64,000 bases of DNA from contig CAIKAF010000013.1 of assembly GCA_903825395.1 (NCBI GenBank), positions 1 to 64,000 of the forward strand. The letters run 5' to 3'. Under the pieces are notes generated by a model that did no database searches, was not told the origin of the DNA, and saw only the letters and a program-made list of their open reading frames with translations. Below are positions 1-64,000 of this stretch, in pieces. The stretch is from an uncultured Flavobacteriales bacterium. GTDB lineage: Bacteria; Bacteroidota; Bacteroidia; CAIKAF01. The stretch's first letter is position 1, and every line of letters starts with the position of its first letter. The translations under genes were made by a program, and so were the position numbers.

Positions 1-2
1 AG

Positions 3-1214
3 GGCAACGCTACAGCCTTTACTCAAAACTCGGCCATTGGTCAGGGAGGATTGATTACCGGCTACAACTGGGATTATGGAGATGGCAATACAGGTACTGG
101 ATTTTCCTCGAACCATGTATATGCAGCTCCCGGCACCTACACTGCACAGTTGATTGTTCTTAGCTCTGCAGGTTGCTCTGATACCCTAACTCAAACTGTA
201 GTGGTGAATGCCAATCCAGTGCTTGACTCGGTATTGGTAACCAATGCATGTTTCCCCAATCCGACGAACTATCAGGCCTTCGTGTCTGGAGTAACGGTGG
301 GTAGCTATCAGTGGAACTTTGGCAACAATTCTCTTGGAAACGGAGCCAACGTAACCCATACCTATGGCGCTGCAGGTACTTATTATTACCAATTGGTAGT
401 AAACTCTACCCTAGGCTGTTCTACAGTACAAAACGGAACTGTTGTAGTTGAAAATCAACCCAATGCCATGTTCCTAACCAGCAATGGTTGTACGAATACT
501 CCAATGACCTTGGTGAATACCTCAACCGGAAACATCACGGGTTGGAACTGGAACTTTACGACAGGAACTGCAAATACGCAAAATCCTTCGTATTCCTTTA
601 CTCAGCCTGGAACCTATCCTGTAAGCCTTACTGTAACTACAGCTGGCGGTTGTACAGATAGCCATTCCTCATTGGTAACCATCAATGCTACACCTGATGC
701 CACCTTTACTGCGGCAAATCAAGGCATTAACCTGGTACAATTTGCTCCAGCCAATCCAATAAATCCTGCTAGCTATCTATGGGACTTTGGAGATGGAACT
801 ACTGACAATACCATTAGCCCATTGAAGCAGTATAACCTAACAGGAGTGTATCAAGTGTGCTTGACCATTTTATCAAATGGTTGCGAGAGCACCACATGTC
901 AAAACTTTGAAGTTCGTGACATTACATCATTTGAAGGTCCTGAAGGCACTAAGCATTCTGTAACTGCTTATCCGAATCCGTTCAGTGATGAGTTGACTCT
1001 TCAATTGGAATTAAATGCCGCTTCACAGGTTCAAGTGGCCATGTTTGATTTGAGTGGCAAGAAATTGCTGAGCAGCGACAAAGGCCTATTGACATCAGGT
1101 AAACACAGTTTTGATATGACCGCTGAAACCATGAATTTGGCTCAAGGTGTATACTTAATGACGGTTTACGTGGACGGAATGGCCTTTACTTCTCGTTTGG
1201 TTCGTACCAAATAA
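3..1214 (+). CDS. PKD-domain surface/secreted protein with C-terminal T9SS sorting tail; 5' end cut off by window
   Basis: Repeated WNFG/WDFGDG PKD motifs; C-terminus TAYPNPFSDELTLQLE...GVYLMTVYVDG typical of T9SS type A; frame stays open upstream of the listed start. Confidence 0.85.
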   Translation, partial: GNATAFTQNSAIGQGGLITGYNWDYGDGNTGTGFSSNHVYAAPGTYTAQLIVLSSAGCSDTLTQTVVVNANPVLDSVLVTNACFPNPTNYQAFVSGVTVGSYQWNFGNNSLGNGANVTHTYGAAGTYYYQLVVNSTLGCSTVQNGTVVVENQPNAMFLTSNGCTNTPMTLVNTSTGNITGWNWNFTTGTANTQNPSYSFTQPGTYPVSLTVTTAGGCTDSHSSLVTINATPDATFTAANQGINLVQFAPANPINPASYLWDFGDGTTDNTISPLKQYNLTGVYQVCLTILSNGCESTTCQNFEVRDITSFEGPEGTKHSVTAYPNPFSDELTLQLELNAASQVQVAMFDLSGKKLLSSDKGLLTSGKHSFDMTAETMNLAQGVYLMTVYVDGMAFTSRLVRTK

Positions 1215-1248
1215 TAGAAGGGGCTAATACCCAAATCAATTGCAATTC

Positions 1249-1280
1249 AAAGGGGGTCGATGTTTCGACCCCCTTTTTTT
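1249..1280 (+). terminator. Rho-independent terminator after the PKD gene
   Basis: AAAGGGGGTCGA-TGTT-TCGACCCCCTTTTTTT: GC-rich hairpin followed by T-run. Confidence 0.85.
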
Positions 1281-1328
1281 GTGCATACATGATTTACAGC
1301 TCTTAGCAATGCAATCTGGCTTTTTAGT

Positions 1329-1490
1329 TGAATTGGCCCTGCGGCAGGGATGGAATAGGGTAGCCCGCAATGGATTGGCCCCGGCAAATGCTGGGTGAAG
1401 GGGGCGACCTTGGGAGCCACCCTGAGCCCTTCATTTTGCGGGGCCAAGACAGCGGACTACCCATGACAGCCCGTTTGCCGCCCCAATTTA
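1329..1490 (-). repeat. Structured intergenic element copy E1
   Basis: Minus-strand core GGTGGCTCCCAAGGTCGCC; variable stem TTGGCCCCG/CGGGGCCAA; outer arms AATTGG/CCAATT and GCGGCA/TGCCGC. Confidence 0.85.
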
Positions 1491-1583
1491 AAATCGCATG
1501 ATCCTGATAATGTGTGCCAAGGATAAAAACTGACATTTGAATTGAAAATGATGAAAAAAAGGCGATGAAATCTTATTTTTGTG

Positions 1584-2309
1584 ATGCAAGAATGTGTTAT
1601 GAAAAAAGTGCCGCAACTTCATCGTTGTGCTGAGTGCTCCACGCGGTACAAGTCCATTTTTAATCAAATTCCACTGGATGAAGTGGAGCAGGTGGATGTT
1701 GGGAAAGTCTGTTATTCATTTAAGCGGGGCGAGGTATTGTTTTATGAAGGACAAATGCCTCAGGGAGTGTACTGCATTGAAAAGGGCAAAGTGAAAATTT
1801 TTAATACCGGTTCTGAGGGGCGAGACCAAATAGTACGTCTTTCGGGCAATGGCGATGTGGTTGGCTACAGGGCATTGCTGGGAGGAGACCGGTATGAAAG
1901 TACAGCAAGTTGTTTGGAGGAAACGGAAGTTTGTTTTATACCCAAGAAGCAGCTCCTGAATATGGTAACGGGGCAGTCGTGTTTGGCCATGCGGTTTATG
2001 CAACATGCCTGCCAGGAATTGGGGCAAGCAAGCAAGATTATCACCAATTTGGCTCAAAAAACAGTGCGAGAACGGATGGCTGAAGTTATTTTGGTGGTTC
2101 AGGAAACATTTGGAGACAATGAAGAGGGGCAAATAGATGTTCGGCTTTCACGTGAGGAATGGGCCAGCTTGGTGGGGACAGCTACCGAATCCTGCATTCG
2201 CGTTTTATCTGATTTCCAACAGGAAGGATTAATTCTACTGCAGGGGAAATTCATTAAAATTCAAGACCGGAAGGGATTGCTGAAACTAGGAAAAGTGACT
2301 GAAAGCTAA
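1584..2309 (+). CDS. Crp/Fnr-family transcriptional regulator
   Basis: Cyclic-nucleotide-binding fold (FKRGEVLFYEGQMPQGVYCIEKGKVKIF) plus C-terminal HTH (SREEWASLVGTATESCIRVLSDFQQEGLI). Confidence 0.9.
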   Translation: MQECVMKKVPQLHRCAECSTRYKSIFNQIPLDEVEQVDVGKVCYSFKRGEVLFYEGQMPQGVYCIEKGKVKIFNTGSEGRDQIVRLSGNGDVVGYRALLGGDRYESTASCLEETEVCFIPKKQLLNMVTGQSCLAMRFMQHACQELGQASKIITNLAQKTVRERMAEVILVVQETFGDNEEGQIDVRLSREEWASLVGTATESCIRVLSDFQQEGLILLQGKFIKIQDRKGLLKLGKVTES

Positions 2310-2420
2310 ATTTCACCTTTTAAATTTTAACCCTGCTGCTGAATCTCGGAATTTCATGCCTCAGCATAAAGCATGATGAATATCATAGAAGGCCCAACAG
2401 AGGAAGCATACCTTTGAGGC

Positions 2421-3056
2421 ATGCCTTCAGTGACTCCGGTTGTGAATTCTTTGCCCATTTATGAATCGGCACTCGTACCGGCGCTCACGGATGCAGATCG
2501 GGAACATTGCTGGATTAATCGTTGTTTACATCTTGACGGATTTATAGCACCTACTTGGCTGATGCGTCCCAGCGTGGTGGTTCGGGGAAGGTTTGAATTG
2601 TGGAACCAAACGGGCGGTATGTGGTGGCTTGGTCCGGGCGATGCCCTAGGCTTTCCACATTGGCCATTTGTTCCGCCTCAATGGCAAGGAAAGGCTCATC
2701 AATCCTTGGTTATTGACGTACTTCCGGGGAATGCGTATGAACGCATTGTACGTACTTCACCTGCATTAACCTTGCATTGGTTTGAATTGATAGCGCGTCA
2801 AATTTCAAGGATGGAAAATTTGGCGAAACTCAAGTCAGGGGTGATAAATCCACAGCAATTGCTCACTATTTTTCAAGCGATGGAGCAGCAGTATGGAAAA
2901 GACCAACACGGTTTTTTGGATCTTAAGGCAAACATTACAGATTGGTCGGTTTATTTGGGTTTGAGCTTGAGTACCTTGCGAAGAAATTTAGACCGATTAG
3001 AAAGCCAAGGGCTCTTGCGTAGGGAGCGGAATAGGATTCAACTTACGAATGAATAA
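2421..3056 (+). CDS. Divergent Crp-like HTH regulator
   Basis: C-terminal HTH (ITDWSVYLGLSLSTLRRNLDRLESQGLLRRERNRIQL); N-terminal sensor region only weakly Crp-like; -7-like box 4 nt before ATG. Confidence 0.6.
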   Translation: MPSVTPVVNSLPIYESALVPALTDADREHCWINRCLHLDGFIAPTWLMRPSVVVRGRFELWNQTGGMWWLGPGDALGFPHWPFVPPQWQGKAHQSLVIDVLPGNAYERIVRTSPALTLHWFELIARQISRMENLAKLKSGVINPQQLLTIFQAMEQQYGKDQHGFLDLKANITDWSVYLGLSLSTLRRNLDRLESQGLLRRERNRIQLTNE

Positions 3057-3306
3057 ATTAAGAAGCTAGGAAAAATCACTTTTTCAGAACGTGTGGTTTT
3101 CATCAAACGGCTTTTTTCTGGTTTAATAATGGAGCAGGTATCCAAAAGCTACATATTTTCTCTGCCTTTAGATGGTGGTTTCAAGGCTACGCTCATCTCT
3201 GTAAAAAGTGGGTAGTATAATCGACCGAAACAATGCCTGTATGGGGGCTTAAATACTGTCAATCGGTGGAATTCACTACCTTCGTGCTAAGTTTGAATAA
3301 AAGCGC

Positions 3307-4668
3307 ATGTGGTGTAAAACTATTTTAGAAACCATTGGAAATACACCAATGGTGCAGCTGAATCGAGTGGTGGCAGAACTGCCAGCCACTGTACTGGCAA
3401 AGGTGGAAACCTTTAATCCGGGAAACAGCATTAAGGACAGGATGGCTCTGAAAATGATAGAAGATGCGGAGGCCTCAGGGAAATTAAAACCTGGGGGAAC
3501 CATCATTGAAGGAACCAGTGGAAATACCGGAATGGGATTGGCCATTGCTGCAATCATTAAAGGGTATAAGTGCATTTTCACCACAACCGATAAGCAATCG
3601 CAAGAAAAAATTGATGCCTTGCGCGCCTTGGGCGCAGAGGTTATTGTTTGCCCAACAAATGTTGAGCCAGAGGACCCTCGCTCGTATTATTCGGTTTCTA
3701 GTCGGTTGGAAGCAGAGGTTCCTAACTCGTGGAAACCCAATCAATACGATAATTTAAGCAATTCTCAAGCCCATTACGAAAGTACAGGCCCTGAAATTTG
3801 GCAGCAAACCGAAGGAAAAATTACGCATCTTGTAGTTGGAGTAGGTACAGGTGGAACCATTTCGGGAACGGCTAGGTATCTGAAAGAAAAAAATCCAAAC
3901 ATTCAGGTTTGGGGCATCGATACCTATGGCTCTGTTTTTAAAAAGTACCATGAAACCGGAGAATTTGATAAGAAGGAAATATATCCGTATATCACCGAAG
4001 GTATTGGAGAGGATTTTTTGCCTCAAAATGTAGATTTCACCCTGATTGATCGCTTCGAGAAAGTAACCGATAAAGATGCGGCAATTTATACCCGCGAAAT
4101 TGCACGAAACGAAGGGATTTTTGCCGGAAATTCAGCCGGTGCAGCCATTGCCGGACTCATGCAATTGAAGCATCTTCTTAAACCTGAAGATGTGGTGGTG
4201 GTTATTTTTCATGACCATGGAATTCGGTATTTGGGAAAAATGTTCAACGACAATTGGATGCGGGATCGTGGATTTCTAGATCGAAAACGACTTCAGGTGC
4301 GCGATTTATTGGTGTCAGGAGTATTGGCAAAGGCCATTGCTGTCCCCTTACAACAGACAGCCTCGGATGTGGTTCAATTGATGCAAAATGAGGGAATTTC
4401 ACAGGTTCCGGTGGTAGATGGACAGCGCATCGTGGGATCACTAACGGACAGTCATTTGTTTGGATTGCTGGTTCGGAGTCCTCAGGAAAAGGATTCTCCT
4501 GTTTCTCAAATAATGGAAAAGCCCTTTCCCATTATTTCTGCCGATTGTGAAGTAGCCGAAGTAGGGAAGGAATTTTCTAAAGATAGTCATGCCGTGTTGG
4601 TCAAAGATGGAATGGGTGAGTTTTATATTATGACTCGGACCGATGTTTTAACTCAATTGATTGGATAA
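3307..4668 (+). CDS. PLP-dependent cystathionine beta-synthase-like enzyme with C-terminal CBS domains
   Basis: LETIGNTPMVQLN, PGNSIKDRMA, EGTSGNTGMGLA, GVGTGGTISGTARYLKE; C-terminal CBS pair. Confidence 0.9.
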   Translation: MWCKTILETIGNTPMVQLNRVVAELPATVLAKVETFNPGNSIKDRMALKMIEDAEASGKLKPGGTIIEGTSGNTGMGLAIAAIIKGYKCIFTTTDKQSQEKIDALRALGAEVIVCPTNVEPEDPRSYYSVSSRLEAEVPNSWKPNQYDNLSNSQAHYESTGPEIWQQTEGKITHLVVGVGTGGTISGTARYLKEKNPNIQVWGIDTYGSVFKKYHETGEFDKKEIYPYITEGIGEDFLPQNVDFTLIDRFEKVTDKDAAIYTREIARNEGIFAGNSAGAAIAGLMQLKHLLKPEDVVVVIFHDHGIRYLGKMFNDNWMRDRGFLDRKRLQVRDLLVSGVLAKAIAVPLQQTASDVVQLMQNEGISQVPVVDGQRIVGSLTDSHLFGLLVRSPQEKDSPVSQIMEKPFPIISADCEVAEVGKEFSKDSHAVLVKDGMGEFYIMTRTDVLTQLIG

Positions 4669-5458
4669 ACCCATGCGGGTAATTGATCAACTGGGGTTCA
4701 CGGTCGAGGTGCCAGATTTGCCGCGGCGCATCATTTCGTTGGTACCCTCCATAACCGAATTGTTGGCAGAATTAGCCTTAGACAGGGAAGTTCTTGGAAT
4801 TACCAAGTTTTGCGAACACCCTAAACACTGGTTTGAAACCAAGGTGCGGGTGGGAGGTACAAAAAATCCAGACCTCAAAGCCATTGAATTGCTAAACCCA
4901 GATTTAATCATTGGGAATAAGGAGGAAAACACCCAAGAAATGCTGCTGAAACTGAAGACACGTTTTTCGGTTTGGATTAGTGATGTGGAACGCTTAGATC
5001 AGGCCCTTGAAATGATTCAAGACTTGGGCAACCTGACGCGTAGGTCTATGATGGCCAATGAATTGATTCAACGCATTCAGGCTGAATTTCGAGGATTAAA
5101 GCCGCTTCATCCACCCCGTAGGTGTTTGTATTTTATTTGGCGCAACCCCTACATGGTTGCTGGTCAAACTACCTTTATTAACGACATGTTGGAACGCTGT
5201 GGATACATTAATGTAGCTGCGGACTTGCCCGGTAGATATCCGGAATTAACCGAGGAGAGCATCAAGGAATTTGCTCCAGAAGTGGTTTTATTGTCATCTG
5301 AGCCTTTTCCTTTTAAGGAATCTCATGCTCATGAACTGGCTCCCTTTCTTCCATCAAATTGCGAAGTTAAATTGGTGGATGGCACCTATTTTAGTTGGTA
5401 TGGCAGTAGGCTTCTTGAGGCTCCGGCCTATTTTTCAAAGGTGTGTGGAACCATTTAG
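4661..5458 (+). CDS. Helical-backbone metal/cobalamin-binding protein (BtuF-like ABC substrate-binding)
   Basis: RRIISLVPSITELLAEL, VGGTKNPDLKAIELLNPDLIIGNKEEN. Confidence 0.85.
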   Translation: MDKPMRVIDQLGFTVEVPDLPRRIISLVPSITELLAELALDREVLGITKFCEHPKHWFETKVRVGGTKNPDLKAIELLNPDLIIGNKEENTQEMLLKLKTRFSVWISDVERLDQALEMIQDLGNLTRRSMMANELIQRIQAEFRGLKPLHPPRRCLYFIWRNPYMVAGQTTFINDMLERCGYINVAADLPGRYPELTEESIKEFAPEVVLLSSEPFPFKESHAHELAPFLPSNCEVKLVDGTYFSWYGSRLLEAPAYFSKVCGTI

Positions 5459-5526
5459 GCTACTGCATTCTTTTTTCAGGTTCTTTCTTCTCTTGAATTC
5501 CAAGGTGATTCTGTTACTTTTATGGT

Positions 5527-5988
5527 ATGGAAATCTGGGTGATTAATGGTCCGAATTTAAATCTGCTGGGCAGTCGAGAACCCGAAAAGTATGGAATTGG
5601 AACCTTGGCTGATTTGGAATCCGATTTGGTTTCTGCTTTTCCTCAGGTGACTTTTCGCTTTTTTCAGTCCAATCATGAAGGAGATTTAATCGATTGGGTT
5701 CAGAAATCTGCATCGGTTTCGGCTCTAATAATAAATCCCGGTGGGTTTGCCCACACTTCGGTGGCCTTGTCGGATGCTTTAGCCGCCAATCCTACCTATA
5801 AAATCGAGGTCCATATTACCCATATTTTTTCAAGGGAGGAATATCGACGGCAGAGCCTAACGGCCATAGGGGTAAACGCCAGCATTGCCGGTGCCGGTAC
5901 TCAGGGCTATCATTTGGCTGTTCGGTTGGCCTTGCAAACCAAGGCAATTTGGCCATCGGTAAATGGCCCCATATCCATTGATTCTTAG
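5527..5988 (+). CDS. aroQ: Type II 3-dehydroquinate dehydratase
   Basis: INGPNLNLLGSREP, FFQSNHEGDLIDW, IINPGGFAHTSVALSDAL, HITHIFSREEYR. Confidence 0.95.
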   Translation: MEIWVINGPNLNLLGSREPEKYGIGTLADLESDLVSAFPQVTFRFFQSNHEGDLIDWVQKSASVSALIINPGGFAHTSVALSDALAANPTYKIEVHITHIFSREEYRRQSLTAIGVNASIAGAGTQGYHLAVRLALQTKAIWPSVNGPISIDS

Positions 5989-7022
5989 TCGATTTTTTTT
6001 GTGGGATGCAATTGTGCAAAGGTTTTTTGTCCCATAAGAAAATAGCGTTGAACCAATAAAAACGGAGACAAAAAATCGGCTTTTTTCTGTGCTATGTTTT
6101 TCCTTTTTTTAAGGGTTGTGGACAATCTGAAGTAAAAGGCCCAGTGCCCTTCTACCACGGCCAATATGTGGCGAAAGCCTCCTTTTTCTTTTAAAAACCG
6201 AAGGCTGCCAATGCCATCCAACACCAAACGAAAGGGGATAATCCATGCCAGGCGTGAAGCCGGCATGTTTTTCGCCAACATCAGCAAATTGTTTCGGACG
6301 TTTAAATATGTTTTTTTAGGCGAACCTTGCGAAAGCGTGCCGCCTCCTACATGGTAAACCACCGATTCGGGAATGGCCGCAATCTGATAATTGGAACTTA
6401 ATAACCTCCAACACAAATCAATTTCTTCCATATGGGCAAAGAAATCGCCGTCCAATCCCCCCACTTGGATGTATGCCTTTCGGCGAATCAATAGACAGCA
6501 TCCGCTGGCCCAATGAATATCCATTCGGCTGTCGTATTGCCCTTCGTCTTTTTCGGTGGTGTAAAATACGCGCCCACGGCAGTATGGAAATCCTACCGCA
6601 TCGATAAATCCTCCGCTGGCTCCGGCATATTCAAAATGGCTGGGCTCCAATTGGGCCTTAATTTTGGGTTGGCAGGCGGCATAATCGGGATTGGATTCCA
6701 TGAATTCCAGCAAGGGCTCAAGCCATGGACTTTTTATTTCAACATCAGAATTGAGTAGGACGATGTACTCGGCCTGAATGTGTGCAATGGCTCGATTGTA
6801 CCCCTCTGCAAACCCATAGTTTTGGCCTAAATCCAACCAATGCACTTCAGGAAATGCGTTTACCTGTTCTTTTGAGCTGTCGGTAGAACCGTTGTCGGCC
6901 ACCCAGACGCTGGCCCAGTCGCGGCTATGCTCAACCACTACTGCCAAAAAGGCCTGAAGCCAATGTGCACCATTGTAGTTAAGTATAACTACCGCAGTTT
7001 TTGAAGGGCCGGGATTTGTCAT
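5985..7022 (-). CDS. Glycosyltransferase family 2
   Basis: TAVVILNYNGAHWLQAFL, VADNGSTDSSKEQV, LLNSDVEI; start MTNPG overlaps upstream stop (ATGA). Confidence 0.92.
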   Translation of the reverse strand: MTNPGPSKTAVVILNYNGAHWLQAFLAVVVEHSRDWASVWVADNGSTDSSKEQVNAFPEVHWLDLGQNYGFAEGYNRAIAHIQAEYIVLLNSDVEIKSPWLEPLLEFMESNPDYAACQPKIKAQLEPSHFEYAGASGGFIDAVGFPYCRGRVFYTTEKDEGQYDSRMDIHWASGCCLLIRRKAYIQVGGLDGDFFAHMEEIDLCWRLLSSNYQIAAIPESVVYHVGGGTLSQGSPKKTYLNVRNNLLMLAKNMPASRLAWIIPFRLVLDGIGSLRFLKEKGGFRHILAVVEGHWAFYFRLSTTLKKRKNIAQKKADFLSPFLLVQRYFLMGQKTFAQLHPTKKID

Positions 7023-8530
7023 CGAGGCGAATTGAATAGGTCGTTGCTCCAATTCCCAAAATGCCGAATGGCCTGGTTTTGATCAATGTTAAAGGAGTTG
7101 TTCCGTTGGTAAATGAAGGCCTGCCATTGCCGGTTGTTTATTTCGCCCCTGCAATCGGAATGAATCAGGCTGAAGTCGTTGTTCAGGCTGTTGGGATTAT
7201 AAAAAACAAACCGAACATTCGATTGAGCCTTGATTTGATAGTACTGCCAGATCTCATACGGATAAGCCGATGGTTCATTGTATTGTTTATTTCTGGAATT
7301 GGGCGGTCCATATTTTAACCAAATTCGTCCCCGGTCTGTTTCGTAGCCACGCATAGCAGCTGTTCCAAATTCTTTGTCAATGGCTTTTAATAATGCTACG
7401 TATTTGCTCCATTCCTCAGCCGGATGCTTGGGGTGTTTACGGAACCAAAAACTCCAAATGAATTGCTTAATCAAAACAATGTCGTTGCTGGCCGCCGCGT
7501 TTTTGGCAAATTGAATTTCTTCACCGGAAGACAATGGCTTCAAAAATCCCAACATGGTTTTAAGGGTGTCGATGTCTTGAATGGGTTCTATAAAACTGCC
7601 GCTGTAATCGATTTGACTTACACTCAGCAAATCAATGGGTTGCTCAGGATTGTCTCTAAAAAAATACCCCTTGGATGAACTGTATATTTTTCCTGTGTTG
7701 TCCATCAGTTGTGTGGTTAGCCAATAGTGGCCGGAAGGCAATTCTTTTAAGTTTAAACTTTGTATGCCAGGCGATACCCATTTTTTGTTCTCGACTTTTT
7801 TACGAACGGCAAATCCGGGGACTATACTTGAATCATTGGCATTTTCAACCCAATAGGTGTGGTAAAACACCAAGTTACTGTCCATGTTATCCAATGGAAA
7901 ATAGAGTTCTTGGTACACTTTCAGTTCCGGGCTGCCATTCTCAATTAGTGCATTCCCGAGCATGGGCATGATTTCATATTTCCCTCTGGCCAGCATGGTA
8001 TTTTGAATGGAATTGCTGATTCGAGATATAAAAAATGGTTTTGCACTTCGGGGTTGGTTTAATGGCTTTACCTCGATGGTGTCTAAAAATCGAAGGGTAT
8101 CAGGACGGTCTTCTCCCAAATCCAGAATCAAATATTCCAAAACCAATTTGCCGGTATCGGCTTCTAGGCGTTCAATGTAAAAAATATCTTGTATTTCAGC
8201 TTCAGCCCCTTTTTTCTGTACTTCTTCGCTGATTTCCTGACCTAAATTAAATTTACTGAAATTAACAATGGCCGAGGATCCGTGCATTAAAATGGCACAT
8301 TGCAACCGAGCTTCCCATGTATCTCCTTCTTTGAGTTTAAATTTCATGGAATTTCCATGCACTAAAATCCATGATTCAATGTAGGGTTTGCCTTGGTTTG
8401 AATACAATACCTGATGTTGTATGGATACATTCAATCCGGCTTCAGCCTGAAATGGGACCAATAACAGGCCAATTAGGAACATCAACTGCCTTAGATATGG
8501 GAATGTAGAAGGTGTTCTGCGCGCGTCCAT
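7019..8530 (-). CDS. GWxTD domain-containing protein
   Basis: GRIWLKYGPPNSRNKQYNEPSAYPYEIWQYYQI typical of GWxTD family; N-terminal signal peptide. Confidence 0.8.
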   Translation of the reverse strand: MDARRTPSTFPYLRQLMFLIGLLLVPFQAEAGLNVSIQHQVLYSNQGKPYIESWILVHGNSMKFKLKEGDTWEARLQCAILMHGSSAIVNFSKFNLGQEISEEVQKKGAEAEIQDIFYIERLEADTGKLVLEYLILDLGEDRPDTLRFLDTIEVKPLNQPRSAKPFFISRISNSIQNTMLARGKYEIMPMLGNALIENGSPELKVYQELYFPLDNMDSNLVFYHTYWVENANDSSIVPGFAVRKKVENKKWVSPGIQSLNLKELPSGHYWLTTQLMDNTGKIYSSSKGYFFRDNPEQPIDLLSVSQIDYSGSFIEPIQDIDTLKTMLGFLKPLSSGEEIQFAKNAAASNDIVLIKQFIWSFWFRKHPKHPAEEWSKYVALLKAIDKEFGTAAMRGYETDRGRIWLKYGPPNSRNKQYNEPSAYPYEIWQYYQIKAQSNVRFVFYNPNSLNNDFSLIHSDCRGEINNRQWQAFIYQRNNSFNIDQNQAIRHFGNWSNDLFNSPR

Positions 8531-8583
8531 GCCTTAAAGGTACGAGTATGGATTCAATTTTTGCTCAGAAGGCCCCGATCTAC

Positions 8584-9996
8584 TTAGCGGTTTCGCTCGG
8601 TGGCAGCGATTTTGGGGATGTATTGCAATCCTCCGGTTGAGGGGTTTGGGGCAGGGCTTAGAATAAATTGGTAATTCTCATTCAGCAGGAAGGAATCCAA
8701 ATAGCCTCCCAATTTAAAAGTAAATGTGGGGTCTTCAGTTGGGATGCCCAACTGCCCCTGAATGCCTTGATTTTTTCTTAAGTTCATCAAATCGGTATAG
8801 CTGCAATCCAAACAAACCGCAATCAGATTTATTTTTCGGCGTTCCTGGGCGATGAAGTCGGAAGCGGCCTTTACTTCAGCAATGGCTTCTGGACTTTTAA
8901 TGGTGAAAAAGAGCAGGTAATTGGGCTGATTGTTTTTTTTGCTGAACGGTTGGAATCGCTTACCCATTTCATCTTTCAGGCTGATTTCTGGTGCAGGCTG
9001 ACCTGGTTTAAGGCGCTGAAGGTGTTCTATGGCTTGTTGGGTGATGCGTTGCAGTTTCGGGTCTATTTGTTTAGGCCAAGCTTGCTGAAACAATTGAATT
9101 AATTTGGCTTCATCCAAGGTTTTTTCCCGCTGCCAATCCAACATGCCAACAATGATGAGCAATTCTGCTGCCTCACGGCCTGGCACAAGTTCAAAGTCCA
9201 TAATCCGATGAAATGCCGAATCGTAATTGGGCTTCTCGATCAACCATTCATACAATTTCGCTTCGGTGGGTAGTGTAGCCCATTTTTGAAGCTGACCTCG
9301 ATATAGATTTTTGAAAAAGTCGATGTAATCGGGATGCTCATACAGCACAGGACGGTTGAAGATGGAAGTTCGCACTGCTGTTTTTTCGCTCATTAATCGG
9401 GTGGTTAATCGAAGGTCTGCTATGCGGTACCGAATCATTTCAGTTAAAAATGAACCGGAAAATTGAGCGGAGTCTTTGCGTAAGGCCAGCTCAAAGCTAT
9501 CCACAGCGGCCTTGTGTTGCCTACGTAAGAAAACTTCATAGTTTTCGTTCAGGAATTCACTGTACCGCATCTCAAATTTTGATATTTGGTACCAATTTAA
9601 GCTGGTGTCATTTTCTTGAGTCATGCCCACTGCACCGGCATTTCGGGTGGGCAAGACGATGCGGTAGGTGTGCCCCGGCTGAATGTGTAGCGCTGTTTTG
9701 TCTCGTCCTATTTTTAAGCGATAACCCACCAAATGGCATTTCTCTGCCGGAATTTGAAGCTCAAATTGCCCCGTTTCGTTGCTGTTGCATGCGGCCACTG
9801 GGCTGGGCTCTGAAACGACCCAGTCTTCTAAACCAAGAACTTCAATCCGAGTATTTGGGAAATAGGGCGCCTCTCCCACAATTCGAATGGATTGTGCGGT
9901 TGTTGGCGTTGCTAACGTGCCAAGCCCAATCAAGAGTAGAAACCTCAGCATAGTATTCCAAACGTAGGACCCAGCAAATTCGTATCTCTTCAGCAT
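8584..9996 (-). CDS. Thioredoxin-like/redoxin domain protein
   Basis: N-terminal DUF4369-like region, then PGQPAPEISLKDEMGKRFQPF; signal peptide. Confidence 0.6.
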   Translation of the reverse strand: MLKRYEFAGSYVWNTMLRFLLLIGLGTLATPTTAQSIRIVGEAPYFPNTRIEVLGLEDWVVSEPSPVAACNSNETGQFELQIPAEKCHLVGYRLKIGRDKTALHIQPGHTYRIVLPTRNAGAVGMTQENDTSLNWYQISKFEMRYSEFLNENYEVFLRRQHKAAVDSFELALRKDSAQFSGSFLTEMIRYRIADLRLTTRLMSEKTAVRTSIFNRPVLYEHPDYIDFFKNLYRGQLQKWATLPTEAKLYEWLIEKPNYDSAFHRIMDFELVPGREAAELLIIVGMLDWQREKTLDEAKLIQLFQQAWPKQIDPKLQRITQQAIEHLQRLKPGQPAPEISLKDEMGKRFQPFSKKNNQPNYLLFFTIKSPEAIAEVKAASDFIAQERRKINLIAVCLDCSYTDLMNLRKNQGIQGQLGIPTEDPTFTFKLGGYLDSFLLNENYQFILSPAPNPSTGGLQYIPKIAATERNR

Positions 9997-10476
9997 TTAA
10001 GAAAAATAATGCCAGATGTTCTCATGAATAAAAGGCCGAATGTTCCCACCGTGCTTATGAATCTCTCGTACAATACTGCTGTTGATGTGGGCGGCACCGG
10101 TGGGTGAGGGAACAAAAATGGTTTCAATATCAGGCGATAAGGCCTTATTGGCCTCAGCAATTTGACGTTCATAGGCACTGTCTTTCTCATCGCGAATCCC
10201 CCGAATCAAAAAGCGGGCTCCTGCCCGTTCGGCCGCGTCAATGGTCATGCCTTCATAAATTACTACCTGCACTTCAGCCTGATCGCGGAACATGTCCTCC
10301 AGCATTTTTTTTCGTACTTCGGCCGACCAGGCATAGGATTTTTGGCTGTTCTGACCTATGCCAATAACCAGCTTAGAAAACAAGGGTAAAATGGCTTGGA
10401 CAATGGCAAAATGCCCCTTGGTAGGCGGGTCGAAACTTCCTGGAAAAAAAGCAACATGTCCGGTTGAAGTACTCAT
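9997..10476 (-). CDS. coaD: Pantetheine-phosphate adenylyltransferase
   Basis: FPGSFDPPTKGHFAIVQ, LIRGIRDEKDSAYERQIAEANKAL. Confidence 0.95.
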   Translation of the reverse strand: MSTSTGHVAFFPGSFDPPTKGHFAIVQAILPLFSKLVIGIGQNSQKSYAWSAEVRKKMLEDMFRDQAEVQVVIYEGMTIDAAERAGARFLIRGIRDEKDSAYERQIAEANKALSPDIETIFVPSPTGAAHINSSIVREIHKHGGNIRPFIHENIWHYFS

Positions 10477-11024
10477 ACTTGTTCTTCTGCACAAAAGTAG
10501 GAAAAATGGACATGACCGTATTTTTTGGTGTACATCCAGCCCGGAATTTCAGGGGTTTGCTTAGCCCAGTCTGGGCCATGTTCCAATACCAGCAGGCCAT
10601 CCGGTTTTAGCAATCCATTGGCTATGCACATCTGCGGCAATGCAAGGGCATCATTCAATGAAAATGGAGGATCCATAAAAATGAAATCATAGGCCGCTGT
10701 TCGGCCTTGGGCAAATTCAAAGGCATTGGCTTGAATGACCGAGGCATTTTTGATGTTCCATTGTTCCAATTGACGCTTGATGTGCTGAACGGACTTTGGA
10801 TTTTTATCTAAAAAATCAACCCGGGCAGCCCCTCTAGATAGCATTTCAAACCCAATGCTTCCTGTGCCGGAAAATAAATCAAGGCACTGAGCCATAGGCC
10901 AATCTACATGTGCCTGCAATACGTTAAATAAGGATTCTTTGGCGCGGTCGGTGGTAGGGCGAAGCTCCAACCCTTTGGGCAAGGACCACGTTCTTCCCTT
11001 TAGGGTGCCTGCAATGATTCTCAA
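10473..11024 (-). CDS. rsmD: 16S rRNA (guanine(966)-N(2))-methyltransferase
   Basis: MRIIAGTLKGR...RPTTDRAKESLFNVL, DLFSGTGSIGFEMLSRGA, DFIFMDPPF. Confidence 0.95.
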   Translation of the reverse strand: MRIIAGTLKGRTWSLPKGLELRPTTDRAKESLFNVLQAHVDWPMAQCLDLFSGTGSIGFEMLSRGAARVDFLDKNPKSVQHIKRQLEQWNIKNASVIQANAFEFAQGRTAAYDFIFMDPPFSLNDALALPQMCIANGLLKPDGLLVLEHGPDWAKQTPEIPGWMYTKKYGHVHFSYFCAEEQV

Positions 11025-11026
11025 GA

Positions 11027-11821
11027 TTAATTGCGCCAGCTGCCGTTGGTGTTCGGCTCGGTCATAGAACCCACCTGAATTAGGGAATCCATGCTGAACT
11101 TACCGTATTCCAACAACAAATCTTCTAGGAAAATACCATAATTGGTTGAGGCAGCGAAAACCGGAACTTCTAAACCCTCAGGAGTTTCAATGCGGCCTGC
11201 CTGAAGTAAAAATTCTTCACCGGTTGGTTTTCGCGTTTCAGGATCCATGGCAAATGGAACATAGCGTAATGAATCAATAGGAAAGGTTTCAATGTATTTT
11301 AAGCCTAAAATGGGCACCCAGATGGAATCAATTTTAACTCTACCTTGGGCCACCGCAAGGGTGTCATCAATGTTCCCATCAACTTTAACTACTACCGTCT
11401 TCCCATTTTTCAAAAAATCAATTAAATCTTCAAAACTATTGGTGTACTCACCCTTAACCTCTTTGTAGGCCAGCTGGGCTTCACGGATTTTTAAAAGTCT
11501 ATTTTTTATAATTGTTTCGCGTTCTACTTTAATTTCTTCAAAGCGAATGCTACGGCGAATGCTGTACACAATGCCACCCATAACCAACAGGGCCGGGATG
11601 AACAGCACTGCGGCATATTTTCTAACCCATGGCATACTCAGTTTTCCGGCTACCAATAAACCCCAAATAACGGAACCAAGCAGCATGAAAATTCCGGCGG
11701 TTAAATACCAAAACGATTGGAATTTGCCGGGATTTAAACCGGTTACCAACATAACAAAGCCAGCCAAAGCAAACAATCCGGGCAGCAATAACTTAGATAT
11801 CCAATATGAAAGATGTTTCAT
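11027..11821 (-). CDS. Hypothetical membrane protein
   Basis: Three N-terminal TM segments then soluble domain; co-directional with rsmD. Confidence 0.75.
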   Translation of the reverse strand: MKHLSYWISKLLLPGLFALAGFVMLVTGLNPGKFQSFWYLTAGIFMLLGSVIWGLLVAGKLSMPWVRKYAAVLFIPALLVMGGIVYSIRRSIRFEEIKVERETIIKNRLLKIREAQLAYKEVKGEYTNSFEDLIDFLKNGKTVVVKVDGNIDDTLAVAQGRVKIDSIWVPILGLKYIETFPIDSLRYVPFAMDPETRKPTGEEFLLQAGRIETPEGLEVPVFAASTNYGIFLEDLLLEYGKFSMDSLIQVGSMTEPNTNGSWRN

Positions 11822-11905
11822 GGTTCGATTTTTTGCAAGGCAAATCTAATAAAAAGAATGACGCTGCGGGGCGATTCTTTTGTTCAAAAGGCTTTTCGTT
11901 GAAGT

Positions 11906-12058
11906 CGGCCTGCGGCCCGGATAGAGCAGGGGTAGCGCGCAAAGGGGCAGGGTTTGGCCTGCGCCCCCGGGCAGAGCGACTTTAGGAGCTACTGCCCGGC
12001 GGCTGCAGGCCCACCCTGCCACTGCGTACTACCCGCGATAGCCGGAATTGCCGCCCAA
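11906..12058 (-). repeat. Structured intergenic element copy E2
   Basis: Core TAGCTCCTAAAGTCGC; stems CCGGGCAG/CTGCCCGG and GGCAGGGT/ACCCTGCC. Confidence 0.8.
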
Positions 12059-12133
12059 AAAATCCCTGAATTCATTAAATACAGACAACTTTTTACATGC
12101 CCATCTGTTTGAATTAGGTATTACCTTCGTGGC

Positions 12134-12328
12134 ATGAGCATTGGAATTGGACATTTGTATTTTGCGGCTGCATTCAGTGTGGTTTTTTTGCTGGCTACGG
12201 CCTGGCTGTACTGGAAAGATTTGAAGCAAATTCGACAGCATTACCGGCAGCTGACCGGCTTGGCTATTTTTCTGGCCGTAGGAATTTTACTGCTTGTGGT
12301 GATTAAACATTTTTCTCTTCATTCTTAA
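12134..12328 (+). CDS. Small membrane protein
   Basis: Two TM stretches; TACCTTCG box 4 nt before ATG; 6-nt gap to next gene. Confidence 0.7.
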   Translation: MSIGIGHLYFAAAFSVVFLLATAWLYWKDLKQIRQHYRQLTGLAIFLAVGILLLVVIKHFSLHS

Positions 12329-12334
12329 GTTTCT

Positions 12335-13540
12335 ATGAATCCACGCTGGATATTGGCCATGGTTTTCATGGCGTTTTGGATGTTTTCAGAGGTTTATTTA
12401 TTCCGCCTGCTCAGGCAATGGCCGTCACCTCAGTTTCGATCTTTGTTTTCTGTGCTCTGGTTTGGTCTGCCTGCTCTGCTGCTCATTCTGGCCTTCCTGC
12501 GCTCTGTTTTGCCCGGGTCGGTTTCGCTGTGGTCGGGCAATCTGCTGTTTATTGTAATGGTGTCGAAAATTGTTGCCTTTCTGTTGGTGGGCGGAATCCA
12601 TGTTTTTTACCTGTTCAAGCCAATTGAATCTGCGGCCACTGACCTTCAAGAAAGCCGAAGGGAATTTTTACGCCAATCCTTCGCCCTGGCTGCGGCCTTG
12701 CCCTTGTTTACCTTTTTATATGGCTTAATACGGACTTCTTCTGATTTTCAAGTTGTTAAGCACAAATTGCAACTGCCTAAATTCCCCAAAAAACTCCAAG
12801 GACTTAAGGTGGTTCAAATTTCCGATATCCACACCGGCTCGGTGCTTAGCGCATCAACCATGGAACGGATGGTGGAAGAGGTGATGGCTCAATCTCCAGA
12901 TTTAATTCTGTTTACCGGCGATTTGGTCAACAATACTACAGCGGAACTCCAGCCCTTTATCCCAATTTTATCCAAACTTTCAGCTCCGCTGGGCGTGCAT
13001 TCCGTGCTTGGAAATCACGATTACGGCGATTATTACCGGTGGCCGGATGCGGCTGCCCGGCAAGCCAATTTAGAAGCCATGTACGATGGGCATCGGCAAT
13101 TGGGATGGAACCTGCTGCTGAACAGGCACTTGCCCTTGTTTGAAGCCGAAGGCGAAGCCTTTTATTTGGCCGGGGTAGAAAACTGGGGAGCCCACCTGAA
13201 TTTCAAACGCTACGGAGATTTATCGCGGACGCTGCAAGGCATTCCCGAATCGGCCTGCATTCTGCTCATGTCTCACGATCCCTCGCATTGGGAAGCTGAA
13301 ATCATTCCACACCGCCGCGTGGCGCTGACCTTGTCGGGGCATACGCATGGGTTTCAGTTTGGCATTGAAATTCCGGGATTTCGCTGGAGTCCTTCGCAAT
13401 ATGTGTACAAACAATGGGCTGGATTGTACCGTCAGGGCGAGGCTCAATTGTATGTAAACCGCGGCACCGGCTGCATCGGTTACAGCGGTCGAGTGGGTAT
13501 TCGGCCTGAAATTACGATGCTGGAACTGCATTCGGCCTAG
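12335..13540 (+). CDS. Metallophosphoesterase (YkuE-like)
   Basis: VVQISDIHTGS, LFTGDLVNN, VLGNHDYGDY, LTLSGHTHGFQFG. Confidence 0.93.
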   Translation: MNPRWILAMVFMAFWMFSEVYLFRLLRQWPSPQFRSLFSVLWFGLPALLLILAFLRSVLPGSVSLWSGNLLFIVMVSKIVAFLLVGGIHVFYLFKPIESAATDLQESRREFLRQSFALAAALPLFTFLYGLIRTSSDFQVVKHKLQLPKFPKKLQGLKVVQISDIHTGSVLSASTMERMVEEVMAQSPDLILFTGDLVNNTTAELQPFIPILSKLSAPLGVHSVLGNHDYGDYYRWPDAAARQANLEAMYDGHRQLGWNLLLNRHLPLFEAEGEAFYLAGVENWGAHLNFKRYGDLSRTLQGIPESACILLMSHDPSHWEAEIIPHRRVALTLSGHTHGFQFGIEIPGFRWSPSQYVYKQWAGLYRQGEAQLYVNRGTGCIGYSGRVGIRPEITMLELHSA

Positions 13541-13559
13541 GTTTAGTTTTTCATTTTTT

Positions 13560-13711
13560 GGGGCGGGTAACCGGGCTTTCACCGCTAGTCCGCGGTGGCC
13601 GGACGGGCTGGCAGCGGGCTGCGGTGGCTCCTAAAGTCGCCTCCTCGCCACGCGCCAGCTGCCGCCGGCCCCCTTGCGGGCAAGCCGGTTCAATCCCGCC
13701 CGCGGGCGGCA
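13560..13711 (+). repeat. Structured intergenic element copy E3
   Basis: Core GGTGGCTCCTAAAGTCGCC at 13623-13641; GGCGGG/CCCGCC outer stem; begins 20 nt after 13540 stop. Confidence 0.87.
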
Positions 13712-13751
13712 CAAAACTAAAATCCCTGGTATTGAACCCTAAAAATTGGTC

Positions 13752-14588
13752 CTAAGAAAACCACAAAATGGCCAACAAGCCCGAAAGTCCCAACATCAGC
13801 GAAATCCAGTCGGTAGAACTGGGCCGTTCCTTAAAGAAGGCCACACCCGCTAAAAAGGTGAGGGCAATCACGCCCATGTTGTTGACCGGAAAAAAGGTGG
13901 CACCCGATAAGAATTTCGATTCTAAGGTGCCCAACAGGAAATACAAAGAACCATAGTTTATCAAGCCCAAAATCAATCCCAATCCCAATACCATGGGCTG
14001 ATTTAAGCTGTTTAATTCCTTTCTGGATTGGAATAGTGCAGTGGCCGCTGCAAAGCCAAAAATAAAGGTGAACAGGGCTTCTTTGAATTCAGGAGCTACC
14101 CACTCCGGCCTTCCATGCAAGGCAATTAGGGTGTCTACCAAGCCGGTAGATAAAAATACGGTGAGGGGAAGCAACCAAGATTTGGCCGATTCACGGTTCA
14201 AGAAAAAGGGCAATAAGACCGAAGTCAATACCAAAGCTATCCCAATCCATTGCAAGGGGTTCGGCCATTCGCCGAACAACAAGCTGAAGGCTAAAATGGG
14301 CCATACCATACTTAATTTCGATGCGGTAGCCGTTGACCCGATGCCGGCTGTATTGGTGGAATGCGCGATAACCTGAAAAACAACCATAAATAACAGGCCC
14401 AGCAAGGCTGAACTTAGCATCCACCATTCAAACCCCGGCCAAGTACTGGTGATTACTACGCTAAATGCAAAGGAAACGATGTAGTTTACAAACAACACTG
14501 GAGCCATAGGTAACCCCTTTTGGCCGGCAAGACGAAATAAAATGAAAATGGAAGAATAACAGGCAATGCTGCCAAGTAACCAGGTCAT
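13752..14588 (-). CDS. EamA/DMT-family transporter-like membrane protein
   Basis: About ten TM helices with duplicated half architecture. Confidence 0.75.
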   Translation of the reverse strand: MTWLLGSIACYSSIFILFRLAGQKGLPMAPVLFVNYIVSFAFSVVITSTWPGFEWWMLSSALLGLLFMVVFQVIAHSTNTAGIGSTATASKLSMVWPILAFSLLFGEWPNPLQWIGIALVLTSVLLPFFLNRESAKSWLLPLTVFLSTGLVDTLIALHGRPEWVAPEFKEALFTFIFGFAAATALFQSRKELNSLNQPMVLGLGLILGLINYGSLYFLLGTLESKFLSGATFFPVNNMGVIALTFLAGVAFFKERPSSTDWISLMLGLSGLLAILWFS

Positions 14589-15610
14589 AGTTGATGTTTT
14601 TGTGGTTGGTAAACAAATACAGTATCGTTTCCTAAAGGAATGGTTTTAATCAGTTTGGCGGTGGAAGGTAGGAGGGGGGCAGGTAGGTTTCCACCGCTCA
14701 GGTGAGGATGGTGCACAATCCGATGGATTTCGTCCCAGCGGTTCAAATCTATGAATGCCTGCTGTGTTGTAGGCCCTCCTTCAACCAAAACCGAATTTCC
14801 GGCCTGTTGCCGGAGGATTGACCAGACTTCTTCGAAGTCGCTGTGTTGAATTTCCAAGGCGTCGGGATGAGCTCGGAATCGGAAAGGAGCCTCGGGCGCC
14901 GGCCGAGTCCACCACACCACAGGCCGCGGTGAAGGTCCTGAACTGAATCTTACATTCAGTTGAGGGTCATCGCAAAGAATGGTATTGCCCCCCACCAAAA
15001 TTAGCTCATGCTGTGCTCTCAGCATATGCCCGTACACCAGAGCGGTCTGTCCGGAAATCATAAGGCGGGAATTCGGAGATCCATCTGTTCTTCCTACCAT
15101 TCCCTGGGAGGTTTCAGCCCATTTCAATGTGATAAACGGGCGTTGTTGTTGGCGCTGAGTGAAAAAATGGCGGTTTAAGTATTTGTTTTCGGCATCCAAG
15201 CATCCGCATTCTACAGCAATTCCTGCTTCGGCAAGTTTTTTCAATCCACTTCCCGCCACTCGAACATCGGGGTCAACCGAGGCGACGACCACCCGATTTG
15301 GGCGGAGTTGAATCAACAAATCCGTACACGGCGGAGTCTTTCCTTGATGGGTGCAGGGTTCCAACGAAACATAAACGGTGCAGCCTTCCAATGTGGTAGG
15401 ACTACCTGCCTGTTTCCAGGCTTCTACTTCCGCATGGTTGCCTCCAAATTTTCGATGAAATCCTTCGGCCAGAAGCCGGCCATCCGAAACCAGTACGCAG
15501 CCCACCATTGGATTGCTTCGTACGCCCTGCTTTGCTTTTTCAGCCAAAGCAAGACAGCGCCGCATCCAAATTAAATCCTCTTCTGCCCAAGCGGCCTTCG
15601 TGAATTCCAT
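14585..15610 (-). CDS. ribD: Bifunctional riboflavin biosynthesis deaminase/reductase
   Basis: MRRCLALAEKAKQGVRSNPMVGCVLV, FHRKFGGNHAEVEAW, VSLEPCTHQGKTPPCTDLLI; C-terminal reductase domain. Confidence 0.95.
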   Translation of the reverse strand: MEFTKAAWAEEDLIWMRRCLALAEKAKQGVRSNPMVGCVLVSDGRLLAEGFHRKFGGNHAEVEAWKQAGSPTTLEGCTVYVSLEPCTHQGKTPPCTDLLIQLRPNRVVVASVDPDVRVAGSGLKKLAEAGIAVECGCLDAENKYLNRHFFTQRQQQRPFITLKWAETSQGMVGRTDGSPNSRLMISGQTALVYGHMLRAQHELILVGGNTILCDDPQLNVRFSSGPSPRPVVWWTRPAPEAPFRFRAHPDALEIQHSDFEEVWSILRQQAGNSVLVEGGPTTQQAFIDLNRWDEIHRIVHHPHLSGGNLPAPLLPSTAKLIKTIPLGNDTVFVYQPQKHQL

Positions 15611-15684
15611 GTTCAAAAGTAATGTTCTTTCTGCCTTATCGCCCCAAATGAAAGGAGTATATTTGCGCCAATTTTCATTCAAGT

Positions 15685-16452
15685 ATGTCACGACTTCTTT
15701 TTTTTATCCTAGGTTTTGGTTTTCTAAATGGCCTTTGGGCCAATTCCACCGATACTACCGCAGCGAAAGATACCCTGCGGGTTAAGTATATGGTTTCCAG
15801 TGATTTTTCAATTACGGCGGGTAACCTTTCTTCCATAAATACCCTAAACCAAGGAAAATTGAATTTGGAAAAACGGGTGTTTGCCCTTAAAAATGTGGTT
15901 CAGTATCGTTATGGCATCATTGATTCAATTACCAATGCCAATGAATTTTCGGCTACATCTTCGCTGTCGTTGTTTCCGTTAAAACGGGTTTCTGGCTTTG
16001 TGAATGGTGGTTTTGAATCTTCTTTATTAAGGGCGTTTCAAGCCCGGGCCTTGAGCGGTGCCGGGGTAAGTTTTCGCATGTTTAATAAACCCAAGAACAA
16101 ATTGGAACCCTTTGTGAATTTGTCCTATGAATACACCATGTTCAACGATTCTATCGTTGTAAATAATGTAAAGCAATTGGATCTGCAAACGGTGGGTATG
16201 GTTGTTGGTTGGACCGGCAACCACAAATTTTTTAAAAATGATGTTACTGTGGTGCATGCCGCCAAATTTCAGCAATCCTTGACAAATACATCCAACTTTA
16301 GGTTTGATGGGAATCTCAACATTACAATTCCCCTGTTTTCTATTTTCTCCTTCAGAACAGGCGCTCAGGTTACCTACGAAAATATTGTCATAAGTACGCG
16401 AAAGAATCTCGATTTCTTGTGGACCTTCGGAATTTCAATGAGTAATTTTTAA
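15685..16452 (+). CDS. DUF481-like outer-membrane beta-barrel protein
   Basis: Signal peptide, alternating beta pattern, aromatic C-terminus SMSNF. Confidence 0.7.
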   Translation: MSRLLFFILGFGFLNGLWANSTDTTAAKDTLRVKYMVSSDFSITAGNLSSINTLNQGKLNLEKRVFALKNVVQYRYGIIDSITNANEFSATSSLSLFPLKRVSGFVNGGFESSLLRAFQARALSGAGVSFRMFNKPKNKLEPFVNLSYEYTMFNDSIVVNNVKQLDLQTVGMVVGWTGNHKFFKNDVTVVHAAKFQQSLTNTSNFRFDGNLNITIPLFSIFSFRTGAQVTYENIVISTRKNLDFLWTFGISMSNF

Positions 16453-16462
16453 TGGAATACCT

Positions 16463-19781
<3,319 letters not shown>

Positions 19782-20377
19782 GCTTTCGAATTCTGGGACG
19801 GCGCACCTGGGTTGGTTTTTCATGTTTTCCTCCCACAAAACTGTACCGTTGACTCAACCGAAATGCCATGGATTGGATTTTAATCACCCGATTCAATACA
19901 TCTGTTTTATACATGTCGGGTATATATTGCCGTTGGTCCAATACTTCTTCCAATGCCAGCCACAAATACCAAAGCCCAACCTCAATTTCAATGCCGGATC
20001 TGGCCTTCAATAAGTTGCTTTGAATGTTCATTAGTTCTTCCACCAAATGAGGCGGCAGAGATGACTCGACCGATGAAATTTCTATCCCAAGCCATCGAAT
20101 TTCCGCTCCTAGAGCAATGACAATGTTTCCCATGCTTCAAATGTAGGCCTGGGGTTGAGGATTAGTCGTTTGCTACACGTTTAATAAACGTTTGCATAAC
20201 GGGTAATCATCGCTTTGCCTGTCAATGAAAGGGGTACAAACCAAACCCGAATCTACCTTGTTTGTGCTATACTTTAAAACTAAATCAACGGAGAAGCTGC
20301 TGAAGTTAAAGGGTATATTGTCTAGGATCTAAGCAATAATTCAAAATGTGGAAGGCTTTAAATTCGCCTAAATTCCC

Positions 20378-21478
20378 TTATACATTAAACCTGAAATGCA
20401 TAACATCTCCATCGGCTACGATGTACTCTTTGCCTTCCACCCTTAGTTTTCCATGATCGCGGGCAGCAGATTCTGAACCGTAGGTCGAATAATCACCAAA
20501 GGCAATGACCTCTGCCCGAATAAATCCCCGCTCAAAATCGGTATGAATTACGCCTGCAGCCTGAGGTGCAGTCATGCCTTTCCGGATGGTCCAAGCTCTT
20601 ACTTCTTTTTCCCCGGCTGTAAAGTAGGTTTGTAAATTCAATAAACGATAGGCTGCCAAAATCAGTTTTGAAACCCCAGGCTCCTCAAGTCCAAGGTCAT
20701 TCAAAAACATGGAGCGCTCCTCATAGGTTTCCAAGGTGGCTATTTCCGCTTCAATGGCTACCGCAACGACGAGCACTTCCGCTTTTTCTGCTGCCAGCAC
20801 TAAGGCTACCTTTTGGCTGAGATCGTTGCCTGTTTTGGCATTGCTTTCTTCAACATTGCACACATACAAAACAGGCTTTTGAGTCAATAAAAACAAGGAC
20901 TGTACAAATTCCATTTCCTCTTCATTCCAATCCAGCAAACGGGCCGATTTTCCTTCTCCCAAATGGCTTTTCAATCGCTGCAATACCTCATACTTCTTTT
21001 TGGCGTCTTTATCTTGCCCCACCTTTGCGATTTTTTCTACCCTGGCCATTTGTTTTTCAACGGTTTCCAGGTCTTTCAGTTGAAGTTCGGTATCGATCAC
21101 TTCTTTATCGCGGATGGGATCTACTGACCCATCTACATGGGTAATGTTATCATCTTGAAAACACCGCAATACATGAATGATGGCATCGCATTCGCGGATG
21201 TTACCTAAAAATTGATTGCCAAGCCCTTCGCCCTGCGATGCTCCTTTTACTAAGCCCGCAATATCTACGATTTCTACGGTGGTAGGCACTATTTGCTTGG
21301 GATTGACCAACTCTGCCAGGCGCTGCAACCGCTCGTCAGGAACTGTAATGGTGCCTACGTTTGGCTCAATGGTGCAAAACGGAAAATTGGCTGCTTGAGC
21401 CTTCGCATTTGATAAGCAGTTAAACAAGGTGGATTTCCCTACATTGGGCAATCCTACAATTCCACATTTTAAGGCCAT
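20378..21478 (-). CDS. ychF: Redox-regulated ATPase/GTPase YchF
   Basis: MALKCGIVGLPNVGKSTLFNCLSNAKAQAANFPFCTIEPNVG. Confidence 0.97.
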   Translation of the reverse strand: MALKCGIVGLPNVGKSTLFNCLSNAKAQAANFPFCTIEPNVGTITVPDERLQRLAELVNPKQIVPTTVEIVDIAGLVKGASQGEGLGNQFLGNIRECDAIIHVLRCFQDDNITHVDGSVDPIRDKEVIDTELQLKDLETVEKQMARVEKIAKVGQDKDAKKKYEVLQRLKSHLGEGKSARLLDWNEEEMEFVQSLFLLTQKPVLYVCNVEESNAKTGNDLSQKVALVLAAEKAEVLVVAVAIEAEIATLETYEERSMFLNDLGLEEPGVSKLILAAYRLLNLQTYFTAGEKEVRAWTIRKGMTAPQAAGVIHTDFERGFIRAEVIAFGDYSTYGSESAARDHGKLRVEGKEYIVADGDVMHFRFNV

Positions 21479-21522
21479 ACCTGAAAGTTAGGCCGCAAAG
21501 ATAGCAAGCTTTTCGGGCTTTG

Positions 21523-21981
21523 TCAGAGAAATATTTGCCGAGCTTTCCGATAGTAGGGCAGGCGTTCCTGATATAAGGCCATGAGCTCTTCTTGGCTTTT
21601 TCCATACGCCAGTGGCCGATTTACGTCCTTCGAAATAAATTCAATTAGGCGCTGAACATCGGCCTTAATCCAAGCTGTCCACCCATTGGTATTCATCCAT
21701 TCCATGGCTCCCTGCTGGCAGGGCGTGCCACCTCCAGTTGCGATTATGGTTCGATCAAACAACGCCGATTGCATGAGTTGCTGCCATTCTAGTTTTCGGA
21801 ATTCGGCCTCACCTTTTTTGGCAATCAGTTCAGAAATGGGCATTCCTGCCGCTTGTTCCACCAAGTTATCCAAATCCACAAATTGATAGTTCAACAGGGA
21901 TGCCATTTCTCTGCCCCGTTGGGTTTTTCCGGCACCCATAAATCCAACAACATAAATCCGGGGATGTACTCGCAGGTTCAT
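21523..21981 (-). CDS. aroK: Shikimate kinase
   Basis: VGFMGAGKTQRGREMAS, FVDLDNLVEQAAGMPISELIAKKGEAEFRKLE, IATGGGTP. Confidence 0.92.
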   Translation of the reverse strand: MNLRVHPRIYVVGFMGAGKTQRGREMASLLNYQFVDLDNLVEQAAGMPISELIAKKGEAEFRKLEWQQLMQSALFDRTIIATGGGTPCQQGAMEWMNTNGWTAWIKADVQRLIEFISKDVNRPLAYGKSQEELMALYQERLPYYRKARQIFL

Positions 21982-22796
21982 TATACGGCAACATTATGGG
22001 TACGAAGCGCCTCATTTAAACTGGTCTTCCGATCGGTACTTTGGCTGCGCTTTCCTATGATTAATGCACAGGGCACCTGATAGGTTCCTGCCGCAAAGGT
22101 TTTAGGAAGGCTTCCAGGAATTACCACCGATGAAGGTGGAATCCAGCCTTTGTATTCTTTGGCTTGCTCTTCTGTAACATCAATGATTCGGGTTGAGGCG
22201 GTCAGGACTACATTGGCGCCCAACACCGCTTCTTTTCCTACACGAACTCCTTCTACTACAATGCAGCGGGATCCTATAAACGCCCCATCTTCAATGACAA
22301 CCGGCGCAGCCTGAACTGGCTCTAAAACCCCTCCAATACCCACTCCGCCACTCAAATGAACATCTTTCCCAATCTGAGCACAGCTGCCTACGGTGGCCCA
22401 AGTATCCACCATGCTTCCTGAATCTACGTAGGCGCCAATATTGACGTACGAAGGCATGAGAATCACGCCTGGAGCCAAATAGGCGCCATAGCGGGCAACG
22501 GCATGTGGGACTACACGAACACCCAATTTTTCATATCCGCTTTTCAGGGCCATTTTGTCGTAAAATTCCATCGGGCCGGCTTGCCATGTTTCCATGCTAC
22601 GGGTTGGAAAGTACAGAATAACGGCTTTTTTGACCCAATCGTTTACCTGCCAGTCTCCGTTTTCTAAAGGTTGGGCTACGCGTAGGCGCCCCTTATCCAA
22701 TTCTTCGATGGTTTCTTCTATGGCCTCTACGGTTGTTTTTTCGTTTAGAAGTGCCCGGTTCTCCCAGGCAGATTCAATGATTTCAGCTGTTTTCAT
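21981..22796 (-). CDS. dapD: Tetrahydrodipicolinate N-succinyltransferase
   Basis: Left-handed beta-helix; RVVPHAVARYGAYLAPGVILMPSYVNIGAYVDSGSMVDTWATVGSCAQIG. Confidence 0.96.
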   Translation of the reverse strand: MKTAEIIESAWENRALLNEKTTVEAIEETIEELDKGRLRVAQPLENGDWQVNDWVKKAVILYFPTRSMETWQAGPMEFYDKMALKSGYEKLGVRVVPHAVARYGAYLAPGVILMPSYVNIGAYVDSGSMVDTWATVGSCAQIGKDVHLSGGVGIGGVLEPVQAAPVVIEDGAFIGSRCIVVEGVRVGKEAVLGANVVLTASTRIIDVTEEQAKEYKGWIPPSSVVIPGSLPKTFAAGTYQVPCALIIGKRSQSTDRKTSLNEALRTHNVAV

Positions 22797-24190
22797 TCGA
22801 CAAGTGTTAAACGAACAATGTTTTCAACGTGGTGGGTATGGGGAAACATGTCAATGGGCTGGACCACATCAATCCTGTAGCCTGGGCTCAATAAGGCTAA
22901 ATCTCGAGCTTGGGTTGCAGGATTACAGCTTACATAAATCAATATTTTGGCTTTGATTTCCAACAACCGATGAATGACATCTTCATGCATCCCCGCCCGT
23001 GGAGGGTCTACCACCACCACATCGGGCAGTCCATATTTCTGAACGGTTTCTCCGTTCAATAGCATCTTCATGTCGCCGGCTAAAAAATCAACATGCTCTA
23101 TTCCATTGCGTTTGGCATTTAAAAAGGCATCGTTAACCGCCTCCTGAACATATTCAATCCCTAAAACAAAACTGGCTTGTGAGGCCAAGAACAATGCAAT
23201 GCTTCCTGTTCCGCAATACAAGTCATATACCCGCTCAGTTCCTGTAAGCCCTGCCAGTTGTTGTACCGTTCTGTACATGATTTCTGCCTGAACGGGATTG
23301 GTTTGAAAAAATGATTGTGGCGAAATGCTGTACGATACTTCCCCTAAGGTTTCTGTAATAAAGGCTTCTCCTCGAAAGGTTTGGACCTCAAGATCGTGCA
23401 AGGCATCGTTCTTTTTTGAATTGATGGAATACACAATCCGGTGCCTATCCTGAATTTCAGCCGCAATTTCAGTTAAAAATTCCATCAAACTGCTTTCTGC
23501 ATCAGGCCCTACAATTACCCAAATCAATAAGTCTCCTTTTTTATTCGACCTAAATACTAAGTTACGCAGGTGTCCCACATGTTGGTAAGGGTGATAAAAG
23601 TTCCAGCCCCGGGCCCTGGCTTTGGTTTTTACTAGATTCCGGATTTGATTTACTTCCGAGCCCATTAGCCAACAGTGATCAATTTCCAAAACCTTGTCAA
23701 ATCGACCGGGGACATGAAACCCGCAGGCTCCTTCTTGCGGAAATTGTTCCTGACTTTTAATTTGCTCGGCGGTCAGCCACCTTCCGGTTGAAAATGAAAA
23801 GTCCAATTTGTTTCGGTATTCCCAGGGACTGGGGCTGCCTAAAATGGGCTGAGCCTGCGGAAATTCAAGACCGCCTATGCGTTCCAATTGATCTATGACT
23901 TGCTGCTGCTTGGCTTGGATTTGGCTTTCATAGGCAACATGTTGCCATTTGCAGCCTCCACAATGCCCAAAATGACCACATTTTGGTTCAACCCGATCTT
24001 CTGAACGCTGCACCCATTCCAAAATAATTCCCTCACAAAAGGAAGACTTCACTTTTAACAGTCGGACTCGCACTACATCACCCGGATGTCCAAAAGGCAC
24101 GAAAATGACCTTGCCCTCCAATTTCCCAAATGCTTTACCCTCGGCAGCTAGTCCTGTAAGCTCCAATTCAACAATGCCTCCTTTTTTCAT
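22793..24190 (-). CDS. rlmD: 23S rRNA (uracil(1939)-C(5))-methyltransferase
   Basis: N-terminal TRAM-like region, CGHFGHCGGCKWQHV, VYDLYCGTGSIALFLA, VVVDPPRAGMHE, YVSCNPATQARD. Confidence 0.95.
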   Translation of the reverse strand: MKKGGIVELELTGLAAEGKAFGKLEGKVIFVPFGHPGDVVRVRLLKVKSSFCEGIILEWVQRSEDRVEPKCGHFGHCGGCKWQHVAYESQIQAKQQQVIDQLERIGGLEFPQAQPILGSPSPWEYRNKLDFSFSTGRWLTAEQIKSQEQFPQEGACGFHVPGRFDKVLEIDHCWLMGSEVNQIRNLVKTKARARGWNFYHPYQHVGHLRNLVFRSNKKGDLLIWVIVGPDAESSLMEFLTEIAAEIQDRHRIVYSINSKKNDALHDLEVQTFRGEAFITETLGEVSYSISPQSFFQTNPVQAEIMYRTVQQLAGLTGTERVYDLYCGTGSIALFLASQASFVLGIEYVQEAVNDAFLNAKRNGIEHVDFLAGDMKMLLNGETVQKYGLPDVVVVDPPRAGMHEDVIHRLLEIKAKILIYVSCNPATQARDLALLSPGYRIDVVQPIDMFPHTHHVENIVRLTLVE

Positions 24191-24287
24191 GGATTCAAAG
24201 ATGCTAAGAATATTTCGACCCGCTAAGTTTTAATTCCAATTGAATACGCCACAATTGCCGTTGAAATTCGAAAAAAATGACCCGTAC

Positions 24288-25424
24288 CTATTCGGTCATC
24301 TCCATTTCTTGGATAAACTGCTTCCAAAAAATGCGGGCCGCATTTCCCCCTCCATACCAGTCTCCGGGAACCGGAACAGGGCCTTGGTTGAAAAACTCCC
24401 GCAACCGTTCGATGGAGCCGAATCCACCACCGCTGAGTTCCGAGGCCCCTAAATCAACCAGTTCGTTCCATTCTGTACGGTCTCGAAATACCCAAGTTGG
24501 TTTTCCATGCAAGCAAGCTTCTTTTTGAAGTCCACCAGAATCTGTCAAAACAGCAACAGAACCCATAATCAGATGCTGTGTGTCAAGGTAATCCTGAGGC
24601 GATAAAAAGTGGATTCCATCCCAATCTTTTTCGGATTTTTGAATCCGCTGAATTTGATTTCTGGTTCTGGGATGTACAGGAAAAACAACCGGAATTCCAG
24701 TCTGTTCAGCAAGGCTTTGCATGCCATTTAAAATGCCGAGTAGGGTTTCGGTATGATCTGTATTGGATTGCCGGTGAACGGTTGCCAAATAATAACCTCC
24801 AACGGCTAAACCAATTTCCCGCAGTTTTTTCAATTCTGTCTCTTGCTCTCGAACCAACAACAAGGCATCCAACATTACATCTCCACAAATGACAACCCGG
24901 GGCTTGGGATTATTTTTCTTTTCTGGAATTCCTTCCTGCTCTAAATTTTTTTTTGCCCCCTCATGCGGTACAAACAACCACTGGCTCAAATGGTCTACCA
25001 ATACTCGATTGCGTTCCTCCGGCATCTTTGAATCGTAACTTCTTAATCCTGCTTCCAAATGTGCCAGAGGAATTTGCAATTGACTTGCCGCCAGAGCCCC
25101 GGCCAAGGTACTGTTGGTATCTCCCAATACAACGACGGCATCGGGTCGGTCCTGCTCAAACTGCCGGGTCAAATGATTTATCATTTCAGGAATGTGTGCC
25201 GATGCCCTGTCTGAGGAAAGACTGAACTGGGCATGGGGTTTTGGCAAATGCAGCGGTTCGAAAAATGCCGCCGACATGTCCGCATCAAAATGCTGTCCGG
25301 TATGAATAATTCGAGCTTCAACATCGGGTATGTTCAACGCTCTAAACCAATGAAATATGGGAAATAATTTGATGAATTGGGGCCGATTGCCCACAACAAA
25401 ATCAATTCTTTTTACCAATGCCAT
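24288..25424 (-). CDS. wecB: UDP-N-acetylglucosamine 2-epimerase (non-hydrolysing)
   Basis: GNRPQFIKL, HTGQHFDADMS, VVLGDTNSTLAGALAA, HLEAGLRSYD, TDSGGLQKEACLHGKPTWVFRDRTEWNELV. Confidence 0.95.
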   Translation of the reverse strand: MALVKRIDFVVGNRPQFIKLFPIFHWFRALNIPDVEARIIHTGQHFDADMSAAFFEPLHLPKPHAQFSLSSDRASAHIPEMINHLTRQFEQDRPDAVVVLGDTNSTLAGALAASQLQIPLAHLEAGLRSYDSKMPEERNRVLVDHLSQWLFVPHEGAKKNLEQEGIPEKKNNPKPRVVICGDVMLDALLLVREQETELKKLREIGLAVGGYYLATVHRQSNTDHTETLLGILNGMQSLAEQTGIPVVFPVHPRTRNQIQRIQKSEKDWDGIHFLSPQDYLDTQHLIMGSVAVLTDSGGLQKEACLHGKPTWVFRDRTEWNELVDLGASELSGGGFGSIERLREFFNQGPVPVPGDWYGGGNAARIFWKQFIQEMEMTE

Positions 25425-25570
25425 GCTTCAAAGGTCTTAAATTTTCACGGTATTACCCGTGGACATTAAAACGGAATTGGTATGGCAGAATGAAGGTCTA
25501 TTTGATTTAGCCAAGTTTTGGCCGCTGTTTTAGCCTTAAATTCTACATTTGTTTGACCAATTCCTTGCCC

Positions 25571-27697
25571 ATGAATTTCAAATTTGGTTTTTTACTGATT
25601 GCTATGACTATGGCTTCAACCAACAACGCTCAACCCCACCGTTTGTACCCCGAATCACCAAAACAAGAATCTGTGGCGAATGGCCAGGCTTGGTACGGTT
25701 GGGCCGATGCGTTTCGTGGGCTGGAAGATACGGATGCCCCTACCACTCAAAAATGGGTCGAAGCTCAACGCAAATACACCCGAACCTATTTAGATAAGCT
25801 GTTCTTCCGCCCTGCAATCCATGCCTTTTTAGAACCCTTTTACCGAATGGAACGCTTGGGCTTGCCAGTTGAAAAAAAGGGATGGATTTTTCAAAGCCAG
25901 CAATCAGAAACCGCTCTACAGCCCGTGTTGCTCGCCACCCCCAAAGGCAGTACAAAGGCCGATACGTTAATTGACCCTTTACGCTGGGATCCCCAAGGCC
26001 GGGAAGCTATGTCAGGCTGGGCAACCGATGCGGAACTGAAGCATTTGGCGGTTTTACGTTCAAGCCAAGGTTCCGATTGGAATCAAATTTCTATCCTTAA
26101 TCTTGAATCCCGAACCTGGCTGAAAGAAACCATCAGTCAGGTTAAGTTTTCAGGAATTTCCTGGTTTAATGATGGGTTCTTCTACAGTAAGTTTCCCCAA
26201 AAGGCCGGCGATTTAAATGCAAGCAACACACATCAACAGGTGTATTACCACCGGTTAAATACCGACCCCAAATCCGATTTACTTGTTTTTCAAGACAAAG
26301 CAAATCCCCGTCGAGGTGTATATGCCTCGGTAACGGAAGATGAAAAATGGTTGATTCTAAGTCAAAGCGAAGGCACCTCCGGAAACCGCCTGGCCATAGC
26401 TGCTTTATCGGTAAATCAAAAAGGATGGAACAACTTGAAATGGCAACAACTCATTGATGATGAAGCTTCCGATGTGGATTTGATTTGGTCAGATCCGACT
26501 CATTTTTATCTGTTAACCAATCGAAATGCACCCAACAAAACCCTACTCAAACTACAGCATGGAGACCCATTTTCTAAGGCAAAGTCGCTCATCGCAGAAG
26601 ACCCAGGTCGCCTACTCATGTCCTGCCACCGCTGGCAAAATGGCTGGGTGCTGCATTACATCGATTCTGTAGCTTCCGTACTTGAATTTCATCCCGATAA
26701 TGGCCCTTCTCAACGGTTTGACCTTCCTTTTTTGGGCTCCATTTCAGGAATTTCCGTGGAACAGGACAGCCCCTATCTCTATGTGAGCATGCAATCCTAT
26801 ACCAGTCCGGGACTTTCTTTAAAATGGACTTGGGGAGCCCAAAAGCCTGAACTGCTCCATCAACCCAAACGCGAAAAGGTTCCCCAAAATGTGTGCTTAC
26901 GGCAAGAGACTTTTTTAGCCAGCGATGGAGTACGAGTGCCTGTTTTTATCATGGAAGACACGAGCATCACGGGGCCAAAACCTTGTTTGATCTACGGATA
27001 TGGTGGATTTAATATTCCCATTCTACCGTTTTACAAACCTTGGTTTCATGCCTTTGCAGAAATGGGAGGAATGGTTATTGTGCCTGCTTTAAGAGGCGGA
27101 GCTGAATTCGGAGAACGTTGGCACGAACAAGGCATGCTGTTAAATAAAAAGCGCGTTTTTCTTGATATGGAAGAAGCTGCTGAATATGCAATACATCAAG
27201 GGTACACAGAATCGGGTAAGCTGGCCGTTCATGGTCGAAGCAACGGGGGATTGCTCGTCGGCGCCGTGATGACCCGGCGTCCCGATTTGTTCAAGGTCGC
27301 CCTTCCTGCCGTAGGTGTCTTAGATATGATGCGCTACCATACCTTCACCATTGGCCGTGCATGGATGGTGGAATATGGTGACCCGGAAAAAGAGCCCTAT
27401 CAAAGTTACCTGAAATCCTATTCGCCCCTACATTCCATAAAACAGGGCCAATTGTATCCTGCAACCTTGGTTTTGACCGCCGATCACGACGATCGGGTTG
27501 TACCCTCACACAGCTATAAGTTTACGGCAGCACTCCAAATGGCGGCCAATCCCGATCACCCCGCTTTAATCCGAATTGATAAAGGAGCGGGACATGGAGC
27601 GGGGCGTGCCTTAAATGCTGAAATAAATGAGGCGGTAGATATTTTAAGCTTTTTAAGTTACCACCTTCAAATGGAATTTATGCCCAGCTCCCGTTAA
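25571..27697 (+). CDS. Prolyl oligopeptidase family serine peptidase
   Basis: YGYGGFNIPILPFY, ALRGGAEFGERWHEQGM, HGRSNGGLLVGAVMTRRPDLF, ADHDDRVVPSHSYKF. Confidence 0.95.
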   Translation: MNFKFGFLLIAMTMASTNNAQPHRLYPESPKQESVANGQAWYGWADAFRGLEDTDAPTTQKWVEAQRKYTRTYLDKLFFRPAIHAFLEPFYRMERLGLPVEKKGWIFQSQQSETALQPVLLATPKGSTKADTLIDPLRWDPQGREAMSGWATDAELKHLAVLRSSQGSDWNQISILNLESRTWLKETISQVKFSGISWFNDGFFYSKFPQKAGDLNASNTHQQVYYHRLNTDPKSDLLVFQDKANPRRGVYASVTEDEKWLILSQSEGTSGNRLAIAALSVNQKGWNNLKWQQLIDDEASDVDLIWSDPTHFYLLTNRNAPNKTLLKLQHGDPFSKAKSLIAEDPGRLLMSCHRWQNGWVLHYIDSVASVLEFHPDNGPSQRFDLPFLGSISGISVEQDSPYLYVSMQSYTSPGLSLKWTWGAQKPELLHQPKREKVPQNVCLRQETFLASDGVRVPVFIMEDTSITGPKPCLIYGYGGFNIPILPFYKPWFHAFAEMGGMVIVPALRGGAEFGERWHEQGMLLNKKRVFLDMEEAAEYAIHQGYTESGKLAVHGRSNGGLLVGAVMTRRPDLFKVALPAVGVLDMMRYHTFTIGRAWMVEYGDPEKEPYQSYLKSYSPLHSIKQGQLYPATLVLTADHDDRVVPSHSYKFTAALQMAANPDHPALIRIDKGAGHGAGRALNAEINEAVDILSFLSYHLQMEFMPSSR

Positions 27698-27718
27698 CCT
27701 ACAACGGGCTGGAAATCT

Positions 27719-28915
27719 TTACTTCTCTACCAAGCAACGTGTTCTTCTGTCGGCTTGACGACACACAATACTGTCCGAGCCCGTGGGAATCCGAATGGTT
27801 TCCTCGAACTCTACCTCCTGCTTCAAAATCAAGCGTTGACCTTGTGAATTGAAAACCTCCAGGGGGTTTCCCGGAATTAAGCCTTTGATTTGCAATTCCT
27901 CGCTTTTCTTTTTACACCATAGTTCTTGGCCAGTATCCAGGTTTTCTCCTCCTAAATTCGGTATGCTCAAGTAGCTGCCTACATCCAAACTGTAAAGGCG
28001 TGGTCCCAGACCCAAGGCCGATACGGCTTCACTTCCCAAACGTAAACTGTGCCCCGACCAAAAGCAAACGGCTTCCAATTGCCCCATTTGAAACACGGAA
28101 CCCAAGTCAATTCTGCGCACACATCCCTTCCATGGTGCTCCCAAGTCAGACGCAAAACCCAAAATCAAAAATGGGGTATACAAGGGCGGAGCATACCCCA
28201 CCAAGGCCATACAGCTATCTCCAATGATGTCTGCTCCGGTAATTTGCCCATCTACTACGATGGAATCAAGGGCTTGAATGCCGTATTTGCCGGGCGTGGT
28301 CGAAAGCCCATAAATGCGAACCCGATTGCCCACTCTGTTTTTTGAAAACAACCACAGGCTATCCCGATACACCGATAGGCCCTCGCAATCTAAATTGTGT
28401 GAATCGGGATGCAAGATCCCAGTGGGAGCATCTGCATACCAAAACTGAATTGTATCGATGGTTTGAAAGCTGCCGGTACAAAGTTGAGTTAAGGGTATTC
28501 TATAAATGGAAAGTGTATCGCGTTGACCGCTGTTGTTCCCGACATCTCCTAAAAAAATATGCGATTGACTCACCGCCACATCTTCCCAGTCGGTCAAGGA
28601 CAAGGGTAGGGCAGTGCTTTGAAGAATGGCTCCCGTGCCCTGATTCAGCCTGAATAGGCGATCTATGTTTCCTCCATCGTTATGCCCCAACAGGGCATTG
28701 CAGGCGCTCACCAACCCCGATAATTCCTGAAGGCTGTCGCTTACCGTTGAAATTAGATTTGGATTCGCGCTGCTGGGTCCGTAAACACAGCTGCCATCGT
28801 TGAAGGTGGCGGCAGGATTGTAATTAAGGGCAGCTGGATCTATGCAGCCGGCAATTTGGCCCTGCAAACCCGAAGCTGCAACCACAAAAAAGAGGATAGA
28901 AAGAAACCGCGCCAT
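27719..28915 (-). CDS. Secreted protein with N-terminal GCIDPAALNYNPAATFNDGSC motif
   Basis: Signal peptide, then calcium-loop-like motif and beta-propeller-like body. Confidence 0.75.
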   Translation of the reverse strand: MARFLSILFFVVAASGLQGQIAGCIDPAALNYNPAATFNDGSCVYGPSSANPNLISTVSDSLQELSGLVSACNALLGHNDGGNIDRLFRLNQGTGAILQSTALPLSLTDWEDVAVSQSHIFLGDVGNNSGQRDTLSIYRIPLTQLCTGSFQTIDTIQFWYADAPTGILHPDSHNLDCEGLSVYRDSLWLFSKNRVGNRVRIYGLSTTPGKYGIQALDSIVVDGQITGADIIGDSCMALVGYAPPLYTPFLILGFASDLGAPWKGCVRRIDLGSVFQMGQLEAVCFWSGHSLRLGSEAVSALGLGPRLYSLDVGSYLSIPNLGGENLDTGQELWCKKKSEELQIKGLIPGNPLEVFNSQGQRLILKQEVEFEETIRIPTGSDSIVCRQADRRTRCLVEK

Positions 28916-28921
28916 ACCCCT

Positions 28922-30421
28922 TTAATCAATGCTTTTGAAGGAAATCCGTATGCACGTGCCCTTGTCTGCTTCCGACGAAAATACTCCAATGCGTCCGTTG
29001 TGGTAATTTTCTACGATGCGTTTTGTTAAAGATAAGCCCAAACCCCAGCCCCTTTTCTTGGTGGTGTACCCGGGCTTAAAAATGGTTTTCCAGAGCTTTC
29101 GGGGTATCCCCTTTCCGCTGTCGCATACATCCAATTGCAATTGATTTCCGATTTTTTCAAGCACCAACCGTATTTCTCCGGCCTCAGGCATGGCATCCAG
29201 GCTGTTTCGAATCAGGTTCTCCAATACCCATTCCAGCAAGGGTAAATTTCCCTCTATTCGCGCTAAATCGCATCGAATCTCTGCACGAATTTGAATGTTC
29301 TTACGGCTGCGTGCCTGCATGTAGGAAACCATGTCCCGAACCAAAGGCGTCAAATCCACCGGTTTTAAATCCGGCTGACTACCAATCTTGGAAAAACGCT
29401 GGGCCACGGTGTCCAGTCGATTTACGTCCCGTTCCATTTCCCGAACCCCTTCGGGTTCTACTCCTCGTGCTTTAAACAATTCAATCCATCCCATCAAGGA
29501 AGACAACGGGGTACCCAATTGATGGGCCGTTTCCTTACTCATTCCTACCCAAACTTGATTTTGCTCTACCCGCCGGGCAGTGCTGAACAACAAATAGGCC
29601 ACCAATACAAATAAGAATATTACTGTAAACAACACAAAGGGGAAATACGTCAAGCTCGAAACGATTAGGCTATCTTGATAATAAATATGATACGAATCTC
29701 CGTCGTCCAGCTCCACCTGCATATGGTTGAACTCCTTCATGCGTTCCATAATTTGCTGGGCGCTCCACTGCTCTTCAATGCCTGCCGGCTGTAGGTTTCC
29801 CTGAGCAATCAAGGAATCGCCCGCTACATTGGTAATGATTACCGGCACCGATGCGGCATTGATTACGGTTTCTGAAATGAAATTCGACAGCAAATCATCC
29901 ATGGTGCCTTTCAGGTCAGAAAATATGATGCTATCATCAAAGTAGGCTATTTGTTTTTTCAATTCTCCGTTCACCTCGTACGAGGCATCTACAAACCGTT
30001 TGCGCTGCTTTAAGCGTTCCACCTCAGCCTTTAAATCTGCTCCCTCCGGAAAGTGGTTATGGGTTATGATGTTGCCGTCCTCATCCACTAAAATAACGGG
30101 GATGGTGTTGTTGCTCCCCACAATGGTGGCCGCCAATTCATCGCTGCAACCGCTCACCAAGCACTGCAATGCCTTTACCCATAAATCAATGTTCTGCTTG
30201 TCTTCCTCTTCAAACCTACGGAACATCTTTTTTGTCTGACGAATCAATTCGGCCCTCTTCTGTATAGCCTTTCCCCACAGTTCAACTTTCTGTTTTTCTT
30301 CGTTCGCAACAAATTTTACCAAATAACCGGTGTAGGCCGACACCAACAATACAATGAATGCCGCCGAAAAGCCAAGCCACCATTTCCACCGCTGTTTGGT
30401 CCGGTACATTCGAACTTCCAT
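28922..30421 (-). CDS. Sensor histidine kinase
   Basis: KETAHQLGTPLSSLMGW (H-box), NLIRNSLDAMPEAGEI, DSGKGIPRKLWKTIFKPGYTTKKRGWGLGLSLTKRIVENYHNG. Confidence 0.93.
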   Translation of the reverse strand: MEVRMYRTKQRWKWWLGFSAAFIVLLVSAYTGYLVKFVANEEKQKVELWGKAIQKRAELIRQTKKMFRRFEEEDKQNIDLWVKALQCLVSGCSDELAATIVGSNNTIPVILVDEDGNIITHNHFPEGADLKAEVERLKQRKRFVDASYEVNGELKKQIAYFDDSIIFSDLKGTMDDLLSNFISETVINAASVPVIITNVAGDSLIAQGNLQPAGIEEQWSAQQIMERMKEFNHMQVELDDGDSYHIYYQDSLIVSSLTYFPFVLFTVIFLFVLVAYLLFSTARRVEQNQVWVGMSKETAHQLGTPLSSLMGWIELFKARGVEPEGVREMERDVNRLDTVAQRFSKIGSQPDLKPVDLTPLVRDMVSYMQARSRKNIQIRAEIRCDLARIEGNLPLLEWVLENLIRNSLDAMPEAGEIRLVLEKIGNQLQLDVCDSGKGIPRKLWKTIFKPGYTTKKRGWGLGLSLTKRIVENYHNGRIGVFSSEADKGTCIRISFKSID

Positions 30422-30590
30422 ACTTCAAAGATAAGGAAGCGCCTGACTTTTTGTCCATGCAAGGCGGCCTTCTCCCATCAGCCCCCAAAACAATTCCTCA
30501 GTTGTGCTGTTTAGGACTCAGATTGCCTGTTTTTTTCTAAGGCATTTCAATGTTCCGGCCAAGCAGCTACCTTTGTTCTATCTTCAACGC

Positions 30591-31580
30591 ATGACCGATC
30601 GAAAAAAAGACCACTTGGATTTGGCCTTTCAAGCCCAAACTCAACAGCCCCTGACAGGCTTTAATTATGAGCCCCTGTTCTCAGGCCACCCTACCAACAA
30701 CGGCATACCCACTCTTTTTAATGGTCAGTGGCTTGGTGCTCCACTTTGGATTTCGTCCATGACGGGAGGTACGAAAGAGGCCGCAAACATCAACCGCAAT
30801 CTGGCTCAGGCTGCCGCTGAATTTAAATTGGGCATGGGACTCGGCAGCTGCCGACCTTTACTCGAATCCAAACAGGCCTGGACTGATTTTGATTTAAGAC
30901 CCATCATCGGTGATGGTCTTCCTTTTTTTGCGAATTTAGGCATTGCTCAACTTGAGGATTACATAGATAACAACAGATTTGCAGAGGTTAATGATATGGT
31001 GGCCGGCCTAAAAGCCGATGGCCTTATTGTTCATGTGAATCCCCTGCAGGAATATATGCAACCCGGCGGCGATCGGTTTCGCCGACCGCCCCTCGAAACA
31101 ATTCAGCAGGTTCTTCAATTGGCCAATTGCCCCATTATTGTAAAGGAAGTAGGGCAGGGGATGGGTCCCCTCAGCCTTAAAGCCTTGCTGGAATTGCCTT
31201 TGCTGGCCATTGAATTCGGAGCCTTTGGCGGCACCAATTTTGCTCTTCTGGAATTGCTGCGCAGCGATACCCCAACTCAATCCAAAATTGATCCACTTGC
31301 CATGGTAGGTCATACAGCCGAACAGATGCTTTCTTTCGTTCAACATTGGGTTCAAGACGCTACAGTGAACATAAAGACGCAGCACCTCATCATCAGCGGA
31401 GGCATTAAATCCTACCTGCATGGCTATGAATTGGTGCAAGCATCTCCACTACCTGCCGTATATGCTATGGCTTCGGGTTTTCTGGCTCATGCCCGTGGCG
31501 ATTATGCCGCTTTACGCACCTTCGTTCAAAGTGAAATGAACGGACTCTCTATGGCCAGGGCCATGCTCCAGCTGCCTTGA
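30591..31580 (+). CDS. fni: Type 2 isopentenyl-diphosphate delta-isomerase
   Basis: RKKDHLDLAFQAQ, ISSMTGGTKEAANINRNLAQAAAEFKLGMGLGSCR, VKEVGQGMG. Confidence 0.93.
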   Translation: MTDRKKDHLDLAFQAQTQQPLTGFNYEPLFSGHPTNNGIPTLFNGQWLGAPLWISSMTGGTKEAANINRNLAQAAAEFKLGMGLGSCRPLLESKQAWTDFDLRPIIGDGLPFFANLGIAQLEDYIDNNRFAEVNDMVAGLKADGLIVHVNPLQEYMQPGGDRFRRPPLETIQQVLQLANCPIIVKEVGQGMGPLSLKALLELPLLAIEFGAFGGTNFALLELLRSDTPTQSKIDPLAMVGHTAEQMLSFVQHWVQDATVNIKTQHLIISGGIKSYLHGYELVQASPLPAVYAMASGFLAHARGDYAALRTFVQSEMNGLSMARAMLQLP

Positions 31581-31676
31581 TTGTCAACATGCCCATGTGA
31601 GGAAATTCCGGGCATCCAATAAAACATCCTAGCCTTTTCGGTGTTTCTTTGCTTTAACCTTGCTGAAATACCGGAG

Positions 31677-33014
31677 ATGAACGAACGATTTATTAAGGCC
31701 ATTGAAGGCTTTTCCAAAGCCTCAAAAGAACAAAAGTTGGATTATGTGGCTTCACTGCTGTCCAACCCAACACAGGCTAAAGCCGACTTCAAGGGCTTCT
31801 GGCATTCCGATTCTTCTACACAGCAACGGCTCGACGAATTCAGCGAAAATACCCTGACCAATTTCGCCTTTCCTTTTGGCGTGGTACCCAATCTGCTGCT
31901 GAACAATCACTTGTACATGGTGCCCATGGTGATTGAGGAAAGTTCAGTGGTGGCTGCCGCCAGTAAAAGCGCAAAGTTTTGGTCGGATAAGGGCGGCTTT
32001 CATGCTGAAATTGTCGATGCGGTTAAAATAGGTCAGGTGCATTTTATCTGGAATGGCCGGGCCGATATCCTCAAACTCCATTTCCCTGAACTTAAGCGCC
32101 TTTTATTCGAAAATACAACGCACATTACCTCCAATATGCAGCAACGCGGAGGCGGCATTCTCGATGTGGAATTGGTGGATATGCGCTCGGAAGAACCGGG
32201 CTATTTTCAACTGAAAGCCCGATTTAATACCTGCGATTCGATGGGGGCGAATTTTATTAATTCCTGCCTTGAAGAGTTTGCACAAATCCTGAAAGATTGG
32301 TTGCAAGATGCCCCACATTTTGAACCCAACGAACGCGAGGCACATGTAATTATGAGCATTCTTTCCAATTACACGCCCGAATGCCTGGTGCGTACTTGGG
32401 TGCAATGCCCCATCTCCGATTTGGGTGTGCACGAAGGCATGGATGCCGAAACCTTTGCCTGGAAATTTCAAAAAGCCGTTCGGGTAGCCGAAATCGATGT
32501 GCACAGAGCAACCACACACAATAAAGGTATTTTCAATGGCATTGATGCCGTGGTACTGGCCACCGGAAATGATTTCCGCGCCGTAGAAGCCTGCGGACAC
32601 ACCTATGCGGCCCGAAACGGCCGGTACCAAAGCCTAACCAAGCTCGACCTTAGCAATGGCATGTTCACCTACACCCTCGAAGTCCCCATGGCGCTCGGTG
32701 TGGTTGGTGGACTCACTACCCTGCACCCCATGGTGGTGTATGCCCTCGAATTGCTCGGAAAACCCTCGGCCGAAGAACTGATGTGCATCGCCGCTTGCAC
32801 CGGACTGGCCAATAATTTTGGAGCCTTGCGCTCACTCACTACCACCGGAATTCAAAAGGGACACATGAAAATGCACCTGCTGAATATTCTCAATCACTTC
32901 CATGCTACCGATGCCGAAAAAGCGGCAGCCGTTGAACACTTTAAACAGCATAAGGTGTCCTTCAATTCGGTGCGTGAATTGCTCGAATCATGGCGACAGG
33001 CTCCTACACCCTAA
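31677..33014 (+). CDS. mvaA: Class II (degradative-type) HMG-CoA reductase
   Basis: ENTLTNFAFPFGVVPNLLLNNHLYMVPMVIEESSVVAAASKSAKFW, EVPMALGVVGGLTTLHPM. Confidence 0.92.
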   Translation: MNERFIKAIEGFSKASKEQKLDYVASLLSNPTQAKADFKGFWHSDSSTQQRLDEFSENTLTNFAFPFGVVPNLLLNNHLYMVPMVIEESSVVAAASKSAKFWSDKGGFHAEIVDAVKIGQVHFIWNGRADILKLHFPELKRLLFENTTHITSNMQQRGGGILDVELVDMRSEEPGYFQLKARFNTCDSMGANFINSCLEEFAQILKDWLQDAPHFEPNEREAHVIMSILSNYTPECLVRTWVQCPISDLGVHEGMDAETFAWKFQKAVRVAEIDVHRATTHNKGIFNGIDAVVLATGNDFRAVEACGHTYAARNGRYQSLTKLDLSNGMFTYTLEVPMALGVVGGLTTLHPMVVYALELLGKPSAEELMCIAACTGLANNFGALRSLTTTGIQKGHMKMHLLNILNHFHATDAEKAAAVEHFKQHKVSFNSVRELLESWRQAPTP

Positions 33015-33046
33015 ACCCGTTGAACTCCGGAATCCAGCCGCACAGC

Positions 33047-33961
33047 ATGGCCTCGCCGCTTCGAGCAAACGCTAAGTTTTTGCTCAGCGGAGAATACCTC
33101 GTCCTTGACGGAGCCTGGGCTCTGGCCATTCCTCTTAAATTTGGTCAAACCCTGCACATCGATTCCTATCCGGGCGATTTCTGCTTGATTGAAAGCCGAG
33201 AAGCCACTCTGCAGCCTTGGTTTCAAGCTACCTTTCATCCCGGTACCGGTTTGGTTATGGAAAGTACCAATGAGGATGTCGCACTGCAGCTGGAACGACT
33301 CCTACAGGCCATTCCAGCTCCTGTAAAACGCGAATTTTTAAAGGCCAAAAAGTTGATTTTTACTGTTGATTTTCAGCGAAATTGGGGGCTGGGCAGCAGC
33401 TCAACCTTGGTTTCTTTGTTGAGCCAGTATCTACACCAAAATCCCTACACGCTGCTTCAGGCCAGTTTTAAAGGCTCGGGCTATGACATCGCTTGTGCTA
33501 CCGCTCGGCAACCCATCCTATATCGGCTAAATCCGCCAGAGGCCCCTTCTGTACAGCCTTTTGAACTTAAGGCTGAACTTCTACAGCATCTTCATTTTTT
33601 CTATTTGGGAAAAAAAGCCTTGTCTTCAGGCGCCGTTCTGCAGTACTCCCAATTGCCTCTGCTCCAACGGCAGCAAGCCGCAGCTGAAATTTCAGAGTTG
33701 ACCCTGCGCATGCATGCCCAACAAACCGTAGAGGAGTGGAGCCGCTGCATTTCAAAGCACAACAGCATTTTGAGCGCGCTGTTGCAGCAGCCCAATCCGG
33801 CCAACCTCTTTCCCGATGCGCCCGGTCCGCTCAAGCCAATGGGGGCCTGGGGGGGAGATTTCATGATGGGCATCGGCGACCGGCAGGAATGGCAACACTT
33901 CGCCGCACAACATCAATTGCAGCCCTGCTGGCAAGCTTCCGAAGCTATTTTTCAAGATTAA
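33047..33961 (+). CDS. GHMP kinase (mevalonate-pathway-like); start uncertain, 32990 also possible
   Basis: ANAKFLLSGEYLVLDGAWALAIPLKFGQ; GLGSSSTLVSLL; GSGYDIACATARQPILY. Confidence 0.88.
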   Translation: MASPLRANAKFLLSGEYLVLDGAWALAIPLKFGQTLHIDSYPGDFCLIESREATLQPWFQATFHPGTGLVMESTNEDVALQLERLLQAIPAPVKREFLKAKKLIFTVDFQRNWGLGSSSTLVSLLSQYLHQNPYTLLQASFKGSGYDIACATARQPILYRLNPPEAPSVQPFELKAELLQHLHFFYLGKKALSSGAVLQYSQLPLLQRQQAAAEISELTLRMHAQQTVEEWSRCISKHNSILSALLQQPNPANLFPDAPGPLKPMGAWGGDFMMGIGDRQEWQHFAAQHQLQPCWQASEAIFQD

Positions 33962-33974
33962 AAGAGAGGTATTT

Positions 33975-34126
33975 TGGGCGGTGGCCGGGCTTTCACCGGT
34001 AGTCCTCAATTACCGAAAGGCTGGCCCAGCGGGCTTGCGGTGGCTCCCAAGGTCGCCTCCGCGCCGCGCGGGCCAGGCTTCGGTAATTTTGCGGGCTACC
34101 CGGTTCAATCCCTACCGCAAAGCCCC
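33975..34126 (+). repeat. Structured intergenic element copy E4
   Basis: Core GGTGGCTCCCAAGGTCGCC at 34039-34057; stem AATTACCGAA/TTCGGTAATT and CTGGCCC/GGGCCAG; begins 14 nt after 33961 stop. Confidence 0.88.
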
Positions 34127-34143
34127 CTCATACTCCAGCCAAT

Positions 34144-34338
34144 TCAATTTCTGCTGGCATTGTACAAAGCCAAACATGAATCGCAAAGACAATCCACATA
34201 CCTCTTGCGCAACTTCGACAAGGTTTCTTTTGATAAACACAGATTCTCGCACCAACATCCCGGCTTTTCATGGCAATGAAATTTCTTGAAACAGCCCGGA
34301 CACACCTTTGAGGGAACTTTACTTTGCATGGTTACCAA
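34144..34338 (-). CDS. Cysteine-rich CWC family small protein
   Basis: KVCPGCFKKFHCHEKPGCWCENLCLSKETLSKLRKRYVDCLCDSCL: CxxC/CWC/CLCxxC pattern; overlaps folB end. Confidence 0.75.
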   Translation of the reverse strand: MVTMQSKVPSKVCPGCFKKFHCHEKPGCWCENLCLSKETLSKLRKRYVDCLCDSCLALYNASRN

Positions 34339-34688
34339 AAAACAGATACTTCAAACTCAGCTACATAACCTCCAATTGAGGGGTTTTGTTTAGCCAAGGT
34401 TAAAGAAACGTTTTTCAATTCCGGATATTCCGACTTCAATCGACCTTGCAATCGGGCTACGGCATGCTCCAACAACTGCGATGGAGTTTTCATTTCATCC
34501 AATATGCTGTGAACAATCCGGCCATAATCGGTGGTGCCTTCTACCCGATCTTCCAAATAGGCGGCTTCAGCCACCTCCAACTCGGCCGATAGGTTCAAGG
34601 TAAACCACTGCCCATTTTTTTTCTCATGCTCATACAGTCCGTGGTGAGCAAAAAAACGAAGCCCCTTTATGGCAATGCCTTGTTTCAT
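34332..34688 (-). CDS. folB: Dihydroneopterin aldolase
   Basis: IKGLRFFAHHGLYEHEKKNGQWFTLNL, TTDYGRIVHSI, LLEHAVARL. Confidence 0.92.
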   Translation of the reverse strand: MKQGIAIKGLRFFAHHGLYEHEKKNGQWFTLNLSAELEVAEAAYLEDRVEGTTDYGRIVHSILDEMKTPSQLLEHAVARLQGRLKSEYPELKNVSLTLAKQNPSIGGYVAEFEVSVFW

Positions 34689-36208
34689 TTCTGCATCTGC
34701 CGATGAAAGGCTTCAATCCGCTTACGGCTTTCTTCCAATCCCAACAAGGCAATGGTTTCAAAGATGTCGGGACCCGTTAAACCGCCCGTTAAGGCAATTC
34801 GAACCAGGGGCATGACGCTGCCAATGCCCCAGTTTTTTTCTGCCAGCCAGCTTTTTATTGCCGTTCCAATGAATTCAGCTCTGCTGTCGGTTTGACCACT
34901 TAACCAAGCCCCTAGCGCCTCAATTTTTTCACCAGAATCAACTTTCCATTTTGACTCGACAGCTTCTTTTTGATAGGCGTTGGGAGCCTGCAATAAACCA
35001 TTAACATCCTGAACTACATCGGCAGGAAATACAGCCCGGTCTCGAACCAGAGCAATGGTTTTTAACAGGCCTTCTTCTGAAGCGTTTAACGATTGAAAAT
35101 GAGGTTTTAAGTCCCGCAACAGGTCGGCATCCGTTTGCTGCCGTAAATAATGTTGATTGAACCAGCGGGCCTTTTCTACGTCAAATTTAGCTCCGGCTTT
35201 GGCCACTTTTTCCAAACTGAAGGCTTCGATCAATTCTTCTAAACTGAATACTTCTTGGTTGTCAGAGGGGTGCCAGCCCAACAAAGCCACCAGATTAACC
35301 ACGGCTTCTTTGTACCAGCCGCCCTCGCGGTAGCCCGACGAAATTTCTCCGCTGACAGGATCTTTCCACTCCAATGGAAACACCGGAAAGCCCAGGCGGT
35401 CTCCATCGCGCTTGCTAAGTTTCCCGTTGCCGTCCGGCTTTAAAATCAGGGGTAGGTGTGCAAATTTAGGCATGGTATCGGTCCAGCCGAACGAGGCATA
35501 TAAAAGCACATGCAGGGGCGCCGAGGGCAACCATTCTTCGCCCCGAATAACGTGGGTTATACCCATCAAATGATCGTCCACCACATTGGCCAGGTGGTAG
35601 GTCGGCATGCCGTCGCTTTTAAACAGCACTTTATCGTCGATGTGTTCGGATTTTACCACCACCACGCCGCGAATCAAATCATTGACTTTTATTTCGGTGT
35701 TGCGCGGAACCAACAGGCGAATTACATAGGGCTCACCCGAATCCAACCGGCGCTGTACCTCGTCCGAAGGCAAGGTCAGGGAGTTTTTCATGTTCACCCG
35801 GGTAATGGAATTGTATTGCCAGGCATTGTTCCCTGAGGCTTTCATGCGTTCCCGTACTTCGTCCAATTCTTCTGCGGTATCAAAAGCGTAATAGGCCTTC
35901 CCCGATTGAATCAGTTGTTCGGCATATTGCCGGTACATGGGCTTGCGCTCCGATTGCCGGTAAGGACCTTTTTGACCTTCGGCTTCCGGACCTTCATCCC
36001 ACTGCAATCCACACCAGCGCAGCGACTCCATAATGTATTGTTCCGCTCCCGGAACAAATCGGGTTTGGTCGGTATCTTCAATGCGCAGCATAAACTGCCC
36101 TCCGTGTTTTTTGGCAAATAAATAATTGTACAGGGCCGTTCGAACCCCTCCCAAGTGCAAAGGGCCTGTAGGACTTGGCGCAAAACGAACGCAAACAGGA
36201 GTATTCAT
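34685..36208 (-). CDS. gltX: Glutamyl-tRNA synthetase
   Basis: RFAPSPTGPLHLGGVRTALYNYLFAKKHGGQFMLRIEDTD, KLSKRDGDRLGFPV. Confidence 0.97.
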   Translation of the reverse strand: MNTPVCVRFAPSPTGPLHLGGVRTALYNYLFAKKHGGQFMLRIEDTDQTRFVPGAEQYIMESLRWCGLQWDEGPEAEGQKGPYRQSERKPMYRQYAEQLIQSGKAYYAFDTAEELDEVRERMKASGNNAWQYNSITRVNMKNSLTLPSDEVQRRLDSGEPYVIRLLVPRNTEIKVNDLIRGVVVVKSEHIDDKVLFKSDGMPTYHLANVVDDHLMGITHVIRGEEWLPSAPLHVLLYASFGWTDTMPKFAHLPLILKPDGNGKLSKRDGDRLGFPVFPLEWKDPVSGEISSGYREGGWYKEAVVNLVALLGWHPSDNQEVFSLEELIEAFSLEKVAKAGAKFDVEKARWFNQHYLRQQTDADLLRDLKPHFQSLNASEEGLLKTIALVRDRAVFPADVVQDVNGLLQAPNAYQKEAVESKWKVDSGEKIEALGAWLSGQTDSRAEFIGTAIKSWLAEKNWGIGSVMPLVRIALTGGLTGPDIFETIALLGLEESRKRIEAFHRQMQK

Positions 36209-36542
36209 TCAAAAAATTTAGGGCAAAGGTACAACACCCGACGTGTTTTTTACCCATTGCGTTCAGCTTACTGCTTTTTTGGTCCGGGAAACGACAATAA
36301 TTTAAGGTGGCTTAAGGTGCCCTCCGCTGTACCTTGTTTTTGAAATTTTATTAACTGCGTTTTTTATTTTGAATTTTGATAACTGGTTACAATACCAACT
36401 TCGAAATAAAGGAATACCGCACCAACTTTAAGATAGAAATAATTTCTCATTAATTCCAAATTTTAACTTCGAAGCTCAAAAAATAATGGGCTGGAGCTTG
36501 ACGGCTGTTGTATGCGGTTTTCTGTTTTGTTCAATTCGTCCC

Positions 36543-36851
36543 TTAGATTTTAATTTTGAGTTCAAGTCGTCCGCCAAAGCCAAGTTCAATGATTTTTTGA
36601 AGGGTCGAAATACGAGCTTCTTTTAGATTGTTCTCAATTTTTGAAATGTAGGATTTAGTTGTCCCAACTTTTTCTGCAAGTTGTTCTTGTGTCATTCCCA
36701 TTTCTATGCGAGTGTCGTGTATCAACGCACCAATTTTAAACGCTTCATAACCCGCTTCAAGTTCGTCACGTTCTTGTGTCCCTCGTTTGCCGTAGTTTTT
36801 TTCTTTGAACTCTTCTAGAGTCATTAAGTTTTTATTTTTCGCTTTGCTCAT
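36543..36851 (-). CDS. XRE/HTH antitoxin (HigA-like)
   Basis: IGALIHDTRIEMGMTQEQLAEKVGTTKSYISKIENNLKEARISTLQKIIEL; directly downstream of RelE-like toxin. Confidence 0.88.
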   Translation of the reverse strand: MSKAKNKNLMTLEEFKEKNYGKRGTQERDELEAGYEAFKIGALIHDTRIEMGMTQEQLAEKVGTTKSYISKIENNLKEARISTLQKIIELGFGGRLELKIKI

Positions 36852-36862
36852 TGTTTTGTTAT

Positions 36863-37241
36863 TTATTTTTTTGAATTCGCGATTTCCAATTCATATTCTG
36901 CTTTAATTTTAAGTGCCATTTCTATTTCTTTCTTAGGTGTCTTTTGGGTTTTCTTTTGAAATCCATTCGCTAAGACAACTAAATGTCCTGGGTCAAAAAA
37001 AACAGAAAATTCTAAAAATGTCGCTACCATGTTGAACTCGGATTTCATAAAGTCCATCCGTGTTCTCTATGTGTTTCAGATACGTTTCAGGTACTCTTGG
37101 TAAGTCTTCAACCAAGTCAAAAGTCCAAACAATTTTTGCTTTTACTTTCTTGTTTTGTTTGGAAAAGAAGTCTTGAAAGTAGTTCTTATAAAACCTTATC
37201 TTTCTATATTTCTCATGTTTTGCCACAATGCAAAGGTACAA
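36863..37241 (-). pseudogene. RelE/HigB-like toxin split by a 1-nt frameshift at an 8-nt homopolymer
   Basis: 37241->...GSDIFRIFCFF then stop; other frame continues ...DPGHLVVLANGFQKKTQKTPKKEIEMALKIKAEYE; A8 on + strand at 36995-37002. Confidence 0.8.
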
Positions 37242-37321
37242 AAGTTGCCCTAAAGTGAAACAATGTCCTAAAAATTCATTTTGTTTTTCGAGTAGATCAG
37301 ATTGTTAAAATCGCATCTAAC

Positions 37322-37655
37322 GGCAGTTCGTTTAAAAACTGCTTTTCAAATAAATAATCCTCCCAATATTACCCCATTTTTTGACATTGAAGCATGCCGG
37401 AGGAAAGGTGCACAAAAATTCAGGCTCCAAATTTAGAAATCCAGAATGCTTGAAAACGTCCTTAAATGGCCTCTGAAATGGCTAAAATAAAGGCCCAAGC
37501 CTTTTAGGTAGGCTTTGAGCAGGTTTATATCTAAAATGTTAAAGGTGCACCGCAGGTTGTAGGCCGTAAATATCATTTCCACATCGGAAGAGGCGTGTTT
37601 GATGCTCCTTTTGGTCATGATGTAGTAAAAATCCCAATGCCGTTTTGATTCAATT
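37322..37655 (-). mobile_element. IS1182-like transposase C-terminus plus IS end, remnant A
   Basis: SKRHWDFYYIMTKRSIKHASSDVEMIFTAYNLRCTFNILDINLLK; downstream tail shared with 38850, 40130 and 41841. Confidence 0.75.
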
Positions 37656-37904
37656 CTTACCTTAATTTACACGGAAATTAGTATAACCCGAACAACTAAA
37701 CCTCCAATGTTCCTAAGAACTGGTTTTGTAGTTTGTGGCAAGGATAATCTGCCATTACTTCCAGAACTTTACTGAGCCATTTTTCGGGATTTATGCCGTT
37801 AAGTTGGCAGTTTGCGAAGAAAGTATAGAAAATTGCTATTCTATTTACGCCCGTTTGTGATCGAACAAACAGGTAATTTTGCGCCCCAGGTCATTTCATG
37901 GCTC

Positions 37905-38645
37905 TTAAAGCTGTATCTCTTCGATAAGCCATTTGTTCGTTTCCTGGTCTAGTTTCTTCAACGTCAAACTATTGCTTTTCTTTTGCAAAATAATTTCAGT
38001 AGGAGTGCGGTCTCCCAAGCTAAAACCGCCCTTGTTTTTCATCAACAATTGGGTGTATGAATGACCGTTGTAAGTAACAGCGGATAGTTCAAATTGAACA
38101 AAAACCAAGTTGATATAAACCCCTGAGGAGTTCTCATTTTCCTCTATAAATTTTAAAACATGTGTTTTATTATTTAACATCCCCAACCACTTGTACTTAT
38201 AATAATCAAAACTGGCATCAAAATCCGACTTTTCCTTTGCAACAACAAATCCGTCTTCGGTTACAGAAATGGGTTCAGAGGAAAAAAAGAGATTGGCATC
38301 GGATGAGGCCATTATATCCAATGCCATGTACGACGGTATCGGATCTGAAATCCAAGGAACGAACGTTTTAACCAACATGGGATTAATGGGATTTCCTTTA
38401 AACGTGAAATGGGTATTTACTTCGTTTAAATCAAGGCTATCCACCTTCAGTATTTTTGCAGAATATACCGAATCGGTCGATTCATAATCCTCCTTTTCAA
38501 CGTCTTGTTTCTGAACTTCCATTGTACTGTTAGTGGTAGCGGAAGGTTGAACCACTGCTAGCTTATTTTGACAGGCAATGGTTAATAATCCAAACGAAAG
38601 CAAAAGGCTATTTCTAAGGTTGAAATTTGAATACGTTGGTTTCAT
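37905..38645 (-). CDS. Putative lipoprotein of unknown function
   Basis: MKPTYSNFNLRNSLLLSFGLLTIACQ lipobox-like N-terminus; open frame. Confidence 0.65.
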   Translation of the reverse strand: MKPTYSNFNLRNSLLLSFGLLTIACQNKLAVVQPSATTNSTMEVQKQDVEKEDYESTDSVYSAKILKVDSLDLNEVNTHFTFKGNPINPMLVKTFVPWISDPIPSYMALDIMASSDANLFFSSEPISVTEDGFVVAKEKSDFDASFDYYKYKWLGMLNNKTHVLKFIEENENSSGVYINLVFVQFELSAVTYNGHSYTQLLMKNKGGFSLGDRTPTEIILQKKSNSLTLKKLDQETNKWLIEEIQL

Positions 38646-38847
38646 CCTAACCTTTAATTTAGTACCAAACCCGCTATGTTTCATGCAAGCTGTGGGAGGT
38701 TCGTTGTTCTTTTTGTCCATTTATTTCAGTTTCTTCATTGCGTTACTTTCAAGCAAGGATTTCATTTGGGTTATCGCTACTTTGTTTAGTTCGATAAGAC
38801 GTTCTTTTTGCATTAATCCTTGTCTGATTTGTTTTATTGTTGTTAAC

Positions 38848-38995
38848 GGCAGTTTGTCTAAAAACTGCCTTTAAATAAATAATCCTCTCAAAATTACCCC
38901 ATTTTTTGACATTTAAGCCTGCCACAGAAAAGGCACCCATAAATTCCGGCTACCAACCCAAAAAACCGGAATGTCCGAAAACGGCCTTAACTTGC
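38848..38995 (-). mobile_element. IS-end remnant B (non-coding tail only)
   Basis: CGGCAGTTTGTCTAAAAACTGCC...ATAAATAATCCTCTCAAAATTACCCCATTTTTTGACATTTAAGC; close match to other copies. Confidence 0.7.
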
Positions 38996-39311
38996 CGCTG
39001 CCAATAAGCACGTGATTGTGAGTGCCATGGATACAACCTTAAAAAAACTCTTGAAATTCAAGTCTAAAAATGTCCTAGAAGCAATCCAAATACTGCCTCA
39101 GTCAGAAAAGGTGGCGGCTTTTTGTAAAATCGTATTTTTAGAACTCAAACAAGCCATTTTAAGGCACTTTTTTTTCCAGAAAAATTTAGTTAATCCCAAA
39201 AGTGCCTCTTTTAAAAGGCCTGTATTCAAAGGTTTTTTGACAAAATTCCAACTTTTTAGATTTTAAAAGGGATGTGCAACAGACACTGATGTTATGCGGT
39301 GCAGTTTAGCT

Positions 39312-39794
39312 CTATATTTCATTGCTTAATTCAAGAATTCTTTCGATGAAACTATCGCTCAACCAAACTCCTTTTTCTCTCAATTCAAAAATCAATGGTT
39401 TCAGTTCAGAAATTAATGCCTGTTTTTTAGCCTTTATTAAAATTCCAATTGTTCCAGTCACGTTTAACCCAGCATGCTTGGCATGATATCTTCCCAAAGA
39501 TTCGTCTATCAATATTAAATCTGCTTCGGTTTCAGTTGCAAGAATAATTGCCTCTGCTTCTCCTTTGTCTAAATCAAGGAAGTATGCAATTGATTTTCTG
39601 TCTTGAATTTGTTCAATTTTAATCCATTTAAATTCTAACAAATTCAAGTAATAATTTTTATGTTTTCCGGCTTCAATTTCATTGTAGACTTCTTGAGGAA
39701 TATAAATTTCTTCATACAAATCCTTTAAAATTTCAAGTTTCCCAATTTTCATTAATGAAATAATTGGGGTTGTGTTTGATACAACTTTAGGCAT
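39312..39794 (-). CDS. DUF3368/PIN-like toxin
   Basis: VVSNTTPIISLMKIGKLEILKDLY, EVYNEIEAGKH, LDKGEAEAIILATETEADLILIDESLGR. Confidence 0.85.
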   Translation of the reverse strand: MPKVVSNTTPIISLMKIGKLEILKDLYEEIYIPQEVYNEIEAGKHKNYYLNLLEFKWIKIEQIQDRKSIAYFLDLDKGEAEAIILATETEADLILIDESLGRYHAKHAGLNVTGTIGILIKAKKQALISELKPLIFELREKGVWLSDSFIERILELSNEI

Positions 39795-40035
39795 TTTCGA
39801 TATCCTGAGCTAAATCGTCGGAATGAAGAAAGCTAACATTGTACTTTGACAAAAGTTCCAAAAATTCTATTCTAGAAATATTCAATACTTTCGCTGCAAT
39901 TCCTGATGAAACTTTTCCTAACTCAAAAAGTTTGACTAGAGCTGAAAGTTTAACTTCTTTGCCAAAGTCCTCTTTATTCAGCCTCATTGAATTTGCCAAA
40001 TAATCAGGGTACTCTATTGATATTATTTGCGCCAT
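39787..40035 (-). CDS. UPF0175-like antitoxin
   Basis: MAQIISIEYPDYLANSMRLNKEDFGKEVKLSALVKLFELGKVSSGIAAKVLNISRIEFLELL; overlaps DUF3368 start by 8 nt. Confidence 0.83.
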   Translation of the reverse strand: MAQIISIEYPDYLANSMRLNKEDFGKEVKLSALVKLFELGKVSSGIAAKVLNISRIEFLELLSKYNVSFLHSDDLAQDIENA

Positions 40036-40130
40036 AACTTTGTTGTCGTGTTTGTTCCAAATATAAGAAAAAATCATACGCCATTGTTTAAAAAAATAAT
40101 TGGCTGCCGGTCGCCTGCTTTCGCATAACG

Positions 40131-40510
40131 GCAGTTCGTCTACTCCCTTTTTTTAATAAATAATCCTCTTAAAATTAGCCCATTATTTTGACATTTAAGC
40201 ATGCCACAGAAAAGGCGCCCAAAAATTCCGGCTACCAACCAAGAAATCCCGAATGCCTTAAATTGCCTATAAAATGGCCAAAAAATGGCCGGGCCTTTAG
40301 CTTTTCGAGTTGGCGGCTGGAGCGGATGCGGTTCAGGTAGCCGCAAATAAAAAGGCGGAGCAAAGCACCGGGGTGGTATGCCGGCCGGCCATTTTCCTCA
40401 AAATCGACAATCAAATCGAGATCACTTTTATCCTTGAACGTTTCTCGTAAACCTGAACCAGACGCAAAGAGCTTAGAAATGTGTGTATTCTGCAAAGTCT
40501 GACTATGTCA
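40131..40510 (-). pseudogene. MNT nucleotidyltransferase fragment fused to IS1182-like transposase N-terminus plus IS end, remnant C
   Basis: SKLFASGSGLRETFKDKSDLDLIVDFE joined to ENGRPAYHPGALLRLFICGYLNRIRSSRQLEKL, then IS tail shared with the other remnants. Confidence 0.7.
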
Positions 40511-40771
40511 TCCATATTCTGTTTCAGCAGTTTCATTCTTTAAATTTTCGAATAATTGCCAATGAATGTCAGGTAGGTAGCGGTATGCACTGTGGCGAGA
40601 AAAATCGCCTGTTTTGAATCATGGCAGAGGCTCAAAACACAGAAGCAGCCCTTCTACATTTCTAAAATCATATAGAAAAACCCATAGAGGAAATACAGCG
40701 GTTCGTTTAATGCATTTTTCAAGCTGGACGCTGCACGCCGCACGAAAGGAAAGCTGGTAGCAGTATTGGCT

Positions 40772-41755
40772 CTATTTGGCGTCCCGCTCATTGTCAAACA
40801 GTTCGTGCAGCTTTTGTTGTAAAAGTTTCTTGTCTGGTAGTTGTGTTTTATACTCTGATACCATCGTAGGAGAGAGGCTTCTACTTAAAGCATATTCTAC
40901 AACTTCACTGTCTTTGTCCTTGCATAACAAAACTCCAATGCTCGGATTCTCATTTGGCTTCTTAACGTCTCTGTCTAATGCTTCCAAGTAAAAATTTAGC
41001 TGGCCCAAGTGGTCGGGTTTGAATTTGTCTGCTTTGAGTTCAATTGCCACTAAACATTGTATTCCACGATGGTAAAAAAGCAAGTCAATGTAAAAGTCGC
41101 TGTTGCCAACTTGCAACTTATATTCTTCTCCTATGAATAAAAAGTCCTTCCCGAGTTCGAGAATGAAATTTTTCATTTGTCTTACAAGTCCACGCTGTAA
41201 ATCGCTCTCACTGTGTGGGTCAGGTAGGTTTAAAAATTCAAATACATAGCTGTCTTTGAATGTGTTTGATAGGTCATTGTTGCTTTCTCTCACCGCTGGT
41301 GAGAGTTTTGAATTGCCGATCATTGTCCGCTCGAAAAAGCTTGCAGATAGTTGTCGGTCAAGTTCTCGTTTACTGTAGTTTTCTTGTTTTACGAGTTTTA
41401 GGTAGAATTCCATTTCTTCAATAGTTTTACACCTTGAAAAAATTAGAAGATTGTTTGTCCAGCTAATTTCTCTCACCAGTGGTGAGAGTTTTGGGAAGTC
41501 TTTGTAAATCTCGTAAAACTGCTTCATTCTCCAAATATTTTTGTCGGAGAAGCCTTTTATTTCTGGTTCTTGTGCCTGTATGAAATTAGCTAATTCTGTT
41601 ACTACAGAGTCACCCCATTCTGATTGCTCAATTTTCTTGCTGATATATTCTCAAATGTTCCAATAGAGGTTTATCAGTTCAGCGTTTACAGCTTTTATGG
41701 CATTAGTCCGAGATTGTTTAATGAGTTGAATTATGTCCGTAAAACGATTGTCCAT
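40772..41755 (-). pseudogene. DUF1016 (YhcG-like, PDDEXK) gene with one in-frame TGA
   Basis: MDNRFTDIIQLIKQSRTNAIKAVNAELINLYWNI*EYISKKIEQSEWGDSVVTELANFIQ...; nuclease part DFLFIGEEYKLQVGNSDFYIDLLFYHRGIQCLVAIELK intact; TGA = 41651-41653. Confidence 0.88.
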
Positions 41756-41840
41756 TGCTTATTTCTAAATGCTACAAATTGATGTTTTTTCAGTCGTGTT
41801 TCTCTTTTGAAACCGGTTTTCTGCCATTGCTACTAAGGTC

Positions 41841-42130
41841 AGTTCATCAAAAAACTCCCTTTTAAATAAATAATCCTCTCAAATTTACCCCATTCTTTTG
41901 ACATTTAAGCATACCACTGAAAAGGTGCACAAAAATTCCGGCTCCAAATTTAGAAATCCAGAATGACTGAAAATGGCCAAAATTAAAGGCCAAAGCCCTT
42001 TAGGTATGTTTTGAGCAGGTTTAAATCTAAAATGTTAAAGGTGCGTCGCAGGTTGTAGGCCGTAAATATCATTCCCACATCGGAAGAGGCGTGTTTGATG
42101 CTCCTATTGGTCATGTAAAAAAACTTCATT
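41841..42130 (-). mobile_element. IS1182-like transposase C-terminus plus IS end, remnant D
   Basis: MTNRSIKHASSDVGMIFTAYNLRRTFNILDLNLLKTYLKGFGL; near-duplicate of remnant A. Confidence 0.75.
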
Positions 42131-42139
42131 TTTTCACCA

Positions 42140-42291
42140 CCACGCCCGCGGCAGGGATTGAACCGGGTTGCCCGCAAGGGGGCCGGCGGCCGCTGCCGCG
42201 TGGCGAGGAGGCGACCTTGGGAGCCACCGCAGCCCGCTGGCAGCCCGCCCGGCCACCGCGGACAACCGGTGAAAGCCCGTCCGCCGCCCCC
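42140..42291 (-). repeat. Structured intergenic element copy E5
   Basis: Minus-strand core GGTGGCTCCCAAGGTCGCC (42210-42228); abuts IS remnant D. Confidence 0.87.
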
Positions 42292-42369
42292 ATTCCTCTC
42301 CCCATGTTTTCGCCATACCCATGGGCCTGTGGCCTGCAATTCCTTATTTTGCTACCTTTCTGCCCAATT

Positions 42370-43584
42370 ATGATGGATGCCGGGTACATACCGCTGCCGG
42401 AGCGTCTGCGCCCCAGCTCGCTTCAAGAGGTGCAAGGGCAGCTGCCCGCCGTACGGGCGCTGAGAAAATGGCTGGACTCGGGACTGCTGCCCTCTCTGAT
42501 TTTTTACGGTCCGCCCGGAACCGGAAAAACGACGCTGGCTCAGGTGCTGGCCAAGGAAACCGGCCGCCCCTTTGATGCCATTAATGCCGTTTCAAGCGGG
42601 GTGAAGGAAATCCGCGATTTGATTGAAAAGGCCCGCAAATCTTCGCTGTTTGATTACCAGGGCAAGCCCCTGGTGTTTATTGATGAAATTCACCGCTTTA
42701 ATAAAAGTCAGCAAGACGGACTGCTGGCCGCCGTGGAACAAGGCCTGTTTACGCTGATTGGCGCTACCACCGAAAATCCTTCCTTTGAACTGAATTCGGC
42801 CCTGCTGAGCCGTTGCCAGGTGCTGACCTTGCAGCCGCTGAGCCGGGAGGATTTGCTGGAAGTGCTTCAACGCGCCCTGAATACGGATGCCTGGCTGCTC
42901 GAACGGCAGGTGGATTTGCTGCAGCCCGATGCCCTGCTGCAGGCCGGCGGCGGCGATGCCCGACGCATGCTGAATGCCCTGGAAATGGCCGTGAATTATG
43001 CCTTTGACGGAGAAAAGGCCCGAATTGATGGTGCGGTGCTGTCGGCTGCCCTGCAAGACCCCCGCTGGCGCTACGATAAATCGGGCGAGATGCACTACGA
43101 TGTGGTTTCGGCGTTTATTAAAAGCCTGCGCGGGTCAGATGTGCAAGCGGGGCTGTACTGGCTGGCCCGCATGCTGCACGGAGGCGAAAAGCCGGAATTC
43201 ATTGCCCGCCGCATGCTGATTTTGGCCTCGGAAGACATTGGAATGGCTAACCCCAACGCTCTGCTGCTGGCTCAGGCCTGCCTGGATTCGGTGAAAGCCA
43301 TTGGCATGCCCGAATCGCGCATTATTTTGTCGCAAGTGGCGGTGTACCTGGCGAAGTCGGCCAAATCGAATGCCTCTTACCTGGCCATTGACCGGGCACT
43401 GGATTTTGTGCGGCAAACCGGCGACCTGCCGGTCCCCCTGCATTTAAGAAACGCTCCCACCGATTGGATGAAAAAGGAAGGCTATGGCAAAGGTTACCTG
43501 TACCCTCACGATTTTCCGGGAGGACAGGTGCCTCAGCAATACGGCCCCGATGAGACGGAGCTGCCGCCGTTTTTTGAGGGCTGA
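42370..43584 (+). CDS. rarA: Replication-associated recombination ATPase
   Basis: PLPERLRPSSLQEVQGQ, FYGPPGTGKTTLAQVLAKETG, FIDEIHRFNKSQQDGLLAAVEQG, IGATTENPSFELNSALLSRCQV. Confidence 0.95.
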   Translation: MMDAGYIPLPERLRPSSLQEVQGQLPAVRALRKWLDSGLLPSLIFYGPPGTGKTTLAQVLAKETGRPFDAINAVSSGVKEIRDLIEKARKSSLFDYQGKPLVFIDEIHRFNKSQQDGLLAAVEQGLFTLIGATTENPSFELNSALLSRCQVLTLQPLSREDLLEVLQRALNTDAWLLERQVDLLQPDALLQAGGGDARRMLNALEMAVNYAFDGEKARIDGAVLSAALQDPRWRYDKSGEMHYDVVSAFIKSLRGSDVQAGLYWLARMLHGGEKPEFIARRMLILASEDIGMANPNALLLAQACLDSVKAIGMPESRIILSQVAVYLAKSAKSNASYLAIDRALDFVRQTGDLPVPLHLRNAPTDWMKKEGYGKGYLYPHDFPGGQVPQQYGPDETELPPFFEG

Positions 43585-43657
43585 ACCGCTGGAATTGTGC
43601 GCAGGGACTTAATTGTTAAGACCAAGGCCTTGCCCAAAATTTATGTACCTTTAATCT

Positions 43658-45247
43658 ATGAGAAAATATGTTTTTTTCTTGGGCATGCTGCTGGGGCTGG
43701 TCGCCTGCAATCCAGCCGAAACCAACTGGGAGGTGGAGGCCTTAGCTCCGCTGATGCACAGCCGAATGACCATTCAAAATTTGGTGGGCGATTCTTCGGT
43801 GGCGGTTGACCCCAACGGTGATTTGATTCTGGAAATTCAGGGCAATGCCCTTCCGCTGAATTTGGATACGCTGTCGGCGTTCCGAACCTTGGCGGTGAAC
43901 GATACTTTTTATTGGGACTATCCGGCCATTACCATTTATCCGGGCATTGATATGCAGCTGCCGCCCATTTATATGAATTTTTATGTGCCAAATGCAGAAA
44001 TGGTGGAGGCACTGATGGAAGGTGGAAAAATCGATGTAGCAGTAACTTCATCCATTCCCCGTAAAATGAATTTTAGGTACAGCATTCCCATGGCTAGGTT
44101 GAACGGTCAGCCGATTGGGTTTTCGGGAAGTTTGGCGGCTTGGCAGCCCGGACAAAATCCGGTGGCCCTTAGCCGCTCCTTCAATTTGGCAGGCCATAAA
44201 CTGGATTTGCGCGGATTGGATTTGAAGGGCTCAAACCGCCTGGAAATTCTGGTAGTGCCCTCCATTGCTGCCGGAGAAGAGCCATTGAATGTTCAGCAAG
44301 GCCAGGCGCTGTTTACCATTTCTACCCAGTTTACAGATATGGATCCCCTGTGGCTGCGGGGCGCTTTTTTATCGCAAGATTTGGACATTCCCGCTTCCAT
44401 GACGGCCATTCCTGAACTCAGCAAATTATCGGCCGATGCGGTTCAATTTGATCGGGCCAGTTTGGTGCTGCGGCTTGAAAATACGCTGGGTGCCGAACTC
44501 AAGGTCCGACCTCGGAGGTTCTGGGCAGAGCGGAGTCAAACTGGAGCCCAGGTAGATTTGCAGCATGCGATTATCAACAAAAATGTATGGATAGATCGGG
44601 CAGTTTGGAATGGAGGGGTTGGAGCACCTGCTCCCAAAACGTATTCTTGGGAAATCAACCATCAAAACTCCAACATCCTTGATTTTTTGTCGGCCCTGCC
44701 CGATAAAATTGGGGTAGAGGTGGATGTCAGCGTTAATCCCATGGGGAATACGGCAGGTTTTATGGATTTTGTGTATCCGGATGCGCTCCCTAAATTCAGC
44801 ATAGATGCCCGATTGCCCTTGAAGTTTGCGGCTCAGAATTTGGCTTTTTCCGATACGGTTGCCTGGACCTTGCAAGAAACGGAATACGAAGCTCTTAAAA
44901 GCGCCACTCTTTGGCTGAAGGGGGAAACCATGTTTCCTTTTGAAACTCGGCTGCTGCTTGAAATGCTGGACGGTAGCGGACAGGTTTTAGACACCTTGAT
45001 CCAGAATATGGTGGTTCCTTCCGGTCAATTGAATCCCAATACAGGTCAGGTGGAACAGGCCATGGCTTTCAATCAGAGCGTAGAGCTTACCGAGGCCCGG
45101 CTTCAGGTTCTTAAACAAACCGAATTTTTTAAGCTTAGGGCTTTTTTCAATACGCCCCCCGGAGGCAATGTGGTTTCCATGAAGAGCCACTATTACATGG
45201 ATTTTAAATTGGTGGCCCGGGCCGGAATCAATATTGGATTTAACTGA
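43658..45247 (+). CDS. Hypothetical lipoprotein
   Basis: MRKYVFFLGMLLGLVACNPAE lipobox; -7-like box TACCTTTA 4 nt before ATG. Confidence 0.8.
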   Translation: MRKYVFFLGMLLGLVACNPAETNWEVEALAPLMHSRMTIQNLVGDSSVAVDPNGDLILEIQGNALPLNLDTLSAFRTLAVNDTFYWDYPAITIYPGIDMQLPPIYMNFYVPNAEMVEALMEGGKIDVAVTSSIPRKMNFRYSIPMARLNGQPIGFSGSLAAWQPGQNPVALSRSFNLAGHKLDLRGLDLKGSNRLEILVVPSIAAGEEPLNVQQGQALFTISTQFTDMDPLWLRGAFLSQDLDIPASMTAIPELSKLSADAVQFDRASLVLRLENTLGAELKVRPRRFWAERSQTGAQVDLQHAIINKNVWIDRAVWNGGVGAPAPKTYSWEINHQNSNILDFLSALPDKIGVEVDVSVNPMGNTAGFMDFVYPDALPKFSIDARLPLKFAAQNLAFSDTVAWTLQETEYEALKSATLWLKGETMFPFETRLLLEMLDGSGQVLDTLIQNMVVPSGQLNPNTGQVEQAMAFNQSVELTEARLQVLKQTEFFKLRAFFNTPPGGNVVSMKSHYYMDFKLVARAGINIGFN

Positions 45248-46497
45248 TGAACCCCATTCCTTTTTTATTTCCCCTGTTTGGTTGGTTTGGTACTCAGGCA
45301 AGACCTGATTTTTTTCAAGACCGGTATTCCAGTTTGGGGCAGGTGAGCCTGTATTCTGAGGGCAGTTTTGAGTCGAGCCATTTGAACGGCTGGTTTGTTT
45401 CTCAAGCCTTGATTGGGCGCTCGTTTACTCAGGCTGATATGATGTCGGTGCAGGCCGATGGACAGGGTTATGCGTCAGGTCGCTGGGAATCGGGATTTCG
45501 ATATTGGAGCTTGGATTCGGCCTTTGGAGGTGGCGCCTGGAGGCATTCGCTGGGATTTTCAAATACGTATCAGGGCTATGCCTCCTACGATGCGGATTTG
45601 TTTGGATTGATTAGCCGAGGCAATGCGCCCTTCGCCGGCCAAACCCTTCCCTTGAATTCCAGCACGGGTTTTTTGACCAATTATCAAACCATTGATTTTT
45701 CATTGGCTCGGCCTTTCCATGGGCCAAACGCCTCTTGGTTTATCGGCTTTGGGCTGGGATTTGTGAACGGGAGTTTTTTTCGCGATGCCCAGATGCAAGG
45801 AGGGAGTTTCTACACTCACCCCGAGGGCGACGAACTGCGGCTGGGCATGAACCAGGTGCGGCTTCGGGCCTCTGACCCTTCAGGCTCCGCTTTTTTGTAC
45901 CCGGCGGGTTTGGGTTTTTCGTTTCGGGGAAGCCTGGAATACCAGCATAAGAAAGGCCATGTTGTTTCTTTTTCCGTTCAGGACGCCGGATTGATGTTTT
46001 GGAATCGGCAGGGACAAACGATTGAACTGGATTCGGAACTGGTGTGGTCAGGCTTTGAGGTTCCAAACATTGCCGAGGTGGCTGAGACCTTGTTTCAAGA
46101 TCAATTGGATAGCATTGCAGGGGATTTGGTGGTTTTAGACCAACGCCGTTCGTTTGAAACCATGATGCCCGTCGGAATGCGGCTGGGGTACGGCCGCCGG
46201 CTGTTTCAGAATACCGCTTTGCTTCAGGCTCAAATGTACTATGCTCCCTTTTGCATGCCCATTCCAGAACTGGAATTGGCTTTTTATTATTTGGGCAAAG
46301 GGCGCTTGAATGCTGGCATTAGCGCATCGGGTGGGGGAGTATGCCTGTGGAAAATAGGACTTAATGTTGGAGTAGATGCAGGGAAGGGTTGGGCCTTTCA
46401 GCTGTTTACCCGCAATGCCGAATCCATTTGGCCCAATGCCGCCGGTCGCGGGTTCTCGGCCGGATTTCAGATTAGTAAACGCATGTTGAAATCGTAA
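45247..46497 (+). CDS. Outer-membrane beta-barrel-like protein (DUF5723-like)
   Basis: Signal peptide-like start, aromatic/glycine beta pattern, stop/start overlap with preceding gene. Confidence 0.6.
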   Translation: MNPIPFLFPLFGWFGTQARPDFFQDRYSSLGQVSLYSEGSFESSHLNGWFVSQALIGRSFTQADMMSVQADGQGYASGRWESGFRYWSLDSAFGGGAWRHSLGFSNTYQGYASYDADLFGLISRGNAPFAGQTLPLNSSTGFLTNYQTIDFSLARPFHGPNASWFIGFGLGFVNGSFFRDAQMQGGSFYTHPEGDELRLGMNQVRLRASDPSGSAFLYPAGLGFSFRGSLEYQHKKGHVVSFSVQDAGLMFWNRQGQTIELDSELVWSGFEVPNIAEVAETLFQDQLDSIAGDLVVLDQRRSFETMMPVGMRLGYGRRLFQNTALLQAQMYYAPFCMPIPELELAFYYLGKGRLNAGISASGGGVCLWKIGLNVGVDAGKGWAFQLFTRNAESIWPNAAGRGFSAGFQISKRMLKS

Positions 46498-46499
46498 CC

Positions 46500-47936
46500 A
46501 TGATTCGAACGGTAAATCTTATCATTTTGGGCTTGACATGGAGCTGGTTTTTGATGCCGGCCTGGGGTCAAAGCACTTGGTTTAAAACCTTTAGTTGGGA
46601 GCCTTACAGTTCCGGAAAAACCGTGCTGGCCACCCGCGACAGCAGCCTGGTGTTTGCCGGCATTACCCAATCCAACCAAGGCGATGCCTTTTTGGCGGGG
46701 GCCGATTCCTTGGGAAATCCCTTGTGGTTTAAAACCTTGGGTGGGGCCGGTCAAGATGCCCTGAACTACTCCGTTTGGAATTCAGATTCCACCGTTTGGG
46801 CCTTGTTGGGACAAACCAACAGCTACGGGCAAGGCGGTTACGATGCCTGGTTGGTTTTGGCAAATTCCAGCGGAGATACCCTGAAAACAATGACCTTTGG
46901 AGGCAGCGGCTGGGATTTTGGTCGGGGAATATTTCGAGATTCTGACGGCAATTTTTTGGTGCTGCTGCACACCTACAGCAGCGGAGATGGGGGAGGAGAT
47001 GTGCGTCTGGTTCTACTTACGGATGCAGGCGATGTTTTACGGGATACCACTTGGGAGCAGAATGGGGTTGATGCTCAACCCAATGCCGCCCATCAATCTC
47101 CTTCCGGAAATTGGCTGATTGGAGGAAGCTATTTTCCGGGTCAGGTCGGAGAAAGCGATGTGTTTGCCTCGGTGGTTCAGCCCTACAATCTGTCTGCCGA
47201 TACCACCATCTTTTCTGGCGCTCTCGATGAAGATGAGGTCTATTCCATTTGCCCCTTCATCAGCAATTCTGGCGCATTTTCTTGGCTGTTGAGCGGAAAC
47301 ATGAAGGATGCGCAGGGGCGTTGGAAAAATTATTTGTGGCGCATCAGCGAGCAGGGGGAAGATATTGGTCGCTTGAATTTGGGATTATCGGGCAGCACAG
47401 AACGCCGGCAATCCCATACCGGTTATTATGCCGATGGGGGAGTTCAATTTACATTTTCAAGCCGATATGCCGACGACAGTTGGGATGTCTCTTTTGATAA
47501 AACCCAATATATGAATTACCTGATGGGCACCTTGTCGGCTCGGTATGGATACCAAAAAATGGCGGGTTATACCCAAATTTGGGATCTGGGTTTTATTGTG
47601 GTGGGTGAGAGCAATGAGTATAGTTTAGGTCAGACTTCGGCCTTTTTAACTCGCTTTGGTTTTGATGGCAGTTGTGCCTTATCAACCACGCTGGGGCAGG
47701 AGTCGGTTCAGCCCTTAACTGCGCGCCTGTATCCCAATCCAGCTCAGGACAAGGTGCATATTGAGGGAATTCCACCGGGAACACCCTACCGCTGGGTTTC
47801 GATGAGCGGTCAAGAGCTAAAACAGGGGATTTTAACCCATTCCTTTCTGGAGAAACCAACTGAAACCGCAGATTTTATTCAACTTATTTTTGATATTAAC
47901 GGAAACGGCCTTACATTTAAGGTTAAATTTCGTTAA
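46500..47936 (+). CDS. T9SS-sorted secreted beta-repeat protein
   Basis: Signal peptide; TARLYPNPAQDKVHIEG...GNGLTFKVKFR sorting-type tail. Confidence 0.8.
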   Translation: MIRTVNLIILGLTWSWFLMPAWGQSTWFKTFSWEPYSSGKTVLATRDSSLVFAGITQSNQGDAFLAGADSLGNPLWFKTLGGAGQDALNYSVWNSDSTVWALLGQTNSYGQGGYDAWLVLANSSGDTLKTMTFGGSGWDFGRGIFRDSDGNFLVLLHTYSSGDGGGDVRLVLLTDAGDVLRDTTWEQNGVDAQPNAAHQSPSGNWLIGGSYFPGQVGESDVFASVVQPYNLSADTTIFSGALDEDEVYSICPFISNSGAFSWLLSGNMKDAQGRWKNYLWRISEQGEDIGRLNLGLSGSTERRQSHTGYYADGGVQFTFSSRYADDSWDVSFDKTQYMNYLMGTLSARYGYQKMAGYTQIWDLGFIVVGESNEYSLGQTSAFLTRFGFDGSCALSTTLGQESVQPLTARLYPNPAQDKVHIEGIPPGTPYRWVSMSGQELKQGILTHSFLEKPTETADFIQLIFDINGNGLTFKVKFR

Positions 47937-47938
47937 GA

Positions 47939-48472
47939 GTGCTGCGTATAACTTTCTTATTGTGTGTGTTGGTTTGGTTTGGCTGTGATAGTGCCCGCAA
48001 CGTTCAATACAAAGAACTTTCTGCTCTCCGTGAAAAAATCATGGAAGACAACATCAATGGCTTGACTGGTCCTGCACAACGCAGCTTGTGGATGGATTTT
48101 TCCAGCAAAGCCATGGCATTTTACCGGGCCTATCCCACCGATTCCTCGGCCCCTTCCTTGTTGTTTAACGCCGCTGAATTGTATTTTAAAGCCAACGAAG
48201 CCGATTCAGCCCTGATGGCGGTGGGGATTTTAGATTCTTTTCCTCAGTTTTCTAGAAAGCCAGATCTGTTGTACCTGCGGGGTCAGATTCATCAAATGCT
48301 GTTTTTGGACTATGATAAGGCCGAGCAGTATTTTTCCCAACTCGTGCGGGAGTATCCAAACCACCCTGCCTCGGCTTCAGCCATCACCTCGTTGGCGGTA
48401 CTAAAGACCTTGAACGAGGTTGAGGCAGATAGCCTTGAATTTACTGCAGACAGCCTTCCGTATCAGCCTTAG
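47939..48472 (+). CDS. Tetratricopeptide-like lipoprotein
   Basis: GTG start, LLCVLVWFGCDS lipobox; PDLLYLRGQIHQMLFLDYDKAEQYFSQLVREYPNHPAS. Confidence 0.75.
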   Translation: MLRITFLLCVLVWFGCDSARNVQYKELSALREKIMEDNINGLTGPAQRSLWMDFSSKAMAFYRAYPTDSSAPSLLFNAAELYFKANEADSALMAVGILDSFPQFSRKPDLLYLRGQIHQMLFLDYDKAEQYFSQLVREYPNHPASASAITSLAVLKTLNEVEADSLEFTADSLPYQP

Positions 48473-48491
48473 AATTGCCTACCTTTAAGGC

Positions 48492-49637
48492 ATGAAAAAA
48501 TCGACCCTTTGCGTGCATGCAGGCCATGAGCCTGAACCTGTAACCGGAGCCGTCATGCCACCGGTATTTTTCACTTCAACCTATGTTCAACAAGCTCCGG
48601 GTGAGCATCAAGGTTATGATTATTCTAGGGCAGGGAATCCCAGCCGTACCGTTTTAGAAAAGGCCCTGGCTGAATTGGAAGGTGGAACTCATGGCTTTTG
48701 TTTTTCCTCTGGAATGGGAGCCGTTGATGCCGTATTGAAGACCCTTTCTACCGGCGACCACGTGGTGGCCATGAATGATTTGTATGGGGGAACATACCGT
48801 TTGTTTCGTCAATCTTACGAGAAACTTGGCATTTCATTTTCATTTATTGGTTGTTCTTCTGAGGCCGAAATTGAATCGGCCATTCAGCCCGGAACCAAAT
48901 TGATGTGGATTGAAACCCCAACCAACCCTACGCTGACGGTGGTAGATATTGCCCTATGCGCCTCCATCTGCAAGCGCCATGGCATCACTTTGGTGGTGGA
49001 CAATACTTTTGCTTCTCCGATGCTCCAAAGCCCATTGGCCTTGGGAGCCAACATTGTTATGCACTCCATGACAAAATACTTGGGTGGCCATTCCGATTTA
49101 ATTATGGGGGGATTGGTAACCAGCGATGCCGCCTTGGCTGAAGCGCTTTTTTTTAACCAAAAAAGTACCGGAGCCACTCCCGGCCCAATGGACTGCTATT
49201 TGGCGTTGAGGGGAATTAAAACACTGCATCTTAGAATGAAGGCCCACGTGGAGAATGCCCAACAGATTGCCTTATTTCTGCAGGCACATCCTAAGGTTTC
49301 AAGGGTATTTTATCCGGGTTTGCCTGAGCATCCCGGACATGGCATTGCATCAAGGCAAATGTCCGGTTTTGGAGGTATGCTTTCCTTTGAATTAAGTACC
49401 AACACCGAAGAAAATGCCAGAACGTTTTTATTGGGAACGAAGCTGTTTGTGTTGGCCGAATCGCTGGGCGGTGTCGAAAGTTTGGTCTCTCATCCAGCCA
49501 GCATGACCCACGCCAGCATTCCAAGAGAAATCCGGTTAAGAAATGGAGTTTCGGATGGATTAATCCGGTTGTCTGTGGGCATTGAGGATGCCCAAGACTT
49601 AATTCAGGATTTGGAAACAGCCTTATCGGCCTGCTGA
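48492..49637 (+). CDS. Cystathionine gamma-synthase/lyase-type PLP enzyme
   Basis: YDYSRAGNPSRTVLEKALAELEGG, FSSGMGAVDAVLKTL, VVDNTFASPMLQSPLALGANIVMHSMTKYLGGHSD. Confidence 0.93.
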   Translation: MKKSTLCVHAGHEPEPVTGAVMPPVFFTSTYVQQAPGEHQGYDYSRAGNPSRTVLEKALAELEGGTHGFCFSSGMGAVDAVLKTLSTGDHVVAMNDLYGGTYRLFRQSYEKLGISFSFIGCSSEAEIESAIQPGTKLMWIETPTNPTLTVVDIALCASICKRHGITLVVDNTFASPMLQSPLALGANIVMHSMTKYLGGHSDLIMGGLVTSDAALAEALFFNQKSTGATPGPMDCYLALRGIKTLHLRMKAHVENAQQIALFLQAHPKVSRVFYPGLPEHPGHGIASRQMSGFGGMLSFELSTNTEENARTFLLGTKLFVLAESLGGVESLVSHPASMTHASIPREIRLRNGVSDGLIRLSVGIEDAQDLIQDLETALSAC

Positions 49638-49646
49638 TTTGAAAAA

Positions 49647-50246
49647 TCAGCTTCCGCTTTTAATGGTTGGATATCCGTGCTTTAGGTGCCAATAATTCCA
49701 AAGGTAGCCCGTTGAGGCCCCAATGATTAGTCCTAAGGCAAATCCTCCTAGAACATCATAGGGATAATGCACTCCAAGGTAAATTCGGGAATACCCATTT
49801 AAAATGGGATAGGAAAACAAGAGCGCATTAAAGAGAAATTGGCGCTGGATGGGCATTTCATGCACCATTACTCCACTTATAGCCACCAATGTAGCGATCG
49901 CTGCTGAATTTGCTGCATGGGAGGAAACAAAGCCAAAACGTCCCCCACAGCCATCAATGACCCGAACCAAATGTCCATATTCCAAATTATGGCAAGGCCT
50001 GAATCGCTCAAATACTTCCTTGAAACCGTGTACAGAAATAAAATCAGTCAAAAAAAGAGTAGATAAGGCAAAAAGAACAAATACGAAGACCTTTAATCCC
50101 AGTTTCCGAAATCCCATTCCGAGAATCAAAACATAAAACCAAATCCAGGCGTATTTATTTGAAAACAGCAGCATGAATACATCCAATACCGGATGGTGAG
50201 CTCCGTTGATGATGAAAAAGATATCCCTATCAACCTGCTCAATCAT
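49647..50246 (-). CDS. PAP2-family phosphatase
   Basis: [40 protein letters not shown]. Confidence 0.92.
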
Positions 50247-51231
50247 GGTGCAAACTAGACCAAACGCTGTCTTTAAGTTCTTGAATACCCAATCCAGTTA
50301 TGGAGGAAAAGAAAATGGGATTCAAATCTGAAAGTTGAGCTTTCATTTCGGTCATAAGCTCATTGTCCAATAAATCGGCCTTACTTACGCCTACGATTCG
50401 TTTCTTTAAAAGCAATTCCGGATTAAAGGCTTCAAGTTCCTTTAGCAAAATGGAATAGGTCTTTCTGGGGTCAGAGTCATCGGCAGGAATCAGAAACAAC
50501 AAACTGCTGTTGCGTTCGATGTGCTTTAAGAAGCGTATTCCAAGGCCTTTACCTTCTGAGGCTCCTTCAATAATTCCAGGGATATCTGCCCAGACGAACG
50601 ATTTGAAATCGCGGTATTCCACAATGCCCAAATTGGGTACCAAGGTGGTGAATGGATAATCTGCAATTTCAGGCTTGGCGGCAGAAACTACCGATAATAA
50701 GGTGGATTTGCCGGCATTTGGAAATCCAACCAATCCTACATCGGCCAATACCTTAAGCTCTAGAATTTTCCACACATCTTGACCTTCTTCGCCGGGTTGG
50801 GCAAATCGGGGCGTTTGTTGGGTGGCTGATTTAAAGTGGTTGTTGCCCATGCCGCCTCTGCCTCCGGGAACCAGAATGACCATTTGACCATCTTCGGTAA
50901 TTTCGGCCTCTTGTTCCCCTGTTTCGGCGTCTCGAGCAATGGTGCCCAATGGAACCTCAAGCACTACATCTGCACCATTTTTTCCATGCATCAATGCACC
51001 CAAACCCATCCCGCCCGGTTCGGCAATGACGTGCTTGCGGTACTTCAAGTGAAGCAAAGTCCAGTATTGTTTGTTGCCCCGCAAAACGATATGCCCTCCT
51101 CGTCCTCCGTCTCCACCGTCAGGTCCACCTTTTGCCGTTAGTTTATCTCGATGGAAATGAACGGAACCGGCACCGCCTTTTCCGGATCGGCAGCAAATTT
51201 TCACATAATCAACAAAGTTCGACCCCGCCAT
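50239..51231 (-). CDS. obgE: GTPase ObgE/CgtA
   Basis: [67 protein letters not shown]. Confidence 0.97.
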
Positions 51232-51232
51232 G

Positions 51233-52064
51233 TTATTCTTTTCGTTTTGGTTCCTGAGGCGTTTTTGATCCTCCGGAATATTTTAATTCAGGGAATGCTT
51301 TGACAAATTCTTCATGGCATTTTCCAACGGCTACCATAACATCGTATGTGGTGGCCTGAGCCACAAATTCTGTCCCTAGATTGCAAAATTTTACGAATTC
51401 TTCTAAGTCTTCAGGGGCAAGCCCTGTAATGCGCTGAAGCATGTCGGGAGTTAATCTTGCCTGAGCTTTGGCCTCCATAACGTCGCCCGACATCAAATCT
51501 CTTAGCTTATCCATTTCTTTGGCTTGCCGACTGAATTTTTCATACAGTTTGGTAAACGGACCGGATAAGAGAACTCCCGTTCCAGGCCTTGGACTGTAAT
51601 AGCCTTGTCGAAGTCGCCCCTCAGCCAGTGAGCGCTCGTTTTCAGCTACCCCCATTTTACGGATTTGTTCAATGACTCGGTCGTAGGTGAATTGGTTGAA
51701 CTTGTAGGCCTCTAAATCATAGACAATGGGCTTCAGCAAGGCATTGAATGAAAATATGGGGGTTTGGGTTTCTTGAGGTAGAAAAAACCGGGTTACTTCA
51801 TAGCCAATGGCTTGAAATTCTAGGGTGTCGTTTCTGCGAACCAATAAATTGTAGTATCCTGTGCCATCAGAAATAACGCCTTGACGTGTTCTAGGATTAA
51901 TAATATGAGCAAAGGGAATGGGGTACAGCGAGTCTGCCCGCAAAACATAACCTGAGATTTGAACCAAATCGCTGGAGGCTTCTTTGTTTTGCCCCCAGAC
52001 GCTTGAAATTGTCAGCAGTAGCAATAACCAAACATGAAAGAGGAGGTTTCTTGACGGGGCCATG
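51233..52064 (-). CDS. Carboxypeptidase-regulatory-like domain protein
   Basis: [54 protein letters not shown]. Confidence 0.8.
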
Positions 52065-52143
52065 CACAAAGGTAATAAAGCTAAGGTTCTGTATGGTTTT
52101 GTTTTTACCTGCCCAATTGGGTTTAGGTCTATTCCCTACTGAT

Positions 52144-53040
52144 TTAGTCTTGTCTTTTTGATTTGATGTTGGGACCAAAGCGTTGAATCTGTCCCGGTTT
52201 GCCTAAGTCTTGGCTCGAATTTTTAAGATCCACATTGGGAATCAATACCCATTCTTCGCCATTAAACTCTAGGGCATCATAACTAAGGTCAGGTCCATAA
52301 AAGGCAAACTGCGATTTCAATTCGGGCGAGGCCGGTGCCAAATGGTCCATGACAATTCGATTCCCTTCCTTTTCTAATTTTAGCATCATGCTGGCTTGGG
52401 CTGAATACCGGAATGTTTTTCGTCCAATTTTAGCTCCTTCCCAAAGGATTAAGCGGCTGCCAAATTGGGGGAGCCCAGACCGGTCAAACGACAAGACTTC
52501 AACATGCTTGAAATGAATGTTCTCTTCTCCGGGATTAAAGCCCAGCAGAAGAAAATGGAGCTGCCCTTTTCGCTTAAATGGAATTGCCTCATAGACCAAC
52601 ATGGCAGGCCATTTTCCTCCCGACAGTACTTTTTTTCCCAGATTGAAATCCCATAAGGTTATGGCCTCGCTGCGTTCAAGTGCCAACACCGATTTCTGTT
52701 TATGGTCATACATCAGCCCCCAACTGTGAAATCCCGATGAAGATCGAGTCAGCCAGGTGTACAGCGAGGTATGTTTACCCTTTAAACCAACTTGAGAAAT
52801 GCTGGGGAGACTGTCTGTTGGTAAAGGAAGCCCGAGTTCCAAATTTTCTTGCATGCCCAACCACAACGAATCGGCCTTAGCCAGCCATTGTTGCTCAGTA
52901 AGGTTTGGAGCCAAAGAAGCCTGATGCAAGGCCCCTAGGCGCTGCCAGCTCACTTGACCCATTAGTTGGGAGGTTAGAACGATAAGGACAATGCTTGTTT
53001 TCCAGCTTTTCATGATTTCAGTAAAACGGAAAACAATCAA
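52144..53040 (-). CDS. Hypothetical secreted protein
   Basis: Signal peptide-like start and long open frame. Confidence 0.65.
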   Translation of the reverse strand: MIVFRFTEIMKSWKTSIVLIVLTSQLMGQVSWQRLGALHQASLAPNLTEQQWLAKADSLWLGMQENLELGLPLPTDSLPSISQVGLKGKHTSLYTWLTRSSSGFHSWGLMYDHKQKSVLALERSEAITLWDFNLGKKVLSGGKWPAMLVYEAIPFKRKGQLHFLLLGFNPGEENIHFKHVEVLSFDRSGLPQFGSRLILWEGAKIGRKTFRYSAQASMMLKLEKEGNRIVMDHLAPASPELKSQFAFYGPDLSYDALEFNGEEWVLIPNVDLKNSSQDLGKPGQIQRFGPNIKSKRQD

Positions 53041-53050
53041 AAATCATGCA

Positions 53051-53398
53051 TCAAAGATGCAACTTATCTTTTTTGGCAAACAATTCAGCCTCTGTTTCAC
53101 GAACCAGTTCATCATCAACACAACAATCTACAGGGCAAACTGCGGCACATTGTGGCTCATCATGAAAACCAACGCATTCGGTACATTTATCGGAAACGAT
53201 ATAATACACATCCATAGAAACCGCATTTTGAGGCGCTTGGGCATCAATGCTATTTCCGGTTCTCAACACAAAATTTCCTGAAACCGAAGTCCCATCGGCA
53301 ATTTTCCATTCTACACCCCCTTCATAAATTGCATTGTTTGGGCATTCTGGCTCGCAGGCTCCACAATTAATGCAATCATCGGTTATTTTAATGGCCAT
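53051..53398 (-). CDS. 4Fe-4S dicluster ferredoxin
   Basis: CINCGACEPECPNNAI ... CTECVGFHDEPQCAAVCPVDCC. Confidence 0.95.
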   Translation of the reverse strand: MAIKITDDCINCGACEPECPNNAIYEGGVEWKIADGTSVSGNFVLRTGNSIDAQAPQNAVSMDVYYIVSDKCTECVGFHDEPQCAAVCPVDCCVDDELVRETEAELFAKKDKLHL

Positions 53399-53430
53399 AT
53401 CAACAATCGTTTTAAGATATTTGCAAAAGT

Positions 53431-54456
53431 ATGAAAAATATCCCCCTTTTAAGGGATAGGCTGCAGGTTTTGGAATCGATGGGTTTAGCCATGGAAAAGA
53501 TACTGAGTCCTAGTCCCTCGAAGCCCAATCCAATTCTCCAGGCTGCTCAGCAAGGAAATCCTTGGTTTACTGAAGCTGAACTACTTCGGTCCATCGGCGC
53601 CCTACGGCCTTGGTTGAAATCAGAGCGACTGCTTCAATGGCTGAATCACGAGGGTATGCCTGAAGAACCTTTTATTCCCAAAACGATTGGAATTATTATG
53701 GCTGGGAATATTCCTCTGGTGAATTTTCTGGATGCATTGGCCGTTTGGCTCTCCGGAAATAAGGCCCTAATAAAATTGAGCAGCTCAGATGCCATTTTGC
53801 TTCCCTATTTCGTTCAAGAGTCCGGTATGCCAGAAAGCATGGTGGAGTTTGTGGATCGGAAATTAACCGGCTACGACGCCGTGGTAGCCACCGGAAGCGC
53901 CAATTCAAATCGATATTTTGAATATTACTTTCGGCAAGTTCCCCATATTTTACGCAGCAGCCGAAGCAGCGCCGCTCTGCTCAATGGCGATGAAAGCAGC
54001 TCTGATTTGATGCAGCTGGGAAAGGATGTGTTTTCGTATTATGGTCTGGGCTGTCGAAATGTTTCACACCTGTTGCTTCCCTCAAATTATGACTTTGAGC
54101 CTATGATTCAGTGCTGGAAGGAGTCGTTCAGCCATGTCGGTCTTCACAGCCGGTACATGAATAATTACGACTATCAAAAGGCCGTTTTATTGGTAGCCAA
54201 TATCCCTTTTATAGACGGAGAATTCTTTCTGCTTACGAAATCCAATGCGCTGGCCTCACCGGTATCGGTTATTCACTACAGTTATTATGATGAATACAAC
54301 ACCATGTTGGATTGGAAAGAAAAAAATGAGCTGCAATGCTGCGTGGGTACAACCCATATCCCCTTTGGCGGAAGCCAGGAACCCGATCTGCTCGATTATC
54401 CCGATGAAGTTAATCTGATGCATTTCTTAAAAGGACTGCAACCAAAATCAAAGTGA
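53431..54456 (+). CDS. Acyl-CoA reductase (LuxC-like)
   Basis: KTIGIIMAGNIPLVNFLDALAVWLSGNKALIKLSSSD, VVATGSANSNRYFEYYF, GLGCRNVSHLLLPSNYD. Confidence 0.88.
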   Translation: MKNIPLLRDRLQVLESMGLAMEKILSPSPSKPNPILQAAQQGNPWFTEAELLRSIGALRPWLKSERLLQWLNHEGMPEEPFIPKTIGIIMAGNIPLVNFLDALAVWLSGNKALIKLSSSDAILLPYFVQESGMPESMVEFVDRKLTGYDAVVATGSANSNRYFEYYFRQVPHILRSSRSSAALLNGDESSSDLMQLGKDVFSYYGLGCRNVSHLLLPSNYDFEPMIQCWKESFSHVGLHSRYMNNYDYQKAVLLVANIPFIDGEFFLLTKSNALASPVSVIHYSYYDEYNTMLDWKEKNELQCCVGTTHIPFGGSQEPDLLDYPDEVNLMHFLKGLQPKSK

Positions 54457-54488
54457 ATAATGTATCTTTAACGTAAAATACACCGATT

Positions 54489-54914
54489 ATGAAAATGTTT
54501 TGTGCTCTTCTTTTGTCCTTTTCCTCGCTGTTGGGCATGGCTCAAACCAATCAAAAAGCGTTGGACGATTTTTCAACCCGCTTTGGAGGAGAAGCCTCTT
54601 GGGCCAATGAAGGTGGACAAATCGTGGCTTCATTCAAAAAAGGAGCCGGTCCTGCCTATGCCGAATATTCTACCGATGGCCAATTCCTTGGATTAGCCAG
54701 CCTTACCGATTTTAATGCTCTTCCTGAAAAGGCCAAAGAAACCTTAAATCGCGGATTTACTGGCTCAGGTGGAATGTATCAGGTGGAATATGTGCGCGAA
54801 TTCAAAACCGAAGGCAGTCCAAAATTTGCAGCGCTAATGTCTGCCAATGGTCAACATTTGAAATTGTATTTCAATGAGGCCGGCGATATGGTGCAGCGCT
54901 CTATCTGGCAATAA
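54489..54914 (+). CDS. Hypothetical exported protein
   Basis: Signal peptide; small beta-rich ORF. Confidence 0.75.
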   Translation: MKMFCALLLSFSSLLGMAQTNQKALDDFSTRFGGEASWANEGGQIVASFKKGAGPAYAEYSTDGQFLGLASLTDFNALPEKAKETLNRGFTGSGGMYQVEYVREFKTEGSPKFAALMSANGQHLKLYFNEAGDMVQRSIWQ

Positions 54915-55401
54915 TTATCCGGTTAATCCGGCTTTGTGGTACGATTCATTCTTTAGAATCGTCATGGCTCTATACACTTGCTCTATCATTACCAAGCGGG
55001 CCATTTCGTGCGGCAAGGTGAAGTCCGATAAGGTCCAATGGTTCGGATACCTCAACTTAAATTCGGCCGTAAATCCGTTCGCGCCCCCCAACACCAAGCC
55101 TATTTTTCGGTGGTTGCGCTGCTGAAAAGACTCAATTGCACTAGCCAATTGGGTCGAGCTCTGACGCTTTCCATGCTCATCCAATAAAACGACCACATCC
55201 AAGGTGCTCAGAATTTTATCCAGCCGTTCGCATTCAATCCGTGCTTTTTCTTGGTCCGAATAGTGGCCTTTTACATCTGCGATTTCAATCAATTTTAGTT
55301 TTAAATAATGTTTTAAACGCTCCTCATACAGGCGGCAGCCTTCAATGGCATACTTTTGCTGCAGTTTTCCAACAGCTACAATGCTCAATTCAATCGACAT
55401 T
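54915..55401 (-). CDS. rlmH: 23S rRNA pseudouridine(1915)-N3-methyltransferase
   Basis: VVVLLDEHGKRQSSTQLASAI, KIGLVLGGANGF, LSDFTLPHEMARLVMIEQVYRAMTI. Confidence 0.95.
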
Positions 55402-55439
55402 GGCTTAATTTTTGTGCAATTTTGCATTTATTTTTTGGT

Positions 55440-55823
55440 ATGCGCCGATTCCTTTTCGTTTTTCTTTGTGCCATTCCCCTGTGGATTACCGGACAATCTC
55501 CTGTACAGTTGGCCAGAACTGCCCTCCTTCAAAAGGATGCGGCAGCCTTTGTGCAACAAGCCCATCCAACCCTGAACGTACGTATTTTATCCAATGAAGG
55601 CGTCTATTCCCAAGCTCAAGCCGCTCAACTCATCCGTTCCTTTTTTAAAGAATACCCCGGATATTCTGTTGCGATAGATCAGGTACACGAGAAAAAAGGA
55701 CAGCCTCATTTTTTTATTGGGGAATGGAAAACCAACCGAAAAAAATTCAGAATCTATGTCCTATTCAAAGAATTGAATGGGATTGAACGCGTTCACTCCT
55801 TTGAAGTGCAAGAAAATGATTGA
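55440..55823 (+). CDS. DUF4783-like exported protein
   Basis: Signal peptide; SQAQAAQLIRSFFKEYPGYSVAIDQVHEKKGQPHFFIGEW. Confidence 0.8.
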   Translation: MRRFLFVFLCAIPLWITGQSPVQLARTALLQKDAAAFVQQAHPTLNVRILSNEGVYSQAQAAQLIRSFFKEYPGYSVAIDQVHEKKGQPHFFIGEWKTNRKKFRIYVLFKELNGIERVHSFEVQEND

Positions 55824-56676
55824 TGCCAATTCTTCCTTTAATTCCTTTTTACATCAAGCATTTAACGAGGATGGTTCTGATTTGGGCGATGTAACCTCAT
55901 TGGGCATTTTCGGGAAGCATCAACAGGCAAAGGCCCTGTGGTTGGCCAAAGAAGATGGAGTGTTTTCTGGGGCTCAGTACATTGCACCGATTTTTCAATT
56001 TGTTGACCCCAATGCGCAATGCAATCTGTTGATTCATGATGGCCAACCTTTTCATTCAGGAGATGTATTGTTGGAAGTTCATGGGCTGGCTCATGCCTTG
56101 CTCTCCAGCGAACGCATTGCCTTGAACCTGGTGCAGCGCATGTGCGGCATTGCCACCAAAACCCATACCCTCTGCCAACGCATAGCTCATACCCATTGCC
56201 GCTTGTTGGATACGCGCAAAACAACTCCGCTGCTGCGCAGTTTTGAAAAAGAAGCGGTAAGGCATGGGGGAGGTCAAAATCACCGCATCGGACTTTTCGA
56301 TATGTGCATGATTAAAGACAACCATCGGGATTTTGCCGGTGGCATTACCCCCGCATTTCAACGCCTAACACAGTACTTGAAATCCCAACATTTGGATTTG
56401 CCGATTGAAATCGAAACCCGCAACCTCGACGACGTAGCTGAAGTTCTTGCTTTACATGCACCCGTTAAACGCATCATGTTTGATAATTTCAGTCCCGAGC
56501 AGGTCCGCCTGGCCGTAAATTTGGTGCAGGGCTCCATCGAAACCGAAGCCAGCGGAGGCATCAATGAGTCCAATTTGGTCAGCTATGCTGAAACAGGAGT
56601 AGATTTCATTTCTATGGGAGCCTTAACCCATTCGGTTCGAAGCATCGATATTAGTATGAAAGCGTTTCTGCCATGA
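55816..56676 (+). CDS. nadC: Nicotinate-nucleotide pyrophosphorylase (carboxylating)
   Basis: ERIALNLVQRMCGIATKT, LLDTRKTTPLLRSFEKEAVRHGGGQNHRIGLFDMCMIKDNH, EASGGI. Confidence 0.96.
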   Translation: MIDANSSFNSFLHQAFNEDGSDLGDVTSLGIFGKHQQAKALWLAKEDGVFSGAQYIAPIFQFVDPNAQCNLLIHDGQPFHSGDVLLEVHGLAHALLSSERIALNLVQRMCGIATKTHTLCQRIAHTHCRLLDTRKTTPLLRSFEKEAVRHGGGQNHRIGLFDMCMIKDNHRDFAGGITPAFQRLTQYLKSQHLDLPIEIETRNLDDVAEVLALHAPVKRIMFDNFSPEQVRLAVNLVQGSIETEASGGINESNLVSYAETGVDFISMGALTHSVRSIDISMKAFLP

Positions 56677-57569
56677 AGGGCCGTTGGATTGGGTTCTTGC
56701 TTGGCAAACCCGAACTTCAAGGTTGGCTGAAGAAAGTACAATCGTTTTCCCCGCCTGGATTCGGCGGAGTTTCCTTGTGGCGCATCGCCAATTACTTTTT
56801 AAACGGTGATCAACGCAACAGCTTGTCGCTGCGCGCTTCATCTGTAGCATTCCAACTGATGCTCGCCTTTTTCCCCTTTTTGATATTTCTGGTGAGCTTG
56901 ATTCCATTTTTTCCGGGAGGGCAACTGGGGTATGAGTGGTTTCGGTTGAGCGAGGAGCTTCTGCCGCCGGCTCTTTTTGAAGTGGTTGGTCCCATCATTG
57001 CCGATGTACTTCTGAAAAAAAGGGAGGGCTTTGTATGGATTACTTTGTTTGTTGGATTATGGCTCTCTTCAGCCGGAATAAAGGGATTGATTCAGGCCTT
57101 CAATGCCTCTGCTTTAATTTTAGAAGAACGAAAACCCGGCCAAGTTCGAATTATTTCGCTGTTGGTAATGCTGCTGGGCAGCTTGGCCTTAGGCTTGGCC
57201 ATCACAATTTTTCAGGCCATAGACTTTTTATCTGGAACGTTCGCCTGGCTTTCAAGTCGCTTGGGCTGGTTGTTTAGCCTCGGCATGACATGGGTGTTTG
57301 TGGCGGCCTTATTTCGCATTGCGCCGGCAAAATCCTTGGGACTTCGCTTTTTCTCAGCTGGAAGTTGGATTGCTTCCCTGTTTTTACTCTTATTCTCTTG
57401 GGCTTTTGGGCTCTATGTTGAGCAATTTTTCCAATACAACAAGGTGTTTGGAGTGGTGGGCGCCGTTCCAATGGCTATGATTTTTTTATACCTGGCTGCT
57501 TTGGCCTTGCTCATTGGATTTGATGTGGATGCCGGAATTGCAAGGGGGAAGGCGGCTTCAAAAGGTTGA
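56673..57569 (+). CDS. YihY/BrkB-family inner membrane protein
   Basis: NSLSLRASSVAFQLMLAFFPFLIFLVSLIPFFP; multi-TM. Confidence 0.85.
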   Translation: MKGRWIGFLLGKPELQGWLKKVQSFSPPGFGGVSLWRIANYFLNGDQRNSLSLRASSVAFQLMLAFFPFLIFLVSLIPFFPGGQLGYEWFRLSEELLPPALFEVVGPIIADVLLKKREGFVWITLFVGLWLSSAGIKGLIQAFNASALILEERKPGQVRIISLLVMLLGSLALGLAITIFQAIDFLSGTFAWLSSRLGWLFSLGMTWVFVAALFRIAPAKSLGLRFFSAGSWIASLFLLLFSWAFGLYVEQFFQYNKVFGVVGAVPMAMIFLYLAALALLIGFDVDAGIARGKAASKG

Positions 57570-57582
57570 TTTTAGGTTTGAT

Positions 57583-57736
57583 TTGGGCGGCAGACGGGCT
57601 TTCAGGGCTAGTCCGCTTCAAAAGCTGATCGGTACAGCGGCTTTGCGGGGGCTTCCAAGGTCGCCTCCGCAGCTCGCGTACCGTTCAGCTTTTGTGCGCG
57701 TACTAGCTCCTTCAATCCCTGCCGCGGGGCGGCGAT
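57583..57736 (+). repeat. Structured intergenic element copy E6
   Basis: Near-perfect variable stem CAAAAGCTGAtCGGTAC/GTACCGtTCAGCTTTTG; core GGGGGCTTCCAAGGTCGCC (57648-57666); begins 14 nt after 57569 stop. Confidence 0.88.
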
Positions 57737-57796
57737 TAAAATTAAATTTCTAGGAAAATTGAAAACGGCTTTAAGCCCGGTTCTGCCCTTGAAATC

Positions 57797-58801
57797 TTAG
57801 GACATTTTTCCAACCAAAACGCACAAATCTGCCAAGCGGTTTGAATAGCCGGCTTCATTGTCATACCAGCCAAATACCTTTACTAGGTTGTCTTTAACAA
57901 AGGTCAGTTCAGCATCAAATATGCAGGAATGTGGATTTCCTACAATGTCTGCCGATACAATCGGATCTTCGGTGTATTCTAAAATTCCTTTTAATTCATT
58001 TTCCGCCGCCTTTTTAAACGCCGCGTTTAAGGTTGCCGCATCCACAGGATTGCGAACAATGAGCGACATGTCAGTTAGACTGCCCGTGGGCGTTGGTACC
58101 CGAACGGAAGTCCCATCCAATTTGCCACTCAAATGGGGGAAAATTTTTCCGATGGCACGCGCAGCACCAGTAGATGTTGGAACCAACGACAAGGCAGCAG
58201 CCCGTGCCCGACGCAAATCGCTATGCGGTGCATCCTGCAAGCGCTGGTCGGCCGTATAGGCATGAATGGTATTCATAAAACCATTTTCAATTCCACATAC
58301 ATCATCTACTATTTTAACCAAAGGACTCACGCAATTCGTGGTGCAAGAAGCATTGGAAATAATCGTGTCGGACGGTGTTAAGCTGCCTTCATTGGCACCC
58401 AAAACCACCATTTTAATGTCTGAGGTTTTAGCTGGAGCAGACAAAAGCACTTTTTTAGCTCCCGCCTGCATGTGTCTAGATGCACTTTCTGAATCTAAAA
58501 ATAATCCTGTGCACTCCAAAACCACATCAATATTCATTTCTTTCCACGGCAGTTCCGCAGGATTTTTAATGGCAGTTATTCGAATTTCATGACCGTTTAC
58601 CACAAGATTTCCTTCTTGGGTGCTTACCGTGCCCGAAAATCTTCCATGAATGGAATCGTATTTCAATAAGTGGGCTAGGGCAGTGGCCCCTGTCAAATCA
58701 TTGATGGCAACGACTTCAACATCTTCTTTGGTTTGTAATGCCCGAAAGGTGATGCGGCCAATTCGACCAAATCCATTGATAGCAACCCGAACTTTTTTCA
58801 T
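57797..58801 (-). CDS. gap: Glyceraldehyde-3-phosphate dehydrogenase
   Basis: VRVAINGFGRIGRITFRAL, SNASCTTNCVSPLVKIVDD, GKLDGTSVRVPTPTGSL. Confidence 0.97.
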   Translation of the reverse strand: MKKVRVAINGFGRIGRITFRALQTKEDVEVVAINDLTGATALAHLLKYDSIHGRFSGTVSTQEGNLVVNGHEIRITAIKNPAELPWKEMNIDVVLECTGLFLDSESASRHMQAGAKKVLLSAPAKTSDIKMVVLGANEGSLTPSDTIISNASCTTNCVSPLVKIVDDVCGIENGFMNTIHAYTADQRLQDAPHSDLRRARAAALSLVPTSTGAARAIGKIFPHLSGKLDGTSVRVPTPTGSLTDMSLIVRNPVDAATLNAAFKKAAENELKGILEYTEDPIVSADIVGNPHSCIFDAELTFVKDNLVKVFGWYDNEAGYSNRLADLCVLVGKMS

Positions 58802-58954
58802 GGTGTATTGAAATTAATTTGGCGCAAACTTAATATTTAACAGCCTAAACTCCCTCTGTTTTTTGGAATATTAACCCCTTTTTTCTGCTTTCAGGCTTAA
58901 CATTTGCTTTTACCCTTTGCAATTGCGAAATTTGCAGAACATACGATATCGAAC

Positions 58955-61213
58955 ATGAAGCACTTTTTAATAAGCACCTTGGGATTGTTGGTCGGAGTTT
59001 TGGCCACTGGAACCATGAACCTGAATGCTCAGCATCAACACCATACATGCGGTAGTCATCTCAGCGATTACGCTAAACAACACCCCGATTTTTGGGATGG
59101 GTATGTGAAATTTATGGAGGATTTTAAAGAATTTAAATCGTTGAATTTAAATCAATTTGAAACCGCTGAAAATGGAAAGCGCATCATTCCTGTAGTTGTT
59201 CATGTTATTCATGAAGGAGGTTCTGAGAATATTTCTAAGGCACAAATTTTGAGCCAGTTGGCTTCCGTAAATTTAGATTTCACGTACACCAATGCCGATA
59301 AAGTGGTTATCCCACCTTATTTCGATAGTATTGCTGCCGATGCCAACATTGAATTTCGTTTGGCCACCAAAGCCCCCAATGGAGCGTGTACCGATGGAAT
59401 CAATCGGGTGTATTCATACAAAACAAACACCGCCCGCGATTATACCGGTTTCAAGGCGCTTAGTTATTGGGACCGCGCCAAATACTTGAATATTTGGGTA
59501 GTTAATACCATCGATAACGATGGTAATCCCTTTGGAAATATTTTAGGATACGCTCAGTTCCCTTATTCGTTTGGAGGTCAAAATCCGGTTACAACAACGG
59601 ACGGTATTGCTATGATTCACAACCGTACCGGTAAAACGGGTACGGCCGCAGGTACAGCCGGTAGAACCATGACGCATGAAGTTGGGCACTGGTTGGGCCT
59701 AATCCACATTTGGGGCGATGACGATTGCGGCAACGACCAAGTGGATGATACTCCATTTTCCCGTCAGCCCAACTTCGGTTGCTACAATTTTCCAAAAGAG
59801 GCTACCTGCCTAGAATTAACATCAAACAGCACCGCCGCTGATACCATCGCGCGTTTCCAAATTGGTGAAATGTTCAACAATTACATGGATTACACCGACG
59901 ATGATTGCATGAACATGTTCTCGAAAGGTCAAAAACAGGTAATGGATTTTGTGTTCAATACCATTTCATTCCGTACCAATTTGATTACTGCTCAAAACGC
60001 CTTGGTTACCGGAACCGATGACGCTTCTCAGGCTAGCCCATGTGCTCCAGCTCCGATTGCTGATTTTTGGTCTAAACAAGGAACCAATAATTTTGAATCG
60101 CTAAAAATGATTTGCGCAGGGTCTTCTCTTAACATGAAGAATGGAACTCACAACGGCAGCACTGCCGGAAATTCCTACACCTGGGATTTGCCCGGAGCTG
60201 TTGGAACCACCTCTTCCGATCCTGAGCCCTTGGTTCAATATGATGTTCCAGGCCGTTATGATGTAAAATTAACCGCCACCAATGCCAGCGGAACTGGTTC
60301 CAAAACCCGGGAAGGGTATGTCATGGTTTCATCTCAACAAGCCATGGACAACAATTACCGTTACTACGATGCCATGGAAGCCGGTCCTGGTTACAGTTTC
60401 TTTGCTGATGACAAATGGGTGATGATCAATGAGGGTGCCAATCAAACGAAAGGCTGGGAAAAGGTGAACTTTGGGGGTTATAAAAGCTACGGCGCTGCGC
60501 GTTGCAATGCCACCGGCACGCTTCGGTATGAGCGGTTCTTTATGGTTTCACCATCCTACGATTTAACTACCGTTGACAATCCCTTGTTGGAAGTGAAGTA
60601 CGCTTACTCTCAAAGTACAAATCAACCTTTTATTGAGCAGAACGACGAGCTTCGGGTCTATGTCTCTACCAACTGCGGAGAATCTTGGCAGCTTAGAGGC
60701 ATGAAAGTGCGCAATCAAGGAACTTCCATTACTTCCTTAGCAGGTACCAATTTAATCACTGCTGGTCTATATGCTCAGAATTTCATTCCCGGATCACCCG
60801 ATGAATGGTCTTACTTCACCGTTGATCTGAACAACTTCACCAGCCGCGATAACGTTCGTATCATGTTCCATTACACCAGCGGTGGGCCTTTCGGAAATCC
60901 ACTGTACATTGATGATTTTACCATTTCTGATGCTACAACTTCCATTGCTGAGCAAGCCCTTGAGCCTGGATTTAAAATGTTCCCCAACCCATCTTCAGGA
61001 CAAGTTCAAATTCAATTTGACGAATCGACAGTGGTAGGAAATGAAATTGAGGTGTATGATTTGGCAGGTCGCCGGATTCATTTGGCCCATGTAACCTCAT
61101 CCTCAGAAGCTGGAGTTACATTAAACCGTTCCATTTTCGGAGAAAGCGGTATGTACTTGGTAAAGGCCATCGTGAATGGTCAAGCCCAAGTGCGTCGCTT
61201 GATGATTCACTAA
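58955..61213 (+). CDS. M43-type secreted metalloprotease with PKD domain and T9SS sorting tail
   Basis: MTHEVGHWLGLIHIWG, NNYMDYTDDDCMNMFSKGQ, FKMFPNPSSGQVQIQF...GMYLVKAIVNG. Confidence 0.92.
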   Translation: MKHFLISTLGLLVGVLATGTMNLNAQHQHHTCGSHLSDYAKQHPDFWDGYVKFMEDFKEFKSLNLNQFETAENGKRIIPVVVHVIHEGGSENISKAQILSQLASVNLDFTYTNADKVVIPPYFDSIAADANIEFRLATKAPNGACTDGINRVYSYKTNTARDYTGFKALSYWDRAKYLNIWVVNTIDNDGNPFGNILGYAQFPYSFGGQNPVTTTDGIAMIHNRTGKTGTAAGTAGRTMTHEVGHWLGLIHIWGDDDCGNDQVDDTPFSRQPNFGCYNFPKEATCLELTSNSTAADTIARFQIGEMFNNYMDYTDDDCMNMFSKGQKQVMDFVFNTISFRTNLITAQNALVTGTDDASQASPCAPAPIADFWSKQGTNNFESLKMICAGSSLNMKNGTHNGSTAGNSYTWDLPGAVGTTSSDPEPLVQYDVPGRYDVKLTATNASGTGSKTREGYVMVSSQQAMDNNYRYYDAMEAGPGYSFFADDKWVMINEGANQTKGWEKVNFGGYKSYGAARCNATGTLRYERFFMVSPSYDLTTVDNPLLEVKYAYSQSTNQPFIEQNDELRVYVSTNCGESWQLRGMKVRNQGTSITSLAGTNLITAGLYAQNFIPGSPDEWSYFTVDLNNFTSRDNVRIMFHYTSGGPFGNPLYIDDFTISDATTSIAEQALEPGFKMFPNPSSGQVQIQFDESTVVGNEIEVYDLAGRRIHLAHVTSSSEAGVTLNRSIFGESGMYLVKAIVNGQAQVRRLMIH

Positions 61214-61263
61214 TCTAATCTACGGCCCAACGGGCTAACGTAAATTTACCAGAATCAATCCTG

Positions 61264-61418
61264 TTCGCCGCCGGCGGGCGGGATTGATTCCGTGTAGCGC
61301 GCAAAGATGCCGTCGGTAGGCGGCGCGCGGCGAGGAGGCGACTTTAGGAGCCACCGCAGCCCGCAGCCGCCCCGAACGGCAGCTGCGTACTACCGGAGAA
61401 AGCCCGGTCACCCGCCCA
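61264..61418 (-). repeat. Structured intergenic element copy E7
   Basis: Minus-strand core GGTGGCTCCTAAAGTCGCC (61338-61356); GCGGG/CCCGC outer stem; begins 14 nt after the minus-strand stop at 61432. Confidence 0.87.
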
Positions 61419-61431
61419 AATCTAAATCCAA

Positions 61432-62721
61432 TTAGTGGGAAAAGGCCCAAAACGTCGGTTCAGGCAATTTCCATTGATTTAACAGTGTTTTTCGGAACAG
61501 ATTCAGCGCTGCAAACGAGCTGCGTTCAATATTCCCAGAACGGTCAGAAGCCATTTTAAATGCACGGGAATAGGTGCCTTCCGGACCTGAAATTCCGACC
61601 CAAATCAAACCCACGGGTTTTTCGGGCGTACCCCCGCCAGGGCCCGCAATTCCTGAAGTACTAATTCCATAAATGGCTCCGGTTAAATTCCGGACTCCTT
61701 TTGCCATGGCTTCAACCACCTGGCTGCTCACGGCACCATACTTATTGATGTCGCCAGGATTAACGCCCAACATTCTGATTTTAACAGAGTTGTCATAAGC
61801 AACGACGCCACCCATAAAAGCCGCTGAGGCTCCAGACACCCCTGTCAACAAGCTGGCTATGTTGCCCCCCGTACAGCTTTCTGCCGTGGCCAGCGTAGCC
61901 CCACTTTCGATTAAATGCTTCAATACCTGTTCCGGCAGTTCCTGATGGTTCAATCCAATGCACTCGGAACCAAGAAGCTGTTGAAGTTTCTCTGCCTCCA
62001 ATTGGAATTCTTCTTGTCCTATCTTGCTGGGTGAGGTCAAGGACAAACGGAGTCGGACTCGACCTGCTTTTGGAAGATAAGCCAGGGAAATATGTTCGGG
62101 CAATTGGTTTTCCCATTCCTGCAAATGAACCATAAGTTGAGATTCCGGAATGCCTTCGGTGTGAAAGGTCATGTGTTGAATGGGGGCCAATTGAAATTTG
62201 GATTTTAAGAAATCCAATCCGTAAGACTCCATTAAATATTCCATTTCGCGAGGAACGCCGGGCAAACTGATTAAAATGCCATTTTTGGTATCGAATAACA
62301 TGCCTGAGGCTGTACCAATTCGGTTTAGCCAGGTGCTGCAAGAACTGGGCAGTTCTGCCTGACCGCGGTTTACCTCATCCAGGCTTCGGCCTCTGGCTTG
62401 CATAAATGCCTGTAAGATCTCAAGCACCTGTTCGTCGGTTCGCCAGCTGTCATTAAAAAATTCCCGCAGTGTATTTTTTGTAATGTCATCTTTTGTTGGA
62501 CCAAGTCCGCCGGTTAAAATTAAGATGTGCCCTTCCTGCATCAGTTCTTTCAATGTGCTTTCAATGCTGGATTTGGAATCGGCGATGCTGCGCTGCTCTA
62601 CTACCTGCAGTCCGATTTCGTTCAATCGGGCAGCCAACCAAGCGGCATTCGTATTAATAACCTGACCAATCAGCAATTCATCTCCAATGGATACGAGGTA
62701 AACAGCAGTGCTTTTTTTCAT
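61432..62721 (-). CDS. cinA: CinA-family competence/damage-inducible protein
   Basis: SIGDELLIGQVINTNAAWLAARLNEIG, TGGLGPTKDDITK, ATAESCTGGNIASLLTGVSGAS, GIAGPGGGTPEKPVG. Confidence 0.95.
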   Translation of the reverse strand: MKKSTAVYLVSIGDELLIGQVINTNAAWLAARLNEIGLQVVEQRSIADSKSSIESTLKELMQEGHILILTGGLGPTKDDITKNTLREFFNDSWRTDEQVLEILQAFMQARGRSLDEVNRGQAELPSSCSTWLNRIGTASGMLFDTKNGILISLPGVPREMEYLMESYGLDFLKSKFQLAPIQHMTFHTEGIPESQLMVHLQEWENQLPEHISLAYLPKAGRVRLRLSLTSPSKIGQEEFQLEAEKLQQLLGSECIGLNHQELPEQVLKHLIESGATLATAESCTGGNIASLLTGVSGASAAFMGGVVAYDNSVKIRMLGVNPGDINKYGAVSSQVVEAMAKGVRNLTGAIYGISTSGIAGPGGGTPEKPVGLIWVGISGPEGTYSRAFKMASDRSGNIERSSFAALNLFRKTLLNQWKLPEPTFWAFSH

Positions 62722-62874
62722 GGTGTAGTTCTATGTAAATGATTAACAACTTTTAACCGGAAACTCATGATTGAATTCATGCGAAAGGCGAGTCAAAAAT
62801 TCTATTTTTGTTTTGAGTTCGTGAAAATTGGTTCAAATGTACGCTGAAGGTTCAAGAACTTAATCAAAATAGAT

Positions 62875-63858
62875 ATGGATATACAAGCCTTAAATCAGAA
62901 AATTGCTGAAGAATCTGCCTTTGTTTCTGCAGTGCGCCTAGAAATGGATAAGGTCATTATTGGGCAGCGTTACATGACCGATCGGTTGTTGATCGGATTG
63001 CTTAGCAATGGGCATATTTTATTGGAGGGAGTGCCGGGATTGGCCAAAACATTGGCCATTAAAACCTTAGCTCAAGTTGTGGATGTGAGTTTCAGCCGAA
63101 TTCAATTTACTCCGGATTTGCTGCCGGCCGATGTGGTTGGAACGGTGATTTACAATCCCCGCAGTGAATCGTTTTCGGTGAAAAAGGGCCCTGTGTTCTC
63201 TAATTTTGTTTTGGCCGATGAAATCAACCGGGCGCCCGCTAAGGTTCAAAGCGCCTTGCTCGAAGCCATGCAAGAGCGTCAGGTGACGGTAGGAGATCAG
63301 ACCTTTTCTCTGCCCGATCCATTTTTGGTGCTGGCAACACAAAACCCGGTCGAACAGGAAGGAACCTATCCCTTACCCGAAGCTCAATCCGACCGCTTTT
63401 TGCTAAAAGTGGTTTTGGATTACCCTAAGAAGGCCGAAGAACAGGAGATCATCCGCTTAAACATGCTGCAAGAATTTCCTACTGTGAATGTAGCCGTTCA
63501 TAAGGATCAAATCATTCAAGCCCGCACTGTGGTGCGCGGAATGTACATGGACGAAAAAATTGAACGGTATATTGTGGACTTGGTGCATGCTTCTCGAGAC
63601 CCTCAGGGAAATGGAATTCAAGGACTAAAGGAATTGATTTCGTTTGGAGCTTCTCCACGCGCTTCCATAAGTTTGGCTTTGGCATCCAAGGCCTATGCTT
63701 TTTTACAGGGCAGAGGCTATGTCATTCCTGAAGACGTGCGGGCCATTGCAAAAGACGTGTTGAGGCATAGAATTGGATTGACCTACGAGGCAGAAGCCGA
63801 GGAAATGACCTCCGATGATGTGGTGGATGCCCTTTTGAATAAAGTGTTGGTCCCTTAA
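62875..63858 (+). CDS. MoxR-family AAA ATPase
   Basis: HILLEGVPGLAKTLAIKTLA, IQFTPDLLPADVVGT, LADEINRAPAKVQSALLEAMQERQVT, ATQNPVEQEGTYPLPEAQSDRFL. Confidence 0.95.
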   Translation: MDIQALNQKIAEESAFVSAVRLEMDKVIIGQRYMTDRLLIGLLSNGHILLEGVPGLAKTLAIKTLAQVVDVSFSRIQFTPDLLPADVVGTVIYNPRSESFSVKKGPVFSNFVLADEINRAPAKVQSALLEAMQERQVTVGDQTFSLPDPFLVLATQNPVEQEGTYPLPEAQSDRFLLKVVLDYPKKAEEQEIIRLNMLQEFPTVNVAVHKDQIIQARTVVRGMYMDEKIERYIVDLVHASRDPQGNGIQGLKELISFGASPRASISLALASKAYAFLQGRGYVIPEDVRAIAKDVLRHRIGLTYEAEAEEMTSDDVVDALLNKVLVP

Positions 63859-63878
63859 TTTTCCAGACTAGGAGAATT

Positions 63879-64000
63879 ATGGAATTGGTACAATCCGGTC
63901 CTGATGATTTAAAAGACCTTCTAAAAAAGGTTCGACGCATCGAAATTAAGGCGCGTGGCCTTACCGATCAGCTGTTTGCAGGTCAGTACCATGCCGCCTT
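63879..64000 (+). CDS. DUF58-family protein (5' end only)
   Basis: MELVQSGPDDLKDLLKKVRRIEIKARGLTDQLFAGQYHAA directly downstream of moxR; runs off window. Confidence 0.85.
   Translation, partial: MELVQSGPDDLKDLLKKVRRIEIKARGLTDQLFAGQYHAA

Follow-up and report, generated by a model that had tools for sequence, protein, structure and literature searches.

Does the long imperfect hairpin at positions 57585..57728 of the window (the whole stretch analysed here, 64,000 nucleotides) persist for the sake of its fold, and does it act as DNA or as RNA? Dispersed bacterial hairpin repeats are mostly treated as decaying mobile DNA. The initial annotation had compared several copies of this hairpin and claimed that the arms differ in sequence and stay complementary, and that selection acts on the fold rather than on the letters of the arm. 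By proposing SHAPE/DMS probing, it also implied a role as RNA.

We searched with a covariance model trained on 30 copies. The model gave exact bounds of 57585..57728 on the + strand for this copy (E6), a 144 nt imperfect hairpin scoring 150.9 bits, and found seven copies within the window. E6 occupies the 227 nt that separate a ribonuclease BN-like gene (56673-57569, +) from gapdh (57797-58801, -), both named by reading the sequence. At least 152 different copies, each 143-148 nt long, occur in the organism's own 2.63 Mb genome, that of an uncultured lake-type Bacteroidetes bacterium. The parts of E6 and the other copies in the window are as follows.

57588..57593, + strand: 5' strand of the basal helix (CGGCAG region), with its partner CTGCCG near 57719-57725 (RNAalifold, pair counts)
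57596..57604 (approximate), + strand: 5' side of conserved internal loop 1, GGGCTTTCA (invariant columns)
57607..57616 (approximate), + strand: 5' strand of the lower covarying helix, with a conserved T.G pair, CTAGTCCGC (RNAalifold, pair counts)
57618..57634 (approximate), + strand: 5' strand of the variable arm, CAAAAGCTGATCGGTAC
57635..57677, + strand: conserved apex, AGCGG...GGCTTCCAAGGTCGCC...GCTCGC, with internal loop TC/TC (GA/AG on the other strand)
57678..57695, + strand: 3' strand of the variable arm, GTACCGTTCAGCTTTTG
57696..57728, + strand: 3' strand of the lower helix, 3' side of loop 1 (TTCAAT) and basal helix, CCCTGCCGC (RNAalifold)
1338..1483, - strand: copy E1, central arm divergent, also in G003 (96.1 bits)
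11909..12056, - strand: copy E2, central arm divergent; orthologous site filled in G003, G001 and G005, with covariation in place (98.0 bits)
13561..13706, + strand: copy E3, found in G003 too but not in G001 or G005 (114.7 bits)
33976..34121, + strand: copy E4, orthologous copies in G003 and G001 (157.4 bits)
42145..42289, - strand: copy E5, with an ortholog in G005 and a partly deleted remnant in G001 (119.8 bits)
61271..61417, - strand: copy E7, orthologs in G003, G001 and G005 (112 bits)

On the strand read here, the basal helix of the copies is GCGGCA/TGCCGC with a short bulge, followed by GGG/CCC, and the element termini are GGGCGGC and GCCGC(NGG). The internal loop CTTTC/TCAAT includes two A-T pairs. 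The lower helix GTAGTCC/GGGCTAC covaries around a constant one-base bulge and the conserved T.G pair. Next comes the variable arm, about 20 base pairs long, then an A bulge, another conserved helix and finally the apex, GGC-TCC(C/T)(A/G)A(A/G)GTC-GCC. Fixed mismatches are T.C (pyrimidine-pyrimidine) on this strand and tandem G.A on the complementary strand. Across the own and related genomes the G+C content of the copies spans 34% to 79%, with the length staying near 145 nt. A separate repeat family was also seen in the window at 37319-42115, with four diverged repeats of ~123-137 nt at intervals of 1.3-1.7 kb and a further repeat of 136 nt (93% identical).

All the variable arms that had been quoted for E6, E4, E1 and E2 were located in the sequence, as were the quoted strands of the lower helix; the internal loop CTTTCA opposite TTCAAT is conserved, as described. 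RNAalifold on 30 copies showed kept double changes in 28 of 40 pairs, and 119 distinct own copies raised this to 35 of 40. In these 119 copies, 96.2% of helix cells pair, compared with 76.6% in shuffled data and 34-51% in slid controls, and 785 cells carry a change on both sides while one-sided standard changes amount to a handful. Because the RNAalifold and pair-count alignments were fitted to the model, an extra phylogeny-aware test took a MAFFT alignment and simulated columns along a FastTree tree, using an R-scape-like script of our own and not R-scape itself. The results showed 44 column pairs exceeding every null value of the simulation, of which 24 are exact helix pairs and 5 more lie within 1 nt of one; helix pairs make up 0.55% of all pairs tested. 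Covariation thus exceeded phylogenetic expectation in the larger alignment, the point on which the initial annotation had staked its claim.

We compared orthologous loci in three species, G003 (~97% identical over 20 kb) and G001 and G005 (both ~75%). The 48 own-G003 locus pairs, whose G003 elements were partly picked by model score in a way that may favour conserved copies, showed element sequences free of indels, with 91 substitutions over 6,971 sites (1.3%). In the flanking 40 nt of the same pairs, divergence reached 6.4%, with 3% gaps, and the constraint ended sharply at both element edges. With pairing judged in both genomes, divergence was 0.9% at paired and 1.0% at unpaired core sites, and 2.3% at paired and 3.8% at unpaired arm sites (p=0.13, not significant). 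Three of these classes were clearly below the flanks; unpaired arm sites were the exception. A claim that paired arm sites evolve six-fold more slowly than unpaired ones was dropped, because pairing had been judged in one genome only, which biased the count; once pairing is judged symmetrically, the difference is not significant.

Changes in place followed the pairing. E6 differs between the own genome and G003 at only three points, which include a C-G to T-A double change. Between G001 and G005, E6 reads GCCAAAACA/TGTTTTGGC versus GCCAGAAAT/ATTTCTGGC, a paired change in place, and E2 reads GTGGG/CCCAC versus GTTTG/CAAAC, also in place. At greater species distance, arms were swapped for other complementary arms; at short distance, single changes were far more numerous than doubles. 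The in-place double changes together with the conserved loops indicate that the loops are kept as sequence and the arms as pairing. The fold is under selection, given covariation above phylogeny, low divergence relative to the flanks and paired changes at orthologous loci. The proposal of selection on fold and not on arm sequence therefore stood on covariation, on double changes in place and on 1.3% divergence against ~6% in the flanks, but paired and unpaired arm sites did not differ significantly over the short own-G003 distance.

The set of copies is not static. Both the own genome and G003 carry E3 and the L118:7892 copy, which G001 and G005 lack, and half of E5 is deleted in G001; copies therefore come and go, and the sites empty in related species indicate that not every copy is essential. 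The filled and empty versions of L118:7892, the sole site that could be judged, differ by extra flanking DNA with no clean target-site duplication such as marks YPAL insertions. Paralogs within the own genome reach 96% identity with none above, while own-G003 orthologs stand at ~98.7%, so no copy postdating the own-G003 split was seen. Four species hardly differ in copy number (144, 149 and, in two of them, at least 150), and two more distant species have 24 strong matches each. An element that is old and partly mobile is the best reading of these data. We also observed that contigs in the fragmented assembly of G003 (C222, C26, C240, C154 and C45) often break off at or within an element, so short-read assemblies may lose copies. 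The flanks are T-rich and C-poor at 5' -1 to -20 and often carry CNCTCAAAA at 3' +5 to +16, and they are not conserved between the own genome and G003. This flank composition may record an insertion preference, e.g. beside terminator T-tracts.

The search models were widened stepwise (R2, then R3). The widened models found relatives in 22 of 119 related genomes, and in 104 of 395 Bacteroidia genomes and 49 of 195 genera, patchily over the class. The divergent relatives have the same length and loop pattern. In the distant-genome rows of alignment A8, some of which trained the model, 86.5% of cells pair versus 53.6% after shuffling. The core pattern also matches uncultured Flavobacteriales/Bacteroidetes MAGs (ErkenSummer bin-6618, casp15-mb.160 and K_DeepCast_35m_m2_130). 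It is possible, though less likely than not, that the element is an ancient, class-wide Bacteroidia hairpin of ~145 nt represented by tens to hundreds of copies, all individually selected for their fold, with loops read by a structure-specific factor and arms drifting between 34% and 79% G+C.

We examined gene context, strand and mismatches for the level at which the fold may act. Copies lie ~50 nt from gene ends, often 3' of genes. Convergent gene pairs are enriched around them (51/142 vs 9/55 in the window), and copies are also found between divergent and tandem genes. Their orientation is random, both relative to tandem genes (34:35) and overall (82 + to 70 -, random within contigs). The ~6,970 helix cells of own copies contain 32 G-T and 48 A-C mismatches. 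A single site accounts for 15 of the A-C cases, and outside it the standing mismatches show no A-C surplus. Ortholog differences comprise 42 A-C versus 15 G-T events, a surplus hinting that the complementary strand tolerates wobble. In tandem contexts read in the transcript sense, wobbles showed no bias (20 vs 23). No T-tract follows the hairpin on either strand, the T-rich side being 5' and the A-rich side 3' on the strand read here. The rarity of wobbles, the random orientation and the lack of a T-tract speak for recognition as DNA, or for a function that needs both strands, rather than for a strand-specific RNA. The implied RNA role was accordingly not borne out, and a fold at the DNA level fits at least as well as an RNA fold.

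We tentatively prefer, with confidence a little short of even, the reading that this is a dispersed ~145 nt single-arm hairpin retained by the host lineage for its fold, at the DNA level, where a putative structure-specific protein recognises it. As a working mechanism, we infer a structure-specific contact with DNA. A nucleoid- or supercoil-related protein would recognise the hairpin in an extruded cruciform or in single-stranded DNA, through its conserved loops (apex GGCTCC..GGTCGCC, loop CTTTC/TCAAT) and not through the arm letters. The contact would work in either orientation, chiefly just 3' of genes and, in many cases, at the meeting point of supercoils between convergent genes, and the copies would stem from an older dispersal followed by slow gain and loss. 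Against this reading, tandem G.A is as typical of folded RNA as of single-stranded DNA, the A-C surplus among ortholog differences hints at tolerated wobble, and no protein partner for the element was found. No neighbour gene or protein common to the copies, and no larger element, appeared in 20 neighbourhoods of distant copies in few-copy genomes.

An action in RNA is the strongest competitor, and we consider it unlikely. Here the hairpin in a read-through transcript would protect, destabilise or process mRNA 3' ends, a role that has been suggested for ERIC and NEMIS. The position of the copies, often just downstream of genes, suits such a role, as do the tandem G.A mismatches conserved on the complementary strand and the very stable RNA fold of both strands (about -87.6 and -85.8 kcal/mol). 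Folding energy was rejected as a guide to the strand, as RNA parameters prefer one strand and DNA parameters the other, both slightly. Structured RNAs usually show far more wobble than the ~0.5% of helix cells found here, and transcript-sense wobbles are not in excess. ERIC in Yersinia does act on mRNA stability, but its effect is orientation-dependent (PMC2229807), while the copies studied here show no orientation preference.

We regard it as rather improbable that the copies are a non-autonomous mobile element, with the fold kept through transposition machinery acting in trans and no function for the host. Dispersal, the patchy distribution over the class, gains or losses between species and the highly similar paralogs all agree with mobility, as does the arrangement of element pairs less than 700 bp apart, which were tail-to-tail (+ then - on the strand read here) in 7 of 7 cases, e.g. 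C26:54732-55060 and C20:11987-12322 (G000). However, resident copies diverge about five-fold less than their flanks and carry no indels, which is not expected of mere fossils, and no copy appears younger than the own-G003 split. A Y1 transposase is the usual helper of hairpin repeats, and it is absent from G001 and G005. As a separate observation, the tail-to-tail arrangement of close pairs recurs in G002, G003, G004, G005 and G013.

A RAYT/Y1 partner was rejected: PF01797 was unmatched in the element-bearing genomes G001, G005, G013 and G014, and genomes with no element matches often have several PF01797 genes. The own genome's Y1 genes were also rejected as partners, the three being flanked by different, short palindromes. 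These Y1 transposase-like genes lie at G000:C5:11035-11382 (L032), G000:C26:29194-29358 (L033) and G000:C28:29201-29545 (L031). The palindromes around them, AGAGACGCACAATTGTGCGTCTCT, GGGGCAGACCTCCGTGTCTGCCCC and CACCCCTACGGGGT, are seemingly their own REP families, and in L033 such palindromes also lie within the reading frame. At L032:2150-2300, a copy of the hairpin has apparently been interrupted, or had its arm replaced, by the REP-like palindrome AGAGACGCACAATTGTGCGTCTCT.

Template switching at quasi-palindromes, a mutational correction keeping arms complementary with no selection, is very improbable. The simultaneous C-G to T-A change in E6 is what it would produce. However, unbiased correction makes half of new mutations double and cannot lower divergence far below neutral, while paired sites diverge by 0.9-2.3% against ~6% in the flanks, singles greatly outnumber doubles at short distance, and none of the conserved mismatches, bulges or loops has been corrected. 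Least credible of all are ordinary bidirectional transcription terminators grown long, since the enrichment of convergent pairs and the short, plain bidirectional terminator hairpin occupying the E6 site in G002 and G004 are outweighed by the missing 3' T-tract, a terminator scan that found none at the element, and the copies between divergent and tandem genes.

No Rfam model matched the window at gathering score, with only chance-level matches (E up to 5), and a literature search of papers outside subscription found no description of Bacteroidetes hairpin repeats. The element is a missing annotation family because no Rfam model matches, and the evidence points to an undescribed, structure-selected element. 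Resident copies show a measurable constraint that stops sharply at their ends, and their arms covary in place between species and over a bacterial class. Whether such repeats have a host function, and whether they act as DNA or RNA, thereby becomes a testable question.

Among known repeats, REP/REPIN units are 20-40 bp and tagged GTAG or CGTC (PMC3733652). The element shares with them the dispersed extragenic hairpins and the preference for inverted pairs, but it is 145 nt long, has no tag and requires no Y1 transposase. We rejected its GTAG/CTAC as a REP/REPIN tag: such a tag lies outside a 5-13 bp stem, while GTAG/CTAC lies inside a helix and is replaced by CTAG, GTTG or CAAG in copies and relatives. 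The bcr1 repeat of the Bacillus cereus group is intergenic, 147-167 nt long and has a predicted common structure (PMC2267715); compared by literature table only, it is similar in size and location but belongs to another phylum. ERIC (IRU) is an enterobacterial intergenic repeat of ~127 bp with about 100-240 copies in some genomes (PMC2267715, PMC2229807). It is likewise a long, single, imperfect hairpin of similar copy number, but it occurs in another phylum and is bounded by TA termini with short inverted repeats at its ends, neither of which the element has. The random orientation, whole-arm covariation and constrained resident copies of the element also set it apart from ERIC as described. 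YPAL (RU-2) of Yersinia is ~168 bp, long palindromic and intergenic, is not A+T-rich, has no TA termini and lies near dyad symmetries (PMC2229807). It is thus a long palindromic intergenic element of comparable size, but it has been described in Yersinia and Erwinia and is recently mobile, and PMC2229807 reports no class-wide covariation or in-place constraint for it. By size and habit, the element most closely resembles ERIC and YPAL.
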